Source: Clostridia bacterium (GTDB lineage Bacteria; Bacillota; Clostridia; Oscillospirales; Acutalibacteraceae). From it: a stretch of 64,000 nucleotides of DNA. Below, piece after piece: positions 1 to 64,000 of this stretch (within the stretch, counting starts at the first letter, position 1; each line of letters opens with the position of its first letter). Under the pieces are notes generated by a model, which did no database searches, was not told the DNA's origin, and worked only from the letters and a program-made list of their open reading frames with translations. The stretch lies in contig JAGALQ010000020.1 in NCBI GenBank assembly GCA_017625095.1, forward strand, positions 62,001-126,000, given 5' to 3'. The translations under genes were made by a program, and so were the position numbers.

Positions 1-24
1 TACAATAATTAAACCGATATAATG

Positions 25-52
25 ATTGAAGCTTGACTATTTGGGTTATAAT
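25..52 (+). promoter_or_regulatory. putative sigma-A promoter of the CFI-box protein gene
   Basis: TTGAAG at 25-30 and a perfect TATAAT at 47-52 are separated by 16 bases. They lie 26 bases before the proposed ATG at 79. A second TTGACT at 34-39 is too close to the -10 box to be its partner. Confidence 0.55.
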
Positions 53-78
53 AAAACAATATAGTTAGGAGTTTGTCT

Positions 79-1005
79 ATGAAATGTAAAGTTTGCGGTG
101 CAGAAAGCGGAAAATATCCGCTATGCCGTGCTTGTAATTTAAAAAGAGAAAAAGGCGAGATTATCAAATGCCTCAAGTGTGGTAATTGGCATTACAACAA
201 TATGCCTTGCTCTACACCAACACCTGCAACTGATAACGGTAAATATCTATACCAAACAAGAAGAACTCTAATCAGTAAGTCAGAACGAGGTTTTTTTGAT
301 GCAATAAGATCTTCTGTACCGGAAGGTTACTGTGTTTTTCCACAAATAAATTTGGCGTCTTTCATAGACAGAACAGATGATGCAAGATTTCATAATGAAC
401 TATTTAGAAATGTCGATTTTTTAGTTACCGACGCGGAATATATTCCTAAATTCATTGTTGAAATAAACGACCAAACTCATCTCAATAACGAACGTCGAGA
501 GCGTGATGAAAAAGTACAGAAAATTTGTGAAGAAGCAGGAATTCCTATTCTCAAACTATGGACTTCTTATGGTATAAATCCCGAATATATAAAAAGTCGT
601 ATCAACGAAACATTAAGTAGACTTCCTGTTGCACGAGTGCATCATTTTAATAAAGCACAACCACCCATACAACCACCCGTACAGCCATCCGTACAACCAC
701 CCGTACAGCCGCCTGTTCGAATATCGGCAAACAAAAAGAACGGCTGTTATATAGCAACTTGTGTTTACGGTTCTTACGATTGCCCGGAAGTTTGGGTACT
801 AAGGAGATACCGTGATAACATACTCGACAACAACTTTTTAGGTAGATTTTTCATAAAAGTTTATTACGCTTTTAGCCCGAATCTTGTTAGATTGTTTGGA
901 AAGCAAAATTGGTTTGTTTGTGCTTGCAAATCAATGTTAAATAGAATCGTAAATAAGCTACAAGACCAAGGAATCGAAAACTCACCATATAACGATAAAT
1001 ATTAA
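79..1005 (+). CDS. DUF2726-like protein with zinc-ribbon head and CFI-box C-terminal domain
   Basis: Protein of about 308 residues; exact role unknown. The N-terminus has cysteine pairs (CKVCG, CRAC, CLKCG, C), consistent with zinc ribbons. The middle (about 75-195) resembles DUF2726, a nuclease-fold-like domain often attached to zinc ribbons, with the segments VDFLV, FIVEINDQTHL and a repeated RRERD helix. A proline-rich linker of PPVQ-type repeats (about 203-217) leads to a CYIATCVYGSYD segment typical of the CFI-box C-terminal domain. I chose ATG 79 because TAGGAG at 66-71 lies 7 bases before it; a TTG at 73 is in frame but almost touches that site. The gene is AT-rich compared with the core genes, suggesting acquisition. 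It stands alone and is followed by repeats. Confidence 0.7.
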   Translation: MKCKVCGAESGKYPLCRACNLKREKGEIIKCLKCGNWHYNNMPCSTPTPATDNGKYLYQTRRTLISKSERGFFDAIRSSVPEGYCVFPQINLASFIDRTDDARFHNELFRNVDFLVTDAEYIPKFIVEINDQTHLNNERRERDEKVQKICEEAGIPILKLWTSYGINPEYIKSRINETLSRLPVARVHHFNKAQPPIQPPVQPSVQPPVQPPVRISANKKNGCYIATCVYGSYDCPEVWVLRRYRDNILDNNFLGRFFIKVYYAFSPNLVRLFGKQNWFVCACKSMLNRIVNKLQDQGIENSPYNDKY

Positions 1006-1036
1006 ATCCCTAAAAAATAAAAGTATTTTTTCATAG

Positions 1037-1159
1037 CCTCCCTTGTGCAAAGGGAGGTGGCAAAAATCTCTGATTTTTGACGGAGGGATTGCAAAAAGCC
1101 AAACAACCCCCCAGTCTTTTTGCTACGCAAAAATCCAGCCCCCTTTACACAAGGGGGCC
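1037..1159. repeat. composite of two half-copies of the CAAYCCTC...GAGGATTG hairpin repeat
   Basis: 1037-1091 is a right half: a CCTCCCTT/AAGGGAGG hairpin, then GTGGC, an AAAAATC/GATTTTT hairpin, and the end GACGGAGGGATTG. 1104-1159 is a left half: CAACCCCCCAGTC, a TTTTTGC/GCAAAAA hairpin, TCCAG and a CCCCCTT/AAGGGGG hairpin. The order (right then left) is the reverse of the full copies at 6487, 6988 and 7595, as if two elements lay side by side and lost their outer halves. The left half ends 3 bases before the spoVAC stop codon. Confidence 0.75.
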
Positions 1160-1162
1160 TTT

Positions 1163-1606
1163 TCATTGCTTAAACAATGTGGTTATCCAATAGATCAACC
1201 CATACAACACACTTGCTGCCGTGCCGTACACAATAACAGGCCCTGCGATTTTGAACATATTCGCAGCCGTGCCGAGGATTCTGCCTTCGGTGCTGAATTC
1301 CATTGCAGGCGACACGACAGAGTTTGCAAAACCCGTAATCGGCACAATCGTGCCCGCACCTGCATAGCGGGCGATTTTATCAAAAACACCGAATGTCGTA
1401 AGCACCGCGGCAATAACAACAAGCGTCACTGCAACGAGGGTTGATGCAGTATCACCGTCTGAACCCAAATAGATATAAGCATTTTTCAGCACCTGACCGA
1501 ATGCACATATTCCGCCGCCGAAAAGGTAAGCCATCAGCAGATTTTTTATTTTCGGAGATTTGGGCACAGCCTCGTGCACAAGTTTTTTGTAGGTATTCTT
1601 ATCCAT
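1163..1606 (-). CDS. spoVAC: stage V sporulation protein AC
   Basis: 147-residue membrane protein with several hydrophobic segments: near 23-45, 55-77, then a Gly/Ala-rich part and a hydrophobic C-terminus around 115-143. The segment GGGICAFGQ and the run GTIVPITGFANSVVSPAMEF match the SpoVAC/SpoVAE family. In Bacillus, SpoVA proteins move Ca-dipicolinic acid across the inner spore membrane, and SpoVAC acts as a mechanosensitive channel. Length is normal for SpoVAC (about 150). Unusually it stands alone: spoVAD and spoVAE normally follow, but here the gene runs into repeats. Its Shine-Dalgarno site lies in the stem of a strong hairpin (1616-1652). Assignment to AC rather than AE rests on the N-terminal pattern. 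Confidence 0.85.
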   Translation of the reverse strand: MDKNTYKKLVHEAVPKSPKIKNLLMAYLFGGGICAFGQVLKNAYIYLGSDGDTASTLVAVTLVVIAAVLTTFGVFDKIARYAGAGTIVPITGFANSVVSPAMEFSTEGRILGTAANMFKIAGPVIVYGTAASVLYGLIYWITTLFKQ

Positions 1607-1615
1607 AAAAATCAG

Positions 1616-1652
1616 CCTCTCTTCCGACTGTTATTTTTGTCACGAAGAGAGG
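1616..1652 (-). promoter_or_regulatory. hairpin covering the spoVAC ribosome-binding site
   Basis: CCTCTCTTC (1616-1624) pairs perfectly with GAAGAGAGG (1644-1652), and GAC/GTC can extend the stem inward. On the minus strand the 3' arm carries GAGAGG, the apparent Shine-Dalgarno site 9 bases before the spoVAC ATG, so folding would hide it. Read on the plus strand the hairpin is followed by a T-rich run, but no plus-strand gene ends before it. Confidence 0.5.
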
Positions 1653-1669
1653 TTTTATTCTTTTTTGTG

Positions 1670-1698
1670 TTGATTTAAATTTCAGGTTGTTATAAAAT
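1670..1698 (+). promoter_or_regulatory. putative sigma-A promoter of the shikimate-kinase-like gene
   Basis: TTGATT (1670-1675), a 17-base spacer and TAAAAT (1693-1698) precede the ATG at 1731. A GAAGGAGAG ribosome-binding site lies between. Confidence 0.6.
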
Positions 1699-1730
1699 AA
1701 TTTGCAGAAAACGAAGGAGAGAAAAAGAAA

Positions 1731-2225
1731 ATGAAAAACATCGTACTTATCGGTATGCCCGGTGCAGGCAAGAGCACAATCGGTGTTCTGCTGGCAAAAT
1801 CAATGCTTTACAGCTTTGTTGACACCGACCTGATTATTCAGAACAGATACGGCAAAAGCCTTTGCGATATTATTGATGCTGTCGGTACGGACGAATTTTT
1901 AAATATTGAAAATGACGTTATCTGCGGCTGCGAGTTTGAGCGCAGCGTTATTGCAACGGGCAGCAGTGCAGTATACGGCGGTCAGGCGATGAATCACCTG
2001 AAGTCAAACGGCACGGTGGTTTACCTTGAGCTTGAGCTCAGCGAAATTGAACGCAGACTCGGCGACATACACACACGCGGCGTTGCGATGAAAAACGGCA
2101 CAACGGTTGCCGAGCTTTATGATGAGCGCAAGCCGATATATGAAAAATATGCCGACATAACTCTCAGCTGCTCAGGTCTTACCGCTGAGCAGTGCGTTGA
2201 CAGAATAATAGAAATGATAAAATAA
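1731..2225 (+). CDS. shikimate-kinase-like P-loop kinase with altered substrate site
   Basis: 164-residue protein of the shikimate kinase fold. Walker A is GMPGAGKST (8-16); D31 and D33 stand where shikimate kinases have the DxD that binds Mg and substrate. R117 and R133 (ERKPIYEKYAD) fit the lid and adenine/shikimate arginines. Two hallmark substrate elements are not conserved: the FR motif reads FLN (56-58), and the GGG loop reads TGSS (76-79). In the family the missing arginine and glycines hold shikimate, so I infer a paralogue with another or a weakened substrate rather than an AroK of the aromatic pathway. No other aro gene is nearby. It is monocistronic, with its own promoter and a shared terminator. 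Confidence 0.7.
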   Translation: MKNIVLIGMPGAGKSTIGVLLAKSMLYSFVDTDLIIQNRYGKSLCDIIDAVGTDEFLNIENDVICGCEFERSVIATGSSAVYGGQAMNHLKSNGTVVYLELELSEIERRLGDIHTRGVAMKNGTTVAELYDERKPIYEKYADITLSCSGLTAEQCVDRIIEMIK

Positions 2226-2228
2226 AAG

Positions 2229-2259
2229 AAGGGTGTCCGGAGCTTTTTCGGACACCCTT
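2229..2259. terminator. bidirectional intrinsic terminator
   Basis: AAGGGTGTCCG (2229-2239) pairs with CGGACACCCTT (2249-2259). It sits between the convergent kinase-like and GH16 genes, with a T-rich flank on the plus side and TTTTATT after it on the minus side. Confidence 0.8.
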
Positions 2260-2264
2260 AAGCT

Positions 2265-3179
2265 TTATTTAGCCTGATAAATTTTTACGTAGTCAACAAC
2301 GTACTCTGTGCTGAAATCCTTTGCAATCTGCTCAAGCTCTTCAACAGCAGGAATTTCAAGCGAAACGATAACGTCCTCGGGCACTTCGGACACACCGTTG
2401 CCGAAGGATGAGCGTGCCGATTCAACACCGTTGATGTAGAAAATATACTCCGTATCGGTCCACATAAGGCCGTAGGTATTGTATTCCTCATAGATGTTTT
2501 TGCCGTAGAATGTGCCGAGGTTTCTGGACTGAAAGCCCTCCTGCACACCGTCAACACCTGCGCAGTGAATTGTCTGCGAAACGGAATCTGCGCCGATAGG
2601 GTCGCCCCAGCTCATTGACTCAAAGATATCAATTTCAGCGCCGCCTACGCCGCCCTTGGAAACGGATGCGGTATAAGGTGCGTCAGCCTGAATCCAGAAT
2701 GCGCTCCAGAAGCCGTCACCGGGGTTACAGATACAGCGGATTTCGAAATATCCCTTGCAGTATCTCTCCTTGAGCTTGACCATACCTGTATACCAGCCTT
2801 CGCCATAGGTGCCGTCGGTCTGATAATCACCTTTGATAATCATATTGCCGTTTTCAACTCTGACCTGGCTTGCTGCGTTGAAGCCGCCTCTGCGGGGACC
2901 GCTGCCGCGGTATTCCCAGACATCGGTGTTTAGTGAATCACCATCAAAATTATCCTCAAAAACGATATCATAGCCTGTGAGATCAAGCTCTGCGCCTCTC
3001 GGAGTTGTCGGTGTATCAAACAGCACAAGACCGAAGACTTCGACAATTGCAACTATTGCCGCAATAACTTTTTTGGGTGAGAACGAAAAAAGATCTTTGA
3101 AATAAGTGCCGAGACTTTTGACGCCTGCCATCTGTCTGTAAGCAAGCTTGAGAGTATCCGTTAAAAATTTTTCAAACAT
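2265..3179 (-). CDS. membrane-anchored glycoside hydrolase family 16 protein
   Basis: 304 residues. A hydrophobic segment at about 38-54 makes a signal anchor, so the catalytic domain (about 65-302) should face outside. The GH16 active site ExDxxE is present as E182-I-D184-I-F-E187, preceded by the family's GFWSAFWIQ strand. GH16 enzymes cut beta-1,3/1,4-glucans, galactans or related polysaccharides; the substrate here cannot be read from the sequence. The C-terminus VVDYVKIYQ is the usual last beta strand. It lies 18 bases downstream of a YhcH gene and probably shares its promoter. The N-terminal 37 residues before the membrane segment are unusually long for an export signal. Confidence 0.9.
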   Translation of the reverse strand: MFEKFLTDTLKLAYRQMAGVKSLGTYFKDLFSFSPKKVIAAIVAIVEVFGLVLFDTPTTPRGAELDLTGYDIVFEDNFDGDSLNTDVWEYRGSGPRRGGFNAASQVRVENGNMIIKGDYQTDGTYGEGWYTGMVKLKERYCKGYFEIRCICNPGDGFWSAFWIQADAPYTASVSKGGVGGAEIDIFESMSWGDPIGADSVSQTIHCAGVDGVQEGFQSRNLGTFYGKNIYEEYNTYGLMWTDTEYIFYINGVESARSSFGNGVSEVPEDVIVSLEIPAVEELEQIAKDFSTEYVVDYVKIYQAK

Positions 3180-3197
3180 AAAAACACTCCGCTCTTA

Positions 3198-3662
3198 TTA
3201 AAGTTTAATTTTGAAAACTACCTTTGTGACTTCTTCGCCCTTGTCACCTGTCATAACACAGGGCTTATGAGCATCCTCAGGCAGGAGATAGACAAACGTG
3301 CCTGCATCAAGAGCAATGCTGCTCACACACGCAGGGTCAGCATAAAACCCGATGTCGCCGCCCTTTGAAAACTCTTCGCTGATTTCCTCCGTACAGTCAG
3401 AAATATGCGCCCAGTCGATACGCTCAGTACCCTTGAGCAAAATCTGCACGTCGGCATATCTGCGGTGAGCCTCAAGGTTTTTGATTGCCGCATCACCTGT
3501 GGTATAGGTTGCGATGTTTGCTGCCAGCTTGTCGGCAATCAGTTCATAGCTGCCGTCAGCCTTGGGAGAAGCAAAATACTCTGTTACAAAATCAAATATG
3601 TTCTCAAACTCGGGGCATACGCTGTAATAGGTTTTAAGATCCTGAATTTTTCCGACTATCAT
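3198..3662 (-). CDS. YhcH/YjgK/YiaL family protein
   Basis: 154 residues, the normal size for the cupin-like YhcH family (DUF386), which includes NanQ, an N-acetylneuraminate anomerase, and EbgC. Recognisable segments are the N-terminal MIVGKIQDL, the metal-ligand region NLEAHRRYADVQILLKG and the C-terminal EDAHKPC with KVVFKI. The conserved Glu and His residues of the metal site are present. Family members work on sugars such as sialic acid; no sialic acid genes are seen here, so the substrate stays open. It is the first gene of an operon with the GH16 gene, behind a strong promoter. Confidence 0.88.
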   Translation of the reverse strand: MIVGKIQDLKTYYSVCPEFENIFDFVTEYFASPKADGSYELIADKLAANIATYTTGDAAIKNLEAHRRYADVQILLKGTERIDWAHISDCTEEISEEFSKGGDIGFYADPACVSSIALDAGTFVYLLPEDAHKPCVMTGDKGEEVTKVVFKIKL

Positions 3663-3697
3663 AGGTTTCAGACCTCCGTAGATATTGATGTGATTTG

Positions 3698-3726
3698 ATT
3701 ATACTATTTTACATTGCGCTTGACAA
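3698..3726 (-). promoter_or_regulatory. sigma-A promoter of the yhcH-GH16 operon
   Basis: On the minus strand TTGTCA (3726-3721), a 17-base spacer and a perfect TATAAT (3703-3698) lie 36 bases before the YhcH start. Confidence 0.75.
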
Positions 3727-3754
3727 TAAAAATACAAAAATTATGCAAAAGAAA

Positions 3755-3784
3755 AAAGGAGAAACCGATTGAGGTTCCTCCTTT
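3755..3784 (-). terminator. intrinsic terminator of the esterase gene
   Basis: On the minus strand AAAGGAGG and AACC pair across a 6-base loop with GGTTTCTCCTTT, followed by a T run. It lies 9 bases after the esterase stop codon. Confidence 0.7.
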
Positions 3785-3792
3785 AAAACTGT

Positions 3793-4836
3793 TTATTTAC
3801 CGAACATTGCAAAAAAGTCTACAAAAACCTTTACAATTTTCTCAAGAATGCCCAGTACAAAGCTGATTATGCTGAAATCCGATTCGGTATCCTCAAGGTT
3901 GCCGATATCGTCAGCAGTCGCACCGTCATAATCCGATGTAAATGAGTAGAGCCAGGAAATCATACCGTTGGGGCTCTCGAGCTTGACCGTGTTACCCTTG
4001 CCGTCAACTGTAGAAGCATAGGGATAGTCACCGTCATCATATGAGAACATATCGTTGTTTATCGCATACCATGCGTGGTGACCGCTCTGGCAAGGCTCAC
4101 CGTCTGCATAACAGACCTTATCGAGCGTTGTGAAGCGGCAATCCGAAGCAACAGCTGAAGAGCTGCAGAGTCTTTCCCAGCCGGGAGCAACACTGCTGCT
4201 GTAATTTACAAGCGGATCGGGCTTGCCTGAGGTAAGCCACACGGGAATATCCTTGATAAGCTCAAACTGACTTGCAGAAGGTGACACTGCAGGACATATG
4301 GGGAAGATAGCCGCAAACATATCGGGATATGCAACAGCCATATTGTAAGTCATCTTACCGCCCATTGAGTAACCGCCGACATAAATACGGCTCAGGTCAA
4401 TATTATCACCGTGCTTTTTGATGAAATCATCAATTGCGGCACGTGCAGGAAGAACCATTGAAGTGCCCCAGAAATTCAGATATTCTTCGCGTGAACGGGG
4501 TGCAAGAATAAACGCGCCGTCAACATCGCCGAATCTGCTCTGAAACTCTTCGCTTGTCCAGAATGCAACATAGTTTTTATCAATCTGCTTGCCGTTGTGT
4601 GAGCCGTCACCCATACCGTGGAACCAGATTACAAGCGGATACTTCTTTGTATCGTTGTCCTTGACAGGTGAAAAATACATATATTCAACCGAATAATCAC
4701 CTGCAACAGGACCCTCGCCTGCCACAAACTGTTTTCTCAGGTCATCAATCTGAGGTCTAAGGTCAACAGCACCTGCACTCACGCAGACACCAAGCACCAT
4801 AACAACAGCAAGAAACAATGAAATAAATCTCTTCAT
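3793..4836 (-). CDS. secreted alpha/beta-hydrolase esterase, LpqC/PHB-depolymerase-like
   Basis: 347 residues. A signal peptide covers about 1-23 (basic start, hydrophobic core, cleavage near AGA-VDL). The hydrolase fold shows an HGMGDG oxyanion region (73-78) and the nucleophile elbow GYSMGG with S157. A GKPDP segment near 212-216 can supply the acid, and SGHHAW the catalytic histidine. Such enzymes are acyl or feruloyl esterases of the CE1/PHB-depolymerase type. The C-terminus (about 321-346) is a long hydrophobic stretch that may hold the protein to the membrane. The gene lies 48 bases downstream of the HAD gene and may be read with it; a terminator follows. Confidence 0.85.
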   Translation of the reverse strand: MKRFISLFLAVVMVLGVCVSAGAVDLRPQIDDLRKQFVAGEGPVAGDYSVEYMYFSPVKDNDTKKYPLVIWFHGMGDGSHNGKQIDKNYVAFWTSEEFQSRFGDVDGAFILAPRSREEYLNFWGTSMVLPARAAIDDFIKKHGDNIDLSRIYVGGYSMGGKMTYNMAVAYPDMFAAIFPICPAVSPSASQFELIKDIPVWLTSGKPDPLVNYSSSVAPGWERLCSSSAVASDCRFTTLDKVCYADGEPCQSGHHAWYAINNDMFSYDDGDYPYASTVDGKGNTVKLESPNGMISWLYSFTSDYDGATADDIGNLEDTESDFSIISFVLGILEKIVKVFVDFFAMFGK

Positions 4837-4884
4837 AGAATATATCTCCTTTGTTATTTTTCTCTAAAGAAAATATTATCAGAA

Positions 4885-5532
4885 TTATCCGAGTATGTCA
4901 ACTATATCGCAGGTTGTGTCGACATAAGCATCGGCGCCTGCGGCAATAAGCTCCTCTTTGCCGAAGCTGCCCCTGACACCTACGACGTAGCAGCCTGCAG
5001 CCTTACCCGAAAGCACACCTGCAACGGCATCCTCAACAACCATACAGTTTTCGGGCGCAACGCCGACTGCGGCGGCAGCCTTGAGATATATCTCGGGATC
5101 GGGCTTTTTGTTTGTGATATCGCTGCCTGTTATAACGGCATCAAAAACACTCTCCTCAACACCGAGCACGTTCACGTTTGTAATAACCTTTCTTCTGTCG
5201 GCAGACGATGCGACAGCAAGGCGGTATTTCTTTTTAAGCTCGGGCAGAACCGTGCTCATATTCGGTGCGGCATCAACAATTGTGCCCGCAAGCTGAATAT
5301 AAATCTCATAGCACTCGTCCTTCATCTGCGGCAGATAAGTGCCGCCGTTTTTCTCAACAACTCCGCCGATTGCGGCATCCTCACCCATACCGACAAAATC
5401 GTTGAAATCCTCAAGCTTTGCATCAATGCCGTACTTTTCCTTAAGGTGCTTTATACAGCACTTCATAAGCGGAATTTCGGAGTCAACAAGCACTCCGTCC
5501 ATATCAAATAAAATTGCTTCAATCTTCCTCAT
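4885..5532 (-). CDS. HAD-superfamily hydrolase, beta-phosphoglucomutase-like subfamily
   Basis: About 215 residues. The HAD motifs are visible: I, LFDMDGVLVDSE, with both nucleophile-site aspartates; II, VASSA; III, the lysines of NKKPDPEIY; IV, VVEDAVAGVLSG. A helical cap sits between motifs I and II, as in PGMB-like phosphatases or phosphomutases. Substrate unknown; sugar phosphates are usual. I prefer the ATG at 5532 because GGGGG lies 7 bases upstream; another ATG at 5538 is only 2 bases from it. The start lies inside the last codons of the upstream PP-loop gene, so the two genes are translationally coupled. Confidence 0.88.
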   Translation of the reverse strand: MRKIEAILFDMDGVLVDSEIPLMKCCIKHLKEKYGIDAKLEDFNDFVGMGEDAAIGGVVEKNGGTYLPQMKDECYEIYIQLAGTIVDAAPNMSTVLPELKKKYRLAVASSADRRKVITNVNVLGVEESVFDAVITGSDITNKKPDPEIYLKAAAAVGVAPENCMVVEDAVAGVLSGKAAGCYVVGVRGSFGKEELIAAGADAYVDTTCDIVDILG

Positions 5533-6250
5533 TTTCATACCCCCAACCGTCTATTCCTTTGCGCTGCATTGCGCCGATTATCTTTGAGCGGATATCGCCG
5601 TATTTTTTCTCATAGCCAGAAAGCAGCTGTTTCATACTTTCACGCTCCGTCACACCGTCTGCAGGGCATCTGCTCTTTACAACGGGCAGCTCCATCCTGC
5701 GGCAGATGCGTGCAGGCTCACTCTCACGGCAGAATATCATCGGGCGGATAACGTGAATATCCTTACGCGAAAGATACGTCACGGGTGAAAAACAGCCGAT
5801 GTGACCGCCGTTGAGCAGATTCATCATAAACGTTTCCGCCGCATCATCCATATGGTGACCCAGCGCCACCTTATTACAGCCCGCCGCCTTTGCCGCATCG
5901 TGCAGAGCACCGCGGCGCATTTTTGCACAAAGACTGCAGGGATTTTTTTCGTTACGGGTTTCAAAGATAATCTTGCCCAATTCGGTGCGCTTGATTATGT
6001 ACTCAACTCCGATATCTTCACACAGCTTTTCAAGCGGCGAAAAATCAGTTTCCTCGCCGCCGAAGCACGGGTCAAGCGAGATTGCCACAAGCTCAAACGG
6101 CTCGGGATAAAACCGCCTGATATTCGCAAGCGCAACAAGCATTGCCGTGCTGTCCTTGCCGCCCGAAAGTCCGACTGCCACCCTGTCGCCTGCCGTTATC
6201 ATATTATATTTTTCCATAGCAGAGCGCATATGGCTCATCATTTTTTGCAT
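5519..6250 (-). CDS. TtcA-family tRNA thiolation-type PP-loop protein
   Basis: 243 residues. The ATP-pyrophosphatase PP-loop SGGKDS is at 29-34, and the CxxC pair is C105/C108 (NPCSLCAKMRRG), followed by GHHMDDAAETF. This pattern is that of TtcA, which binds an Fe-S cluster and thiolates cytidine 32 of tRNA; Gram-positive relatives may have other tRNA targets. A further cysteine in KSRCP fits the third cluster ligand. The Shine-Dalgarno GAGGT lies 7 bases before the ATG and falls within the end of the repeated core element at 6258. It overlaps the following HAD gene. Confidence 0.85.
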   Translation of the reverse strand: MQKMMSHMRSAMEKYNMITAGDRVAVGLSGGKDSTAMLVALANIRRFYPEPFELVAISLDPCFGGEETDFSPLEKLCEDIGVEYIIKRTELGKIIFETRNEKNPCSLCAKMRRGALHDAAKAAGCNKVALGHHMDDAAETFMMNLLNGGHIGCFSPVTYLSRKDIHVIRPMIFCRESEPARICRRMELPVVKSRCPADGVTERESMKQLLSGYEKKYGDIRSKIIGAMQRKGIDGWGYENEED

Positions 6251-6257
6251 TTCTGAT

Positions 6258-6484
6258 ACCTCAGTAAAATTGCTATACTATCATATATTGAGGCACCGAG
6301 GAAAGTCAGTGCCTCTGTTTTTACATTTCAATGCGTTCACCAACGCAAATCACGCAAAATCTATTTTGCAAATCATGATTTTGTAAAAAATCAAATCATG
6401 CGAAGCAGATCATTTTTATTACCTCAATAAAATTGCTATACTATTGTACATTGAGACACCGAGGAAAGCTTTACGCTCTGTCTC
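6258..6484. repeat. hairpin array with linker AAATCA flanked by two copies of a conserved core
   Basis: Core copy A is 6258-6315 and core copy B is 6421-6484. Both read ACCTCARTAAAATTGCTATACT, then a stem that differs (GAGGCAC/GTGCCTC in A, GAGACA/TGTCTC in B) around a loop starting with the same bases, CCGAGGAAAG. Between them (about 6330-6415) are small hairpins GCGTT/AACGC, GCAAAAT/ATTTTGC, GATTTT/AAAATC and TGC/GCA, separated by AAATCA. No gene is visible. A third core copy lies inverted at 18646-18706. Confidence 0.75.
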
Positions 6485-6486
6485 TC

Positions 6487-6585
6487 ACAACCCTCAGTCA
6501 CTTCGTGACAGCTCCCTTCAAAGGGAGCTTCTATTACCTCCTTTTGAAAGGAGGCGGCACAGTGCAAAACGTGACGGAGGATTGT
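6487..6585. repeat. CAAYCCTC...GAGGATTG hairpin repeat, copy 2
   Basis: Starts CAACCCTCAGTC and ends GACGGAGGATTGT, which are near-inverted repeats. Inside are GTCAC/GTGAC, GCTCCCTT/AAGGGAGC and CCTCCTTT/AAAGGAGG hairpins, then a variable CACAGTG-CAAAACGTG segment. It ends 3 bases before the stop codon of the DUF559 gene. Confidence 0.8.
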
Positions 6586-6588
6586 CAT

Positions 6589-6957
6589 TTATTTCATCCT
6601 CTCTTTTACAGTGTTATCTATCACCGTACAGACTTCATAAAAGTTTTTATCAACATCCGAATTTGAAAAGCGGAGAATTTTCAGACCTAACGATTCTAAA
6701 TACTCATCTCGTTCTCTATCTGCCGCCATACCCGTTTCTTCAAAATGCTGCGAGCCGTCAAGTTCTACTATCAATTTTGCTTTGTCACAATAGAAGTCAA
6801 CTATATAGTTACCGATAACCCGTTGTCTGTTAAACCTTGTCGGATATGTACGGAGAAATCGATACCACAATCTGTTTTCTTGCTCTGTTGCGTTTTTTCG
6901 TAAATTTCGTGAAAAGCCTTTAAGCTTTTTGTTTCTTGGCAGGAATGAATTGTCCAT
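6589..6957 (-). CDS. DUF559 domain protein, endonuclease-fold family
   Basis: 122 residues. It carries the DUF559 pattern related to very-short-patch-repair-type endonucleases: ARG-rich ATEQENRLWYRFLR, then FNRQRVIGNYIVDFYC, then LIVELDGSQHFE with the acidic and Gln residues of a PD-(D/E)xK-like site, and ERDEYLESLGLKILRFSN. Function in cells is unknown; members are often found near mobile DNA. I place the start at ATG 6957, with AAAGGA 8 bases upstream. The frame is open further to a TTG at 6990, but that codon lies in the neighbouring repeat. The gene is AT-rich and fits tightly between two repeat copies. Confidence 0.82.
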   Translation of the reverse strand: MDNSFLPRNKKLKGFSRNLRKNATEQENRLWYRFLRTYPTRFNRQRVIGNYIVDFYCDKAKLIVELDGSQHFEETGMAADRERDEYLESLGLKILRFSNSDVDKNFYEVCTVIDNTVKERMK

Positions 6958-6987
6958 TTCAGCATTCCTTTTCGTTTTGTTGTTTTT

Positions 6988-7129
6988 CAATCCTCAGTCA
7001 AAATCGCAAGCGATTTCGACAGCTCCTTTCAAAAGGAGCTTTTGACAAATCACTTTACAGCAATTTAGCTTATAGCTTTACCTCCTTTTGAAAGGAGGTG
7101 GCACGGCGCAAGCCGTGACGGAGGATTGT
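6988..7129. repeat. CAAYCCTC...GAGGATTG hairpin repeat, copy 3, with insertion
   Basis: Starts CAATCCTCAGTC and ends GTGACGGAGGATTGT. The first variable hairpin is AAAATCGC/GCGATTT and the second is CACGGC/GCCGTG. Between the two inner hairpins it has about 40 extra bases compared with copies 2 and 4. It ends directly against the stop codon of the NUDIX gene. Confidence 0.82.
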
Positions 7130-7576
7130 TTATTTTTTCTTTAATTCAACAAACTTTTTAATATAGCCTATTTGTGTTGGCATTATATTTTCCGGCAGAT
7201 TATCCAGACTGAAAAATACAAGCTCTTTACTTTCACTGTCGGGTTTTAAATCTCCGAAAAATTCGTTAATCTCATACACTATATCTGTATAGTAAACTTC
7301 ATCTTTATTGGGATAGACCATATGAACATTTGCTTTTATATCAAACAGTTTCGGGTTAGCAATTTCAAGATTAGTTTCTTCTTTGATTTCTCTTCTCAAA
7401 GCTTCATCTAAACTTTCGCCAAGCTCTATTGCGCCACCGGGTGTGCACCATTCACCTGTATCTGTTCTTTTTTCAAGCAGCAAACCTTTTTCTTCATTAT
7501 ACAAAATACCCATCGCGGCAACTGCCATTATCGGAGCGTGTCCGACAAACTTTCGCATATCACCAATATAACTCAT
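7130..7576 (-). CDS. NUDIX hydrolase
   Basis: 148 residues with a full Nudix box at about 47-70: GGAIELGE, the REIKEE core and a final TNL, where the usual glycine is replaced by asparagine. This helix binds Mg and hydrolyses nucleoside diphosphates linked to another moiety. The N-terminal MRKFVGHAPIM is common in ADP-ribose or NTP pyrophosphatase-like members. The substrate cannot be predicted. GAGGTG lies 6 bases before the ATG. The gene is AT-rich compared with murD and secA, and lies between repeat copies at 6988 and 7595, suggesting it entered with them. Confidence 0.88.
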   Translation of the reverse strand: MSYIGDMRKFVGHAPIMAVAAMGILYNEEKGLLLEKRTDTGEWCTPGGAIELGESLDEALRREIKEETNLEIANPKLFDIKANVHMVYPNKDEVYYTDIVYEINEFFGDLKPDSESKELVFFSLDNLPENIMPTQIGYIKKFVELKKK

Positions 7577-7594
7577 TCAATACACCTCTTTTTT

Positions 7595-7690
7595 ACAACC
7601 CTCAGTCACTTCGTGACAGCTCCCTTCAAAGGGAGCTTTTATTACCTCCTTTTGAAAGGAGGTGCCGAGCATAGCGAGGCGGAGGATTGT
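7595..7690. repeat. CAAYCCTC...GAGGATTG hairpin repeat, copy 4
   Basis: Nearly identical to copy 2 in the left half (ACAACCCTCAGTCACTTCG and the two CTCC hairpins). The right variable stem differs (GCCGAGCATAGCGAGGC). The last base is also the first base of the stop codon complement of the next minus-strand gene. Confidence 0.82.
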
Positions 7691-8184
7691 TATTGACTCA
7701 ACAGCTCAACTATTTCGTCACTGAGTTTCAGGTATTCTTCCTGCGAATCAAGGATTTTCTTTGCAATAAACTTCCACGAAAAGCGCTCGCTGTAATCCTC
7801 TGCCGTATCGTCACGGTAGGGGTTATTTTTTATCAGCTCAATTATCTCGCGGCTCAGCTCAACATCACCCTTGCGCATCACACGCTTTGCGGTGAAAATA
7901 AGCGAATATTTATATGTATTGAGTCTGCCGAAATAAACCGAGCGCAGGTAGCTGTTTTCAGCAATTACACGCACCATATTATCCTTATTCTTGCGGTGCA
8001 TCAGGTAGCGGCTTGTGAGCCTTGCAACACAGGCACTTGCCGCACGCGAATGAGAAAAAAGCGCTTCGTTTTCTTTCAGCAGCTCGAGCACTTTTTCAAG
8101 CGCAGCCTGCGGATTTTCGGCTGTCAGCGCATCAATTTCAAGCCCGATTTGTTTTTCGTTTTCAATCAGATATTCAGCCTGCAT
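7690..8184 (-). CDS. uncharacterised helical protein downstream of murD
   Basis: 164 residues from the preferred ATG at 8184, which overlaps the murD stop codon. It is charged and helical throughout, without membrane segments or cysteine motifs: EKQIGLEIDAL, ALEKVLELLKENE and a C-terminal SDEIVELLSQ. A run of basic and aromatic residues in the middle (RKNKDNMVRVIAENSYLR) may be a repeat-type helical solenoid. I do not recognise a family. The overlap with murD implies coupled translation. An earlier in-frame start at 8226 would lie deep in murD and is unlikely. Confidence 0.65.
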   Translation of the reverse strand: MQAEYLIENEKQIGLEIDALTAENPQAALEKVLELLKENEALFSHSRAASACVARLTSRYLMHRKNKDNMVRVIAENSYLRSVYFGRLNTYKYSLIFTAKRVMRKGDVELSREIIELIKNNPYRDDTAEDYSERFSWKFIAKKILDSQEEYLKLSDEIVELLSQ

Positions 8185-9481
8185 AATCTGCCACCATTTT
8201 CTTGAAGGCGTTGCCCTTCTCCTCAAAATTCTTATAGCGGTTATAGCTTGCCGCCGCAGGAGAAAGCAGGCAAGCCTTGCCGCTCTGAGTCAGCTCAAAG
8301 CTCTTTGCAACCGCATCCTCAAGTGTCTCACAGCGCACAATATTGAGCTTGCATCCCTTTGCTTCAAGGGCAGAAGCAATGCTGTAGCCTGTTTCGGGCA
8401 TACAGATAAGGTTATCAATCGGTGCAGACATAAGCTCCGCCACAAAATCCGAATAATCAAGACCTCTGTCCATACCGCCGATAATAAGCGTGCCGACATT
8501 GCCGAGGGCTCTGACGTTGCCCATAACGGCGTGAGGAATTGTTGCGATTGCATCGTCATAGAAGCTGATGCCGTTTTTGACGGCAAATTTTTCGAGTCTG
8601 TGCGCAATTCCGCCAAACTCGCTGACTGCTTTTTCGATTGCCGCGTCACTTACGCCGAATTCACGCACGGCCGTTGCAGCATAGAAAATATCCTGCCACT
8701 GAAGCTCACCCGGCAGTGCCTCGGTAAGCGTTGTGAGCTTTCTGAAAAACTCATCGTTTTCATAAGCCTTACGGCTGACCCTTACCATACGTGAGCGCAC
8801 AAAGCTGAGGTCGCCGACAACATCCTCAAGCAGCTGGTCCGCATTTGAAATAAAGAGGTTATTCTCATTCTGGTAGCGGACAATGTTGAGCTTTGCGCCT
8901 ATATAGCCCTCAAAGCCGTTATAGTGGTCAAGATGCTCGGGAAAAGCGTTTGTGAAAACCGCAACGTCGGGTGATGCGTGAGAAAACTCGAGCTGATGGC
9001 AGCTCATTTCAATAACCGCAATCTTGCCCTCAATCTCATCAAGACTTTCAAAAACAGGTGTGCCGATGTTGCCCATTACCATTGAGGGCACACCGTCTGC
9101 CTGAAGCATACGGTAAATGAGAGTTGTTGTGGTTGTTTTGCCCTTTGTGCCTGTGATACCGATCTTTTTGCAGGGCACAAAACGCAGGAAAAGATCCATT
9201 TCACCCGTTACGGTTGTGCTGTCGTCTATTTTAACGTCACGCAGAGAAATGCCCGGGCTTTGCATAACGATATCAAAATCGTTTATACAGTCAAGATAAT
9301 TCTCGCCGCAGATGAGCGTAACATTACCGTCATCAACCTTGACGGGGGTTCTGTCGGCAACAGTCAGGTGCATATCCGGATAATGCTTTCTGATAAAGCC
9401 GAGTGTTGCCCTGCCCTCTCTGCCAAGACCGAGAATGAGAATATTTTTATCCTTAAAAAAATCAATAAGTGCCTGATACAT
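8174..9481 (-). CDS. murD: UDP-N-acetylmuramoyl-L-alanine--D-glutamate ligase
   Basis: 435 residues, normal for MurD (about 450). It adds D-glutamate to UDP-MurNAc-L-Ala in the cytoplasm during peptidoglycan precursor synthesis. The N-terminal Rossmann part has LILGLGREGRAT (15-26); the ATP loop is TGTKGKTT (110-117); the central domain shows EMSCHQLEF and FTNAFPEHLDHY, where the metal-binding His and Asn of Mur ligases lie; the C-terminal domain has the DDAIATIPHA segment. No other mur gene is next to it, so it sits outside the usual dcw cluster. Confidence 0.95.
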   Translation of the reverse strand: MYQALIDFFKDKNILILGLGREGRATLGFIRKHYPDMHLTVADRTPVKVDDGNVTLICGENYLDCINDFDIVMQSPGISLRDVKIDDSTTVTGEMDLFLRFVPCKKIGITGTKGKTTTTTLIYRMLQADGVPSMVMGNIGTPVFESLDEIEGKIAVIEMSCHQLEFSHASPDVAVFTNAFPEHLDHYNGFEGYIGAKLNIVRYQNENNLFISNADQLLEDVVGDLSFVRSRMVRVSRKAYENDEFFRKLTTLTEALPGELQWQDIFYAATAVREFGVSDAAIEKAVSEFGGIAHRLEKFAVKNGISFYDDAIATIPHAVMGNVRALGNVGTLIIGGMDRGLDYSDFVAELMSAPIDNLICMPETGYSIASALEAKGCKLNIVRCETLEDAVAKSFELTQSGKACLLSPAAASYNRYKNFEEKGNAFKKMVADYAG

Positions 9482-9514
9482 AGCCTTTACTTTCCTTTGC
9501 GTAAGATTGATAAA

Positions 9515-9544
9515 TGAAGAGGTAAACCCTGATTTACCTCTTCA
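9515..9544 (-). terminator. intrinsic terminator of secA
   Basis: TGAAGAGGTAAA pairs perfectly with TTTACCTCTTCA across a 6-base loop, followed on the minus strand by TTTATC. It lies 13 bases after the secA stop. Confidence 0.75.
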
Positions 9545-9557
9545 TAAAAAATGTTAT

Positions 9558-12308
9558 TTATTTTTGTGCCTGTGCCGCAGGTGAGCCGCAGCACTTCTTA
9601 TATTTCTTGCCGCTTCCGCAGGGGCAGGGATCGTTCGGACCGACCTTATCGCTTGCAGCCTTGCGGACAGGACGTTTTTTGTCCGTACCGTCACCGCCTG
9701 CGTTGGTTGCAACCTCTTTGACCTTCTGCTCACGCTTTGTGTCATCCTCTGTTCTGACCTGAACGGTGAGGAGCATACGCACGGTATCCTGACGGATCTG
9801 GCGTGTCATATCGTCAAACATATCGTAGCCTTCGAAACGGAAAGCAACGATGGGATCCTTCTGACCGTATGCACGAAGACCGATACCTCGTTTGAGCTCT
9901 TCCATAGCGTCAAGGTGATCCATCCACTTGGCGTCAACATTATCGAGAAGAACCTTGCGCTCGAGCAGAGGCATAAGCTCGCCGAGCTCAACTTCTCTGT
10001 CTGCATAACGCTTTTCTGCACGCTCAATAAGAGTGAGTCTGATTTCATCGCGGTCGTTTTCGATATCACCGAAATCATTCTCATTAACAAGCCAGCCCAT
10101 ATAATACTGCTTGAGTGAGTCCATACTCCAGTCCTTGGGATCTGCAGATGCAGGCAGATAAAGGTCAACCGCATCGCCGATGCTGTCTGTTACCATCTTC
10201 ATAAGAGCAGTCTTAAGCTCTTCACCGTCGAGAACCTGATTACGCTGCTTATAGATAAGCTCACGCTGCTGATTCATAACGTCATCGTACTGAAGGACGT
10301 TTTTACGCATTGCAAAGTGGTTGCTTTCAACCTTCTTCTGTGCGTTTTCAACAATGTTGGAGAAGATTTTTGTATCAAGCGGCATATCTTCGGGAGCATT
10401 GAGACGCTCAAGCATCATCTGTGCCTTATCGCCGCCGAAAAGACGTGTTACGTTATCATCAAAGCTGAGGAAGAACTGGCTTTCACCGGGGTCGCCCTGA
10501 CGGCCTGAACGGCCTCTGAGCTGGTTATCGATACGGCGGGAATCGTGACGCTCCGTGCCAATGATATAAAGGCCGCCCGCCTGACGCACCTGCTCAGCCT
10601 CGTCAGCAATTTCATCCTTGTACTTTGCCTCAAGCTCGGTATAGGTCTTGCGTGCCTCAAGAATTTCTTCGTTATCTGTTTCTGCAAAACCTGTTGCCTC
10701 GGCAATCATTTCCTCGGTGTAGCCCATACGGCGCATCTCGCTCTTTGCAAGGAACTCCTCATTACCGCCGAGCTTGATATCGGTACCACGGCCTGCCATA
10801 TTTGTGGCGATTGTAACCGCACCGAACTTACCTGCCTGAGCGATAATCTCAGCTTCCTTATCGTGGAACTTTGCGTTGAGCACCTGATGCTTTATGCCTC
10901 TCTTCCTGAGAAGCGAGCTGAGGATTTCAGACTTTTCGATTGAGATTGTACCGACAAGCACGGGCTGACCCTTTGCGTGACACTCCTCAATTCTGTCAAG
11001 GATTGCACGGAATTTGATAGGCTCTGTCTTATAGATAACGTCGGGGTTATCCTTTCTTGCCATAGGCTTGTTTGTGGGAACTTCGACAACGTCAAGGTTG
11101 TAGATTTCCTGGAATTCGACGCTCTCTGTCTTTGCAGTACCGGTCATACCGGAGAGCTTGTCAAACATACGGAAATAGTTCTGGAATGTGATTGTTGCAA
11201 GAGTCTTGCTCTCGTGCTCGACCTTAACGCCTTCTTTAGCTTCGATAGCCTGATGCAGACCCTCGTTGTAGCGTCTGCCGAGCATAATACGGCCCGTGAA
11301 CTCATCAACAATGAGAACCTTGCCCTCTTTTACAACGTAATCTATATCACGGCGCATAACACCGTTTGCCTTGATAGCCTGGTTGATGTGGTGCTGGATT
11401 GTGAGGTTTGTGCCGTCCATAAGATTTTCGACGTTGAAGTAACGCTCGGCTTTTTCGACACCGCTCTTTGTGAGTGTTGCGGTGCGTGCCTTTTCGTCAA
11501 CAACGTAGTCACCGTCATCGCCTACGGATTCGACCGTTTCCTTCTTGGAGTCAACCTCACGTACGATCTTTACCTTAAGACTCTTAGCAAACCTGTCGGC
11601 AAGGTCATAAAGTTGAGTTGAAGCTTCACCTCTGCCCGAAATGATAAGCGGAGTTCTTGCCTCGTCTATAAGGATTGAGTCAACCTCGTCGACGATAGCG
11701 AAGTTGTGGCCGCGCTGAACACGCTGCTCCTTATACTGAACCATATTGTCACGAAGATAGTCAAAACCCATCTCGTTGTTTGTGCCGTAGGTGATATCTG
11801 CAGCATAAGCCTCACGGCGCTGAGTATTGTCGCAGTCGTGAACGATAAGGCCGACTGTAAGACCCATAAAGCGGTAGACCTTGCCCATCCACTCGGAGTC
11901 ACGTCGTGCAAGATAATCGTTAACGGTAACGATATGGACACCCTTACCGCTCAGGGCATTGAGGTAAGCGGGAAGAGTTGTTGTAAGAGTTTTACCTTCA
12001 CCTGTTTTCATTTCGGCAATTCTGCCCTGGTGAAGCACGATACCGCCGAGAATCTGTACGGGATAATGCTTCTGCTTGAGCACACGCCATGCAGCTTCAC
12101 GGCAGGCGGCAAATGCCTCCGGCAGAATATCGTCGAGGGTTTCGCCCTTTTCGAGTCTTGATTTGAATTCGGGTGTCTTTGCCTGAAGCTCCTTATCGCT
12201 CAGGCGTGCATACTCATCCTCAAGCTTGAGCACCTTATCCTTGATAGGAGTGATTCTCTTTAATTCTTTTTTTGAGTAGTCGCCGAATATCTTCGTAAAA
12301 ATAGACAT
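9558..12308 (-). CDS. secA: preprotein translocase motor subunit SecA
   Basis: 916 residues, full length. SecA is the ATPase that drives unfolded preproteins through SecYEG. Walker A is TGEGKT within [11 protein letters not shown] (about 99-109), Walker B is VDEVDSIL, the preprotein cross-linking and helicase-2 parts follow ([39 protein letters not shown]). The C-terminus after a basic linker ends in a SEC-C zinc motif, [14 protein letters not shown], which in other bacteria binds SecB or ribosomes. It is transcribed alone. A long antisense frame at 10977-11621 is a shadow of its codon pattern. Confidence 0.97.
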
Positions 12309-12407
12309 TGATTTACCTTCCTTATGTTAAACTTAATGCATCTGACATTATATTATACTATAGAACCTGATAAAAATAAAGGGGGTTGATGTCAACAATA
12401 TTAAATA

Positions 12408-13088
12408 TTATACGTGGTTTTTCAGTTTTTCTTCGTCTGCAATGCAGACAGCACTGCCGCCCAGCACAATCGCACCTTCGGAATTGAGCACTTCAACCGC
12501 TTTGAACAGAGCGTTTTTGTCAAGGCCGAGCTGCTTTGAGAGCTTTAGCATATCCTGCGGCAGAGCAACCTCACCTTTTGCGTTTCTGGGACGTGAGAGC
12601 AGATACTGCGCAAGCTTGCTTTCGGCACTTGCACTTTCAAGAGCAGCGGTTTGTTTTTTTGCCGAAAGACGGTTTATTTCTTCCGACAAAAAAGTGAGAT
12701 AGCTTTTCGCCACCGTAAAATCATCCTGCAAAAGCCAATCCACCGCAGACTTCTTGATAAAAACCACCTTGCTGTCCTGTGCGGCTGCAAGCGTTAAATC
12801 GGCATCCGCTGACAGATAGAGCGTCTGTACTCCGAAAAAACTGCCGTCGGTTTTTGTTTCAACAATTTTTCTGTTCTCACAGACGTGACAGCTGCCTGTA
12901 AGAATAAGCGCAACCGCCTTCTTTACTCCGTGACATGGAAAAACCTGCTGACCTTTTGAAAATTCCTTGAGCAGAACATCTTCGCTCGCAATTATATAGC
13001 GCAGTGCTTCCTCTTTTATGCCCAAAAATGCAGGATGAGCCATTATCAGCTTCACTGCCTTGTCAGCCATTTCCTTGCGCATCTTCAT
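12408..13088 (-). CDS. Crp/Fnr-family transcriptional regulator
   Basis: 226 residues. The first 115 form a cyclic-nucleotide-binding-like beta roll (KEFSKGQQVFPCHGVKKAVALILTGSCHV and GSFFGVQTLY). A long dimerisation helix follows, then a winged-helix at about 165-220 with LAQYLLSR, LPQDMLKLSKQLGLDKNALFKAV. The phosphate-binding residues of cAMP receptors (RxS) are not visible, so another signal or none is likely. A few cysteines occur (52, 69, 72), but not a clear FNR cluster set. AGGAGGGG lies 5 bases before the ATG. It is a single gene with its own promoter, divergent from ychF, with which the 166-base intergenic region is shared. Confidence 0.85.
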   Translation of the reverse strand: MKMRKEMADKAVKLIMAHPAFLGIKEEALRYIIASEDVLLKEFSKGQQVFPCHGVKKAVALILTGSCHVCENRKIVETKTDGSFFGVQTLYLSADADLTLAAAQDSKVVFIKKSAVDWLLQDDFTVAKSYLTFLSEEINRLSAKKQTAALESASAESKLAQYLLSRPRNAKGEVALPQDMLKLSKQLGLDKNALFKAVEVLNSEGAIVLGGSAVCIADEEKLKNHV

Positions 13089-13122
13089 ACGTTCCCCTCC
13101 TATTTTTCAAATACATCTAATT

Positions 13123-13152
13123 ATTATAATACTTGGGCAACGTTCTTGTCAA
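13123..13152 (-). promoter_or_regulatory. sigma-A promoter of the Crp/Fnr gene
   Basis: On the minus strand a perfect TTGACA (13152-13147) and TATAAT (13128-13123) are separated by 18 bases. Confidence 0.75.
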
Positions 13153-13178
13153 TGCCGACGCAAAATATCAAAATACAC

Positions 13179-13207
13179 TTGCACTTTCATTTGAAAGCAT
13201 ATATAAT
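13179..13207 (+). promoter_or_regulatory. sigma-A promoter of the ychF-pth-mfd operon
   Basis: TTGCAC (13179-13184), a 17-base spacer and a perfect TATAAT (13202-13207). It is divergent from the Crp/Fnr promoter 27 bases away. Confidence 0.75.
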
Positions 13208-13254
13208 TATATAGTTAAAATGGATTAATACTATTCAGGACAGGTGAAAACAAA

Positions 13255-14349
13255 ATGAAACTTGGTATCGTAGGTTTGCCCAACGTAGGCAAGAGCACAC
13301 TTTTCAATGCAATTACAAACGCAGGTGCACAGTCGGCAAACTATGCCTTCTGCACAATAGAGCCCAACATCGGTGTTGTCAACGTGCCCGACAGCAGACT
13401 CGACAAGCTTGCCGAGATGTACAACCCCGACAAGTACACACCCGCAGTTATCGAATTTGTCGATATCGCAGGTCTTGTAAAGGGCGCATCAAAGGGCGAA
13501 GGTCTCGGCAACAAGTTCCTTGCAAACATCCGCGAGGTTGACGCAATTGTTCACGTTGTGCGCTGCTTTGTAAACGACGATATCATCCACGTTGACGGCA
13601 ACATCAACCCGATGCGTGATATTGAAACAATCAACCTTGAGCTCATCTTCTCCGATATCGAGATGATTGAGCGCCGTATCGACCGCACGGCAAAGGCAAT
13701 GAAGGGCGACAAGACCCTTGCTGCAGAGCTTGAATTCCTCAAGAGAGTTAAAGCAGAGCTCGAAGAAGGCACACCCGCACGTAATATCGAGTGTGACGAA
13801 AACGAAAAAGAGATTCTTTCACAGTCAACACTGCTCACAGCAAAGCCCGTTATCTACGCCTGCAATATGAGCGAAGAGGATTTTGTTGACGGTCTTGATA
13901 AGAACGAAGGCTACGTCAAGGTATGCGAAATTGCAAAAGCTGAAGGCGCCGAGGTACTTCCCATCTGTGCACAGCTTGAGGCTGAAATCGCTTCACTCGA
14001 CAGAGAAGAAAAAGAGATGTTCCTCGCCGACCTCGGCATTGAGCAGGGCGGTCTTGACCTCCTCATCCAGCGCAGCTACAACCTTCTCGGCCTTATCTCC
14101 TACCTCACAGCAGGTAAGCCCGAGGTAAGAGCCTGGACAATCAAGCGCGGCACAAAAGCACCGCAGGCTGCAGGCAAGATTCACAGCGACTTTGAAAGAG
14201 GATTTATCCGCGCAGAGGTTGTTGCATTTGACGACCTTATGGCTTGCGGCACAATGACAGCCGCAAAGGAAAAAGGCCTTGTCCGCAGTGAAGGCAAAGA
14301 ATATGTTATGCAGGACGGCGACATCGTTCTGTTCAGATTTAATGTTTAA
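13255..14349 (+). CDS. ychF: redox-regulated ATPase/GTPase YchF
   Basis: 364 residues, standard length. YchF (Ola1) is an Obg-like P-loop protein that prefers ATP and binds ribosomes. G1 is GLPNVGKST (7-15); G3 appears as the [20 protein letters not shown] segment; the NMSE segment near 203-206 replaces the usual NKxD and explains ATP preference. The C-terminal TGS domain ends with [10 protein letters not shown]. Start context is AGGTG with ATG 7 bases on. It heads a run with pth and mfd on the same strand with short gaps (31 and 87 bases). Confidence 0.97.
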
Positions 14350-14380
14350 TTGAACAATGAAATAAGGGAACCGACAAAGT

Positions 14381-14980
14381 ATGATATTCAGAAAAAAGAC
14401 TTGCTCCGGCGGACCGGAATACCTTATAGTAGGTCTGGGCAACCCCGGCAGACAGTATGAAACAACGCGCCACAACGCAGGCTGGCTGTGTATGGACCTG
14501 CTGTCAGACAAGCTGAAAGTAAAAATAAACAAGATCAAATTCAAATCAACCGTAGGCGAAGCCGATATCGGAGGTCACCGCTGCCTGCTGATGAAGCCGC
14601 AGACGTTTATGAACCTGAGCGGTGAGGCTGTAGGTGAAGCCTGCAAGTTTTATAAAATTCCGCCCGAAAATGTTATCGTTATTTTTGACGATATTTCTCT
14701 GCCCTGCGGCTCACTTCGCATCAGACGCAAGGGAAGCGCAGGCGGTCACAACGGAATCAAGAGCATTATTCAGCACCTTGGCAGTGATAATTTCCCGAGG
14801 ATCAAGCTCGGTGTGGGCGATAAGCCGCACGCTGATTTTGACCTTGCCGATTACGTGCTCTCAAATTTTTCAAAGGATGAAATTCCGCTCATGAAGCAAG
14901 CGATGGAAAAAGCCTGCAGCGCGCTCGACTATCTGACAGACGGAAAAATCGATGAGGCAATGAGCAGATTCAGCCACTGA
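14381..14980 (+). CDS. pth: peptidyl-tRNA hydrolase
   Basis: 199 residues. Pth cleaves the ester bond of peptidyl-tRNA released from stalled ribosomes. The family's N-terminal signature GLGNPGRQYETTRHNAGW is at 18-35, with catalytic H31 and N21. KPQTFMNLSG, VIFDDISLPCGSLRIRRKGSAGGHNGIKSI and the aspartate of DDIS complete the active site. A ten-residue extension (MIFRKKTCSGG) before the first strand is longer than usual. AAGGGAAC precedes the ATG. Gene order pth-mfd is common in Firmicutes. Confidence 0.96.
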   Translation: MIFRKKTCSGGPEYLIVGLGNPGRQYETTRHNAGWLCMDLLSDKLKVKINKIKFKSTVGEADIGGHRCLLMKPQTFMNLSGEAVGEACKFYKIPPENVIVIFDDISLPCGSLRIRRKGSAGGHNGIKSIIQHLGSDNFPRIKLGVGDKPHADFDLADYVLSNFSKDEIPLMKQAMEKACSALDYLTDGKIDEAMSRFSH

Positions 14981-15010
14981 AAACTCACTTTTCACTATTA
15001 CTTCAATACC

Positions 15011-15038
15011 GCAGGGGGTAGCCTACGCTATTCCCTGC
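15011..15038 (+). other. intergenic hairpin between pth and mfd
   Basis: GCAGGG and TAGC pair with GCTA and CCCTGC around the loop CTAC. It is followed by C rather than a T run, so it is not a standard terminator; it resembles the short palindromes of the other repeat regions. Confidence 0.45.
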
Positions 15039-15067
15039 CTTTCGCCGTTTGACGGTGAGGAGGAAAA

Positions 15068-18000
15068 ATGTCAGGAATTACACAGTTTACAAAAGGATTA
15101 TTCGAATATGACGAGCTCTCCCGTGCAGTTGACAGAAACTGTCTGCCTATGGGTGTGCTCGGACTTTCGCATATCCACAAAGCTCACTTCATCCATTCAC
15201 TCTGCGAAGAGAAAAAGCGCCGTGCACTTATCATAACACCCGACGAAAACTCGGCAACCAAGCTGCGTGATGACCTTATTTCAATGGGCACCGCCGCCGC
15301 TTTATATCCTGCAGGCGATTTCAGCTTCCGTCCGACTCAGGCGCATTCGCGTGATTATGAGCAGCGCAGACTCGGTGTGCTCTCATCAATGGCACAGCAG
15401 ACCGTTGACGCTGTTGTAATGAGCGTTGAGGCGGCACTTCAGCTGACAATTGAGCCGCACATTCTGCGCAGAAACACAATGGTTATTGAGGTCGGCAGTG
15501 AGATTCCGCTGGATATGATTGCCGACGACCTTATTGCCGCAGGCTACACAAGGTGCGAGCTTGTCGAGGGCAGAGGTCAGTTTGCAATAAGAGGCGGACT
15601 GATTGATATTTTCCCGCCTTCACTCGAGTATCCCGTGCGAATTGAGCTGTGGGGCGAAGAGGTTGACAGCATCGCCTATTTTGAAACGGATACTCAGCGC
15701 CGCACCGAGCAGATCGGTCAGGTGATTATAACACCTGCAACGGGCATACTGTATGAAAGCCCAGAATCGCTTATAGGCATTATCGAGTCGCATAAGGCAA
15801 CCCTCAGAGGCAAGGGCTCTGTCAAGGCAAAGGCACTGCTTGATGAGGATATTGAGAAAATACGCAACGGAATAAGAATCGAATCGCTAGACAGATATCT
15901 GCCGCTGCTCGGCAACGGCGGATCAACGATATTTGAGCACGCAGAGGGATATATGCTCATAGTCTGCGAAACATCAGCTGTCAAAACTCACGCTCAGGCA
16001 AGCGAAAAAATACTCCTCGAGGACATCAAGGCGATGTTTGAGGAGGGTGTACTCTCCAAGGGAATGGACAGATTTGCCATCACCTTTGACGAGCTGACAT
16101 CAATATATGAGAAAAAGCACGCAATTTATTTTGACAACCTGCCGCGCGGCAGCTTTGACACACCCGTAAAAAACCTTGTAACAGTTTCAGCGCGTCAGCT
16201 TCCTCCCTGGACGGGTCAGCTGACCGACCTTATCGAGGACGTGCGCCCCGCAATATCAAAGGACTACCGCGCTGTTGTTTTTGCAGGCACGGAGAAGGCG
16301 GCAAAATCGCTCACTCAGGAGCTGCAGGATGAAGGGATATCGACTATGTATTTCCCCGTTGTGCCCAAGGAGTTTCCTGCAGGCTGTGTCAGCATAATCA
16401 ACGGCAGCCTTTCATTCGGCTTTGAGTACAATGCGGCAAAAGCACTTGTAATCACCTATGGCTCACGTCAGGCAAAGCTCGGCTCACTGCGCAAAACAAA
16501 GAAGAAAAACAAGGGTCAGACCTTCAACAGCCTCGATGAGCTTCACAGAGGCGACTACGTTGTTCACGCAACACACGGCATCGGCATTTTTGACGGCATA
16601 AACAGCCTCAATGCCGACGGTATGATAAAGGACTATATTAAAATCAAATACGCTAAAGACGGTGTGCTCTACGTGCCCGTCACACAGCTTGATCTTGTCA
16701 CAAAATATATAGGACCGGGCAGCGAAACAAAGACGGTTTCGCTCAACAAGCTCGGCAGTGACGACTGGAACAGAACACGATCAAGGGTACGCTCAAGCGT
16801 AAAGGATATGGCGGCAGAGCTCATCAACCTCTATTCAAAGCGCCTTAACATCAAGGGTCACGCATTCTCTCCCGACATTGATATGCAGAACGATTTTGAG
16901 CGCAGGTTTGAGTTTGAGGAAACGGAAGACCAGCTGCGCTGCATAGCCGAAATCAAACGCGATATGGAAAAACCGCACCCGATGGACAGACTGCTTTGCG
17001 GTGACGTAGGCTTCGGCAAAACAGAGGTTGCGCTGCGTGCGGCATTCAAGTGCGTTGCCGACGGCAAACAGTGCGCAATCCTCGTGCCGACAACTCTGCT
17101 TGCAATGCAGCACTACCAGACAATCAAAAAGCGTTTTGACACATTTCCCGTTGACTGCGATATGATATCACGCTTCCGCACACCGAAGGAGCAGGAAAAA
17201 ATTCTTGCCGCTCTGCGCAGAGGCTCGCTTGAAATTATAGTCGGCACACACAGACTTATTTCAAAGGATATCAAATTCAAGGATCTCGGACTTGTAATTA
17301 TAGATGAGGAGCAGCGTTTCGGTGTTGAGCAAAAGGAAAAGCTCAAGGAGCTTTATCCGCACGTTGACGTGCTCACACTCTCCGCAACACCTATACCGAG
17401 AACGCTGAATATGGCGATGTCGGGTATCAGGGATATGTCAACACTTGAAGAAGCACCAATGGACAGACATCCCGTGCAGACATACGTTATCGAATATGAC
17501 CTTGATATAATCACGCAGGCAATTGACCGCGAAATCCGCAGAGGCGGTCAGGTATACTACCTGCACAACAGAGTTGATGACATCGAGCGCTGTGCGGCAA
17601 GGCTGCACGATGCATTGCCCGATGCAAAAATCGTAATCGGCCACGGAAAGATGAGCGAGGACGAGCTCAGCGAAGTGTGGCAGCAGATGATTGAGGGCGA
17701 AGCGGATGTGCTTGTGTGCACAACGATAATTGAAACAGGTGTTGACGTGCCAAATGCCAACACGCTGATAATTGAAAACGCAGACCGTATGGGTCTTGCA
17801 CAGCTTCATCAGATAAGAGGACGAGTCGGCAGAAGCTCACGCAGAGCGAGCGCATATTTCACCTTCACGCTCGGCAAGGAGCTCAGCGACATTGCAACAC
17901 ACAGACTTGAAGCAATCAGAGAATTCACCGAGTTCGGCAGCGGCTTCAAGATTGCGATGCGTGACCTTGAGCTCAGAGGTGCAGGCAACGTGCTCGGCGC

Positions 18001-18538
18001 ACAGCAGCACGGCTATATGGAGGCTGTCGGCTACGATATGTACGTCAAGCTCCTTGGCGAAGCGATAAGCGAAGAGAAGGGCGAAGAGCCGACAGAGCCT
18101 ACAAAGGAATGTCTTATTGACCTGAGAGTCGATGCACACATTCCCGAAAAATATATTTCAAACGTGCCGCAGAAGCTTGCGATGTACCGCAGGATTGCAG
18201 ACATCAAAAACGAAGCTGATGCAGACGACGTACTCGACGAGCTTATCGACCGCTTCGGTGACCCGCCGCCGAGTGTTACTGGGCTTATCAATGTTTCGCT
18301 GCTGCGTAACTCTGCCGCACAGCTCGGCATTTACGAAATCGGTCAGAAGATGAAGGTGCTTCACCTCTACCTTGAAAGACCCGATATGGGCAAAGTTGCT
18401 GCACTTATCACCGCAATGGGCAAACGCGCATCAATTGTCGCAAAGGGATCAAAACCGTATATCGCGATTAAGATTATGCCCGGTGACGAGCCTGTTGACC
18501 TGCTCAGAAAAGCTGTAAGCGCAATGGCAAATGCATAA
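15068..18538 (+). CDS. mfd: transcription-repair coupling factor
   Basis: 1156 residues, full length. Mfd removes RNA polymerase stalled at DNA damage and recruits UvrA. The UvrB-like N-terminal part has GRGQFAIRGGLIDIFPP; the RNA polymerase interaction domain has LHRGDYVVHATHGIG; the helicase has Walker A CGDVGFGKTE, the DEEQ box IIDEEQRFG, TATP-type LSATPIPRTL, and LHNRVDDI and IRGRVGRSS in the second lobe. The TRCF C-terminal domain ends the protein. GAGGAGG lies 6 bases before the ATG. It closes the ychF operon and is followed directly by a hairpin array. Confidence 0.97.
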   Translation: MSGITQFTKGLFEYDELSRAVDRNCLPMGVLGLSHIHKAHFIHSLCEEKKRRALIITPDENSATKLRDDLISMGTAAALYPAGDFSFRPTQAHSRDYEQRRLGVLSSMAQQTVDAVVMSVEAALQLTIEPHILRRNTMVIEVGSEIPLDMIADDLIAAGYTRCELVEGRGQFAIRGGLIDIFPPSLEYPVRIELWGEEVDSIAYFETDTQRRTEQIGQVIITPATGILYESPESLIGIIESHKATLRGKGSVKAKALLDEDIEKIRNGIRIESLDRYLPLLGNGGSTIFEHAEGYMLIVCETSAVKTHAQASEKILLEDIKAMFEEGVLSKGMDRFAITFDELTSIYEKKHAIYFDNLPRGSFDTPVKNLVTVSARQLPPWTGQLTDLIEDVRPAISKDYRAVVFAGTEKAAKSLTQELQDEGISTMYFPVVPKEFPAGCVSIINGSLSFGFEYNAAKALVITYGSRQAKLGSLRKTKKKNKGQTFNSLDELHRGDYVVHATHGIGIFDGINSLNADGMIKDYIKIKYAKDGVLYVPVTQLDLVTKYIGPGSETKTVSLNKLGSDDWNRTRSRVRSSVKDMAAELINLYSKRLNIKGHAFSPDIDMQNDFERRFEFEETEDQLRCIAEIKRDMEKPHPMDRLLCGDVGFGKTEVALRAAFKCVADGKQCAILVPTTLLAMQHYQTIKKRFDTFPVDCDMISRFRTPKEQEKILAALRRGSLEIIVGTHRLISKDIKFKDLGLVIIDEEQRFGVEQKEKLKELYPHVDVLTLSATPIPRTLNMAMSGIRDMSTLEEAPMDRHPVQTYVIEYDLDIITQAIDREIRRGGQVYYLHNRVDDIERCAARLHDALPDAKIVIGHGKMSEDELSEVWQQMIEGEADVLVCTTIIETGVDVPNANTLIIENADRMGLAQLHQIRGRVGRSSRRASAYFTFTLGKELSDIATHRLEAIREFTEFGSGFKIAMRDLELRGAGNVLGAQQHGYMEAVGYDMYVKLLGEAISEEKGEEPTEPTKECLIDLRVDAHIPEKYISNVPQKLAMYRRIADIKNEADADDVLDELIDRFGDPPPSVTGLINVSLLRNSAAQLGIYEIGQKMKVLHLYLERPDMGKVAALITAMGKRASIVAKGSKPYIAIKIMPGDEPVDLLRKAVSAMANA

Positions 18539-18553
18539 AAATAAAACTTAAAT

Positions 18554-18806
18554 GAATTGATTTATCGATTCAAATCATGTTGCAAAGCAACAAATCACGG
18601 CGATCACGCCAAATCATGCGACAGCAAATCATTCAGACTTAAAGACAATGGCACAAGCTTACCTCGGTGCAATTAACTTCATTGTGTTTATCAATTTTAT
18701 TGAGGTATTAAAAATATGATTTGCCTTAACGGCGTGATTTGATTTCTTCGAAATCATGATTTGCAAAATTAACTTTTGCATGATTTGCGTTTTAAAAAAC
18801 GCATTA
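18554..18806. repeat. two-sided hairpin array with linkers AAATCA / TGATTT
   Basis: The left half (18554-18636) has hairpins GAAT/ATTC, GTTGC/GCAAC, GGCG/CGCC and TGC/GCA separated by AAATCA. The centre (18646-18706) is an inverted copy of the conserved core seen at 6258 and 6421, with loop CTTACCTCGG inside GCAC/GTGC. The right half (18714-18806) has GCC/GGC, GATTTC/GAAATC, GCAAAA/TTTTGC and GCGTTTT/AAAACGC separated by ATGATTT. Left and right linkers are reverse complements. No gene is seen in the 346 bases after mfd. Confidence 0.8.
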
Positions 18807-18837
18807 TTTTATAAAACTGCATATTTAAAAGCTCCTT

Positions 18838-18867
18838 GGTAATGCTATTACCGACCGTACAAACGGT
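18838..18867 (+). other. two small hairpins before the DUF378 gene
   Basis: GGTAAT/ATTACC (18838-18852) and ACCGT/ACGGT (18854-18867) follow each other just upstream of the AAGGGG ribosome-binding site. Their role is unknown. Confidence 0.4.
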
Positions 18868-18884
18868 AAAAAGGGGTGAGTAAA

Positions 18885-19121
18885 ATGTTGGATAAAGCAT
18901 CACTTGTGCTTGTAATTATCGGCGCACTCAACTGGGGCAGCATCGGACTTTTCAAGTTTGACCTTGTGGCTTGGATTTTCGGCGGTCAGGCAGCAATCGC
19001 CAGCCGTATTATCTATACACTTGTTGCCCTTGCCGGTATCTGGTGCATCTCACTGCTCTTCCGCACTGATGCGGAGGGCGCAACGGTTGTTACCACAAAC
19101 AGCAACGATTCAATCGAATAA
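18885..19121 (+). CDS. DUF378 family small membrane protein
   Basis: 78 residues with two transmembrane helices (about 4-25 and 38-58). The segment LVIIGALNWGSIGLFKFDLVAWI is typical of DUF378 (shown here only to describe the pattern: a glycine-rich first helix with NWG, then a short loop with FD). The function of the family is unknown. I prefer the ATG at 18885 because AGGGG lies 8 bases upstream; an in-frame GTG at 18876 overlaps that site. The tail is polar and rich in Thr, Asn and Ser. The next gene, GH20, lies 49 bases downstream with its own ribosome-binding site. Confidence 0.85.
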   Translation: MLDKASLVLVIIGALNWGSIGLFKFDLVAWIFGGQAAIASRIIYTLVALAGIWCISLLFRTDAEGATVVTTNSNDSIE

Positions 19122-19170
19122 ACAAGCTTTCTCACGGGGATTATTTCCCCATACATAAGGAGGGTTATCT

Positions 19171-20616
19171 TTGCATATCGTACCAATTCCCAGCCGTATA
19201 ATTTATTATGACGGAAACGTCGGACAAAATGCAGTAATCACAAAAGAAATAATAACCGATGCCTCGCTCGGTGAAGAGGGCTACATAATCCGCACTTCAC
19301 TCAATTCAATCACACTCTGCGCGCAGACCGATGCAGGTTTATTCTACGCAGAAAAAACGCTTGAGCAGTTAAGGCTTTATTCTTCAATTCCCTGTATGGA
19401 AATCAAAGACTCTCCTGCGTTTTCATACCGCGGATTTATGCTTGACAGCGCAAGACATATGCAGAGCGTTGACGAAATCAAAAAACTTGTCGATGCAGCC
19501 GCACTTTTCAAGTTCAACACGATGCACTGGCACCTGAGTGATGATCAGGGCTACAGAATTGAGAGCAAGAAATTTCCGCTGCTCAACGAAAAGGGCTCGT
19601 GGAGAGAGAGCGACAACTTCGGTTCAATGCATACAGGTGTGCGCTACGGCGGATATTACACTCACGAAGAAATAAGCGAGATAGTGAGCTACTGCAAGGA
19701 GAGATTTATTGACGTTGTGCCCGAAATTGACCTGCCCGGTCACACAACAGCAATCATCAGCGCTTATCCTCACCTCTCCTGCCGCAAGGAGCAGATACCC
19801 GTGCAGACAAAGCAGGGCATTTTTGAGGACGTGCTCTGCGTCAGCAGCGAAGAAACGCTTGAGTTTGTGTACGCACTTCTTGATGAAGTAATGCCGCTGT
19901 TTCCGTCGGAGCGATTCCACATAGGCGGCGATGAGGTAAAATTCAACCGCTGGAAGGAATGCCCGGAATGCAGAGAAAAACTGAAAAAGCTCGGCAAGGA
20001 TAACTATGCCGCACTTCAGTCTGATTTTACGGCAAAGCTTATCTCTTACCTCAAGAGCAAGGGCAAAAAGCCGACCGTATGGAACGAAAGCCTTGCAGGC
20101 GGCGACATCGACCGCGACACAACCGTGCAGATGTGGTTGGACGGCAAAAAGCACAGCGTGCGCCACGCAAACCGTGCAGGCAAGGTTATCGTCAGCGATT
20201 TTTACCACTACTACTGCGACTATCCTTACCATATGACACCGCTTGAGAAAACGTATAACTTCAACCCGATTCTCAAAGGCATTGCGCCCGTTATGAGTAA
20301 AAACGTAATAGGAGTTGAAGCACCGCTGTGGACAGAATATATCTGCGATTTTGATAAGCTGTGCTATATGTTTTTTCCGCGTTTTGCAGCTGTAGCCGAG
20401 GTTGGCTGGAGCAGCAGAGAAAAGCTTGACTGCCGCAGCTTTGAGCGACGCTTCAATGCAGTAACCCCGTTGCTTGAAAAAAGAGGAATTAAGCCTGCAC
20501 CGCCGTCGCATTGGAATCCCACGCTTCCCGAAAGACTTATCGGCACAATCGGATTTTTCAAGGATAAAATTTCAATCAGTGCGCTGACAAATTCTTTCAA
20601 TTCACAAATCAGCTGA
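19171..20616 (+). CDS. glycoside hydrolase family 20 beta-N-acetylhexosaminidase
   Basis: 481 residues. A short GH20b-like N-terminal domain (about 1-80) precedes the barrel. MHWHLSDDQGYR (118-129) and the catalytic pair D254-E255 in HIGGDEVKF mark a GH20 enzyme that uses the substrate acetamido group and removes terminal GlcNAc or GalNAc. The later EAPLWTEY segment is the usual barrel strand 8. No signal peptide is present, so it should act in the cytoplasm on imported oligosaccharides or glycolipids. The start is a TTG, supported by AAGGAGGG 6 bases upstream. A DUF1540 gene follows. Confidence 0.93.
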   Translation: MHIVPIPSRIIYYDGNVGQNAVITKEIITDASLGEEGYIIRTSLNSITLCAQTDAGLFYAEKTLEQLRLYSSIPCMEIKDSPAFSYRGFMLDSARHMQSVDEIKKLVDAAALFKFNTMHWHLSDDQGYRIESKKFPLLNEKGSWRESDNFGSMHTGVRYGGYYTHEEISEIVSYCKERFIDVVPEIDLPGHTTAIISAYPHLSCRKEQIPVQTKQGIFEDVLCVSSEETLEFVYALLDEVMPLFPSERFHIGGDEVKFNRWKECPECREKLKKLGKDNYAALQSDFTAKLISYLKSKGKKPTVWNESLAGGDIDRDTTVQMWLDGKKHSVRHANRAGKVIVSDFYHYYCDYPYHMTPLEKTYNFNPILKGIAPVMSKNVIGVEAPLWTEYICDFDKLCYMFFPRFAAVAEVGWSSREKLDCRSFERRFNAVTPLLEKRGIKPAPPSHWNPTLPERLIGTIGFFKDKISISALTNSFNSQIS

Positions 20617-20665
20617 ATATAACACCACCGTGCGGCAAAAATAACAGTGCGGAGGTGATATTAAA

Positions 20666-20833
20666 ATGAAATGTGATAATGAAAACAAGTGCATCCGTTG
20701 CAGCGTTACACAGTGCAAGTACCACTGTAACACTTCTAACTACTGCACACTTGACACAGTTTCAATCGGCACTCACGAGGCTAACCCCACACAGCCCGAA
20801 TGTGTTGACTGCTATTCTTTCGAAAAGAAATAA
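20666..20833 (+). CDS. DUF1540 cysteine-rich mini-protein
   Basis: 55 residues with eight cysteines in the DUF1540 spacing: CIRC-SVTQCKYHC, then YC and ECVDC. The pattern suggests a small metal-binding knuckle; family function is unknown and many members occur in spore-forming clostridia. GGAGGTG at 20651-20657 lies 8 bases before the ATG, and an intrinsic terminator follows 8 bases after the stop. It may be co-transcribed with the GH20 gene (49-base gap). Confidence 0.85.
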   Translation: MKCDNENKCIRCSVTQCKYHCNTSNYCTLDTVSIGTHEANPTQPECVDCYSFEKK

Positions 20834-20841
20834 AAAGAGCA

Positions 20842-20880
20842 AAATCCTGACAGATTGTTCTATCTGTCAGGATTTTTTTG
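20842..20880 (+). terminator. intrinsic terminator after the DUF1540 gene
   Basis: AAATCCTGACAGAT pairs with ATCTGTCAGGATTT around TGTTCT, followed by a T run on the plus strand. It can also serve the broken EamA gene from the other side. Confidence 0.85.
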
Positions 20881-20895
20881 TTTTATCTGATATCA

Positions 20896-21406
20896 TCAGA
20901 CACAGGCACCGAGAACAAATAATGAGCCCTTGTTGAACTCAAACGAGCCTTCACCTTCAAAGGACAGTATTGCACTTGCAACGGTTACAAGCAAAATTGC
21001 AATCCAGAGTCTTCTGAAAACAACCTCTTTAAAAATGACAAGGGCAATAATTGATGTTGCAACGATTTCAAAATTGTTTAGAAGCGATACGTTTGCGGAA
21101 TTGGTCATTGTAATGCCGAACATAAGAAGAATCGGTGCCGCTATATCAAGCACAACCATTGCAACGGTATAAGCAGCTCTTTTTTGTAAGCGGCTCTCTT
21201 TTTGCCGCTTTGCCTGTTGCCTTTTCAATTAAGCCGTAGAGAAACAGCCCTATACCTGCGCCGAGATACAGGAACGACGCCATCATCGTAGGTTCAATAT
21301 GGTTGAGCAACAATTTGGAAAGAGGAACGTTTATTGCGTAAAGTGCCGCCGCAAGCACGGCATAAAATGTTGCTTTGTTTTTGGTCTTAAACTTGCTGTA
21401 GCACAT
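20896..21406 (-). pseudogene. broken EamA/DMT-family transporter
   Basis: Two overlapping minus-strand frames make the first half of an EamA permease. 21406-21146 encodes NKATFYAVLAAALYAINVPLSKLLL and the second helix up to TGKAAKREPLTKK; 21228-20896 resumes with AAYTVAMVVLDIAAPILLMFG and ends at LGACV. A one-base shift, probably in the run of T around 21178-21184, separates them. The second EamA half (about 150 residues) is missing: a stop codon comes where intact proteins continue with a Cys-Trp-Gly segment. I judge the gene non-functional. A sequencing error could explain the shift but not the missing half. Confidence 0.8.
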
Positions 21407-21428
21407 CCGTAAATTACAGTTAGTGATT

Positions 21429-22265
21429 TCACCTCAGAAATTCTTCTATTCTTTCCGCATCCTTATATCCGAGCTCATACAGTTTATTCAACCCTGTTTT
21501 TTCTCTGGTTGCCGTTTTAATTCCGAAACATTCTTCCGGGCTGAGAATCAGAACCTTTCCTTGTTCTTCAAGCCTGAGAATTTCATCTATTCTTTTATTA
21601 TATGCTGTGTGCGACGCTGCTACGGCTTTTGCAATCTGAGGATATTGCGAAAGCAAAATATTGACAAGGTGTTTGGGGAATGCAGACTTTTTACGGTTGA
21701 CGGGAAATGTCAGGCAGATAATCAATTTATCGCAACCGTCTTCAAATGCTTTTTTGTACGGAACAGGGTCAGAAACACCGCCGTCAAAATACCTTCCGTT
21801 TTTAAATGAAACGGGTTGGCGTGTTGCAACGGGAATTGCACAGCTTGCCTTCAGCAAAGTGAAATCATTATAAGCAAAATCGCTTTTATAAAAAAATTTC
21901 TGTTCGGCAGTTTCGGCATCAGTTACCGCAACAACAAACTTTTTGGTTGATTTTTCAACTGCATCAAAATCCAGAGGATTTTTACCGTAACTGTTTGTTA
22001 TATCGGAATAAATATAATCAAGGTTGATATACATTCCTTTTTTTAAATAATTACCTATACCCATATATTCTTTTTCAAATGAATATTCCTCATAAAACCT
22101 TTTCAGCCTTCCGCGCTGTCCGGCTATGTATGTTATGAGATTTGCACTGCCTGCAGAAACACCCAGGCAGTATTCAATATCAACAGAATTATCGAGCAGA
22201 TAATCGATAACACCACTTACGTAGTTTCCTCTTAAACCGCCGCCTACATCCAGTATGCCGACCAT
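21429..22265 (-). CDS. patatin-like phospholipase family protein
   Basis: 278 residues. The oxyanion loop is GGGLRG (8-13), the nucleophile S37 sits in GVSAGS, and the catalytic aspartate is in YFDGGVSDPVP. This Ser-Asp dyad defines patatin-like lipid acyl hydrolases. The subgroup (YjjU/RssA-like, often with a C-terminal DUF6363-type part) is cytoplasmic or membrane-associated. The substrate is unknown. The gene is AT-rich and lies 48 bases downstream of znuC, in the place where a znuB permease gene would be expected. Confidence 0.88.
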   Translation of the reverse strand: MVGILDVGGGLRGNYVSGVIDYLLDNSVDIEYCLGVSAGSANLITYIAGQRGRLKRFYEEYSFEKEYMGIGNYLKKGMYINLDYIYSDITNSYGKNPLDFDAVEKSTKKFVVAVTDAETAEQKFFYKSDFAYNDFTLLKASCAIPVATRQPVSFKNGRYFDGGVSDPVPYKKAFEDGCDKLIICLTFPVNRKKSAFPKHLVNILLSQYPQIAKAVAASHTAYNKRIDEILRLEEQGKVLILSPEECFGIKTATREKTGLNKLYELGYKDAERIEEFLR

Positions 22266-22313
22266 AACTCACCTCATAAACCATCAGGTACACCTTAATA
22301 ATTTAATTTCTCT

Positions 22314-23024
22314 TCAGGCTTCTTGCTTTCCTGCAAAGTGTTTGCCGAGGTCTGAAGAGAGATACTCCTCTGTTGTGCCGAAAAACTCGACACCCCTGCC
22401 GATGTGAAGTATTTTGTCGGAATACTTCACAGCACCCGAAATATCGTGAGATACCATAATAACTGCAATGCCGTTTGTTTTGTTGAGCTTTGAAATGGAT
22501 TCGTAAAGCTCTGCCGAAACAAGAGGATCAAGACCCGTTACAGGCTCGTCGAGAATAAGCAGTTTTTCTGTTGCACAAAGTGCACGCGCAAGAAGCGCAC
22601 GCTGCTGCTGACCGCCCGACAAATCACAGTAAGGTTTGTGGTGAATGTGCTCAATGCCAAGCTCGTGAATCGCATCGTGAGCACGCTGTCTGTCAGAGCG
22701 TGAACGCATACCCAGCAGGCGTGCACCACCGGTACAGCCCGAAAGCACAACCTCGTGCACACAGGCCGGAAAATCGCGCTGAATTGCCGTTTGCTGCGGC
22801 AGATAGCCGATACCTTTGCGTGTCAGACCGTCGCCGAAACCGACGCTGCCGCCCTTGAGGGGAAGCAAACCCGCAATGCCCTTGAGCAGGGTTGATTTGC
22901 CCGAGCCGTTTTCGCCGACAATGCTCAGCCACTCACCGTCATTCAGCGAAAAACTGACATCGCGAAGTACCGCCTCACGGTCATAGCTCATTGTTAAATT
23001 TTTAACTTCGATAAATTTTTTCAT
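22314..23024 (-). CDS. znuC: zinc/manganese-type ABC transporter ATP-binding protein
   Basis: 236 residues. Walker A is GENGSGKST (about 38-46), the signature is LSGGQQQR, Walker B is LLILDEPVTGLD, and the switch histidine is in VSHD. The Q-loop region GYLPQQ and the short length match ZnuC/MntB-type ATPases of metal ABC importers. Its start codon overlaps the stop of the binding-protein gene (TAATG), so translation is coupled. The membrane permease gene that should follow is absent from this locus. Confidence 0.9.
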   Translation of the reverse strand: MKKFIEVKNLTMSYDREAVLRDVSFSLNDGEWLSIVGENGSGKSTLLKGIAGLLPLKGGSVGFGDGLTRKGIGYLPQQTAIQRDFPACVHEVVLSGCTGGARLLGMRSRSDRQRAHDAIHELGIEHIHHKPYCDLSGGQQQRALLARALCATEKLLILDEPVTGLDPLVSAELYESISKLNKTNGIAVIMVSHDISGAVKYSDKILHIGRGVEFFGTTEEYLSSDLGKHFAGKQEA

Positions 23025-23971
23025 TATTCAACACCCAGTGCGGTTTTAAGATTTGTAAGGTTTCTTTCCATAAGCGTGAGGTAGGTTTCACCTGCATCAA
23101 AATCTTCCGCAGAGAGATTGTGGCAGGAATGAAGCTCAAGCACGCTGACACCCGTCTGCTGAGCAACGGCATCCGCAACCTTGCGGTTAGAGAGCTCCGC
23201 ACAGAAAACGGCAGGTATATTTTTGCTCTTCACTTCGTTGACAATTTTCACAATTACGGCAGGGCTCGGCTCGGTATTTGAGGTGCACGAATCGAACGCC
23301 GCAATATAATCAAGACCGTATTCTTCACAGAAATAAAGCATCGCAAAACGGTCGCACATAACAACTGTTTTGTTTTTCGCTGAGTCGCTCACCGACCTCA
23401 AATTGCCGTCAAGGGCAGCAAGCTTTTCGAGATATATCTGTTCATTGTTTTTGTAAAAGTAAGCGTTTTCAGGGTCAATTTCGCAGAGCTTTGCGCAAAT
23501 TCGCCTTACCATCTCCATCGAATTGACAGGTGAAGTCCAGATGTGCGGGTCAGCCGAATGATCGTGCGAATCTTCGCTGTGATCTGAATGGTTTGCATCG
23601 CTTTTTTCAAGCTGAATCTCTTCCGAAACGTTGAGCACCTCAACGCTTTCGCTGAGGGTACTGATGATGCTCTCCGCCCACGCTTCCATTGTTTCGCCCG
23701 TATAGACAAACAGGTCGCACTCATTGATTTTAACCATATCGGCAGGGCTCGGGTCATAGCTGTGGCTATCCGTACCCGGTGTGAGAAGCAGAGTTATTTC
23801 AGCCTTATCCCCTGCTATTTCGCGCACAAAATCATACTGCGGAAACAGCGTGCAGACAACACTTATTTTATTATCCTCATTATCGGTCTTTTCACTCTGA
23901 CCGCAGGCGGCAAAACAGAAAAGAAGCGCCGCACACAGCAGAAGTGACAAGCATTTTATGCCTTTGCGCAT
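23024..23971 (-). CDS. znuA: zinc ABC transporter substrate-binding lipoprotein
   Basis: About 315 residues. A lipoprotein signal ends in a FAAC lipobox, so the mature protein should be tethered outside the membrane. Metal ligands of cluster A-I proteins are visible: the histidine of GTDSHSYDP, the one in ADPHIW, and an acidic ligand toward the C-terminus. A His/Asp-rich loop (HSDHSEDSHDHSADPH) just before DPHIW is typical of ZnuA rather than Mn-binding relatives. I prefer the ATG at 23971, with GGGGTG 8 bases upstream, over the in-frame GTG at 23980. It overlaps the fur-family gene. Confidence 0.9.
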   Translation of the reverse strand: MRKGIKCLSLLLCAALLFCFAACGQSEKTDNEDNKISVVCTLFPQYDFVREIAGDKAEITLLLTPGTDSHSYDPSPADMVKINECDLFVYTGETMEAWAESIISTLSESVEVLNVSEEIQLEKSDANHSDHSEDSHDHSADPHIWTSPVNSMEMVRRICAKLCEIDPENAYFYKNNEQIYLEKLAALDGNLRSVSDSAKNKTVVMCDRFAMLYFCEEYGLDYIAAFDSCTSNTEPSPAVIVKIVNEVKSKNIPAVFCAELSNRKVADAVAQQTGVSVLELHSCHNLSAEDFDAGETYLTLMERNLTNLKTALGVE

Positions 23972-24360
23972 TTTTCGCACACCCCGCAGATAGTTATTTT
24001 TTGTGTATCGACAACAAAGCCGTGGTGTTCAAGCACGTGAGCACTCATCTCATCAAGGAAGCCGCACTCCACATGGAGCAGGTCACCGCACCTGAGGCAC
24101 TTGAGGTGGTAGTGGTTTTTGCAATCGTCACCGCCTGCAAACTGGTAACAGCTGACCCTTGCATCATCCGCAACAAAGCGGCGCACAACGCCCTCATCAA
24201 CAAGCCTCTCAAGCCTGCGGTAAAGCGTTGCCTTGCCGAGCTTTTCACCGCGTGCGGCAAGCTCCAGCTCAATTTCGGACGCTGTAAAATGGCGATGCTT
24301 ATTATCGTTAAAAAATCTCAGCAGCACTTCACGCTGTTTTGTGTTATACTCCGACATCAT
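23956..24360 (-). CDS. Fur-family metal-dependent repressor, probable Zur
   Basis: 134 residues with the Fur winged helix (REVLLRFFNDNKHRHFTASEI, LGKATLYRRLERLVDEG) and a C-terminal dimer domain. Two CxxC pairs (CLRCG, CGVC) plus later cysteine make the structural Zn site, and the HYHLKC segment supplies regulatory ligands. Fur, Zur and PerR cannot be separated by sequence alone, but placement first in an operon with znuA and znuC makes zinc sensing likely. A 7-1-7 inverted repeat upstream (24394-24408) is a good autoregulation site. Confidence 0.85.
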   Translation of the reverse strand: MMSEYNTKQREVLLRFFNDNKHRHFTASEIELELAARGEKLGKATLYRRLERLVDEGVVRRFVADDARVSCYQFAGGDDCKNHYHLKCLRCGDLLHVECGFLDEMSAHVLEHHGFVVDTQKITICGVCEKCAKA

Positions 24361-24376
24361 ATTATCTCCAATAAAA

Positions 24377-24419
24377 AATCCGCAAAATGAAACTGAAACT
24401 CAATTTCAAATTGCGGATT
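24377..24419 (-). terminator. intrinsic terminator of maf with a long loop
   Basis: AATCCGCAA (24377-24385) and TTGCGGATT (24411-24419) pair; on the minus strand the stem is followed by a run of T. The 25-base loop is long and contains the Fur-type operator. Confidence 0.6.
24388..24408 (-). promoter_or_regulatory. candidate Fur/Zur operator
   Basis: TGAAACT-C-AATTTCA (24394-24408) is a 7-1-7 inverted repeat with one mismatch, the shape of Fur-family boxes. A further TGAAACT at 24388-24394 abuts it. It lies 27 bases upstream of the Fur-family gene. Confidence 0.55.
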
Positions 24420-24446
24420 GAATTATATACTTATTTTTATACTTTG

Positions 24447-25004
24447 TCAAGCAAAAGCTTTGATTTCACGGCAGAAGCGAGCGACGGGAAAGCCGACAAC
24501 GTTGAAGTAATCGCCCTCGATGCCTTTGACGAGCACGCAGCCCTTGCCCTGGATGCCGTATGCACCTGCCTTGTCATTGCATTCGCCGCTTGCGACATAG
24601 CTGTCAATCAGCTCACTTTCAAGCGGATAAAAGCTGACCTTTGTGCACTCGAAAAATTGGTGCATCTTATCACCTTTTATCAGGCAGACACCTGTATAAA
24701 CCTCGTGTGTCCTGCCGGAAAGTTCCGTAAGCATTGCCTTAGCCTCAGTGTTGCCGTGCGGTTTGCCGAGCACCTTGCCGTCGAGCACGACAACGGTGTC
24801 AGCACCGATTACAGTGCTCTGTTTATGCTCTGCGGCAACGGCAGAAGCCTTTTGAAAAGCAAGGGACATAACAAGCTGTGACGGTGTGAGAGAAGCGTCA
24901 AGCACCTCATCAACATCCGCTGTGATTATCTCAAAATCAAAGCCTGCAAGCTCAAGCAGCTCCTTGCGTCTGGGAGAAGCCGAAGCCAAAATCAGATTGT
25001 TCAA
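24447..25004 (-). CDS. maf: Maf-family nucleotide pyrophosphatase
   Basis: 185 residues. Maf proteins hydrolyse dTTP, UTP or modified nucleotides to monophosphates, as housecleaning enzymes. The N-terminal signature LILASASPRRKELLELAG and the motif VIGADTVVVLDGKVLGKP are characteristic. The YGIQGKG segment and the C-terminal NVVGFPV match YhdE-type (dTTP/UTP) members. The start overlaps the stop of the EEP gene by 4 bases (ATGA), so both are in one operon driven from about 26848. Confidence 0.94.
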   Translation of the reverse strand: MNNLILASASPRRKELLELAGFDFEIITADVDEVLDASLTPSQLVMSLAFQKASAVAAEHKQSTVIGADTVVVLDGKVLGKPHGNTEAKAMLTELSGRTHEVYTGVCLIKGDKMHQFFECTKVSFYPLESELIDSYVASGECNDKAGAYGIQGKGCVLVKGIEGDYFNVVGFPVARFCREIKAFA

Positions 25005-26662
25005 GCGATATCCTCCGCAAACTCAAGGTCGGAATAAATTGCAAAGTGGTCAGAAGCAAAGATACCGTCAACAACATCATACTTTGTTACCTCAAAGCCG
25101 CCGTTGAAGAAGATGTAGTCGATACGCTCGTAATCATCTCTGCCCTCTTCATAGCCGTTGTATGTGCCCGAATCATCCGTAATCGGAGCAGCATAGCGGG
25201 AATCGGTATAGCCGCCGTCAGAGAGTGTTTTTATTGAAGGATCTTCATCCGTAGCGTTGAGGTCGCCCGTGATAACAACGGGGATATCAAAGCTGTCTGC
25301 TTTTTCCTTTACAATCTTAATCTGCTCTACACGTGCCTCAGCGCTGACGTGGTCAAGGTGAGTGTTGAGCACGGCAAACTGCTTGCCGTCCACCTTGCTT
25401 TCAAGCACAGCCCAGGTGCAGATACGGTTGCAGGAAGAATCCCAATCCTTTGAAGGCACATCGGGAGTTTTTGAAAGCCAGAATGTACCGCTGTCAACAA
25501 CGCTGTATTTATCGAGGCGGTAGAAGATTGCGGAATGCTCACCTTCGTTTTTGCCGTCATCTCTGCCGACACCGACGTGACCGTAAACGCCGTTATACTC
25601 GGTTGTGAGGATATGCATCCAGTCGGGTGTGCCCTCCTGAGTGCCGATTACATCGGGCTGAGCAGAAGCAATAACATCCGTCAGATCCTGAAGACGTGTG
25701 AGAGGGTCTTTGAAGCGGAGGTTGAAGGACATAACTCTGAGACCCTTTTCACCGATGGGTGTTTTGCTGAATCTGATCTTTGCAACAACGGGATAATGGT
25801 CTGATGAATAAGCACCGTCAACCTTATCGCCGAGCACCTTGTAGCTGTCAACCTTTGCCTTGCCGTAGGTTGTGAAGATAAAATCAATGGGGGATGCACC
25901 TTTTTTGGTTACGTTTTTCATACCGAAGTTATGGTAAGTGCCCATAGACATTGTGCTGTCAGCGGCATACTTGGTATCCATAAATCCGTTTGCAATCATC
26001 GTATTATAAGGCTCTGTGCCCTCATCAGTGTTGAAATCGCCTGTGATAACAACGGGCATATCAAGTGCGCCTGCTTTTTCAGCAATAAGCTTTGCGCTGT
26101 TTGCGCGTGACTCGGCACCGATATGGTCCATATGTGCGTTAAAGTGGGCATATTTTTCACCGCTTGCTTTATCCTCAAGGATTGCCCAGGTGCAGATGCG
26201 GTTGTACATAGCATCCCAGCCCTTTGACGGAGTATCGGGAGTTTCGGACAACCAGAATGTGCCGCTGTCAACAAGAGAATACTTATCCTTAAGATAGAAA
26301 ACAGGTGAATACTCGCCGCCTTCTGCGCCGTCATCTCTGCCGACACCTACCCAGGCATACTCGGGCATTGCTGCGCTGACACGGTCAACCCACGCCTTGT
26401 TTGCCTCCTGAAGTCCGAATGAATCAGGCATTTCTGCACGGAGCGTCTTTGCAACAAGTGCACCTCTGTTTTCAGGCGATTTCTTGCCTGTGCCTGCAAT
26501 ATAGACATTGAAGCTCATAACAGTAACATCCATCGTTTCGCCTGTCGGCTCTTCAAAGTTATAAGCCGGCAAAGGAGTTGCAATGGAAATACCGAGAACC
26601 AGGGCAATAAGCCACCTTAACCAACTGTAAAAAAGTTTTACCCAGAATGATAATTCGTACAA
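25001..26662 (-). CDS. membrane-anchored protein with two tandem EEP domains
   Basis: 553 residues. A hydrophobic segment at about 8-30 anchors it. Two endonuclease/exonuclease/phosphatase (DNase I-like) domains follow, about 43-300 and 308-547. Each has a full set of active-site motifs: QE (GLQEANK; GTQEGTP), HxDH (NAHMDHIG; NTHLDHVS), GDxN (ITGDFN; ITGDLN) and SDH (SSDHYP; ASDHFA). The domains are clearly a duplication, sharing the VGVGRDDG and SLVDSGTFWLS / SVVDSGTFWLS stretches. They could cleave phosphodiesters of nucleic acids, inositol phosphates or lipids outside the cell. The start is TTG with AGAGGA 8 bases upstream; no nearer ATG exists. Confidence 0.87.
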   Translation of the reverse strand: MYELSFWVKLFYSWLRWLIALVLGISIATPLPAYNFEEPTGETMDVTVMSFNVYIAGTGKKSPENRGALVAKTLRAEMPDSFGLQEANKAWVDRVSAAMPEYAWVGVGRDDGAEGGEYSPVFYLKDKYSLVDSGTFWLSETPDTPSKGWDAMYNRICTWAILEDKASGEKYAHFNAHMDHIGAESRANSAKLIAEKAGALDMPVVITGDFNTDEGTEPYNTMIANGFMDTKYAADSTMSMGTYHNFGMKNVTKKGASPIDFIFTTYGKAKVDSYKVLGDKVDGAYSSDHYPVVAKIRFSKTPIGEKGLRVMSFNLRFKDPLTRLQDLTDVIASAQPDVIGTQEGTPDWMHILTTEYNGVYGHVGVGRDDGKNEGEHSAIFYRLDKYSVVDSGTFWLSKTPDVPSKDWDSSCNRICTWAVLESKVDGKQFAVLNTHLDHVSAEARVEQIKIVKEKADSFDIPVVITGDLNATDEDPSIKTLSDGGYTDSRYAAPITDDSGTYNGYEEGRDDYERIDYIFFNGGFEVTKYDVVDGIFASDHFAIYSDLEFAEDIA

Positions 26663-26679
26663 AGAAATTCTCCTCTCTC

Positions 26680-26708
26680 AAAAACAGCCCACCCTTGAGG
26701 GTGAGCTG
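26680..26708 (-). terminator. terminator hairpin within the leader of the EEP gene
   Basis: On the minus strand CAGCTCACCC pairs with GGGTGGGCTG across TCAA, followed by TTTTT. It lies about 4 bases before the ribosome-binding site of the EEP gene and downstream of its promoter, the position of an attenuator. Confidence 0.75.
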
Positions 26709-26813
26709 CATACTTAACTTGGCTGAATCCGGTATCGCAACCCGATTCCGAAACATCAAAATCATCGTATGTGTGTATCTGATTTCTTCACATTCATAAC
26801 ATACGCAATGTAC
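26709..26813 (-). ncRNA. candidate structured leader RNA (riboswitch-like) of the EEP-maf operon
   Basis: On the minus strand CATAC (26771-26767) pairs with GTATG (26713-26709) to close a domain. It contains a hairpin GAATC/GATTC (26748-26725) with CGGG and ACCG in its upper part, and single-stranded joining segments of 18 and 11 bases. The closing stem touches the terminator hairpin, so alternative folding could control readthrough. I could not match it to a riboswitch class I know. Confidence 0.4.
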
Positions 26814-26819
26814 GATTTT

Positions 26820-26848
26820 ACTATATCAACTTCTACCCCCTATGTCAA
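26820..26848 (-). promoter_or_regulatory. sigma-A promoter of the EEP-maf operon
   Basis: A perfect TTGACA (26848-26843), a 17-base spacer and TATAGT (26825-26820) on the minus strand. Transcription would start near 26813, leaving a leader of about 150 bases. Confidence 0.75.
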
Positions 26849-27027
26849 CATTTTGCGTATAACTTTGCTTGATTTTTTCATCCGGTTCTTGCAGGAATTA
26901 TAATAAATAACGACCACATTCTTATTGGGCGCTGTTTTATGTCGTTGTTTTTCGGTTTTGTGAAATTACCAAAACAAATTCCATTAGCTTGAACGGCAGA
27001 TTTTGTGTAAAAAATAAGCGCACGGTG

Positions 27028-27056
27028 TTTACAACACACGCGCGATAATGTATAAT
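27028..27056 (+). promoter_or_regulatory. sigma-A promoter of the dCMP deaminase gene
   Basis: TTTACA (27028-27033), a 17-base spacer and a perfect TATAAT (27051-27056). Between this and the divergent promoter at 26848 (about 180 bases) I see no gene. Confidence 0.7.
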
Positions 27057-27092
27057 CATTTTGTTAAAATCTGAATTTTGGGAGGTTTTCTT

Positions 27093-27590
27093 ATGCCTAA
27101 ACGCAGCGATTACATCTCTTGGGACGAATATTTTATGGGCATTGCAATGCTCTCCGCCAAACGAAGCAAGGACCCCAACACACAGGTCGGTGCCTGCATC
27201 GTAAACCAAAACAACAAAATTATGTCTGTCGGCTACAACGGTTTTCCTCTCGGCTGCAGTGATGAAGAATTCCCCTGGGAGCGCTCGGGCGACAACTATG
27301 ACACAAAATACCCCTACGTCTGCCACGCTGAGCTTAACGCAATCCTCAACAACGCAGGCGGCAACCTCAACGGCTGCAAAATCTACGTTGCGCTCTTCCC
27401 CTGCAACGAGTGTGCAAAAGCTATCATCCAGTGCGGCATCAGCGAGGTAATCTACCTCTCCGACAAATATGCCGAAACGTGGGGCACCCGCGCATCAAAG
27501 CGTATGCTCACAGCCGCAGGTGTCAAGCTGACAAAAATCAAGCTCGATCACGATGAAATATCCATTAACTTTAAGGAAGAACTTGTCTGA
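27093..27590 (+). CDS. dCMP deaminase family protein
   Basis: 165 residues. The zinc and catalytic motifs of cytidine-deaminase-fold enzymes are present: CHAELNAI with the proton-shuttling Glu, and PCNECAK. This arrangement and the N-terminal WDEYFMGIAMLSAKRSKDPNTQVGACIV are typical of deoxycytidylate deaminases (ComEB-like), which make dUMP for thymidylate synthesis. ATG 27093 is chosen because GGGAGG lies 7 bases before it; an in-frame TTG at 27078 lies upstream of that site. The stop overlaps the next gene's ATG (TGATG). Confidence 0.92.
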   Translation: MPKRSDYISWDEYFMGIAMLSAKRSKDPNTQVGACIVNQNNKIMSVGYNGFPLGCSDEEFPWERSGDNYDTKYPYVCHAELNAILNNAGGNLNGCKIYVALFPCNECAKAIIQCGISEVIYLSDKYAETWGTRASKRMLTAAGVKLTKIKLDHDEISINFKEELV

Positions 27591-28138
27591 TGCTCGAAAA
27601 AGGTAACTACAAACACAATAAAGCTGTCGGCGAGCCGTATGCAATTGTCAACGGCCACAGACGCAACAGGGTTGCCGCTATGAAATTCGGCCTGAAGAGC
27701 TTTGACGCGGTAGGCAGCGGCATTATTGCGGTATATAACCTTATGATTCTGCTCAACAGACCCGCACTTCTTGCCGAAACAGCACGCGAGCTGTATATTA
27801 AATCCGCCACTCCGCTGGGAATTTTCGGTGTACATCCGCTCACCGTTTTCCGATATTTTTCATCGCACTACCTGCCCGTAAACCTCGACAGGGATTATGA
27901 CAGCTTCTGCGATAAATTCGGTTCGGGATTCTGCGGAATCATTTTCAAATGGACGGGCAGAAAATTCTTTTCGCCGATTCACGCTTTTGCGGTTGAAAGC
28001 TACAAGGGCAAAATTTTCGTATACAACCGCACTGCCGACTCCGCGAGGAGATACGAATACCAACGTATCAGCGCCGTTTCAGACTCAAAGAGCTTCATCG
28101 TAGGCTACTACATAAACCGCGACGAATTTGACAGATAA
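27590..28138 (+). CDS. uncharacterised C39-peptidase-like protein with Ser in place of Cys
   Basis: 182 residues, function unknown. The segment AVGSGIIAVYN (40-50) lines up with the G-C-G-xx-A-xYN start of papain-like C39 folds common in clostridial small proteins, but the expected cysteine is S43. H131 in SPIHAFAVESYKG and N146 in IFVYNR sit where the His and the third residue of the triad are expected. I infer an inactive or serine-using relative. No signal peptide or membrane segment is seen. It is translated with the dCMP deaminase gene through a TGATG overlap and ends in a terminator. Confidence 0.6.
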   Translation: MLEKGNYKHNKAVGEPYAIVNGHRRNRVAAMKFGLKSFDAVGSGIIAVYNLMILLNRPALLAETARELYIKSATPLGIFGVHPLTVFRYFSSHYLPVNLDRDYDSFCDKFGSGFCGIIFKWTGRKFFSPIHAFAVESYKGKIFVYNRTADSARRYEYQRISAVSDSKSFIVGYYINRDEFDR

Positions 28139-28145
28139 ACAGCAA

Positions 28146-28178
28146 AAAACGAGCTGCCTGACAAGGGCAGCTCGTTTT
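28146..28178 (+). terminator. intrinsic terminator of the dCMP deaminase operon
   Basis: AAAACGAGCTGCC pairs with GGCAGCTCGTTTT around a short loop; it also serves as a T-rich end. It lies between convergent genes and may act on both. Confidence 0.82.
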
Positions 28179-28195
28179 GTTATTTTTATTGAGTT

Positions 28196-29668
28196 TTACA
28201 GGCTTATTACAACCTCATGTGAGCCGATTTCAGTCTTAATTTCGACTGTATAGCCGCCAAACTTGCAGGGAATTACCTCATACTCACCGTCGCACTCAAC
28301 AGCCTTCGGCTCGCACGGCACGTATATAACCGTATTAACGTCAAAAGCGGAAGTCTGCTCATACGAAAGTGTGAACGTGTTTTCCTCTCTGTTGTGGCGG
28401 TATGCCTTGATTTCGCCCGTGACAGCTCTCGGATAAGGTCTGTTGAGAACCTCCATTACGCCGTCGCCTATAAGGCCCTCGTGGAATGCCCAGTAGGTAT
28501 TGCTCCACTTGCGGTCATCAAAGAACTTAAGCAGGTGATAGATATGCGGATACCACTCCGTACCCTCCGAATAGCCGCCCCACTCACCGACAAGCACGGG
28601 GATTCCGAGCCTGCTCTGGGTGTTTTCGTGCTCACCGAAGATTGCGTCCGTTCTTGAGGAGCTTGCGTGCTTATAGAGAGGTGTGTCAACCATAAAATCA
28701 TAGCCGTGGGGAGAGAAGCAAGCCTTCTCTTCAATCTTGCCGTCGTAAGTGATGGGGCCTGCCTTGCACGGAATTGAAAGGTTTGAATAGTAGCAGTTGT
28801 CAATAAACATAATTCCGTTATCCGTCACGGAACGGATTGCGCCCGCAGTTTTGTTAAGGAAGGGTGTGTAACGCTCAACGTCAAACTTTTCGACAAGCTC
28901 TGCCGCACCGAGTGCAACATCGTGAAGGATATCGCCGTTATACTGATCAAGCACAGCAGGAATATCAAGCTTCACCGCATCCTTTACGAGCTTGCATCTG
29001 TCAATTCGCTTATCGGTAAGTGTTGTCTTGACAAGGCCCTTTATAAGCTGACGGAAAATTTTGCCGCCGTCCTTACCCATAAACGGCTCATTGAACATAT
29101 CGAAGCCGAACAGTGCGGGATGGTCGCCGAGCTTTGTTGCAACGTATTTCCACATATCGGCAAAGTAATCGAGCAGACCCTTACCCTCATAAGGCGAGTT
29201 GCTCCAGAATCTGTCGAAAGCCTTGTGAATTCCTTTGTCCCAGAAGTAGCCCTCTGCCCAGACAACCTTGATTTTCTTCTGCTTTTTACCGTTCATCATA
29301 CATGCCCACTCGGGTGCACCGTCGCCCCACTGATAGCAGTAGTTTGAGAAAAGGTCCTGATGCATATCGAGGTAGACGTATATGCCGTACTCGTGGAATT
29401 TGTCGAGCATTTTACGCACAGCCTCTATGTATTTTTCGTTGTACATACCGGGCTGCGGCTCAACAGCCGCCCAGGTGATACCCAGACGAACAATGTTGAA
29501 ACCTCTTTCAGCAAGTGTGAGGTACATTTTTTCATCATATTCATATACGTTGCAAAGGTTGCCGTCTTCATCGGGCCAACCCTTATCACAGAGGTTTACG
29601 CCGTTAAAAATTCTTTCTCTGCCGTATTCGTCAACAAAACTTTTTCCTTGGGTAAGAATTTTTTCCAT
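28196..29668 (-). CDS. GH5 endoglycoceramidase-like glycosidase
   Basis: 490 residues. GH5 barrel with NIVRLGITWAAVEPQPG and the YLDMHQDLF segment, which are close to endoglycoceramidases. The acid/base Glu is in FDMFNEPF and the nucleophile Glu in VLVGEWGGY. A beta-sandwich tail (about 405-490) completes the EGC layout. Known relatives cut the bond between oligosaccharide and ceramide, or glucosyl-lipids. There is no signal peptide, so the enzyme is probably cytoplasmic, like glucosyl-lipid-specific members. It follows the 741-residue glycosidase-like gene after 3 bases, in one operon with the promoter at 32017. Confidence 0.85.
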   Translation of the reverse strand: MEKILTQGKSFVDEYGRERIFNGVNLCDKGWPDEDGNLCNVYEYDEKMYLTLAERGFNIVRLGITWAAVEPQPGMYNEKYIEAVRKMLDKFHEYGIYVYLDMHQDLFSNYCYQWGDGAPEWACMMNGKKQKKIKVVWAEGYFWDKGIHKAFDRFWSNSPYEGKGLLDYFADMWKYVATKLGDHPALFGFDMFNEPFMGKDGGKIFRQLIKGLVKTTLTDKRIDRCKLVKDAVKLDIPAVLDQYNGDILHDVALGAAELVEKFDVERYTPFLNKTAGAIRSVTDNGIMFIDNCYYSNLSIPCKAGPITYDGKIEEKACFSPHGYDFMVDTPLYKHASSSRTDAIFGEHENTQSRLGIPVLVGEWGGYSEGTEWYPHIYHLLKFFDDRKWSNTYWAFHEGLIGDGVMEVLNRPYPRAVTGEIKAYRHNREENTFTLSYEQTSAFDVNTVIYVPCEPKAVECDGEYEVIPCKFGGYTVEIKTEIGSHEVVISL

Positions 29669-29671
29669 AAA

Positions 29672-31897
29672 TCAGTTCTCCTTTGCTTTATAAATCTTAA
29701 ATTCGCTGAGCACTACGCCAACGTGCTCTTCGCCGATTTCAAGTGCAATACATCCGTTTTCAAACACCGACGCAGGCAGGTCATAAACCGCACAGGTAAA
29801 ACGCTCATGAAGCATCTCGCGCTCAAACTGCTCGTCCTTCTCACCGCCGAAGAATTTGCCGCGGTATATATCGATGCCGTTTGCTTTGATATAGAAGCTG
29901 TTGAACATATCGTTATTTGTCTTTTTATATGTAACGCGCAGCTTATAATCCGTATCGGGTTCAAAACCTGCAAGCCTGCAGACAAATTTGTAGTGGTCAA
30001 ACGCCTTGAGCATACACATCGGAATTGAGCCGTTATTGACCTCGCGGCGGTCACCCTGATAGTCGATATAAAACTCGCCCTGCTGTCTTTCGCCGAGCAC
30101 ACCGAAGCCGTGCTCCGCAAGTGAGAAGTAGTATTCACCTTTGTTCACCTTATTGCGGTTGAAAACACGTGTCAGGAAGGCTTCACGCTCACCTTCAGAC
30201 ATTGCATCGGAAGCCTCAAACCTGTTGAGCAGCCAGGCTCTGTCGGTTACAGGCAGGTCAATCGTATCGAGGGTTGCTCCCCTCTCCCAGCCTGAAGCGT
30301 GATAATTCTCAACATCGAGCTGAATACCGATCTGCTCAAACAGTATATCTGCAAGCTGACCGAGCGAAGCACGCATCTCATAATAACTTGCGTCAAAATC
30401 CGTCATAAGCTCTGCCCTTGCCGAAGTAAAATCACCGCGTGAAGCAAAGCTTCTTGCCTCATCAATCAGTGCAAGCTCAAACCTTCTTCTGCGGTGAACA
30501 AGCGCATCGCATCTTGCACGGAAAAGCAGCAGCACAAAGCGCCAGTTTTCCATAAGTGACGGTGCTTTTTCAAGCTCCGATTCAAAAATTCTGAGTGTGT
30601 GCTCAATGTGCGGATTTTCCGCAGGGTCACCCTCCCAGTTTTTCTCAAGACCGAGGATACCGTCGGCAATATTTGAAGCATCAGCCTGCCAGATAAAGAA
30701 TCTCGAATAGTCACAGAGCGTTTCCGTAAGCGAAACATCGGGGAAATAATCCATATCGCTCCAGACAGCCTTATTTACGTCATCGTTTGTACCCTCCGAA
30801 TAGCTTACGCTGCCGACAACATAGGGACGTGTCAGCCTGTGGAGCAGTCTGAACTCGGTCGGTCTTGGGTTGACACTCTCACGGCTGAGGGTTGAAGCAA
30901 GAGCATAGTGCCAGTCATCCCTGTCAAAATGCACGGGATATTCGCACCTGACGTTATGTGTTATATCGGGATAAAATCTGATCGGATATTTTGCGGGCAA
31001 TTTACGGCGCAGGTCATCCATCATAAATGCGTGATTCGGACCTGTGATTATGCCGTCGATTTCATCGGGAAGTTTATTCATTTCGCTGAGGAAATCTTCG
31101 GGCCAGGTGATGTTTGAATGAGGTGCCTGAGCTGACGGCCACATCTGCGCATCGGGCTTGACGGTTTTGAGCACCTTCGAAATTTTTATGCAGCGCTTTA
31201 CAAAATCGTCACCGTCCATCTCGCCGGGGTCACCGCCGGGAGGAAAGATTGCATCAATTCGCGGCATAGCTTCAAAAATCTTCTGTCTTGAGGCAAGTGC
31301 CGTTTCCTCATCCTCATCGTCATTATTCGGATACCAGCAGGAAACATCCATATCAAGCCTATCCGCAAGCTCACTTGCCCACACGGCAACATCGAGCGGA
31401 TGATATTTCATCAGCGGATTTTTTTCGTCCTTATTACCGCCGGGAATGTGCTCACAGGTGTTACAGCCGAAAGCCATTATGTCGCGGTAAAAACGGAAAT
31501 ATTCTTCCGGTCCCCACGCATCGTAAGTGTTGGGAATTGTGCGGTAGCCGCACTGATGACCTCTTATCTTTTTATCGGGTGAATAGCTGCCCGAGATGTT
31601 TTTAATCAGCGTGATTTTGTTTGAAGAAAAAACGCATTTACGCAGAAAATACGAATAGCCGTAGATAAGGCCTCTTATTCCCTGCGCTCTGATTATAAGG
31701 TGAGAGCCGTCCTGCTCGATAACAAAGCTGTCTTTACAGATGATATTCTCGTCGCTTATCAGCTCAACGCAAGGCTCACCGTTTTCAAACGGTCTGTAGC
31801 CTGCACGAAGCTCAATCTCCTCACCGAAAAGCTCGCGTGCATATTCTGCCGCCTTACCGACAGCACTGACACTCAAGAATGAAAAATCATATTTCAT
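29672..31897 (-). CDS. putative glycoside hydrolase with GH20/GH67-like N-terminal domain
   Basis: About 741 residues. The N-terminal part (1-110) has the IIRAQGIRGLIYGYSYFLRK pattern of the small alpha/beta domain that precedes GH20, GH67 and related barrels. A barrel-like centre includes KIRGHQCGYRTIP, CNTCEHIPGG, a DAIFPPGGDPGE segment that may carry catalytic acids, and DGIITGPNHAF. A helical part and a C-terminal beta domain (about 620-740) follow. I cannot assign a CAZy family. No signal peptide is present. The ATG at 31897 has GGTGGAG upstream; an in-frame GTG at 31909 lies within that site. It is the first gene of an operon with the GH5 gene. Confidence 0.6.
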   Translation of the reverse strand: MKYDFSFLSVSAVGKAAEYARELFGEEIELRAGYRPFENGEPCVELISDENIICKDSFVIEQDGSHLIIRAQGIRGLIYGYSYFLRKCVFSSNKITLIKNISGSYSPDKKIRGHQCGYRTIPNTYDAWGPEEYFRFYRDIMAFGCNTCEHIPGGNKDEKNPLMKYHPLDVAVWASELADRLDMDVSCWYPNNDDEDEETALASRQKIFEAMPRIDAIFPPGGDPGEMDGDDFVKRCIKISKVLKTVKPDAQMWPSAQAPHSNITWPEDFLSEMNKLPDEIDGIITGPNHAFMMDDLRRKLPAKYPIRFYPDITHNVRCEYPVHFDRDDWHYALASTLSRESVNPRPTEFRLLHRLTRPYVVGSVSYSEGTNDDVNKAVWSDMDYFPDVSLTETLCDYSRFFIWQADASNIADGILGLEKNWEGDPAENPHIEHTLRIFESELEKAPSLMENWRFVLLLFRARCDALVHRRRRFELALIDEARSFASRGDFTSARAELMTDFDASYYEMRASLGQLADILFEQIGIQLDVENYHASGWERGATLDTIDLPVTDRAWLLNRFEASDAMSEGEREAFLTRVFNRNKVNKGEYYFSLAEHGFGVLGERQQGEFYIDYQGDRREVNNGSIPMCMLKAFDHYKFVCRLAGFEPDTDYKLRVTYKKTNNDMFNSFYIKANGIDIYRGKFFGGEKDEQFEREMLHERFTCAVYDLPASVFENGCIALEIGEEHVGVVLSEFKIYKAKEN

Positions 31898-31988
31898 ACA
31901 GCTCTCCACCTTGTTTATTTCTTATAACGAGTTTACTTAAAAGCTCAGTACCGCATAAGCAATTACCGATACATTTGCAGTTATGTTG

Positions 31989-32017
31989 ATTATACCATAA
32001 GCTTTGCTTTATTTCAA
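31989..32017 (-). promoter_or_regulatory. sigma-A promoter of the glycosidase operon
   Basis: On the minus strand TTGAAA (32017-32012), a 17-base spacer and a perfect TATAAT (31994-31989) precede the 741-residue gene by about 90 bases. Confidence 0.72.
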
Positions 32018-32025
32018 CAAAGCAT

Positions 32026-32053
32026 AAAAAAAGCAGGGCAAAACCCCGCTTTT
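32026..32053 (-). terminator. intrinsic terminator of the 101-residue protein gene
   Basis: On the minus strand AAAAGCGGGG pairs with CCCTGCTTTT (one bulge or wobble), followed by a T run, 12 bases after the stop codon at 32065. Confidence 0.7.
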
Positions 32054-32064
32054 CTGTTTTGAAC

Positions 32065-32370
32065 TTATATTCTGTGACCGTCTTTGAGCTTAATCTTGCC
32101 GATAAACGGAATTTTAATAATGCCTGTGAATGAATCATCATCGAAATCAATATCAAGTTGAGCATCTTTACCGAGCATTGCAATACTGACAACCGCTGTA
32201 AGATTATCGTCTGTGACCTCAATTGACTTTATTGTGTACTCGGGAATATCAACACCGGGAAGATCAAGTTCAAAACCGTATGAACCGTCCTTTTCGAAAA
32301 TGTTGACAATTACTTCGCCACGGAAGAACATTGAATCAACCGTGCAAGCCCATTTTCCGAGACCTATCAT
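32065..32370 (-). CDS. uncharacterised 101-residue protein
   Basis: I do not recognise a family. The protein is acidic and strand-rich, with alternating hydrophobic residues: GEVIVNIFEKDG, YGFELDLPG, IKSIEVTDDNLTAVVSIAML, DIDFDDDSFTG, IIKIPFIGKIKL. This suggests a small beta-barrel or sandwich, perhaps lipid-binding. The ATG at 32370 has GGAGG 7 bases upstream; the open frame extends to 32508 but that part has no start support and lies in the promoter region. Own promoter and terminator make it a single-gene unit. Confidence 0.65.
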   Translation of the reverse strand: MIGLGKWACTVDSMFFRGEVIVNIFEKDGSYGFELDLPGVDIPEYTIKSIEVTDDNLTAVVSIAMLGKDAQLDIDFDDDSFTGIIKIPFIGKIKLKDGHRI

Positions 32371-32412
32371 AACAAAACCTCCATTATCATTTGAAAATTT
32401 ATCTGTGTAAAA

Positions 32413-32441
32413 ATAATAGCAATTCCGTATGTGTTTGTCAA
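32413..32441 (-). promoter_or_regulatory. sigma-A promoter of the 101-residue protein gene
   Basis: A perfect TTGACA (32441-32436), a 17-base spacer and TATTAT (32418-32413) on the minus strand, 43 bases before the ATG. Confidence 0.75.
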
Positions 32442-32497
32442 CCACTGCACTCCGCCCGCAATTAACGGTAATCGTGTTTTTTGTAATATTATTGATG

Positions 32498-32526
32498 TTG
32501 ACAACCATTAACTTAAGCTATATACT
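32498..32526 (+). promoter_or_regulatory. sigma-A promoter of the capD-like gene and following cluster
   Basis: A perfect TTGACA (32498-32503), a 17-base spacer and TATACT (32521-32526) precede the TTG start at 32580. Confidence 0.75.
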
Positions 32527-32579
32527 ATAATAGCATTATAATAAGTATTTCTAAATTTAAAGAGAAAGGTGGAAAAGTT

Positions 32580-34496
32580 TTGAATAATTCGTTCCTATCA
32601 GATACATCACGTGGTGAAATATCTTCTTTTCTCGCTATAGCTATACGAAAAATCGGTGTCGCATTCCTTGACGCACTGGCAGTAAACTTTGCGTTTGTCT
32701 TCTCATCTTTTCTCCTCAACAATATGCGCGCGCTCTCACCCGAGCACATAAACACGCTGATAGGCCGCTCAGTTTACACAACCATAATCTTTATCCTTGT
32801 ATACTTTTTCTTCGGTCTTTACAACAGCCTTTGGGAGTATGCCGGTCTTCACGAAATGATGCGTTGCGCCGTAGCAGGCGTAATAGCTACCCTGTTGAAC
32901 ATTGGAGCTGACGAAATCTGTGCCCGCCTTCTCCTCTTCCATGTGGATTTATTCCGTGTTGAACGACTGAATATCAGCGTATACTTCTCCGCAATGCTTC
33001 TCATAATCGCCCTGAGCGGCGGCGTACGTCTGATTTACCGCGCAATAAGGCGCACAAAAAAAGCTCATTCGGCAGGTGCACGCAGAGGTGGCGGTAAGCG
33101 CGTTATGATTATCGGCGCAGGCGATATGGGACTTACAATACTTAAAGAACTTGAAACAACGGCATTCTCAATCTGCAAACCCGTTGTTTTTGTTGACGAT
33201 AACAAGCTCAAATTGGGCAGACGTGTTGAAGGTGTCCCCATCAAAGGCGGCTGTGAAAAGATTCCTGAGCTTGCACAAAAATACAAAGTTGATGAAATAA
33301 TTTACGCAATCCCCTCAGCAACACCTCAGCGCAGAAGTGAAATCCTCAAGCTCGCAATACAGACGGGCTGTTCCATGAAAACCTCACTTTCGCTTCAGGA
33401 AATAACGGAAAAAAATGTTTCCGAACCCACAATCCGCAACGTTGAAATCACAGACCTTCTTGCAAGGCCTGAAGTTTCACTCAACACGGATATATGCTCA
33501 TATCTCAAAGACCAGACAATTGTCGTCACGGGCGGAGGCGGTTCAATCGGCTCCGAAATCTGCACCCAGGTTGCACGTTACAAGCCTGCAAAGGTTGTTA
33601 TATTTGACAATTACGAAAACAACGCATTCATTCTCAAAAACAAACTTGACCGCAAGTATCAGGGCAAGGTTCAGTTCTTCATACGTATCGGCTCCGTCCA
33701 GGATCCGGAAAGACTTGACGAGGTTCTTTACGAATTCAAGCCCTCCGTTATATTCCACGCAGCCGCTCACAAGCACGTTCCGCTGATGGAGGAAAGTCCC
33801 TGCGAGGCTGTCAAAAACAACATATTCGGTACATACAACACAGCAAAGGCAGCTGTTGACCACAACGTCAGCAAGTTTGTCATTCTCTCAACAGATAAAG
33901 CTGTCAATCCGACAAATGTTATGGGTGCAACAAAGCGTGTAACCGAACTGATCATCCAGTATTTTGAGCGTATGAATACCGGCACACATTTTGCCGCTGT
34001 GCGTTTCGGTAACGTCCTCGGCTCCAACGGCAGCGTTATTCCGATTTTTAAGGAGCAGATTGCTGCAGGCGGTCCCGTTACCATCACACATAAGAATATC
34101 ACACGCTACTTTATGACCATTCCCGAGGCTGCACAGCTTGTCGTTCAGGCAGGCGGCATTGCCAATGGCGGCGAAATTTTCGTGCTCGATATGGGCGAAC
34201 CGGTCAGCATCACTTCACTCGCAGAAAAGCTTATCACCCTTTCGGGTTACAAGCCGTATGAAGATATCAAAATTGAATTCACGGGCCTGCGTCCCGGTGA
34301 AAAGCTCTACGAAGAGCTGACCCTTGCAGAGGAAGAGAGCGAAATGCAGCTCACCGCAAACGATAAGATTTTTGTTCTTCCTCCCGTAGACTTCAGCAGC
34401 GAAAAGCTTGAAGAAGGCCTTGAAAAGCTCAAAAACGCAAACAGACACAATGTACGCGACCTTCTGCTTCAGCTTGTTCCCAATTTCAAAAACTGA
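32580..34496 (+). CDS. CapD/FlaA1-type nucleotide-sugar 4,6-dehydratase, membrane-bound
   Basis: 638 residues. Four hydrophobic segments lie in the first 150 residues. A first Rossmann-like domain follows (IIGAGDMGLTILKEL), then the catalytic SDR domain with VTGGGGSIGSE. The active-site region reads LSTDKAVNPTNVMGATKR, in which the usual Tyr-xxx-Lys is replaced by Met-Gly-Ala-Thr-Lys as in the long PglF/WbpM class. These enzymes convert UDP-GlcNAc to a 4-keto-6-deoxy sugar for surface glycans. TTG start with AAAGGTGG upstream. It is first in a long same-strand cluster. Confidence 0.9.
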   Translation: MNNSFLSDTSRGEISSFLAIAIRKIGVAFLDALAVNFAFVFSSFLLNNMRALSPEHINTLIGRSVYTTIIFILVYFFFGLYNSLWEYAGLHEMMRCAVAGVIATLLNIGADEICARLLLFHVDLFRVERLNISVYFSAMLLIIALSGGVRLIYRAIRRTKKAHSAGARRGGGKRVMIIGAGDMGLTILKELETTAFSICKPVVFVDDNKLKLGRRVEGVPIKGGCEKIPELAQKYKVDEIIYAIPSATPQRRSEILKLAIQTGCSMKTSLSLQEITEKNVSEPTIRNVEITDLLARPEVSLNTDICSYLKDQTIVVTGGGGSIGSEICTQVARYKPAKVVIFDNYENNAFILKNKLDRKYQGKVQFFIRIGSVQDPERLDEVLYEFKPSVIFHAAAHKHVPLMEESPCEAVKNNIFGTYNTAKAAVDHNVSKFVILSTDKAVNPTNVMGATKRVTELIIQYFERMNTGTHFAAVRFGNVLGSNGSVIPIFKEQIAAGGPVTITHKNITRYFMTIPEAAQLVVQAGGIANGGEIFVLDMGEPVSITSLAEKLITLSGYKPYEDIKIEFTGLRPGEKLYEELTLAEEESEMQLTANDKIFVLPPVDFSSEKLEEGLEKLKNANRHNVRDLLLQLVPNFKN

Positions 34497-34526
34497 CAAA
34501 TTTTTCGCACCTCAGGAGGGTAAACT

Positions 34527-35429
34527 ATGATTTACAAAGAATGGATGAAATACATCAAAGATGACGTAAAGCTCACCGAGGTTGTTATGCCCGGCACACA
34601 CAACGCCGGCAGCTACGGTATGACTGCGCTCGGCTGCTGTCAGGACGGCACGTTTTATTCGCAGTTCGCTCACGGCGTGCGCCATTTCTGCATCCGCTAC
34701 TGCGGCGATAAAAAGAAGGGCATTGTGCTCAGCCACGGTCTTGCAAAGGGCGCTCCGCTTGCAGAAGGATTTGAAAGCATGAGAAGAATGATTGACGAAA
34801 ACGAGAGCGAGTTTTTCATCTTCGATATGCGTGAATACTACAACCAGAAAATCGGACCCTTCAGCTTCTCATACCCTGTTGACGATGCTGAAGTAGTCAA
34901 GCTTATTGAAGAATATCTCGCCCCTGAAAAATATGCATACACCGATTTTGAACACGTAAGCGACATCACCTTCGGCGACATCCGTAAATCCGGCAAGCGT
35001 TACCTCATCATTAATTACCGCAACGCTTATCAGCCGTGGTGCCGCGAGGTCGAGCATATTCTGCCGTGGAGTGCCGAGCTTCACGCCAAAAAGCCTGAGG
35101 TATTTGCATCAGAAGTGCTTATGCATTTCAACAACGAGCAGACAAACGGAATTTACTGGTTCCAGACTCAGCTCACACCGGCACTCGATGCAAAGGGTGG
35201 TCTCAGAACACCGAGAGCACTTGAGAAAGCGCTTCTCCCCTACTATCAGAGCATTATCGACGCAATTGCATCAAACAAATTTTACCTCGACAGTGCAAAC
35301 GTTATCTCGGGTGACTTTATGACGTGGAATTATTCAAAATGCCGCGAAATCATAAAACTCAACCTGCTTAAAGACACCGTAAAGGAAGAATACCGCGAAA
35401 AATTCGAAAAGGAACTGAATAAAAAATGA
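34527..35429 (+). CDS. PI-PLC X-domain-like phosphodiesterase
   Basis: 300 residues. The two catalytic histidines of phosphatidylinositol-specific phospholipase C are present: H25 in MPGTHNAGSYG and H70 in VLSHGL. R57 and several Asp/Glu in FFIFDMREYY complete the pocket. Bacterial PI-PLCs are usually secreted, but no signal peptide is seen here, so a cytoplasmic role on inositol- or glycerol-phosphodiester compounds is inferred. AGGAGGG lies 7 bases before the ATG. Its last bases overlap the PfkB gene (ATGA), so the two are coupled. Confidence 0.85.
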   Translation: MIYKEWMKYIKDDVKLTEVVMPGTHNAGSYGMTALGCCQDGTFYSQFAHGVRHFCIRYCGDKKKGIVLSHGLAKGAPLAEGFESMRRMIDENESEFFIFDMREYYNQKIGPFSFSYPVDDAEVVKLIEEYLAPEKYAYTDFEHVSDITFGDIRKSGKRYLIINYRNAYQPWCREVEHILPWSAELHAKKPEVFASEVLMHFNNEQTNGIYWFQTQLTPALDAKGGLRTPRALEKALLPYYQSIIDAIASNKFYLDSANVISGDFMTWNYSKCREIIKLNLLKDTVKEEYREKFEKELNKK

Positions 35430-36316
35430 GTTACAGATCAATCATAATCGGACACATCACAAACGACATCAACACCGACTGTGAAGGCAACACCGAGGAA
35501 ATGGCAGGCGGCGCAATACTTTACTGCACTGCTGCCGCAACCGCACTCGGTCACGAGGTTGCCGCCGTAACAAAGCTCCCTGTTACAGAAAGAGCAAGGG
35601 TGCTTGAACTCAATATCGAGCCTGACAACATCTTCTGCACAGAAGGTGAAGCAGCCTGCGATATGGTCAACACCTATCTCACACCAGATAAAGAGCGCCG
35701 CAACAGCGTTTGCGAGAGCGCAGGCACACCGTTCACCGCAGAGGATATTCCCGACGAAGAAACAGACGTTATCCATTTTGCAGGCCTTGTATACGGCGAT
35801 TTTGACAGCGATATGATAATTGCCGCTTCCGAGCAGGCTGCAGTTGCCGTTGACCTTCAGGGCTTCCTTCGCCACGTCAAGGATGACGGCACAATGGAGC
35901 TGAGAGACTGGGAGGAAAAAGAGGATATCATCCCATATATCACCTACCTCAAAGCCGATGCCGCAGAGGCTGAAATCCTCACAGGCACATCCGACAGACG
36001 TGAAGCTGCAAAAATTATGTATGAGTGGGGCGCAGACGAAATTGTAATCACCCACAACACAGAAGTGCTCGTCTTCGACGGCGATGATTTTTACACCTGC
36101 CCCATCCGTTCACGCAACTTAAGCGGCAGAACAGGCAGAGGCGACACAACTTTTGCTTCTTACGTGTGCGAAAGACAGGATTTTGAAATTGACGAAGCTC
36201 TTCTTCTTGCAACGGCAACTGTTTCACTCAAAATGGAAACACCCGGCCCCTTCAACGGCACAAGAGAAGACGTAAAGGACTATATCAACGAGTTTTACCG
36301 TGACTGCATCGACTGA
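35426..36316 (+). CDS. PfkB-family carbohydrate kinase
   Basis: 296 residues. The ribokinase-like C-terminal signature is GRTGRGD (234-240), with catalytic base D240 and the following TTFASYV. An AGGA segment (27-30) marks the N-terminal substrate loop. The first glycine of the usual DTxGAGD is kept but Asp-Thr and Ala are changed to Gly-Arg-Thr and Arg. The substrate is unknown; ribokinase-like enzymes phosphorylate sugars, nucleosides or inositol. The gene overlaps the PI-PLC-like gene and is followed by a Gfo/Idh dehydrogenase, which fits a small catabolic or salvage pathway. Confidence 0.83.
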   Translation: MSYRSIIIGHITNDINTDCEGNTEEMAGGAILYCTAAATALGHEVAAVTKLPVTERARVLELNIEPDNIFCTEGEAACDMVNTYLTPDKERRNSVCESAGTPFTAEDIPDEETDVIHFAGLVYGDFDSDMIIAASEQAAVAVDLQGFLRHVKDDGTMELRDWEEKEDIIPYITYLKADAAEAEILTGTSDRREAAKIMYEWGADEIVITHNTEVLVFDGDDFYTCPIRSRNLSGRTGRGDTTFASYVCERQDFEIDEALLLATATVSLKMETPGPFNGTREDVKDYINEFYRDCID

Positions 36317-36334
36317 ATAAAGGACTGAAAAGAA

Positions 36335-37318
36335 ATGAAATATGCTGTTATCGGCACAAGCTGGATAACCGAAGAATTTATAATGGGTGCTTCGCTTGTC
36401 GAAGGGCTTGAGCTTTTCGGAGTATGCTCACGCAGCTATTCCAAGGGCAAGGCACTTGCCGAAAAATTCGGCGCACCCCGTGTTTTTATCGACCTGCACG
36501 ACCTTGCACGCTGTGCAGACGTTGAGGCGGTATATGTTGCCAGCCCCAACTCACTGCACTATGAGCAGTGCAAGCTGCTGCTTGAGGCGGAAAAGCACGT
36601 AATATGCGAAAAGCCGATTACGGTCACACCTGCCGAGTTGAAAGAGCTTCAGACACTTGCCGAAGAAAAGGGCAAGGTTTATATGGAAGCGATAATGTAT
36701 ATGCACAGCCCCGTAAGACCTAAGCTGAAAGCTTCGCTTCAGGCTCTGGGCAACATCACGGCGGCGCACTTTGATTTTTCACAGCTTTCGTCCAAATATC
36801 CCGCATACAAAAACGGTGAAAACCCGAACATCTTTAATCCCAAATTTGCAACGGGGTGCCTGATGGACCTGGGCATTTACTGCATCTACCCCGCACTCGA
36901 CCTTTTCGGTGCACCGAAAAACGTTATCAGCACCGCAAGGTTTCTTGAAAGCGGAGCTGACAGCGGCGGCACAACCGTTTTTGAATACGACAATATGCTG
37001 CTGACAATGACCTGGTCAAAGGTCGCGCAGGATTTCTGCGGCAGTGAAATTCTCGGCGATGAAGGCACGGTCACAATCGGCTCTATATCCCAGCTCAACC
37101 ACATCTCATTCTGCCGCAAAGGCAGCGACCCGATGGAGGTTGTAGGTGAAACGGAAAAGCACGTGATTATGTCGCACGAGGCCAAGGCTTTCTACGACTT
37201 TGCAACCGACCCCGAAGCCAATGCCGAAAGATACAAAGAATCAAGCCGTATGGCACTTGCGGTAAGCACTGTGATGGAACAGATAAGAAAACAGACAGGA
37301 ATTAAATTTGACATATAA
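36335..37318 (+). CDS. Gfo/Idh/MocA-family oxidoreductase
   Basis: 327 residues. The N-terminal NAD(P)-binding fold starts AVIGTSWITEEFI and lacks the exact GxGxxG, reading G-T-S-W-I. The family EKP motif is present (CEKPITVTP), and the GCLMDLGIYCIYP segment supplies the catalytic Asp and His/Tyr region of the C-terminal domain. Members oxidise or reduce sugars, inositols or bile pigments. Position after PfkB and before a lipid-sugar transferase suggests sugar or inositol chemistry. The start has AAAGGA-type spacing from the stop 18 bases upstream. Confidence 0.88.
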   Translation: MKYAVIGTSWITEEFIMGASLVEGLELFGVCSRSYSKGKALAEKFGAPRVFIDLHDLARCADVEAVYVASPNSLHYEQCKLLLEAEKHVICEKPITVTPAELKELQTLAEEKGKVYMEAIMYMHSPVRPKLKASLQALGNITAAHFDFSQLSSKYPAYKNGENPNIFNPKFATGCLMDLGIYCIYPALDLFGAPKNVISTARFLESGADSGGTTVFEYDNMLLTMTWSKVAQDFCGSEILGDEGTVTIGSISQLNHISFCRKGSDPMEVVGETEKHVIMSHEAKAFYDFATDPEANAERYKESSRMALAVSTVMEQIRKQTGIKFDI

Positions 37319-37338
37319 ATCAAAGGACAGTGAGTAAA

Positions 37339-38283
37339 ATGAAATTATCCCTTGTTGTACCGTGTTACAACGAAGAACAGAACGTCGCTCTTTTCTACAG
37401 GGCGGCAACAAACGTGTTTGATGCCGAGGGCTACGATTACGAGCTTGTTTTTGTAAACGACGGCTCGGCAGACAACACGCTCGGTGAGCTCAAAAAGCTC
37501 CACGCCGAATCGGAGCATAATATCCGCATTATCAGCTTCTCACGCAATTTCGGCAAAGAGGCTGCAATGTATGCAGGCATTGAGCACGCAAAGGGCGAGC
37601 TTGTGTGCCTGATTGATGCTGACCTTCAGCAGCGACCCGAAGTTGTTGCATATATGGTAAAAAGGCTTGATGAGGTGCCCGAGCTTGACTGTGTTGCGGC
37701 ATACCAGCACGAGCGTCGCGAAAGCGGCACACTCTCATTCTTCAAAAAGAGTTTCTACAACCTTATCAACTCCGTATCTGACACAAAATTTGTGCAGGGC
37801 GCAAGCGATTTCCGCACGTTCCGCAGAAGCGTTGCCGAATCGGTGCTTTCAATGGGCGAATATCACCGTTTCTCAAAAGGCATACTCTCCTGGGTCGGCT
37901 TCAATACAGAGTACATCCCCTACGATGTTCAGGACCGTGTAGCCGGCGAAAGCAAATGGTCTTTCAAAAAGCTGTTCAAGTATGCCATCGACGGCATAAT
38001 CGCATTCTCAACCGCACCGCTTGCTATTCCGCTTGTGCTCGGCATTGCGCTGTGCGCATTTTCGGTTATATATCTTCTTGCGACTCTTTTCTGGTGCGCT
38101 GTCAGCTACTACACCACCTTCACAATCGGTCTGCTGCTTGTTTTCCTTGTTATGTTAATCGGCGGACTTCAGCTGCTCGGAATCGGAATTGTCGGCAAAT
38201 ACATTGCAAAGATATATGAGCAGAGCAAAAACAGACCGATATACATTGCAAAAGAAATTATTGAACCGAAAAATGAAGAATAA
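37339..38283 (+). CDS. GT2 polyprenyl/dolichyl-phosphate-sugar synthase, GtrB/ArnC-like
   Basis: 314 residues. GT2 domain with VVPCYNEEQNV, VFVNDGSADNT and the DxD-type IDADLQQRPE, then two C-terminal membrane helices (about 232-255 and 262-290). This layout is that of enzymes which load a sugar onto undecaprenyl phosphate for surface glycan decoration. I prefer the ATG at 37339; the in-frame GTG at 37330 is only 2 bases from the AAAGGA site. Its end overlaps the start of the queG-like gene by 11 bases. Confidence 0.9.
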   Translation: MKLSLVVPCYNEEQNVALFYRAATNVFDAEGYDYELVFVNDGSADNTLGELKKLHAESEHNIRIISFSRNFGKEAAMYAGIEHAKGELVCLIDADLQQRPEVVAYMVKRLDEVPELDCVAAYQHERRESGTLSFFKKSFYNLINSVSDTKFVQGASDFRTFRRSVAESVLSMGEYHRFSKGILSWVGFNTEYIPYDVQDRVAGESKWSFKKLFKYAIDGIIAFSTAPLAIPLVLGIALCAFSVIYLLATLFWCAVSYYTTFTIGLLLVFLVMLIGGLQLLGIGIVGKYIAKIYEQSKNRPIYIAKEIIEPKNEE

Positions 38284-39172
38284 ATACGATCAGATTATTT
38301 CCGCTGCGCTGTCAGATCACGGCGCACAGTGGCAAAGCATCTGTGTTGACGGCATCACTTACACCGTGTTTGCCCTGCCCTACACTCAGCTTGAGCTGCC
38401 GCCCGAGGGCTATGCCTTTGTCGACAGCTATTATGTGGCATCAAACAAGGCTTACTTTCTACGCAAAAAGCTGTGCAACGAGCTGACTCAGGCAGGTTTT
38501 GAAACAGCTGAATGCACCTTACCTTACAAGAATATCGCCTATTATTCGGGGCTTGGTGTTTCACTTAAAAGCACGCTGATTGCAAACGAAACCTTCGGCA
38601 CGCGCATGGCGCTCGAAATTGTCGGCGTCAGCGGTGTTTTTGCGAGAGAAGTAAGTTTGTCCGAGGTTATAAAAAAGCCCGATATAAGCGAAATTTGCCG
38701 ACACTGCGGCATATGCGAAAAGCTCTGCCCCAATGCCTGTATAAGCGACGGCGCTTTTATAAGAGAAAGGTGTATAAGAAGCTTTCAGGAGGCATCGGAC
38801 TTTCCCGACGAGGCAAGCGCACAGAGCATCGGCACACAGCTGTGGGGCTGTGACATCTGCCAGCGCCACTGCCCGTTCAACAAACATCTGACAGCAAGAG
38901 AAATGACCGCTGAAGAAAAAGAACTTTTCAGCTTTGACAATCTTTTTTCTGCTTTTTCATCGGGCAAAAAGGGGTGTGAACCCTACAGAGATATTCTGGG
39001 CGGCAACTATCTGCGCCCCGCAAAACTGACAGCACTTACACTCAACGTAATTGCAAACAGCTCAAATCCCGAAAAGTACATAAAATATGCCGAGGCATCA
39101 GCTCAGCACAACGACATCAGAGTGCAAAACGCTGCCCACAGGCTGCTCAATATAATAAACAAACGGAGTTGA
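38273..39172 (+). CDS. epoxyqueuosine reductase QueG-like iron-sulfur protein
   Basis: 299 residues. Two [4Fe-4S] motifs, CRHCGICEKLCPNAC and CDICQRHCPFN, stand in the second half. An aspartate-less N-terminal DUF1730-like part (about 60-170) and a short HEAT-like helical tail (NAAHRLLNI) fit QueG, the cobalamin-dependent enzyme that makes queuosine in tRNA. The protein is shorter than typical QueG (about 340-390). No other que gene is nearby, so an assignment to a related corrinoid reductase is possible. It overlaps the GT2 gene and ends just before the GH98-like gene. Confidence 0.75.
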   Translation: MKNKYDQIISAALSDHGAQWQSICVDGITYTVFALPYTQLELPPEGYAFVDSYYVASNKAYFLRKKLCNELTQAGFETAECTLPYKNIAYYSGLGVSLKSTLIANETFGTRMALEIVGVSGVFAREVSLSEVIKKPDISEICRHCGICEKLCPNACISDGAFIRERCIRSFQEASDFPDEASAQSIGTQLWGCDICQRHCPFNKHLTAREMTAEEKELFSFDNLFSAFSSGKKGCEPYRDILGGNYLRPAKLTALTLNVIANSSNPEKYIKYAEASAQHNDIRVQNAAHRLLNIINKRS

Positions 39173-39180
39173 CAGAGCTT

Positions 39181-41124
39181 ATGAAAAAAAGAGTTTTAAG
39201 CATTGTACTGTGTCTGATAATGATCTTCGGCGCAACAGCTTTGCCCGTATCCTCAGCAGAAACTGCAGGTGCTGAATATACTGCGTTACCTGAACTTAAA
39301 CCTACACAGACCCAAATCCGCACACGCAAGCAGGTTGACGGACTCAGACTTTATGTTGACGAGGAAAACCCGCTGTTTATGATAAGAAACTGTCCGATAT
39401 GGGGCGGACCGCAAACAGGCGAAGCCTTTGCAGAATACGCAATCAAGACTTACTATGCACTGCCCGAAGATTTAAGAAATTTTGCAGTAATTTACATAGA
39501 CGAGGGCACAACCGATATGACCCCTGCAAGACAGCTCGAATTCTGGGACGAGCTGCTCACCGTAACTGACGCTGCAGGCGTGCCGATTGTCTGTCAGTCG
39601 GAATGCTTCTGCACCAACAAAACACGTGACCCCTTCACTCAGGAGGAGCTTTCAGCCGTATTCAAGGAGCATCCCTCACTTATGGGCTTTGTTCAGGTTG
39701 AGCTTTCAACAAATGGTGTCACAAATGAAAAGCTCGCCTACGATGAGGTTACCGATGACCAGGGCGTTAACAAAAACATTCTCAGGCGTATGAAATCCTG
39801 CATAAAAGCCTGCGCCGAAAACGGAGGCCTTTTCATCTGGCAGGATATGGAATACATCTATCACAAAAAAGCCAACTACGTAAACCAGATTCTCAAGGAC
39901 AGAGAGCTTTATGACCTGCTCAAGGCAAACACCGAAAACATAGTTATTATGGACAAGCACAACGGTCACGGCAGACACTTTGCAAGCCAGTCAAACATTC
40001 TCGGCTGCTGGCTTGACGATGTTTGCGGCAACTGGGGTGTAAACCTTGAAAATTTCCTATGGTATGAAGAGGGCTTCATCGATTACGATGACCCGGGTGT
40101 TGCACCTAACGAGCCTCATCCCTTTGTCACCGCAAAATATCCGCCCGCACTTTTCGGCATTGATATGATTGCCGACCTTGTCGGCGGTGCAACTGTTTAT
40201 GCGATCGAGGGTACTCTGAGCAGAGGCGGTCTTTATCACTTTGTAAACGGCGAGGTAATCCTCACCCCCACCTTCTATGAGGTGCTTTACCCGATATATC
40301 AGCTCATTCTGGGCGGCGCCGTGCCCGACAAGGATGAGGTAAAGTCAAACATCAAGGTAGCATACAAAATGTCCAACCCGAGAGCGTATGCACTCAGCGG
40401 TAACGATGCGCATATTCTGCAGGGACTTTACTGCGATACGTTCACATTCTTCCAGGAGAAATTTGAAAACATCTACTTTGACTGCACAAAAACCTGGGTA
40501 CCCTCAACGGCAAGGTATTACATTGTGCCCATTCTGCCGATTTATTCCGATGCACAGCAGGTTTTGCCCGACAGCAAAATCCTCAACGACTGGTCTTACT
40601 TCTTCAATCTTCTGTTTATAAACCCGATTAAGACGAAATTCTTCAACAGCTACTACGAAGAAAAATACGAGGGCAACGGCGTGCTGTTTGATATTAACGA
40701 TCTTGTCTACGTATTCAACAGCAACGAAAACAAGACAATTGACAGCGAGCAGAGCGTCAGCTACAATCTCAACAGCGGCAAAAAACTCAGCACAACCTTT
40801 GTTGCCCACACTTATGCGGTATTCAACGAGGATGACGGAAAGATCGACATTGACCTTTGCAACCTCAGACTTGATGCAGATGATATCTGCAATTTCCGCG
40901 AGGATGAAAACCAGTTTATGATCTCCTATGCACAGGGCGGCAAGCGTAATAACCCCAGAGATTTCAGAGAATCCGTAATTGAGATTTCGGGCTTTGAAAC
41001 CGAGCCGACGGTAACAGCCGCAGGCGCTAACGGCGCAAAGATGAAAACCGTATGGAATGAAGGCACAAAAACGCTTACCGTTTCTGTCATCTCAAACGGC
41101 GAAACAAGAATCACGGTAGAATAA
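39181..41124 (+). CDS. secreted glycosidase-like protein, GH98-like
   Basis: 647 residues with a signal peptide (about 1-28: basic start, VLSIVLCLIMIFGATAL core, cleavage near SSA-ET). The centre resembles GH98 endo-beta-galactosidases: FMIRNCPIW, LPEDLRNFAVIYID, FKEHPSLMGFVQVE, FIWQDMEY, and SNILGCWLDDVCGNWGV. Known GH98 enzymes release blood-group A/B or related glycans. A beta-rich C-terminal part (about 400-647) may bind sugar. Candidate acids are E in QVELS and D/E of the WQDMEY strand. I cannot exclude another family. ATG 39181 is chosen over an in-frame TTG at 39169, which would add four residues. A terminator follows. Confidence 0.55.
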   Translation: MKKRVLSIVLCLIMIFGATALPVSSAETAGAEYTALPELKPTQTQIRTRKQVDGLRLYVDEENPLFMIRNCPIWGGPQTGEAFAEYAIKTYYALPEDLRNFAVIYIDEGTTDMTPARQLEFWDELLTVTDAAGVPIVCQSECFCTNKTRDPFTQEELSAVFKEHPSLMGFVQVELSTNGVTNEKLAYDEVTDDQGVNKNILRRMKSCIKACAENGGLFIWQDMEYIYHKKANYVNQILKDRELYDLLKANTENIVIMDKHNGHGRHFASQSNILGCWLDDVCGNWGVNLENFLWYEEGFIDYDDPGVAPNEPHPFVTAKYPPALFGIDMIADLVGGATVYAIEGTLSRGGLYHFVNGEVILTPTFYEVLYPIYQLILGGAVPDKDEVKSNIKVAYKMSNPRAYALSGNDAHILQGLYCDTFTFFQEKFENIYFDCTKTWVPSTARYYIVPILPIYSDAQQVLPDSKILNDWSYFFNLLFINPIKTKFFNSYYEEKYEGNGVLFDINDLVYVFNSNENKTIDSEQSVSYNLNSGKKLSTTFVAHTYAVFNEDDGKIDIDLCNLRLDADDICNFREDENQFMISYAQGGKRNNPRDFRESVIEISGFETEPTVTAAGANGAKMKTVWNEGTKTLTVSVISNGETRITVE

Positions 41125-41130
41125 AAAAAG

Positions 41131-41166
41131 AAAAGCAGCTGAACAAGTTTTTTCAGCTGCTTTTTT
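41131..41166 (+). terminator. intrinsic terminator of the GH98-like gene
   Basis: AAAAGCAGCTGAA pairs with TTCAGCTGCTTTT across a short loop, followed by T residues, 6 bases after the stop codon. Confidence 0.85.
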
Positions 41167-41169
41167 ATT

Positions 41170-41195
41170 GCGGACGCCCAATGGGCGCCCCTACA
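41170..41195. repeat. GCGGACGCCC hairpin repeat
   Basis: GCGGACGCCC-AAT-GGGCGCCCC followed by TACA. A related hairpin at 63561 reads GCGGACGGCC-AAT-GGCCGCCCC followed by AACA, with a compensating base-pair change. Confidence 0.65.
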
Positions 41196-41201
41196 TTTTC
41201 A

Positions 41202-42062
41202 TCACATTTTATCTTTTTCAAGCTGGGCTTTCAGTTCATCAAGTGAGTTGAATTTCATTTCACCGCGCTTATAACTGAGAAGTCTTACCTCAATCTCTCT
41301 GCCATAGAGGTCGCCGCAGTAGCCGATGATGTGCGTTTCACTGCGCTGCTCATCATTTTCAAACGAGGGACGTATGCCGATATTCGTAACCGAGCGGTAC
41401 CACACACCGTCTACGCAGGTGCGTGAAGAATAAACACCGTATTTCGGCACGATGAATCCGTCCGGAAAGAGCTGATTGAGCGTGGGGCAGCCAAGCTCTC
41501 TGCCTAAATGATCACCGTGAACAACAGTGAGCGTGTATCCGAACTCTCTGCCGAGCATTGAGTTTGCCAGCTCGATATCGCCGCTTTCAATTGCCGCACG
41601 GATACGTGTTGAGCTTACAGTTTCACCGCCAATGCTGACAGCAGGTATAACGTTAAGCCCTATGCCCGTAATCTCGCACAGCCAGCCGAGCAGATTGCTG
41701 TCGCCCTCACCGTCTTTGCCGAAGCGGTAATTGAAGCCGCAGCAGAGCATACCTGCATTCAGTTCGCCTGCCAGAATTTTTACAAAAAACTCCTGCGGCG
41801 AGTAGTCTTTAATTTTTCTGAAATCTGTTCTGACGACTTCAACGCCCATATCGGCAAATAATTTTTCCTTATCTGCCTGCGTTATAAGCTCAGGTGCCTC
41901 ACGTCCGTCAATGACGTAAGCTGGCAAAGGCTCAAGCAGCAGCACCGCAGGTGTCATATCCCACTCGCGTGCCGCCTGCACGGCAGAATCCAAAACCGCT
42001 GTATGGCCCAAATGAATGCCGTCAAAATTACCGAGAGCTATTGCTCTTTTTTTATTTTCCAT
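41202..42062 (-). CDS. ribF: bifunctional riboflavin kinase/FAD synthetase
   Basis: 286 residues. RibF makes FMN from riboflavin and then FAD. The FAD synthetase half has ALGNFDGIHLGHTAVL (HxGH nucleotidyltransferase motif) and SSTRIRAAI. The flavokinase half has LGRELGCPTLN and YGVYSSRT, with the NIGIRPSF segment and the catalytic Glu in ETHIIGYCGDLYG. It ends the long rimP-to-ribF operon, 12 bases after truB, as in many Firmicutes. The N-terminus is a little shorter than usual, starting right at the first strand. Confidence 0.95.
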   Translation of the reverse strand: MENKKRAIALGNFDGIHLGHTAVLDSAVQAAREWDMTPAVLLLEPLPAYVIDGREAPELITQADKEKLFADMGVEVVRTDFRKIKDYSPQEFFVKILAGELNAGMLCCGFNYRFGKDGEGDSNLLGWLCEITGIGLNVIPAVSIGGETVSSTRIRAAIESGDIELANSMLGREFGYTLTVVHGDHLGRELGCPTLNQLFPDGFIVPKYGVYSSRTCVDGVWYRSVTNIGIRPSFENDEQRSETHIIGYCGDLYGREIEVRLLSYKRGEMKFNSLDELKAQLEKDKM

Positions 42063-42074
42063 ATTCTTTACCTT

Positions 42075-42938
42075 TTAGGTTTCTGAATAGATACGCTTGA
42101 TTTTAAGCTGTTGAGAATCAGCCTCACCGAGCCCGAGAAACTTATTTTCGGGTGAATAAACCTTGCAGATACCGTCCTCAAGCGGTGAGTGAATGCGGCA
42201 TCTGTCAAGTGCGCCGCCGTTTGAAAAACGCTGTGCCTGAGCCGCCGTTACGGTAACACACGGATAATCAAGCAGCGTATCAAGCGCAACCACGTCCATA
42301 TCACTTATCTGCCCGAGTGTTTTGCATTTTACAATATCAATGCCGTGTGCCTCAACCCTGCGAAGAGCGGTCAGCACAGCACCGCAGCCGAGCTTTTCGC
42401 CGATATCGGAGCTGAGCGAGCGCACGTAAGTGCCTGCAGAGCAGCTGACACGAAACGAAAACTCCTGCTTGGATTCATCCGCACCCGTCAATTCAAGCGA
42501 ATAGATATTCACCTTGCGGCTTTCACGCTCAATCTCAATGCCCTCACGCGCAAGCTCATAGAGCTTTTTGCCGTCCTTTTTTATGGCGGAATACATCGGC
42601 GGCACCTGGTCGATTTCACCGAGGAAAGAGAGCATTGCCGATTCAAAATCCGATGTTTTAAAGCTTGTTTCGGTCTGACTCAGTACTTCACCCTCAATGT
42701 CGAGAGTATCAGTTGTGATACCGAGGCGCACCGTTGCCTCATAAGCCTTGTCGTGCGTGTGAAGAAAATCAATAAACCTCGTTGCACCGCCGAGCATAAC
42801 AACAAGCACACCTGTTGCCATAGGGTCGAGAGTGCCCGTGTGGCCGGATTTTTTCGCACCGAGAACGCGTTTAACTCTGTTTGCCGCAACGAATGACGTC
42901 ATACCCTGCGGCTTATCAAGAAAAACAACACCTGTCAT
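42075..42938 (-). CDS. truB: tRNA pseudouridine(55) synthase
   Basis: 287 residues. TruB isomerises U55 in the T-loop of tRNAs. LDKPQGMTSF and GHTGTLDPMATGVL hold the catalytic aspartate (D of TLDP). The YSAIKKDGKKLYELAR(EG) segment and CSAGTYVRSLSSDIG are the other family motifs. A short PUA-like tail ends the protein. The start overlaps the nrnA stop by 4 bases (ATGA). Confidence 0.97.
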   Translation of the reverse strand: MTGVVFLDKPQGMTSFVAANRVKRVLGAKKSGHTGTLDPMATGVLVVMLGGATRFIDFLHTHDKAYEATVRLGITTDTLDIEGEVLSQTETSFKTSDFESAMLSFLGEIDQVPPMYSAIKKDGKKLYELAREGIEIERESRKVNIYSLELTGADESKQEFSFRVSCSAGTYVRSLSSDIGEKLGCGAVLTALRRVEAHGIDIVKCKTLGQISDMDVVALDTLLDYPCVTVTAAQAQRFSNGGALDRCRIHSPLEDGICKVYSPENKFLGLGEADSQQLKIKRIYSET

Positions 42939-43876
42939 ATAAATTCACCGATTGTGTCGAGAAGCAGTTTGGTAGCTTCCTCCCTTGTGCCGGGAAGCTG
43001 ACAGCCTGCAGCGTTGGGGTGACCGCCGCCGCCGAGCCTTGCACAGATTGCACTTGCATCAACGGGGTTGTGTGTGCGCACGGAAGCCTTATATGTGCCG
43101 TCACGTCTTTCACGCATTGTAACACCGACAAGCACACCCTCAATCTGGCGGGAAATTGCGGCAATTCCGTCACACTCGTTTTCATCCGAGCCGCTTTCGG
43201 CAAACATATCACGCGTGATTGTGATAAGCGCACATCTGCCGTCATAGAAAAACTGCATACCGTCAAGAGCAAGCCGCTCAAGTGTTGCATAGGTTCTCGT
43301 TTTTGTTTCAAACATCTTAACATTAATTGCCGCTGCATCTGCGCCGTATTCCATCAGCTTTGCCGCAACGCGATGTGTTGCAGGTGTAACGTTTGCATAG
43401 CGGAAACAGCCCGTGTCGGTCGAAATACCCGTGTATAAACAGTCCGCCATCTGCGGTGTTATACGGACACCGAGCAGCTCAACAAGCTCATATATAATCT
43501 GAGCTGCAGCTGCGGCAGAGGAATCAACATAGTTAAGCTTTGCAAAAAGTCTGTTTGAGCCGTGATGATCAAGGCTCAGGTCAACCTTTGTTTCGTATAT
43601 CTCTTTCACGCTGTTACCCATAAGCGTAACGTCGGCAATATCAACGGCAACAACGGTCTGCTCCTCAAATTCCTGCGGTTCAATTTCAAGATAGCGGAAT
43701 TTAGGCGGAATCTCCTCGTTGTTGATAACGTTTGCCTTTTTGCCCAGCGCACGCAGCGCCAGACAAAGACCGATACCCGAACCGAGAGTATCTCCGTCCG
43801 GGTGAGCGTGGGTAATGATTGTGAAATTATCTTTTTCTTTCAAGAAAGAAGCTGCACTGCCAAGATCAATAAGCAT
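42935..43876 (-). CDS. nrnA: DHH-family bifunctional oligoribonuclease/PAP phosphatase
   Basis: 313 residues. NrnA degrades nanoRNAs and 3'-phosphoadenosine 5'-phosphate. DHH-type motifs are visible: THAHPDGDT, VDIADV, LDHHGSN with the name-giving DHH, and a DHHA1 domain with GGGHPNAAG near the C-terminus. It lies between rbfA and truB, the usual Firmicute position. AGGAGGGAAG precedes the ATG. Confidence 0.95.
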   Translation of the reverse strand: MLIDLGSAASFLKEKDNFTIITHAHPDGDTLGSGIGLCLALRALGKKANVINNEEIPPKFRYLEIEPQEFEEQTVVAVDIADVTLMGNSVKEIYETKVDLSLDHHGSNRLFAKLNYVDSSAAAAAQIIYELVELLGVRITPQMADCLYTGISTDTGCFRYANVTPATHRVAAKLMEYGADAAAINVKMFETKTRTYATLERLALDGMQFFYDGRCALITITRDMFAESGSDENECDGIAAISRQIEGVLVGVTMRERRDGTYKASVRTHNPVDASAICARLGGGGHPNAAGCQLPGTREEATKLLLDTIGEFI

Positions 43877-43914
43877 TGCTCTTCCCTCCTTTTTAAAATT
43901 AACAATGAATCGGT

Positions 43915-44262
43915 TTACTGATTCAGATCGTTTAACATCTTTGCTATGCTCATACCGTGCTCGATGGAATCATCTGCGATGAAGCGAAGCTCGGGCGTTT
44001 TGCGCAGGCGGAGCCTCTGACCGACCTCACGGCGGATATAGCCTGCGGCATTCTTAAGACCTGCCACAGCCTCTTTTGCAGCCTCAATACCCTCCATTGC
44101 GCTGATATAAGCCTTTGCATAGGAAAGGTCACCCGAAACCTCAACACGGATAACCGTAAGGAGTTTGCCCTGAACACGGGGGTCCTTTATCTCGTCGCGG
44201 ATGATGGCGATTATTTCACGCTTGATATCCTCCGCAACTCTGTCTGATTTATATCCTGCCAT
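43915..44262 (-). CDS. rbfA: 30S ribosome-binding factor A
   Basis: About 115 residues. RbfA helps mature the 5' end of 16S rRNA and binds the 30S subunit. The KH-like fold signatures are DRVAEDIKREIIAIIRDEIKDPRV, VEVSGDLSYAKAYIS and LRKTPELRFIADDSIEHG. The start is not sharply fixed: ATG 44262 matches family length, while an in-frame TTG at 44277 adds five residues; neither has a clear Shine-Dalgarno site. It follows infB with a gap of about 60 bases. Confidence 0.95.
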   Translation of the reverse strand: MAGYKSDRVAEDIKREIIAIIRDEIKDPRVQGKLLTVIRVEVSGDLSYAKAYISAMEGIEAAKEAVAGLKNAAGYIRREVGQRLRLRKTPELRFIADDSIEHGMSIAKMLNDLNQ

Positions 44263-44324
44263 ATTACTTTTCAGCAAAGGCTGACGAAAAACACCGTCAG
44301 CCCCTGCGTTTACCTTTCAATTAA

Positions 44325-46709
44325 TTAGTCGCGGTATTCCTCGATGATGAATGATTCGAAGATATCGCCGAGCTTGATATCGTTGAACTTATTGAGAACG
44401 ATACCGCACTCATAGCCCTGAACAACTTCCTTTACATCGTCCTTGAAACGCTTGAGTGAGCCCATCTCATCCTCGGTGATAACGATACCGTCACGGACAA
44501 CACGGATTTTGGAGTTACGTGTTACCTTACCGTCAAGGACATAACAGCCTGCAACGTTACCGACAGAGGAAATGTTGATGATGTTACGTACCTCGATACG
44601 GCCCTGTACAACCTCACGTGTCTTGGGAGCGAGCATACCCTTGATAGCTGCCTCAATCTCCTCAATACAGTCGTAGATGATTCTGTACATTCTCATATCG
44701 ACACCGTCACGCTCTGCATTTACCTGAGCTGCAGGATCGGGACGGACATTGAAGCCGACGATGATTGCGTTTGAAGCGTTTGCGAGCATAACGTCGCTCT
44801 CACTGACGGCACCGACACCGCTGTGGATAACGCGTACGCGTACCTCATCGTTTGAGAGCTTCTCAAGGTTCTGCTTGACAGCTTCTGCCGAGCCCTGAAC
44901 GTCCGCCTTGACAACAACGTTGAGGTCCTTGACCTCGCCTGCCTGAAGTGAAGAGAAGAGGTTATCGAGTGTGACCTTCTGGATGGAGTTGAACTGCTCA
45001 TCCTTAAGCTTCTGCTTACGCTGCTCAACAAGCTCTCTTGCAAGACGCTCGTCAGATACTGCGTCGAAAACGTCACCTGCCTGAGGTGCTTCGTCAAGAC
45101 CCATTATCTCAACAGGGCAGGACGGACCTGCTTCCTTGACGTTTTTGCCGTGCTCGTCAATCATTGCACGTACACGGCCGACAGATGTGCCGGCAACAAT
45201 GATGTCACCTGCGTGAAGTGTACCGTTCTGAACAAGGAGTGTTGCAATCGGGCCGCGACCCTTGTCGAGTCTTGCCTCGATAACGCTGCCCTTTGCAGCT
45301 CTGTTCGGGTTAGCCTTGAGCTCCATCATCTCTGCAACGAGAAGGATTGACTCAAGAAGGCTGTCGATACCCATTTTTGTGTGAGCCGAAACGGGTACAC
45401 AGATTGTGTCGCCGCCCCACTCTTCGGGAATGAGCTCGTGCTCTGTGAGCTGCTGCTTGATTTTTTCGGGGTTGACATCGGGCTTATCCATCTTGTTGAT
45501 TGCAACAATAATCTGAACGCCTGCTGCCTTTGCGTGGTTGATAGCCTCGATTGTCTGCGGCATAATACCGTCATCAGCGGCAACAACGAGAACGGCAATA
45601 TCAGTTGCCTGTGCGCCACGTGCACGCATTGATGTGAAAGCTGCGTGACCGGGTGTATCAAGGAATGTGATAAGCTCGCCGTTTGCCTTGACTCTGTAAG
45701 CACCGATGTGCTGTGTGATACCGCCTGCCTCTGTTGAAGTAACGGAAGTGTGGCGGATAGCATCGAGAAGTGAAGTCTTACCGTGGTCAACGTGACCCAT
45801 AACAACAACAACGGGATTTCTCGGCTCAAGGTTTGTGTCATCGTCCTCTGTTGCGTCGATGATTCTGTCCTCAATTGTGACGACAACCTCTTTCTGAACC
45901 TTTGCACCAAGCTCGGTTGCAACGATTTCAGCTGTGTCATAGTCGAGCATATCGTTGATTGTTGCCATCTGGCCGAGTACGAAAAGCTTTTTGATAACCT
46001 CTGCTGCGGTCATCTTGAGCTTGAGAGCAAGGTCGCCGACTGAGATTTCCTCGGGAAGAACAACTGTGATCTTCTTGTTTGCGCGCTCTGTCTCAATTCT
46101 CTTGATTCTCTCCTGCTCGGTTTCACGGCGGTGAGTTCTTGTGCCCTGCTTGCGGTACTGCTTGGATTTCTGGTTGAGCTTCTGCTTGCGCACTGCAGAA
46201 TCCTGAATACCCTGGGACTTGTTTACGGGCACGATGTTCTCATAGTGCTCGTTGTATTTTTCAAGCTGAACGTTGTCAGCTCTTGTGTCGATTGTTCTCT
46301 TTTCGCCCTTTGTTCTTGCCTGAAGGGGACCTGAACGGTCCTTCTCCTTCTTCTTGGGCGGCTCAGGCTGCTTTGCTGCGGGAGCTGCAGGCTTGCCGTC
46401 CTGCTTCTTGTCTGCAGGCTTTGCGGGAGCTTTTTTGTCCTCTGCCTTTGCAGGCTTTGCCTCAGCCTTGGGAGCTTCCTTCTTGGGCTCGGGCTTTGCC
46501 TCAGCAGCTGTTGCAAAATACTCATCAAAGCTCTTTACGGCAGACTGCTGTGTAAAGGTTTCAAAGATAACGTCAAGCTCTTTATCCTCAAGGGCTGTCA
46601 TATGGTTTTTTGTGCCGTCAAAGTACTGTGTAAGCAGCTCGAGTACGACTTTGCTGGGCTTGCCGAAGTCCTTACCGACTTCGTGAATTCTGTATTTGAT
46701 TGCTGCCAT
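44325..46709 (-). CDS. infB: translation initiation factor IF-2
   Basis: 794 residues. IF-2 is the GTPase that places initiator tRNA on the 30S subunit. A short N-terminal IF2_N-like domain (about 1-55) is followed by an Ala/Lys/Pro-rich linker (about 70-200), a second IF2_N domain, and the G domain with [18 protein letters not shown] and NKMD. Domains II to IV end in [11 protein letters not shown]. The linker composition (many AKPAEPKK units) is typical of flexible IF-2 N-termini. AAGGAGG lies well placed before the ATG. It follows rnpM by 12 bases. Confidence 0.97.
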
Positions 46710-46721
46710 ATATTATCCTCC

Positions 46722-46994
46722 TTAATCCTGCTCATCAAACTGTGCGAGCAGATTGTCATAGACGTGCTGTTCAACAGCACAGCCGAACGCTCTTTCAAAG
46801 CGCTTGGCTTTTATTGCGGCGGTCAGACATTTTCTGTCACGGCAGATATAAGCGCCTCTGCCGTTTTTCTTGCCCGTAAGGTCGAGTGAAACATCACCCT
46901 CGGGCGAACGCACCGCACGGATAAGCTCCTGCTTGGGCTTCATTTCGCCGCAACCGAGACATTTGCGCATCGGTATTTTTTTAGGTTTATTCAT
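46722..46994 (-). CDS. rnpM: RNase P modulator RnpM (YlxR, DUF448)
   Basis: 90 residues. The family signature is PMRKCLGCGEMKPKQELIR with a CxxC, followed by GRGAYICRDRKCLTAA. B. subtilis YlxR binds RNase P RNA and modulates its activity, and it is encoded between nusA and infB, as here. The usual next gene, ylxQ (L7Ae-like), is missing: infB starts 12 bases later. The RNase P RNA gene is itself in this window at 52088, which may be chance. Confidence 0.93.
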   Translation of the reverse strand: MNKPKKIPMRKCLGCGEMKPKQELIRAVRSPEGDVSLDLTGKKNGRGAYICRDRKCLTAAIKAKRFERAFGCAVEQHVYDNLLAQFDEQD

Positions 46995-47015
46995 AACGTC
47001 ACCGCCGTAATTATG

Positions 47016-48074
47016 TTATTCCTGAATCTCGAAAAATCCGCTTTCGGGATTGATATCAATCTTCCAGCCTGTGAGCTTGGCGGCAAGACGTGCGTTCTGA
47101 CCCTTGTTGCCGATAGCGAGTGAAAGCTGATTATCCGGAACAACTACTCTGCAGGAATTCGGAGCATCCTCAAGAACCTCAACGCTGATAACGTCAGCGG
47201 GAGCAAGTGAAGCTGCAATGAACTGTGCGGGATCTTCGCTGTATTTTACAATGTCTATCTTTTCGCCGCCGAGAAGGTCAACAACCTTGCCGACACGGGC
47301 ACCTCTTGCACCGATGCAGGAGCCGACAGCGTCAACGTTTTCGTCTGCGCTGAATACGGCAACCTTTGTGCGTGAGCCTGCCTCACGGGAGATAGCCTGG
47401 ATTTTGACTGTGCCGTCGAGGATTTCGGGAACCTCTTCCTCAAACAGTCTGCGGACAAGACCGGGATGTGTGCGTGAAATCATAGCTTTGACGCCGCTCT
47501 TTTCACCCTCACGGATATCAACAACGTAAACCTTGATAAGGTCGCCGACCTTAAGCTCCTCACCGGGAACCTGCTCTGTCTTGAGAAGGATAGATTCGCC
47601 CTTGCCCATTTCAACGGTTGCGTTGCCGGATTCGGCATCAATGCTGATAACCTTTACTGTTACAAGCTCGTTATGCTTGCTCTGGAACTCCTGCTTGAGC
47701 TGGCTGCGCTCAGCCTCGCGAATGCCCTGGCGGATAACGTTCTTGACTGTGCTTGCAGCAATTCTGCTGAAGCTCTTTGTCTCAAGCGGAATCTCAACGA
47801 TGTCACCGGGCATTGCGCCTGCCTTGTAACGCTCAGCCTCTTCGGGGAGAAGGTCTGTTACGGGGTCTGTGATTTCGGAAACTACGTTCTTGCGAAGGTA
47901 AACAGCCATTTCGCCGTTTGCAAAGTCGATTTCGCAGTAGCCGATATCTCTGTTGTATTCACCCTTGATTGCAGAGACAATAGCTGCCTGGATTCTCTCG
48001 CAGAGGATTTCTGCGGGGATTCCTTTTTCTTTCTCGAGAAGCTTAACGGCTGCAAAAAATTCTTTTGTGTCCAT
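47016..48074 (-). CDS. nusA: transcription termination/antitermination factor NusA
   Basis: 352 residues, the compact Firmicute form without C-terminal repeats. An N-terminal RNA polymerase-binding domain is followed by S1 (GDIVEIPLETK and the KVGDLIKVYVVD region) and two KH domains (RTHPGLVRRLFEEEVPEI, VGSCIGARGARV, and NQLSLAIGNKGQNARLAAKLTGWKI in parts). It binds nascent RNA and stimulates pausing and intrinsic termination. It lies 21 bases after rimP and 21 bases before rnpM. Confidence 0.97.
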   Translation of the reverse strand: MDTKEFFAAVKLLEKEKGIPAEILCERIQAAIVSAIKGEYNRDIGYCEIDFANGEMAVYLRKNVVSEITDPVTDLLPEEAERYKAGAMPGDIVEIPLETKSFSRIAASTVKNVIRQGIREAERSQLKQEFQSKHNELVTVKVISIDAESGNATVEMGKGESILLKTEQVPGEELKVGDLIKVYVVDIREGEKSGVKAMISRTHPGLVRRLFEEEVPEILDGTVKIQAISREAGSRTKVAVFSADENVDAVGSCIGARGARVGKVVDLLGGEKIDIVKYSEDPAQFIAASLAPADVISVEVLEDAPNSCRVVVPDNQLSLAIGNKGQNARLAAKLTGWKIDINPESGFFEIQE

Positions 48075-48095
48075 TTTGATATATCAATCCTTTCG

Positions 48096-48581
48096 TTAAA
48101 TTGCGTCAGTATCGTCAAGGCGTACCCATGAGGCTTCCTTGCGTTCAATTACAAGCGTGCGCTCGCCGTCGAGTGTAACGGTGAAGCTGCCCGCATCGTG
48201 GCTGTCAAGCTTGCCGCGCAGCTCACGCTCTCCCGTTTCGAGGGGACGGATGAGCCTTACGACAACGGATGCACCGATATATGCATCAAAGTGAGCGGGA
48301 CGTGTGAGTTCACGGTCTGTGCCCGGTGAGCTAACCTCAAGACAGTAGCTGCGGTCAATGGGGTCCGCCTCATCAAGCGGTTTGTCAAGCGCATGGCTCA
48401 TTGCGACACAGTCGTCAATGCCGACGCCGCCTTCCTTATCAATAAAAATGCGGAGGTACCAGTTTGCACCCTCTTTTACAAAGCGCACATCCCAGAGCAT
48501 AAGCCCGAGCTGCTGCGCAATCGGCTCAGCGATTGCGGTTACAGCGGCAACCGTATTGCCACCCTTACCTTTACCTGCCAT
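48096..48581 (-). CDS. rimP: ribosome maturation factor RimP
   Basis: 161 residues from the preferred ATG at 48581, with AGGAG 8 bases upstream. The frame is open to 48641, but those codons cover the leader hairpin. RimP assists 30S subunit assembly. Key segments are LMLWDVRFVKEGANWYLRIFID, DDCVAMSHAL and YCLEVSSPGTDRELT, followed by a C-terminal SH3-like domain. It heads the nusA-infB operon. Confidence 0.94.
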   Translation of the reverse strand: MAGKGKGGNTVAAVTAIAEPIAQQLGLMLWDVRFVKEGANWYLRIFIDKEGGVGIDDCVAMSHALDKPLDEADPIDRSYCLEVSSPGTDRELTRPAHFDAYIGASVVVRLIRPLETGERELRGKLDSHDAGSFTVTLDGERTLVIERKEASWVRLDDTDAI

Positions 48582-48621
48582 ATCCTCGCTCCTTACATAA
48601 GAATTTTCATAAGAATAAACA

Positions 48622-48646
48622 AAAGAGCGGGCAGAGCCCACTCTTT
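48622..48646 (-). terminator. hairpin upstream of rimP, terminator or attenuator
   Basis: On the minus strand AAAGAGTGGGC pairs with GCCCGCTCTTT around TCT, followed by TGTTT. It lies 41 bases before the rimP start. It could end transcription from the VTT-domain gene or, given a promoter at 48700, act as an attenuator within the rimP leader. Confidence 0.6.
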
Positions 48647-48671
48647 ACAGTCAAATCATTCGTACATACAT

Positions 48672-48700
48672 AGTTTAACACAAGAAAATAAAAATAGCAA
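48672..48700 (-). promoter_or_regulatory. putative promoter of the rimP-nusA-infB operon
   Basis: TTGCTA (48700-48695), a 17-base spacer and TAAACT (48677-48672) on the minus strand, upstream of the leader hairpin. Confidence 0.5.
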
Positions 48701-48760
48701 TAGTATTTTTAATATAAAAAAGAGAAAAAACCGCACTTTTCATAGGAAAATAGCCGAAAA

Positions 48761-49432
48761 TCACGCTTTTTTACGCTTGATAAGCCAGCGCACAACAAAA
48801 ACAACCGCAACCACGGGAATTGCCGCAAGCACAGCCTTGAACAGCAAATCCTTTGGAAGAAATCTGTTTGCACCCTCACCGAGAAGCGTGAAGAGAATTA
48901 CACGCGGAGCAATACCGATAACCGACAGAATCAGATAACGGAAAAACGGTAGCTTCATCGAGCCGAACAAAAGGCTTGAAAAATCGATAGGCAACGCAAC
49001 CAGACGGGCGACAAAAACGGTTGAAAACTTGCTCTTGTCTTTCATACCGAGCACCTTATCGCCGCCCTTGACCTTACCGAGAAGTTTTGCCACATAGTCG
49101 CCGCCGAGTGCTCTGCCGAGCCAGTATGTGACCGTAACCTCAAGCGCAATTCCCAGAAGGCTGATAAACAGTGCCGTGCCCGTATCAAAAGCCATACCGA
49201 CGGAAACGTAAATCAGCATCGCAGGGATTATAAACGTGAAGCCCTTAAGACCGAAAATCGAAACGGCAATCGCAACTGCGCCGATTTTATTCGGAGCCGC
49301 ATCGACAATTGAGCGCACGTCAATATTGACAAGTTTATCATAATTGAGTGCAACCGCGGCAAAAATTGCAACAAGCAGAGCCAGCCTCAGCAGCAGCGGA
49401 ACAAGCTCTTTTTTAACAGAGTTTTTATCCAT
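48761..49432 (-). CDS. TVP38/TMEM64-family membrane protein (VTT domain)
   Basis: 223 residues with about five hydrophobic segments. The VTT/DedA-like core shows GFTFIIPAMLIYVSVGMAF, then LLGIALEVTVTYWLGRALGGDYV, and R-containing FVARLVALPIDFSSLLFGSMKLPFFRYLILS, split here by the re-entrant loops typical of the family. Bacterial VTT/DedA proteins include lipid (undecaprenyl phosphate or phosphatidylethanolamine) flippases. The C-terminal helix ends in RWLIKRKK. The gene is separated from the P-type ATPase upstream by 60 bases. Confidence 0.85.
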   Translation of the reverse strand: MDKNSVKKELVPLLLRLALLVAIFAAVALNYDKLVNIDVRSIVDAAPNKIGAVAIAVSIFGLKGFTFIIPAMLIYVSVGMAFDTGTALFISLLGIALEVTVTYWLGRALGGDYVAKLLGKVKGGDKVLGMKDKSKFSTVFVARLVALPIDFSSLLFGSMKLPFFRYLILSVIGIAPRVILFTLLGEGANRFLPKDLLFKAVLAAIPVVAVVFVVRWLIKRKKA

Positions 49433-49492
49433 AAAGTTTTACCTTTTCCCTCATATTTCACCGACAAGTATATATTCACTTCCTGCGTTTTG

Positions 49493-51985
49493 TCAAGCTT
49501 TTACAGCCTTTGAAATCTCAACAGCTGCAGGCAAAGCGGCACAGAGCACGACAACCAGCAGCCACTGTGCGACACCAAGCGGCACAACCGAAAAAAGAGC
49601 TGCCGCCGACGGAAGCATAACCACACCGACCTGAAGCAGCAGGCATACCGCAAAGGCAAGATTCATCCTGCGGTTTGAAAACCAACCGATCTTAAACAGC
49701 GACCGCTCACTGCGTGAATTGAGTGCATGCACAAGCTCACCGATGCTCATCGTGCAAAAACACACCGTACGACCGACCTGCTCACCCCACAGTGAGCGAC
49801 CCAAAGCGAAACCGAGAAGTGCAAGCGCACCGATAAACACACCCTCCAACGCAATATCAAACCATCCGCTTTTTGTAAACAATCCCTTTTTCGGGTCAAC
49901 GGGCGGTCTTTTCATAATTTCGCTGTCGGTTTTTTCTGTTCCGAGTGCCATTGCAGGCAGCGAATCCGTGACAAGATTTGTCCACAGCAGCTGAATGGGC
50001 AGCATAGGTGCAGGCATACCGATAATACCTGCGACAAAAATAAGAATTATTTCGCCGATGTTACTGCTCAGCAGGAATCTTACAACCTTTCTGATATTGT
50101 CATATATTCCTCTGCCCTCTCGCACAGCTCTGACTATCGTTGCAAAGTTGTCATCTGCCAGCACAATATCCGCCGCACCTTTTGCAACCTGGGTGCCGCA
50201 TTTCCCCATTGCGCAGCCGATGTCTGCCGCCTTGAGTGCAGGCGCATCGTTGACACCGTCACCCGTCATAGCGGTGACCTCACCGTTTGAGCGCAGTGCC
50301 TTGACGATTCTTACCTTGTGCTCTGGACTTACACGGGCAAAGACCCGCTCTTTTTTCACTGTTTCACACAGCTCACTGTCGCTGAGCATATCAAGCCTTG
50401 CACCTGTTACGGCAGGTCTGCCTTTTTCACAAATTCCGAGCCTTGATGCAATCGCACAAGCGGTGCGTGGGTTATCACCCGTTATCATCACGGGCGTTAT
50501 ACCTGCCTGCTTACACAGCGCAACAGCCTGCGCCGCCTCTTTTCTTTCGGGGTCTTCAATGCCGATAAGACCGACAAATTCAAATCCGCCCTGCTCTTTA
50601 ACTGCAACCGCAAGCACACGAAGTCCTCCATCCGCCATACGGTCGTTAAACAGCGGAGCGTTGCCGACAAAACGGCATATATCAAATATTTTTTCGGGTG
50701 CACCCTTGATAACGGTGAGCATTTTTTCACCAATTTTCACAGTGACGCTCATCATCTTTTTTTCAGAGCTGAACGGTTCTTCACCCAGCCTTACCGCGCT
50801 GCTGTCAACACCGCCTGCCGCACACACAACGGCAACCTCTGTCGGCTCGCCCTGAGTTGCGGTTGCGTTGCAGCAAAGTGCCGCAGTTTTAAGAATTTCT
50901 CTGCCCTCACCGCTGTCAGCATCAACCTCACCGTAAGCAGAAAACAGCTTTGAAACCGTCATTTTATTCTGTGTAAGAGTGCCCGTTTTATCCGAACATA
51001 TATATGTCGCACTGCCGAGAGCTTCAACGGCTGTAAGCCTGCGGATTATCGCCTTGTTTTTAGCCATAACCGACACACCCGTGCTGAGCACAACCGTCAC
51101 AACGGCAGGCAGACCCTCGGGAATTGCGGCAACCGCAAGGCTGACGGCAAGCATAAAGCTGTCAAGCAGACCGTCACGCCTGAAAACACCGAGCAAAAAC
51201 ACAACCGCACAGATTGCAATTGCGCCAAGCCCCAGCACCTTGCCGATTTTTTCGAGCCTTAACTGAAGCGGAGTAAGCGGAACTTTTTCTTTGCCGAGCA
51301 TATCGGCAATTCTGCCAATCTGCGTTTCCATTGCCGTGTGCGTAACAACCGCTTTTCCGTGACCGCCGAGCACGGTTGAGCCTGCATAAACACAGTTTAT
51401 CCGCTCAGCAAGCGGTGTACTGCAATCAAGCTTTGCAGATGCATCTTTTTCAACGGGAAGCGCTTCACCTGTGAGTGAGCTTTCATTCATTCTGATTTCA
51501 ACAGACTGTATCAGCCTTGCATCTGCGGCAACCCTGTCGCCTGTGTTGAGAAAGAGCACATCGCCTCTGACAACCTGACTTGCGGGAATTTTGAGCGTTT
51601 CACCGCCGCGCACAACAGTTGCCTCGGGTGCAGACAGCTCCTTTAAATTCTCAAGCGCACGCTCCGCACGGCTTTCCTGAATAACACCGACAAGAGCATT
51701 AACAATAACAATGGCAAGAATTATTATCGGGTCAACAAAAGAGCCTTCACCCTCAAGAAATGCAGTGACAAACGAGATTGCCGCCGCAATCAGCAGAGTT
51801 ATTACCATAAAGTCTTTGAACTGAGAAAAGAATCTGAGCAGAAATCCTCTTTTCTTTTTTTCGGCAAGTCTGTTTTCGCCATCTCTCTCAAGCCGCTGCC
51901 TTGCTTTTTCCGCGGTCAGACCGCTCTTTATATCCGTGCCGAGCTCAGCCGCAGCATCACCGACACTCACTGCGTGAAAATCCAT
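49493..51985 (-). CDS. cation-transporting P-type ATPase, Ca2+-type (P2)
   Basis: 830 residues. The phosphorylation site is CSDKTGTLTQNKM; TGES-type SLTGEALPVEKD lies in the actuator domain; the ATP-binding parts have KGAPEKIF and MITGDNP; the hinge has MTGDGVNDAPALK. The M4 motif AIPEGLPA is that of Ca2+ and Na+/K+-type pumps, and the length lacks a heavy-metal N-terminal domain, so calcium export is the best call. An N-terminal cation-ATPase domain (about 5-60) and the C-terminal six helices complete the protein. It is divergent from rnpB. Confidence 0.9.
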   Translation of the reverse strand: MDFHAVSVGDAAAELGTDIKSGLTAEKARQRLERDGENRLAEKKKRGFLLRFFSQFKDFMVITLLIAAAISFVTAFLEGEGSFVDPIIILAIVIVNALVGVIQESRAERALENLKELSAPEATVVRGGETLKIPASQVVRGDVLFLNTGDRVAADARLIQSVEIRMNESSLTGEALPVEKDASAKLDCSTPLAERINCVYAGSTVLGGHGKAVVTHTAMETQIGRIADMLGKEKVPLTPLQLRLEKIGKVLGLGAIAICAVVFLLGVFRRDGLLDSFMLAVSLAVAAIPEGLPAVVTVVLSTGVSVMAKNKAIIRRLTAVEALGSATYICSDKTGTLTQNKMTVSKLFSAYGEVDADSGEGREILKTAALCCNATATQGEPTEVAVVCAAGGVDSSAVRLGEEPFSSEKKMMSVTVKIGEKMLTVIKGAPEKIFDICRFVGNAPLFNDRMADGGLRVLAVAVKEQGGFEFVGLIGIEDPERKEAAQAVALCKQAGITPVMITGDNPRTACAIASRLGICEKGRPAVTGARLDMLSDSELCETVKKERVFARVSPEHKVRIVKALRSNGEVTAMTGDGVNDAPALKAADIGCAMGKCGTQVAKGAADIVLADDNFATIVRAVREGRGIYDNIRKVVRFLLSSNIGEIILIFVAGIIGMPAPMLPIQLLWTNLVTDSLPAMALGTEKTDSEIMKRPPVDPKKGLFTKSGWFDIALEGVFIGALALLGFALGRSLWGEQVGRTVCFCTMSIGELVHALNSRSERSLFKIGWFSNRRMNLAFAVCLLLQVGVVMLPSAAALFSVVPLGVAQWLLVVVLCAALPAAVEISKAVKA

Positions 51986-52048
51986 ACTCTTTCTCCCTTA
52001 AAATTTTCTTTTTTTAATATATATGCGGTCAGGTATGGCATTATTAAA

Positions 52049-52077
52049 TTGACATCACGCGCGTTTTGTTATAAAAT
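52049..52077 (+). promoter_or_regulatory. promoter of rnpB
   Basis: A perfect TTGACA (52049-52054), a 17-base spacer and TAAAAT (52072-52077), about 10 bases before the predicted RNA 5' end. Confidence 0.75.
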
Positions 52078-52087
52078 ATATATTCAA

Positions 52088-52492
52088 CAAGCGGATTGGG
52101 CAGCTGCGGCGTCAGGGACTTATCACCCCTGCCGACGAGGAAAGTCCGGGCTTCACAGAGCAGGATAACGGCTAACGGCCGCCGAGGGTGACCTTAGGGA
52201 CAGTGCAACAGAGATATACCGCCTGCTTAGGGTAGTGAGAATGAATCTGAATATGTTTTTTGGGTGTGTTCGGATTTGTTCTCGCTACCCTGGTGGGTAA
52301 GGGTGGAAAGGCGAGGTAAGAGCTCACCGGCGTGCAGGAGACTGCACGGCCCTGTAAACCCTATCCGAAGCAACACCGACCGAAGTGGCTTGCTCGGCCT
52401 ATACTTCAACGGGTGGCTCGAGCACTGTGGCAACGCAGTGCCTAGAAAGATAGTTGCCTTAAACGACAGAACCCGGCTTACAGATCCGCTTG
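52088..52492 (+). ncRNA. rnpB: RNase P RNA, class A
   Basis: The catalytic RNA that trims tRNA 5' leaders. The ends pair as P1: CAAGCGGAT (52088-52096) with ATCCGCTTG (52484-52492). Conserved regions are GACGAGGAAAGTCCGGGC near the 5' end, the CAGTGCAACAGAGATA segment, GGGTGGAAAGGCGAGGTAAG, and the 3' ACAGAACCCGGCTTACAG part that pairs with the region near the 5' end. Presence of GGTAAGAG near the middle and the P15-type loop fit the ancestral (A) type. The RNA is followed at once by a TTTTTTCTC run. A long open frame beginning at 52264 crosses it but is not a gene start. Confidence 0.95.
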
Positions 52493-52524
52493 TTTTTTCT
52501 CAGAAACGGAAGGAAAGAATCACG

Positions 52525-53700
52525 TTGGAAGACATTTACGTCGGCGGCAAAAAACCACGCCGCGATAACGATAAGAAACAAAAATCCAAACAAGGTGAAG
52601 ACATATACATCACCCCGAGAAACAACAGCAATGACATTTATATCGGCAGCAGCCGAAAACGCAAGCCGCAGCTCAACAGTGAAGATTACGGTCTTGAGCC
52701 GGGCGGTACATTCGATTTTGACGGTGATGATTACAACGACGATCCTCCACCTCAAAAGGGTGATAAAAAGCCGAAGAAGAAGGGCGGTTTTTTCCGTAAG
52801 CTAAAGGCGCTTGTGCTTATTGCCGTTATTATTATCGGCATTGTCACCGGTCTGGTTTACCACACATTCAGCAGCATCAACTACACCGAATCGGGCCACA
52901 GCGAAAACGTTTTTCTTGACAGCAGCAAGCTTATGCAAAGCCCAATGGTGCAGAACATTCTGCTTATCGGTGTTGACCGCCGCAACCCTGACGAATCCTC
53001 GCGATCGGACACAATGCTTCTCGTATCGGTTAACTCGGCCGCAAGAGCAATCAAGCTCACCTCATTTATGAGGGACTCTTACGTCTATATTCCCGAAATG
53101 AAGACGAAAGCCAAGCTGAACACTGCCTGTACCTGGGGCGGTGCACAGATGGTTATGGACACCATTGAATACAACTTCAACATCAAAATCGACCACTATA
53201 TGATGGTTGACTTCACAATGTTTGAGGATATAATCAACGGTCTTGGCGGTGTTGACGTTGAAGTCACCGAAAAAGAGGCAGTATATATGCGCGACATCGT
53301 TCACCTCAAAAATGTAGTTTCGGGCAAATCCGTTCACCTCAACGGCAACGAAGCGCTCTGGTATTGCCGCATAAGAAAGCTCGACTCCGACTTTATGCGC
53401 ACGGGCAGACAGCGCAAGGTTATGACTGCGCTTATTAAAAAATGCAAAAGAACGAACCCTGTCGAGCTGTACGGTCTGCTCGGCGATGTTGTAAGCCGTG
53501 TTGAAACTGATATGTCGCCGCTTTCTCTTACGTGGCTGGCAGTCAACGGTCTTTTCCGCTACCTGCACTATGATATTGAGCAGGGCAGCGTACCTGCAGA
53601 TGGCACATGGAGCAGCAAAAACATTGACGGACAGTTAGTGCTGAGCCTCGACCTTAACGAAAACGTAAAATATCTTGAAGAATTTATATACGAAAAATAA
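52525..53700 (+). CDS. LytR-CpsA-Psr (LCP) family protein
   Basis: 391 residues. LCP proteins transfer teichoic acids or other glycopolymers from lipid carriers to peptidoglycan. The cytoplasmic N-terminus (1-95) is charged and has three [EN]DIY[VI] repeats. A single membrane helix (about 96-116) precedes the LCP domain, with ILLIGVDRR, SRSDTMLLVSVN, the SFMRDSYVYIP arginine site, and a late RTGRQRKVMTAL. The TTG at 52525 is chosen because AAGGA lies about 10 bases before it and the frame further upstream is inside rnpB. The gene begins only 33 bases after rnpB. Confidence 0.92.
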   Translation: MEDIYVGGKKPRRDNDKKQKSKQGEDIYITPRNNSNDIYIGSSRKRKPQLNSEDYGLEPGGTFDFDGDDYNDDPPPQKGDKKPKKKGGFFRKLKALVLIAVIIIGIVTGLVYHTFSSINYTESGHSENVFLDSSKLMQSPMVQNILLIGVDRRNPDESSRSDTMLLVSVNSAARAIKLTSFMRDSYVYIPEMKTKAKLNTACTWGGAQMVMDTIEYNFNIKIDHYMMVDFTMFEDIINGLGGVDVEVTEKEAVYMRDIVHLKNVVSGKSVHLNGNEALWYCRIRKLDSDFMRTGRQRKVMTALIKKCKRTNPVELYGLLGDVVSRVETDMSPLSLTWLAVNGLFRYLHYDIEQGSVPADGTWSSKNIDGQLVLSLDLNENVKYLEEFIYEK

Positions 53701-53719
53701 TCGGGGAGTAAAGCTGAAA

Positions 53720-55120
53720 ATGAAAAAATTTATGGATAAGGATTTTCTCCTTAACAACCCTGCCGCAAAGGAGCTTTTTGCAGCAGCAGACGAGATGCCG
53801 ATTTTTGACTGGCACTGTCACCTTTCGCCCAAAGAGATTTATGAAAACAAGCAGCCGTCAGACATCGCCTGGCTGATGCTTGCAGGCGACCACTACAAAT
53901 GGCGTGCAATGCGCTCCTTCGGTATTGACGAAAAATACATCACGGGTGATGCAAGCTGGCACGATAAGTTTGTTGCCTACGCTACAATGCTCGCCTATGC
54001 TCCCGGCAATCCTCTCTATCACTGGACACATCTTGAGCTCCAGCGCTATTTCGGAATCGACACACCCTTAAGCGCAAAGACAGCAGAAGAAATATGGGAA
54101 AAAGCAAACGCACAGATTAACGCCGGCGGATTCACACCGCGTGAGCTTATTGCACGCTCAAACGTTGCCTGCGTTTACACAACGGACGACCCTGCGGATT
54201 CGCTCGAATATCACGTGCTTCTCGCACAGGACGAGAGCTTCAAAACAAAGGTTATTCCCGCATTCAGACCCGACAAAGCACTCGGAATTGAGCTGCCCTC
54301 ATTCCGTCCGTGGCTCGCTTCACTCGAGGAGCGCATCGGCAGAAAGATTGAGAGCTACACAGCACTTGAAGAGGCACTGCTTGAAAGAATCGAAGTGTTC
54401 GCACAGATGGGCTGCCGCGCAAGCGACCACGCATTCACCTATGTGCCATATGCCGAGGCTACTGCAGACGAGCTTGAAGCAATATTCCAAAAGGGCAGAC
54501 AGGGCCAGAGCTTCACAGCAGATGAGCTTGACGCTTACCGCACGGCACTGCTGCGCACGATGGCAAAGGAATATGCCCGCAGAGGTTGGGCAATGGAGCT
54601 TCACATCGGCCCGATGAGAAACAACAACACACTTATGTTCAACAAAATCGGTCCCGATACAGGCTTTGATTCAATTGACGATAAAGAGATTGCACAGCCG
54701 CTTTCACGCTTCCTTGACAGCCTTGCAAAAGAAGAGCTTCTGCCAAGAACAATACTCTTCACGCTCAATCCCAAGGATAACTACGTACTCGGCACAATGC
54801 TCGGCAACTTCCAGAATTCCGATGCACCCGGCAAGATTCAGTTCGGCAGCGGTTGGTGGTTCAACGACAACCTCGACGGTATGCGTGAACAGATGAAGGC
54901 ATTCTGCAACCTCTCCGTACTCGGCAAATTTGTCGGTATGGTCACAGACTCGCGCTCCTTCCTCTCCTACCCCAGACACGAGTATTTCCGCCGCATTCTC
55001 TGCGGTCTGCTCGGCGATATGGTTGAGGACGGACTCTACCCCGACGATATGGAAACACTCAAGCAACTTGTTCAGGACGTATCCTATAACAACGCCGCAA
55101 AATATTTCGGTTTGGAGTGA
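53720..55120 (+). CDS. uxaC: uronate isomerase
   Basis: 466 residues. UxaC turns D-glucuronate into D-fructuronate or D-galacturonate into D-tagaturonate, using an amidohydrolase-like barrel. The metal site starts with FDWHCHLSPKEIYENK, and HIGPMRNNN and the C-terminal YPRHEYFRRILC segment are family hallmarks. ATG 53720 is 11 bases after GGGGAG; the frame extends upstream to 53675 in the LCP gene but that is overlap. No uxaB, uxuA or kdg genes are nearby. The aldo-keto reductase gene starts 6 bases after its stop. Confidence 0.94.
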   Translation: MKKFMDKDFLLNNPAAKELFAAADEMPIFDWHCHLSPKEIYENKQPSDIAWLMLAGDHYKWRAMRSFGIDEKYITGDASWHDKFVAYATMLAYAPGNPLYHWTHLELQRYFGIDTPLSAKTAEEIWEKANAQINAGGFTPRELIARSNVACVYTTDDPADSLEYHVLLAQDESFKTKVIPAFRPDKALGIELPSFRPWLASLEERIGRKIESYTALEEALLERIEVFAQMGCRASDHAFTYVPYAEATADELEAIFQKGRQGQSFTADELDAYRTALLRTMAKEYARRGWAMELHIGPMRNNNTLMFNKIGPDTGFDSIDDKEIAQPLSRFLDSLAKEELLPRTILFTLNPKDNYVLGTMLGNFQNSDAPGKIQFGSGWWFNDNLDGMREQMKAFCNLSVLGKFVGMVTDSRSFLSYPRHEYFRRILCGLLGDMVEDGLYPDDMETLKQLVQDVSYNNAAKYFGLE

Positions 55121-55126
55121 TAACAA

Positions 55127-56233
55127 ATGAAAAGACGCTTTAAAGGCATTGACGTTGAAGTTTTTCCGCTTGGCTTCGGCTGCATGAGATTCCCGACAAA
55201 GGGTGGAAAGATTGATCGTGAAACGTCAACAAAAATGCTTCGTCACGCTATTGATGAGGGTGTAAACTACGTTGACACCGCATTCTACTATCACGACGGT
55301 GAGAGTGAAGAATTTGTCGGCGAGGCTCTCAAAGACGGCTACCGCGAGCGCGTATATCTTGCAACCAAGTCGCCCGTATACGACCTCACAGATGAAATTA
55401 CATTTGAGGACAGATTCAACACCCAGCTCGAAAGACTTCAGACAGACTACGTTGATTTTTACCTTCTTCACACACTCAACCACGACCTGTGGAACAACAA
55501 AGTGCTCAAATACAACGTGCTTGAGAGTATGCGCAAGGCAAAGGAAGAGGGCAAGATAAAATACCTCGGCTTTTCATTCCACGACGATATAGACCTTTTC
55601 AAAGAGATTGTTGACAGCTTTGACTGGGATTTCTGCCAGATTCAGCTCAACTATGTTGACCTTAAGCATCAGGCAGGTATTGAGGGACTTGAATATGCTT
55701 ATGCCAAGGGTATGAGCTGTGTTATTATGGAGCCGCTCAGAGGCGGCAGACTTGTAAAGGGTCTGCCCGAAAGAGTCAAGGCTGCACTGCCCAAGAGCAA
55801 GAGCAAGGTCGAGGTCGCACTCGACTTCCTCTGGGACAGAGAAGAGGTTGCTCTCGTGCTCAGCGGAATGAGCACCCCAAAGCAGGTTGAGGATAATCTC
55901 CGCTATGCAAAGCGCAGCAGCGTCGGTATGCTTACAGCATATGAGAGAAAAGCGCTCAGCAAGGCAAACGACCTCTGGCACACAATGCCGCTTGTCGGCT
56001 GCACAGGCTGCGCCTACTGTATGCCCTGCCCATTCGGTGTCAACATCCCCGAATGCTTCACCGCATTCAACTCAACCGTTTATAAGGGTAAACGCGGCGC
56101 AAAAGAAGGCTATGATACGCTTGACGGCAAGGCTGACCTCTGCCGTGCCTGCGGCAAATGCAAGCCCTCATGTCCTCAGAACATAGACATCCCCGAAGAG
56201 CTTAAAAAGGTTAAAGAAACCTTCAGCGAATAA
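55127..56233 (+). CDS. aldo/keto reductase with C-terminal ferredoxin-type domain
   Basis: 368 residues. The NADPH-dependent AKR barrel has GFGCMRFP, the catalytic DTAFYYHDGESE region with Tyr, and LATKSPVYD with Lys. A C-terminal domain (about 285-368) has two cysteine groups, CTGCAYCMPCPFGVNIPEC and CRACGKCKPSCPQNI, of a 2x[4Fe-4S] ferredoxin. This fused class is widespread in clostridia; the physiological substrate is not known, and a link to the sugar acid metabolism of uxaC is possible. GTGATAACAA precedes the ATG. Confidence 0.9.
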   Translation: MKRRFKGIDVEVFPLGFGCMRFPTKGGKIDRETSTKMLRHAIDEGVNYVDTAFYYHDGESEEFVGEALKDGYRERVYLATKSPVYDLTDEITFEDRFNTQLERLQTDYVDFYLLHTLNHDLWNNKVLKYNVLESMRKAKEEGKIKYLGFSFHDDIDLFKEIVDSFDWDFCQIQLNYVDLKHQAGIEGLEYAYAKGMSCVIMEPLRGGRLVKGLPERVKAALPKSKSKVEVALDFLWDREEVALVLSGMSTPKQVEDNLRYAKRSSVGMLTAYERKALSKANDLWHTMPLVGCTGCAYCMPCPFGVNIPECFTAFNSTVYKGKRGAKEGYDTLDGKADLCRACGKCKPSCPQNIDIPEELKKVKETFSE

Positions 56234-56243
56234 ACGGCAAACA

Positions 56244-56279
56244 AATAAGACCGCTTCCCGAAAGAGAAGCGGTCTTATT
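56244..56279. terminator. bidirectional intrinsic terminator
   Basis: AATAAGACCGCTTC pairs with GAAGCGGTCTTATT across 8 bases. It lies between convergent genes, with T-rich sequence on both sides. Confidence 0.85.
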
Positions 56280-56293
56280 TATTTCTGTTTTAA

Positions 56294-57100
56294 TTATTCA
56301 GCTACAACTGCCTCGCCGACTTTTTCTGCTTCAGCTTCTGCTGAGTAATCGGGAAGCTCCTTATACTTGACAACCATAGGATTCTTGACAAGAAGAAGGT
56401 TGACAACGATAACGGGGATATGAAGAGCTGCTGTGATGAATACGCCTGCGCCCATTGCACCGGTGATGATGTCGGGAAAGATAGCGTTGATGTTGCTTGC
56501 AAACTGACCGAACATAACGCCGCTGACGATAACGAGAACAGCGCTGAGAACGCTGACAACGATATTCTTTGCGCAGGATGACTTCTTTGATGAGCAGAAG
56601 TTTCTGCCGAAGTTGAGAATGCCCATAACAATAGAGAGAGCAAGCATAACAATTGCAAGAGCAAAGAAGATGAACGACTTGCCGACAACAGGTGACTGAA
56701 TAGCAGCAAGAAGACCGTCTACATCAAAGTAGTCTGTAAAGAACTCAACAACCTTGAGGATGCCGATATTGATCTCTGAAACAGCGCCGGGCTCTGAATA
56801 GAACGGGATGTTCTGAAGTGAGAGCTTTGCAAGCGGCACACCGATAAGGTCGAGGAAAAGACCTGCAACCGGAATGATTGAAAGAATGATTCTGGCAATC
56901 TGACGGGGACCGCCGATTGCGGAAGCCTTGAAGCGGTCGAGACCCTTCTGGAATTTTGCGTGCTCTGCCTCTGCTTTTTCTGCATCAGCAAGAAGGCGCT
57001 CTTCCATACCGTAATAAACCATATTTACGCCACACTTGGGACACTCGGGACGCCAATCAATCAATCTGAGCTTGGCATTACACTTAGGACACTTTGCCAT
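56294..57100 (-). CDS. zinc-ribbon membrane protein of unknown function
   Basis: 268 residues. The N-terminus is a zinc ribbon, CPKCNAKL and CPKCGVNM, spaced by 13 residues. A charged coiled-coil-like helix (ERLLADAEKAEAEHAKFQKGLDRF in part) follows, then four hydrophobic segments at about 68-90, 135-160, 175-200 and 210-240. I do not recognise a named family; proteins with this order occur widely in clostridia and may sense or assemble at the membrane. It has its own promoter with TTGATT-17-TAATAT and a GGAGG site. Confidence 0.75.
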   Translation of the reverse strand: MAKCPKCNAKLRLIDWRPECPKCGVNMVYYGMEERLLADAEKAEAEHAKFQKGLDRFKASAIGGPRQIARIILSIIPVAGLFLDLIGVPLAKLSLQNIPFYSEPGAVSEINIGILKVVEFFTDYFDVDGLLAAIQSPVVGKSFIFFALAIVMLALSIVMGILNFGRNFCSSKKSSCAKNIVVSVLSAVLVIVSGVMFGQFASNINAIFPDIITGAMGAGVFITAALHIPVIVVNLLLVKNPMVVKYKELPDYSAEAEAEKVGEAVVAE

Positions 57101-57163
57101 ATCTGTTCCTCCGTTTTATATGTATTGCGCGGTACACGCGCATTTACTATTATAGTATTATTT

Positions 57164-57192
57164 ATATTATCATAATACTTGAATAAAATCAA
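57164..57192 (-). promoter_or_regulatory. putative promoter of the zinc-ribbon membrane protein gene
   Basis: TTGATT (57192-57187), a 17-base spacer and TAATAT (57169-57164). The leader includes a GCGCG/CGCGC-like hairpin near 57126-57141. Confidence 0.55.
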
Positions 57193-57215
57193 CAATTTTT
57201 TATTTAATTTTACGA

Positions 57216-57950
57216 TTATATTATAAATCCACCATCTACACTGAGGGTCTGACCCGTAATAAACGCAGATTTATCGGAAGAAAGGAAGAACACAGCCTGC
57301 GCAACCTCATTCGGCTCACCTGTGCGGCAAAGCGGAGTTTCATCACACAGTGCTGCCATATCCTCGGCATTCAGGTGAGAATTCATCTTTGTGTTTATCA
57401 CACCCGGCGCAATGCAGTTGACCGTAATACGGCTCGGACCGACCTCTTTGGCAAGTGCCTTTGTCAAGCCAATAACTGCAGCCTTCGAGGCGGAATAGAG
57501 CACCTCACAGGAAGCACCGCTGATGCCCCACATAGACGAAACGTTGACAATGCTGCCGCACTGACGTCTTATCATTGAGGGCAGCACGGCACGGCAACAG
57601 TTGACAACACCGAGAATGTTGACACCGAAAACCTGCTCATAATCTTCACGTGTTGTGTCGGTGAAAAGCTTCTGCTGAGACACCCCTGCGTTGTTGACAA
57701 GCACATCAACTTCGCCCAGCTCCCGCTCAACGGTGTGCAGCATATTTTCCACCTGCTTTTCATCAGTCAGGTCTGCACAGACACAGACAGCCTCACCGCC
57801 AAAAGAACAGATTTCTGCCTTCAGTGCATCGGCTGACGATTTATCTTTATTAAAATGTATTGCAACCTTATATCCTTCAGCGGCAAAAAACCGCGCACAG
57901 GCGCTGCCGATACCACCGGAAGCGCCTGTGACTAAAACTGTTTTGCTCAT
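57216..57950 (-). CDS. SDR oxidoreductase, probable EF-P 5-aminopentanone reductase (YmfI)
   Basis: 244 residues. A classical short-chain dehydrogenase: GASGGIGSA nucleotide loop (10-18), NNAGV, catalytic serine in VSSMWG, and YSASK with Tyr and Lys. The segment SSMWGISGASCEVLYSASKAAVIGL, described here by its MWG and ASCEV words, is close to YmfI, which reduces the 5-aminopentanone modification on elongation factor P, rather than to FabG. The C-terminal NCIAPGVINTKM is shared by all SDRs. It overlaps the lipoprotein gene by one base (TAATG). Confidence 0.75.
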   Translation of the reverse strand: MSKTVLVTGASGGIGSACARFFAAEGYKVAIHFNKDKSSADALKAEICSFGGEAVCVCADLTDEKQVENMLHTVERELGEVDVLVNNAGVSQQKLFTDTTREDYEQVFGVNILGVVNCCRAVLPSMIRRQCGSIVNVSSMWGISGASCEVLYSASKAAVIGLTKALAKEVGPSRITVNCIAPGVINTKMNSHLNAEDMAALCDETPLCRTGEPNEVAQAVFFLSSDKSAFITGQTLSVDGGFII

Positions 57951-59014
57951 TACGTTAAACCGAGTGAGCCGGCCATACTCTCGAAGTTTTCTTCTGTGAG
58001 CTGATCATAGCCTTTCGGTACTGAGAAAACGCTGTCATCAACCGTTGAAGAAGCTGATTCTACCTTGAAAATTGTTGTTGAACCGTCCTCACCAATGAAC
58101 TCCATTCTCTTAAGCTCACTCTTGCCGTTGAAATAATACTTTGCACTACCGGTCTTTTCCGGATTTGTGTAGGTTTCGCAAAGATACTCTTTACCCTGGA
58201 TTTTGACTCTGGCTGTACTAACGTATTCCATGTTTTCAGTAGAAAGCATTTTCCATAAGCCCATTTCTTCAGCCATATTCATTTCTGTTTCTTCAGCTGT
58301 TGCAGCCGAATAGTAAGCCTTGGCTTTGGGGAAGATTACATTCATTGACTTTCCGTCAAAAGCAAAACGAACCGATGTCATACCGATAGGAAATTCAGTC
58401 GCAAACTTGTTTCCCTTTAAATAAACCTTCATTCGCATACCTATTCCAAAAACCTGTTTGTCATTTGTGACAATAGATCCGTCAATGTAAAGAGATTTAT
58501 TATTTGCAGAGTCTTTGAAAAGTTTTTCTGTCATACTTTGCTGAGGTCTGCCGCTCTGGTTCAGCTCAACGTCAATAATTTCACCCTCGGGGAATGTAAC
58601 ATCCTCGTAAGTTGTTGTGGTCTCACCTGCAGGCTCTGTCAAGCCGGGGAAGAGAGGGGGTACTGTTGTGTCGGGTGTTGTTGCGTTGGGTGTGCCGGGT
58701 GTTGCTGTTATGCCGGGATTTTCATCGGGAGCCTTTGTCTTGTCGTTATTTTCTTTGTCCTTATCTTTCTCTTTTTCAGCCTTCTTTGTTGTGTAAGGCT
58801 TTGTTACGACGACGACCTGGGTTTCACCCGCTGCGTCTGTTACTGCTTCACCCTGTGTGTCGGTAACAGCTTCGGTTATTTCTTCATAAACCTTGCCGTC
58901 AGTGCCGACGACTGTGGGGTTTGTGACATCATCTTCCTTGCTGCCGCAGGCTGTAAAGATTGTGAGCACTGCTGCGCAGGATGCCAGAATTGCGATAATG
59001 TTTCTCTTTTTCAC
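57950..59014 (-). CDS. lipoprotein with Thr/Pro/Asp-rich linker, function unknown
   Basis: 354 residues. A lipoprotein signal ends in the lipobox TAC (about 20-22: FTACG). A low-complexity stretch (about 45-130, rich in T, D, E, K, P) separates it from a globular beta-rich C-terminal part (about 145-354) with YIDGSIVTNDKQVFGIGMRMKVYLK in segments and VDDSVFSVPKGYDQLT. The last part recalls LolA/LppX-like or outer-face lipoproteins in clostridia, but no assignment is certain. A promoter lies at 59053-59082. The gene is coupled to the SDR gene. Confidence 0.7.
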   Translation of the reverse strand: MKKRNIIAILASCAAVLTIFTACGSKEDDVTNPTVVGTDGKVYEEITEAVTDTQGEAVTDAAGETQVVVVTKPYTTKKAEKEKDKDKENNDKTKAPDENPGITATPGTPNATTPDTTVPPLFPGLTEPAGETTTTYEDVTFPEGEIIDVELNQSGRPQQSMTEKLFKDSANNKSLYIDGSIVTNDKQVFGIGMRMKVYLKGNKFATEFPIGMTSVRFAFDGKSMNVIFPKAKAYYSAATAEETEMNMAEEMGLWKMLSTENMEYVSTARVKIQGKEYLCETYTNPEKTGSAKYYFNGKSELKRMEFIGEDGSTTIFKVESASSTVDDSVFSVPKGYDQLTEENFESMAGSLGLT

Positions 59015-59052
59015 TTTATGTATCCTCCTTTTAAGACTTAAAGTGTTCTTTT

Positions 59053-59082
59053 ATAATACATTATAAACGGTTATTTTGTCAA
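59053..59082 (-). promoter_or_regulatory. sigma-A promoter of the lipoprotein-SDR operon
   Basis: A perfect TTGACA (59082-59077), an 18-base spacer and TATTAT (59058-59053) on the minus strand, 39 bases before the ATG. Confidence 0.7.
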
Positions 59083-59106
59083 GAGTAGGACAATTTCCGC
59101 TTTTTG

Positions 59107-60525
59107 TCAATCGTCCTGTTCGTCTTTATTGCGACGTCTGCCGAGTCTGTGCGGTTCATCTTCACCGTCGTCTTCACTTTCTTCAACGGGCAGTATTTCA
59201 ACCTTGAGCTTACCGATACGCTTGTCTTCAAGGTTGAGAATTGTGAAATGAAGATTTTCATAATCAACCTCGTTCATTTCACCGTCCTGAGGCAGATAAC
59301 CGAGCAGACTGATAACAAAGCCGCCGATTGTATCGTATTCATCCTCGGGCAGGTTTACACCGACGTGCTCATTCACCTCGTCAATAGAGGTTGTGCCGTC
59401 GACCGTGAACGTGGTTTCGTCTATAACGGAAAACTCTTCTTCCTCATTGTCATACTCATCCTGAATATTGCCGACAATTGATTCGACAAGGTCTTCAAGC
59501 GTGACAATACCTGCAGTGCCGCCATACTCGTCAACAACAACAGCCATCTGCACACGGCGTGCTGTCAACTCCTGGAAAAGGACACCGCATTTCATTGATT
59601 CGGGCACAAAGTAGGGCTCGCGCATAATATTGCGCAGGCTTTCCTGCTTGGGCATGCTGGAGCCGATGTAGCCGATAAGGTCCTTGATATAGACTATACC
59701 GATAATATTATCAAGACTTTCCTCATAAACGGGAATTCTTGAGTAACCCTCTTTTTCTGCAATTTCAACAACGTCCTGAATCGGGTCGTTGATTTCGACA
59801 GCGGAAACATCCGTACGGTGAGTCATAATATCACCTGCGTCGATATCGTCAAACTCGAAAATATTGTTGATCATTTCCTTCTGGGTGTCCTCAATAACGC
59901 CCTTTTCGCCGCCAACATCAACCATCATACGGATTTCTTCCTCGGTGACCTCCTCAGGCTCTGCATTCGGGTCGATGCCCATCAGTCTGAGTATTCCGTT
60001 CATAGAAAGTGAGAGCACCTTGACAAACGGCTTTGTAACCGTTGCGACAAAGGTGAGCACACCCGCAATGCGGAAAGAGATCTTCTCGGGGTTGTACATA
60101 GCAACACGCTTGGGCACAAGCTCACCGAGAACAAGTGAGAAATAGGACGTGATGAGCGTGATGACAACAAGGCTGAAGCCGTCAATCACACTTGAAGGGA
60201 TATTTGTCAGAATCGAAATTTTTTCCAGACCGCCCGAGAGCATATCAACGAAGCTCTGTGAAGCCGATGCAGATGACAAGAAGCCTGCAAGGGTTACACC
60301 AATCTGGATTGTGGAGAGAAATTTGCTGGGGTTACTTGTGAGTTTGAGAAGTTTTTTTGCCTTTTTGTTGCCCTCCTGTGCCTGCTTTTCAAGCTTGGCA
60401 TCGTTAAGGGAAATAATTGCTATTTCGCTCATCGCAAAAAACGCATTGACCAGTATGAGAACCAGCAGCAATACGATTTTCAGAATAAGAGAAGTTACAG
60501 CAGTATTAGGCCCGGGGTCGTCCAT
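59107..60525 (-). CDS. CNNM/CorC-HlyC family membrane protein with CBS domains
   Basis: 472 residues from the ATG at 60525. A CNNM (DUF21) transmembrane domain (about 1-190) has the FFAMSEIAIISLNDAKLE segment. Two CBS domains (about 200-330: IMTHRTDVSAVE, GYSRIPVYEES, IGIVYIKDL) and a CorC_HlyC domain (about 350-450) follow. Family members export or sense Mg2+ or Co2+ despite the name hemolysin. The tail (EDDGEDEPHRLGRRRNKDE in part) is charged. The frame is open to a TTG at 60546, but GAAAGGAG lies between, so ATG 60525 is the start. Confidence 0.9.
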   Translation of the reverse strand: MDDPGPNTAVTSLILKIVLLLVLILVNAFFAMSEIAIISLNDAKLEKQAQEGNKKAKKLLKLTSNPSKFLSTIQIGVTLAGFLSSASASQSFVDMLSGGLEKISILTNIPSSVIDGFSLVVITLITSYFSLVLGELVPKRVAMYNPEKISFRIAGVLTFVATVTKPFVKVLSLSMNGILRLMGIDPNAEPEEVTEEEIRMMVDVGGEKGVIEDTQKEMINNIFEFDDIDAGDIMTHRTDVSAVEINDPIQDVVEIAEKEGYSRIPVYEESLDNIIGIVYIKDLIGYIGSSMPKQESLRNIMREPYFVPESMKCGVLFQELTARRVQMAVVVDEYGGTAGIVTLEDLVESIVGNIQDEYDNEEEEFSVIDETTFTVDGTTSIDEVNEHVGVNLPEDEYDTIGGFVISLLGYLPQDGEMNEVDYENLHFTILNLEDKRIGKLKVEILPVEESEDDGEDEPHRLGRRRNKDEQDD

Positions 60526-60600
60526 TTTAGACTTTACTCCTTTCAAGTTGCGGTTTTACCGCTCTGTATAAATTATAATATTATTAAACATCTTAAATAT

Positions 60601-60830
60601 AAGATGGTTTAACCGGTTATCTTGCACCGAAGGTGCATATCGTGTTGCAAAGCAACATATCGAGCCTGAGGCATATCGAATCGAAGATATATCGAAAACA
60701 GAACTTGAATTATGTCGATATGTGCCTTACAGGCACCCGATATATTGAGTTATCACTCAATTCGATATAACCTCACTTGCGTGAGGTTTCGATATGGTAT
60801 AAATCTCTGCCGAGATTTATACCGAGCTGA
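60601..60830. repeat. mirror hairpin array with linker ATATCGA / TCGATAT
   Basis: Left half hairpins GCACC/GGTGC, GTTGC/GCAAC, GCC/GGC and ATC/GAT are separated by ATATCG(A). An asymmetric centre (AAAACAGAACTTG) follows. Right half hairpins GTGCC/GGCAC, TTGAGT/ACTCAA, AACCTCAC/GTGAGGTT and GGTATAAATCTC/GAGATTTATACC are separated by (T)CGATAT. The array begins right after the stop of the alanine racemase gene (minus strand) and fills the 286-base gap; no gene is seen in it. Confidence 0.85.
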
Positions 60831-60831
60831 T

Positions 60832-61983
60832 TCAGCCCTGCTGAATTATCTGTCCGCCTTTGAGATAAACGCGCGGAACACGCTTTGTGATATCGCAGAC
60901 ATACTCATAGTTAAAGCTGCCTGCTGTTTTTGCCAGCTCCTCAACGGTGAGTCTGACACCGCTGTCAACGCCGACAATCGTCACCTCATCACCCTGCTTT
61001 GCATCGGGTATATCCGTTACGTCAACCATAAACTGATCCATACAGACTCTGCCGATAACGGGAGCGCTGTGCCCTTTTATGAGCACCCTGCCCTTATTTG
61101 TCAGCAGACGCGGATAACAGTCGCCATAGCCGCAGGGTATTGTAGCGACAAGGGTTTCACGCTTTGCCATAAAAGCCGCACCGTAGCCGACGGTATCGCC
61201 GACAGACACCTTTTTGATATAGGCAATGTGGCTTTTAATCTGCATTGCGGGCGTTGTCGGAAGGTTTTCGAACTTGACCTCATCCGACGGATCAAGACCG
61301 TAGGTAACGATACCGCAGCGCACCATATCAAGACAGCCGCTGTCAAAATCCATCGTCGCAGCTGAGTTATAGATGTGCTTTATCGGTATGCTGACACCCG
61401 AATTTTCAATAAGCGATATAAATGAATCAAACTTTGCCCTCTGCTCGTTTGCAAAGCTCTTGTCTGCAAAATCGGCACAGGCAAGGTGAGAAAACGCACC
61501 CTTGATTTCGATGCCGGGCAGAGCCGCAATCTGTCTGATTTCTTCAAGGCTTTCATCACAGGGGATAAGACCTATGCGGTGCATACCTGTGTCTATCTTG
61601 ATGTGAACACCTGCTTTTTTGCCAAGCTTCATCGCAACGTCGGAAAGCTGCTTTGCGGTTTCAAACTGAAAAACCGTAAGGTCAATGCAGTTTTCAATCG
61701 CCGATTCAAACAGCTCGGGAAATGCATAGCTGAGCACAAGCACGGGCTTTCTGATTCCGTTCTCACGAAGCTGCACACCCTCTTCAACAGTTGCAACACC
61801 GTATGCGTAAGCACAGCTATCCTCAAGCTCCTTTGCAATCGGCACAGCACCGTGACCGTATGCATCAGCTTTGAGAATAACCATAACTTTAACATCTTCG
61901 CCGACCCTTTTCTGCACGGCTTCAATGTTTGAACGCACGGCATCAAGATCGATATAAGCACATACTCTGCTGTTAGTGTTCAT
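60832..61983 (-). CDS. alr: alanine racemase
   Basis: 383 residues. PLP enzyme making D-alanine for peptidoglycan. The PLP lysine is in VILKADAYGHG (near residue 38), and the GIVTYGLDP, GYGAAFMAKRETLVATIPCGYGDCYPR and CMDQFMVDVTD segments carry the other conserved residues, including the second catalytic tyrosine in GYGAAF. Length is normal. Its last codons with the stop form a TTCAG/CTGAA palindrome at the edge of the hairpin array. It is followed upstream and downstream by hairpin arrays. Confidence 0.96.
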   Translation of the reverse strand: MNTNSRVCAYIDLDAVRSNIEAVQKRVGEDVKVMVILKADAYGHGAVPIAKELEDSCAYAYGVATVEEGVQLRENGIRKPVLVLSYAFPELFESAIENCIDLTVFQFETAKQLSDVAMKLGKKAGVHIKIDTGMHRIGLIPCDESLEEIRQIAALPGIEIKGAFSHLACADFADKSFANEQRAKFDSFISLIENSGVSIPIKHIYNSAATMDFDSGCLDMVRCGIVTYGLDPSDEVKFENLPTTPAMQIKSHIAYIKKVSVGDTVGYGAAFMAKRETLVATIPCGYGDCYPRLLTNKGRVLIKGHSAPVIGRVCMDQFMVDVTDIPDAKQGDEVTIVGVDSGVRLTVEELAKTAGSFNYEYVCDITKRVPRVYLKGGQIIQQG

Positions 61984-62013
61984 AAAAAAATTATCACCTT
62001 AAAAGAATTTCTT

Positions 62014-62230
62014 GTTTTGCGTATGCAAAACATATCGAGCCGAAGGCATATCGAATCAAAGATATATCGAAAATCCGAAAGGATTTATATCGAGTAAAAA
62101 CGCAAAGCGGTTTTATCCGTAACTTTTGTCGATATGTGACCTTACGGTCACTCGATATATTTTGTTTCACAAAATCCGATATAATTTCAGTTTCTGAAAT
62201 TTCGATATAACCTCACTTGCGTTCGGTTGA
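62014..62230. repeat. mirror hairpin array with linker ATATCGA / TCGATAT, second locus
   Basis: Left half hairpins GTTTTGC/GCAAAAC, GCC/GGC, ATC/GAT and AAATCC/GGATTT are separated by ATATCGA; the apex is TAAAAACGC/GCGGTTTTA. Right half hairpins GTGACC/GGTCAC, ATTTTG/CAAAAT, AATTTCAG/CTGAAATT and AACCTCAC/GTTCGGTT are separated by TCGATAT or CCGATAT. It has the same plan as 60601-60830, with different stems and the same last hairpin. It lies between alr and metY. Confidence 0.85.
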
Positions 62231-62242
62231 GGAGCAATCCGT

Positions 62243-63523
62243 TCAGCGTATTGCATCAAGAGCCTGCTGAATATCCTCGATGATATCGTCAACGTTTTCG
62301 ATACCGACTGAGAAGCGGATAAGGTCGGGTGAAACGCCGCACTCGACAAGCTCGCTGTCACTGAGCTGACGGTGTGTTGAGGAAGCAGGATGAAGAACGC
62401 AGGTTCTCGCATCGGCAACGTGAGTAACGATTGCGGCAAGCTTGAGCGAATTCATAAACTGCTCTGCCTTCTCTCTGCCGCCCTTTACGCCGAATGAGAT
62501 AACACCGCAGGTGCCGTTCGGCATATATTTCTGAACAAGCGGATAATACTTGTTTGAGGGAAGTGCAGGATAGTTGACCCAGGAAACCTGATCGTTGTTC
62601 TCAAGATATTCTGCAACCTTGAGTGCGTTTGAGCAGTGGCGCTCCATACGCAGAGCAAGTGTTTCAAGACCTACGTTGAGGTAGAAAGCGTTCTGCGGAG
62701 AAGGAGTTGAGCCGTAATCGCGCAGAAGCTGTGCAACAATCTTTGTGATGTAGCCTGCCTTGCCGAAATCACGTGTGTAAACAGCGCCGTGGTAGCTTTC
62801 ATCCGGCTGGGTAAGACCGGGGAACTTATCGTTCTGCTCCCAGTCAAAATTGCCGCTGTCAACAACGACACCGCCGATTGTGTTTGCGTGCCCCTCCATA
62901 TATTTTGTTGTGGAGTGGGTTACGATATCTGCGCCGAATTCAAACGGACGGCAGTTGATGGGTGTGGGGAAGGTGTTGTCAATAATAAGCGGAACACCGT
63001 GAGCGTGGGCAACCTTTGCAAACTTTTCAATATCAAGAACGTCGAGTGAGGGGTTTGCGATTGTTTCGCCGAAAACAGCCTTTGTATTCGGACGGAAGAG
63101 CGCTGCAATTTCCTCCTCGCTTGCGTTGGGGTCAACAAAGGTTACGTCAATGCCGATTTTGCGCATTGTGACATTGAAGAGGTTGAATGTGCCGCCGTAG
63201 ATTGTTGCGGCAGAGATAAAGTGGTCGCCTGCACCGAGGATATTGATGAGCGAGAAGAAGTTTGCAGCCTGACCCGATGATGTGAGCACTGCGGCAACAC
63301 CACCCTCAAGCATTGCAATCTTCTGTGCAACGATGTCGCTTGTGGGGTTTGCAAGACGTGTGTACATATATCCGGGCTCAAGGTCAAACAGCTTTGCCAT
63401 TGCCTCGCTTGTGTCATATTTATAGGTTGTGCTCTGATAAATCGGGAGCACTCTCGGCTCACCGTTCTTGGGCTCGTAAGCGCCCTGAACACACTTGGTT
63501 TCTATTCTGTAATTTTCTTTCAT
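62243..63523 (-). CDS. metY: O-acetylhomoserine aminocarboxypropyltransferase (MetY)
   Basis: 426 residues. PLP enzyme of the Cys/Met metabolism family that joins O-acetylhomoserine and sulfide to make homocysteine. The PLP lysine is in THSTTKYMEGH; the phosphate-binding SSGQAANF and the DNTFPTP segments are also present. The ETKCVQGAYEPKNGEPRVLPIYQST start is that of the O-acetylhomoserine sulfhydrylase subgroup. ATG 63523 has AAGGAGA 8 bases upstream; the frame further upstream (to 63556) has no better site. Confidence 0.93.
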   Translation of the reverse strand: MKENYRIETKCVQGAYEPKNGEPRVLPIYQSTTYKYDTSEAMAKLFDLEPGYMYTRLANPTSDIVAQKIAMLEGGVAAVLTSSGQAANFFSLINILGAGDHFISAATIYGGTFNLFNVTMRKIGIDVTFVDPNASEEEIAALFRPNTKAVFGETIANPSLDVLDIEKFAKVAHAHGVPLIIDNTFPTPINCRPFEFGADIVTHSTTKYMEGHANTIGGVVVDSGNFDWEQNDKFPGLTQPDESYHGAVYTRDFGKAGYITKIVAQLLRDYGSTPSPQNAFYLNVGLETLALRMERHCSNALKVAEYLENNDQVSWVNYPALPSNKYYPLVQKYMPNGTCGVISFGVKGGREKAEQFMNSLKLAAIVTHVADARTCVLHPASSTHRQLSDSELVECGVSPDLIRFSVGIENVDDIIEDIQQALDAIR

Positions 63524-63560
63524 AGGAAAGGTCTCCTTAGTTGGTAGGATTTGCATTTTT

Positions 63561-63720
63561 GGCGGACGGCCAATGGCCGCCCCAACATTGAGTTTTGAGT
63601 TATATTGAAGCCTGTCGGCTTCAGTTGTATTTTATCCGCAAAAACTGCCGAAGGCAATACCACTGTGCTTTGCACAATAACACTGCGCAGCAATATAACC
63701 CGCCGCACGGCGGATAAAAC
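63561..63720. repeat. hairpin array with linker GTTATATT / AATATAAC
   Basis: A GCGGACGGCC-AAT-GGCCGCCCC hairpin, then GAAGCC/GGCTTC, TGCC/GGCA, TGTGC/GCACA, CTGC/GCAG and CCGCCG/CGGCGG hairpins. The joining words are GTTATATT and GTTGTATT on the left and ATACCAC, ATAACAC, AATATAAC and ATAAAAC on the right, again roughly reverse complements. It lies between metY and the phosphoglycerate mutase gene. Confidence 0.7.
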
Positions 63721-63743
63721 TCAGGCGTTGAAGAAACGCCTGA
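63721..63743 (-). terminator. palindrome spanning the stop codon of the phosphoglycerate mutase gene
   Basis: TCAGGCGTT pairs with AACGCCTGA across a 5-base loop, including the stop codon and the last codons; the minus strand continues GTTTTATCC. It may act as a terminator or as the first hairpin of the array. Confidence 0.5.
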
Positions 63744-64000
63744 TAAGACCGGGACCGAAATCAACATAGTTGCCTGTTGCCTCGGCTGTCTTTTCGTTGA
63801 TTGAAGCAACACCGCTTTCCTTCTCACCCTTCTTGTGATAAATCATATAGGGTACCGGGTCGGAAGCGTGAGTTTTTGTTTTTATGGGTGTGGGATGATC
63901 GGGAAGAATCATCACCTTGTAGTCGTCATACTTTTCGAGAGCCTCAAGAAGAACGGGCAGCACCTGCTCATCAATAATCTCAATTGAGCGGACCTTGTTT
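63721..64000 (-). CDS. apgM: 2,3-bisphosphoglycerate-independent phosphoglycerate mutase (archaeal type), C-terminal part
   Basis: The window ends inside the gene; 93 C-terminal residues are visible. LPDHPTPIKTKTHASDPVPYMIY is the C-terminal metal-site region of the alkaline-phosphatase-fold mutases of the archaeal/cofactor-independent ApgM type, with the DHPTP aspartate and histidine and a later THASDPVP histidine. The end GNYVDFGPGLIRRFFNA is usual for this group. ApgM interconverts 2- and 3-phosphoglycerate in glycolysis. The stop codon lies in a palindrome next to a hairpin array. Confidence 0.88.
   Translation of the reverse strand, partial: NKVRSIEIIDEQVLPVLLEALEKYDDYKVMILPDHPTPIKTKTHASDPVPYMIYHKKGEKESGVASINEKTAEATGNYVDFGPGLIRRFFNA

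Follow-up and report, generated by a model that had tools for sequence, protein, structure and literature searches.

A hairpin array in a Clostridia genome belongs to a dispersed repeat family that is related to Gut-1 RNA and co-occurs with IVP/S23 genes

The array at positions 60601-60830 of the window (the whole 64,000-nucleotide stretch of contig C17 that was analysed) is a copy, with no gene of its own, from a family of hairpin-array repeats that is related to Gut-1 RNA. Its identity as a dispersed, Gut-1-like and IVP-linked repeat is very likely. We propose that the array represents a dispersed mobile repeat in non-autonomous, gene-less form, assisted by IVP and recognised as structured single strands, and we give this reading a probability of roughly 55%. 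Gut-1 RNA itself is already known; it was published in 2010 and is unexplained. New here are the polarity of the GNA/GNNA loops, the stop-codon position at the end of the element with the first hairpin (h1), and the co-occurrence of Gut-1 arrays with IVP genes. The basic unit consists of one short linker word and one mini-hairpin, the loop of which is mostly GNA or GNNA on one strand; the units of the second half have opposite polarity. The features of the array and its surroundings, as read from the sequence, are as follows.

59107-60546, minus strand: open frame of CNNM/CorC-like type, same direction as alr; NCBIfam matches strong, below cut-offs
60623-60637, plus strand: hairpin A, TGCACC-GAA-GGTGCA
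60637-60642, plus strand: linker ATATCG (as a 7-mer, variant ATATCGT)
60643-60657, plus strand: hairpin B, (T)GTTGC-AAA-GCAAC(A)
60657-60663, plus strand: linker ATATCGA
60664-60672, plus strand: hairpin C, GCC-TGA-GGC, 3-bp stem
60673-60679, plus strand: linker ATATCGA
60680-60688, plus strand: hairpin D, ATC-GAA-GAT, 3-bp stem
60689-60695, plus strand: linker ATATCGA, final one of the left half
60696-60714, no strand: 19-nt spacer separating the half arrays
60715-60721, minus strand: linker TCGATAT, opening the right half
60722-60736, minus strand: hairpin E, GTGCCT-TAC-AGGCAC
60737-60743, minus strand: linker variant CCGATAT
60744-60761, minus strand: hairpin F, ATTGAGT-TATC-ACTCAAT, minus-strand loop GATA
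60762-60768, minus strand: linker TCGATAT
60769-60788, minus strand: hairpin G, AACCTCAC-TTGC-GTGAGGTT, minus-strand loop GCAA
60789-60795, minus strand: linker TCGATAT
60796-60823, minus strand: hairpin H, GGTATAAATCTC-TGCC-GAGATTTATACC
60832-61983, minus strand: alanine racemase gene alr (TIGR00492), stop codon about 36 nt from the last linker of the array
62013-62235, no strand: second gene-less array copy, between alr and the O-acetylhomoserine sulfhydrylase gene (TIGR01326)

The initial annotation described an array of hairpins joined by a repeated linker and proposed shuffled sequence and folding as checks. Both checks bore it out. The array contained 8 linker 6-mers (shuffle mean 0.51, maximum 3), 6 hairpins with a stem of at least 5 (mean 0.57, maximum 4) and a total stem of 45 bp (mean 8.8, maximum 29), and each of these values was reached by 0 of 1000 dinucleotide shuffles. 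The fold z-scores of 60580-60850 against shuffles were -9.1 for the plus strand and -8.5 for the minus strand. The linkers had been given as ATATCGA on the left and its reverse complement on the right; the halves are complementary, but two linkers are variants (ATATCGT at 60637 and CCGATAT at 60737). The units had been called perfect small palindromes, and the hairpins were confirmed, but two of them have stems of 3 bp only. The array is not a CRISPR, as had been said, for its constant word has 6-7 bases and its inserts are palindromes. Nor is it a plain or intrinsic terminator, because it consists of eight hairpins joined by linkers and not of a single G+C-rich stem with a T-run.

The total stem length of the second copy, at the opposite end of alr, was reached by 1 of 1000 shuffles. 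ATATCGA occurred 29 times in the 64-kb window against 6.3 expected, with some occurrences inside coding regions. A cluster of five linker words at 13461 falls inside a 364-aa open frame and was taken as chance. No ATTTCA linker pairs were found in the window. The sole Rfam match in the window above its gathering score was RNase P RNA class A (RF00010) at 52088-52496, with 265.6 bits. A match to Chlorobi-1 at 60769-60788 covers one hairpin only and was also taken as chance.

Many dispersed copies exist besides the window array. BLAST matched the array at 13 places in its own genome (G000) and in 7 of 19 genomes including its own, all within one genus. The pattern ATATCGAN{7,30}ATATCGA was present at 24 places in the own genome, and the reversed pattern at 0. 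The search of related genomes suggested by the initial annotation gave a positive result: a triple-linker pattern was found in 99 of the 245 genomes of the order, although low counts per genome are often coding chance. At least 8 matches were found in 27 genomes (counted from the table), with the highest numbers in G031 (28+24), G217 (28+21), G021 (18+27), G000 (18+17) and G154 (15+15). The reversed control matched in 8 of 245 genomes, with a maximum of 4 matches. A scan of named genomes gave at least 119 loci; among the matches listed, 21 were hairpin arrays as judged by eye, 19 of them in gut Clostridia-type MAGs and 2 in Akkermansia MAGs. The Akkermansia arrays (L194 1350-2090 and L132 4710-4960) have the linker GATATCG, and one of them surrounds an IVP gene, which sits between inverted arrays.

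Copies at separate places in the same genome were 92% alike over about 220-230 bp (L072/L073 and L079/L080). No very recent jump was seen, the dispersed same-genome copies being at most about 92-93% alike, and no target-site duplication was found at the array copies. Three tandem element copies and a partial fourth were observed in L071 (2020-2655), where neighbouring stretches are about 92% alike. Comparison of elements agreed with the earlier statement that the stems differ between copies and yet keep pairing. A swapped-arm stem test is partly circular, as the best hairpin was chosen first, and shows only that stems differ between elements.

Elements usually have a divergent plan, with an outer hairpin, three to four CGATAT-hairpin units, a hairpin of GCGC type, a centre, and three to four ATATCG-hairpin units; the centre often has GGGATTTATATC at its end. 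The fold z-score of the usual element is -9.8 as DNA and -7.6 as RNA. The mirror-symmetric plan reported for the window array is regular, but its convergent order is not the usual order of the family and looks composite. The same convergent order is found at the junction of two copies where elements stand in tandem (L066, L069, L070 and L071), and L062 has the same composite order. We therefore infer that the window array is the second half of one copy joined to the first half of the next. Hairpin H would then combine the centre arm of the usual element with an h1 arm, as in L062.

The centre and the 3' arm of h1 share at least 6 bases in 58% of 53 elements, compared with 16% when mispaired; in the other 42% they share fewer than 6. 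The h1 arm and the centre are altered together in L305 and L306, and they mismatch in L074, L079 and L080. The commonest seventh linker base is complementary between the halves in 41 of 53 elements (G/C 25, T/A 16). The linkers had been expected to pair across the element as a ladder, with covariation rung by rung. This nested register was not supported, as nested partners fitted at 0.76 and non-nested ones at 0.75, and no covariation support was obtained (permutation p = 0.40, 18 mixed elements).

The loops have a strong polarity. We collected 216 distinct linker-hairpin-linker units with a stem of at least 4 and read them in ATATCG polarity. GNA or GNNA loops were present in 132 units, and the reverse form in 2. 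For triloops, 68 of 112 were GNA and 2 were TNC; for tetraloops, 64 of 85 were GNNA and none was TNNC. A C-G pair closed 188 of the 216 hairpins. Tandem G.A mismatches occurred in 47 of 374 units, and the T.C form in 0 of 374. DNA mini-hairpins that have GNA or GNNA loops and G-C pairs have been described as extraordinarily stable (PMC4686876). Because the halves have opposite polarity, each strand has the favoured fold in one half only, which argues for recognition as single-stranded DNA, short of proof.

The initial annotation knew no named element with this plan, but the closest named relative of the array is Gut-1 RNA (RF01706). Like the ATATCG arrays, it has three hairpins joined by a constant linker, although its linker is GUGAAAU, unlike that of the ATATCG family. 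Gut-1 as described is 77 nt, about half an element. The Gut-1 loci that were printed in full have the layout of the ATATCG elements, including the centre repeat and the tandem G.A hairpin. The minus strand of the window at 60614-60681 matched the full model (1-77) with three consecutive hairpins and a constant linker, at 22.2 bits, below the 50-bit gathering cut-off. Sister ATATCG arrays scored 50.8 bits (L306, above the cut-off), 49.7 bits (L188) and 43.7 bits (L305). At E ≤ 0.001, Gut-1 matches were found in 31 of 59 genomes of the order, in 25 of them above the cut-off. There were up to 48 copies per genome and 17 in the window's own genome. Among 14 control genomes, one (E. coli) had a match, which was below the cut-off. 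The listing of Weinberg et al. 2010 (PMC2864571) gives Gut-1 as certainly RNA, from human gut samples only, and without a role. No mention of Gut-1 RNA beyond that description was found in a literature search that largely lacked subscription papers.

The elements occupy a defined position behind genes. There were 42 oriented elements, of which 37 had enough flank on the h1 side and 40 at the other end. On the h1 side, 28 of 37 elements had a gene stop codon 10-60 nt ahead of the linker (range 15-59), and at the other end 8 of 40 did (p = 1e-6 between the two ends). This test superseded an earlier one based on open frames, in which 19 of 39 cases were unclear. In 13 of 26 Gut-1 loci (the best locus per genome), a tRNA or tmRNA on the same strand ended 31-43 nt before the match. 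In all eight of these 13 loci examined, a T-run hairpin fills the gap, so the match probably lies beyond the transcript end.

These positions bear on the main rival explanation, which is also the published reading of Gut-1. Here the array would be a structured non-coding RNA, or an element of the 3' untranslated region, that is co-transcribed with the upstream gene, folds and acts in RNA stability or processing. It stays the main rival because the orientation of the arrays behind genes, with the stop codons at the h1 end, is fixed, which would also fit an RNA function. The tRNA/tmRNA genes before Gut-1, the listing of Gut-1 as certainly RNA and the stable RNA folds also speak for it. We nevertheless consider it unlikely. 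One transcript would have the favoured loops and the G.A pairs in just one half, 26 of the 64 GNNA loops are not GNRA, and the eight tRNA/tmRNA-linked matches that follow a T-run hairpin are probably outside the transcript.

Occupied and empty sites were both observed. At the site between the genes for uracil-DNA glycosylase and a zinc-type permease, two genomes (G006 and G001) have almost no gap, and the others have four kinds of occupant. An array with an IVP gene is present in G010, G002 and G000, a heptamer inverted repeat in G005, and a DUF559 gene (PF04480) with hairpins in G004 and G008. In these last two genomes (L314 and L313, 2154-2474), the hairpins of the DUF559 gene are of CCTCTCC type, and the gene stands at the site where sister species have the array and IVP. 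Other species of the genus had plain heptamer inverted repeats (L234-L237 and L312) at the same intergenic sites. At the alr locus of G010 (L232), arrays with the linker AAATCATG/CATGATTT flank alr on both sides, where the window has ATATCG arrays, and a core of about 80 nt looks alike in both.

Genomes with Gut-1 mostly carry an IVP gene. PF05635 (IVP) had 45 matches in 13 of 19 genomes, including the window's own. Over 59 genomes, in which related genomes are not independent, an IVP gene was present in 28 of 31 genomes with Gut-1 and in 6 of 28 without (p = 6e-8). With one genome per family, the numbers were 13 of 15 and 4 of 11 (p = 0.013). For ATATCG arrays (at least 3 matches), they were 12 of 13 and 22 of 46 (p = 0.004). 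The IVP match was below the family cut-off in two of the 34 IVP genomes (G043 and G069). The three Gut-1 genomes without an IVP match were G025, G036 and G038 (93, 77 and 90% complete). DUF559 and RVT_1 co-occurred with neither Gut-1 (p = 1 and p = 0.57, respectively) nor ATATCG arrays in the 59 genomes.

At E ≤ 0.01, Gut-1 was found in 14 of the 40 IVP loci scanned, and 13 of these matches were within 350 bp of the IVP match. Eight of the 13 were upstream of IVP on the same strand, at 112-174 bp. When 150-bp flanks were compared with mispaired flanks, 16 of 45 IVP loci had complementary repeated flanks at p ≤ 0.05 and 10 at p ≤ 0.01, these p-values reusing the same loci; 12 of 57 IVP loci were left out, being cut by contig ends. 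Control flanks were complementary for uracil-DNA glycosylase in 0 of 9 loci and for alr in 3 of 20; these three loci, in G000, G002 and G010, have arrays on their flanks. A first, strict k-mer test, which was later replaced, found shared repeated words in a minority of 30 IVP loci. DUF559 was also considered as the partner. It shares the site and has complementary flanks of its own (9 of 24 loci at p ≤ 0.05 with 150 bp and 5 of 24 with 300 bp, 6 of 30 loci being dropped), but it was rejected because it did not co-occur with Gut-1 and 0 of 20 DUF559 loci contained Gut-1.

The IVP tree, from which 2 of 40 proteins lacking the motif used to find the frame were dropped, had two main groups. In the flanks examined, clade I had mostly plain heptamers and clade II had hairpin arrays. 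The mean number of GNA-type hairpins in the flanks was 3.2 for clade II and 0.5 for clade I (p = 9e-5), and several clade II loci had none (e.g. L275-L277). The Gut-1 label was mildly clustered on the tree, with 8 changes against a shuffled mean of 11.5 (12 of 500 shuffles were as low). In the clade I row L255, the Gut-1 match lies beyond a tRNA. The IVP protein of G010 matched TIGR02436 and PDB 2rld.

On C17, about 30 kb past the window, an IVP gene (155881-156177) lies directly behind an array, and about 1 kb beyond it, past another open frame, there is a remnant half array. The window stretch of C17 itself had no PF05635 match, and most array copies have no IVP gene alongside. G004, G005 and G008 have IVP genes yet no BLAST match to the window array.

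In the mechanism that we propose, the four-helix-bundle protein IVP/S23 (TIGR02436) would bind the hairpin-linker units in single-stranded form and promote the movement of copies with and without the gene, in the way that a RAYT transposase serves REP/REPIN repeats. Host enzymes would do the cutting and joining; to our knowledge, no catalytic centre of IVP is known. Mobilisation of the array repeats by IVP, taken by itself, has slightly less than an even chance. More tentatively, strand-polar DNA mini-hairpin arrays might form a new class of mobile element in which IVP/S23 proteins are the trans-acting factors, the linker is an address code by which protein lineages are matched to array families, and the rRNA intervening sequence is one special landing site; this we regard as possible but doubtful. 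By eye, the linker families ATATCGA, ATTTCAC, ATTTACC, ATTTAGC and ATATAAC fit ATWTNNN in the favoured polarity, and AAATCATG of G010 and AATTCAT of L270 fall outside it.

The arrays could instead be barriers behind genes of the REP/BIME kind, which protect mRNA, support terminators or serve as topoisomerase sites, with no living mobility and with IVP as a mere companion. The position behind gene ends and the regular hairpins kept in many species would suit such a role. It is quite unlikely, given the genome-level link with IVP, which is absent for DUF559 and RVT_1, and the other linker word found at the same two alr sites in the sister species G010. Fold-back DNA synthesis on stable GNA turns, which would make the hairpins and keep them perfect with no selection for function, would account for stems that are perfect yet vary in sequence, for the polarity of the loops and for the reappearance of the h1 arm in the centre. 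The order of slots and the linker words are, however, conserved across families of the order, and we think this explanation very unlikely. Movement as RNA in trans by a group II intron or DGR-type reverse transcriptase, with IVP acting like Avd, is highly improbable: the arrays adjoin terminator-like hairpins, as group IIC introns do, and IVP is related to the DGR accessory protein Avd, but RVT_1 (PF00078) is not associated with Gut-1 and had no match in several array-rich, near-complete genomes (G014, which is 98% complete with 33 Gut-1 matches, and G058, G053, G054, G035 and G000).

An IVP-assisted mobile repeat thus remains our preferred reading of the array. The results suggest that two loose ends, Gut-1 and IVP/S23, are parts of one system, that the Gut-1 model covers about half of an element, and that the relevant fold of the arrays may be single-stranded DNA. 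REP/REPIN repeats with RAYT are dispersed small palindromes in inverted sets, few of them beside the gene, that co-occur with one gene family. The arrays resemble this description in being dispersed inverted palindromes of which few copies are gene-adjacent, and in co-occurring with a single gene family. Unlike REP/REPIN, one array element has several different hairpins, and the associated protein is PF05635 and not a Y1 transposase. The heptamer repeats of Beggiatoaceae and cyanobacteria (TAACTGA; PMC4679880) also have a seven-base unit, are intergenic, occur in distant phyla and have no known mechanism. They are described as plain direct repeats that, in the main genome of that study, for the most part directly precede start codons, and the terms S23, 23S and intervening are all absent from the main text of that paper.

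The 23S rRNA intervening sequences with S23/IVP are another known system. Their function and mobility were called unclear in PMC4990558, which also describes tandem heptamers before the S23p ORF in the Coxiella intervening sequence. In our literature search, which had the same limited access, IVP, 23S rRNA and inverted repeats appeared together only in a UCYN-A paper, in unrelated passages. The same protein family (PF05635, TIGR02436) adjoins some array copies, and the intervening sequences have complementary ends, as the array elements do. The intervening sequences sit in 23S rRNA, whereas the array copies are intergenic, between protein genes; the window copies are without an IVP/S23 ORF, unlike the IVP-bearing intervening sequences, and the ends of the arrays are themselves hairpin arrays. 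Through its co-occurrence with the arrays, the puzzling IVP protein gains a possible partner, and what it does and how intervening sequences spread become questions of binding and mobility.
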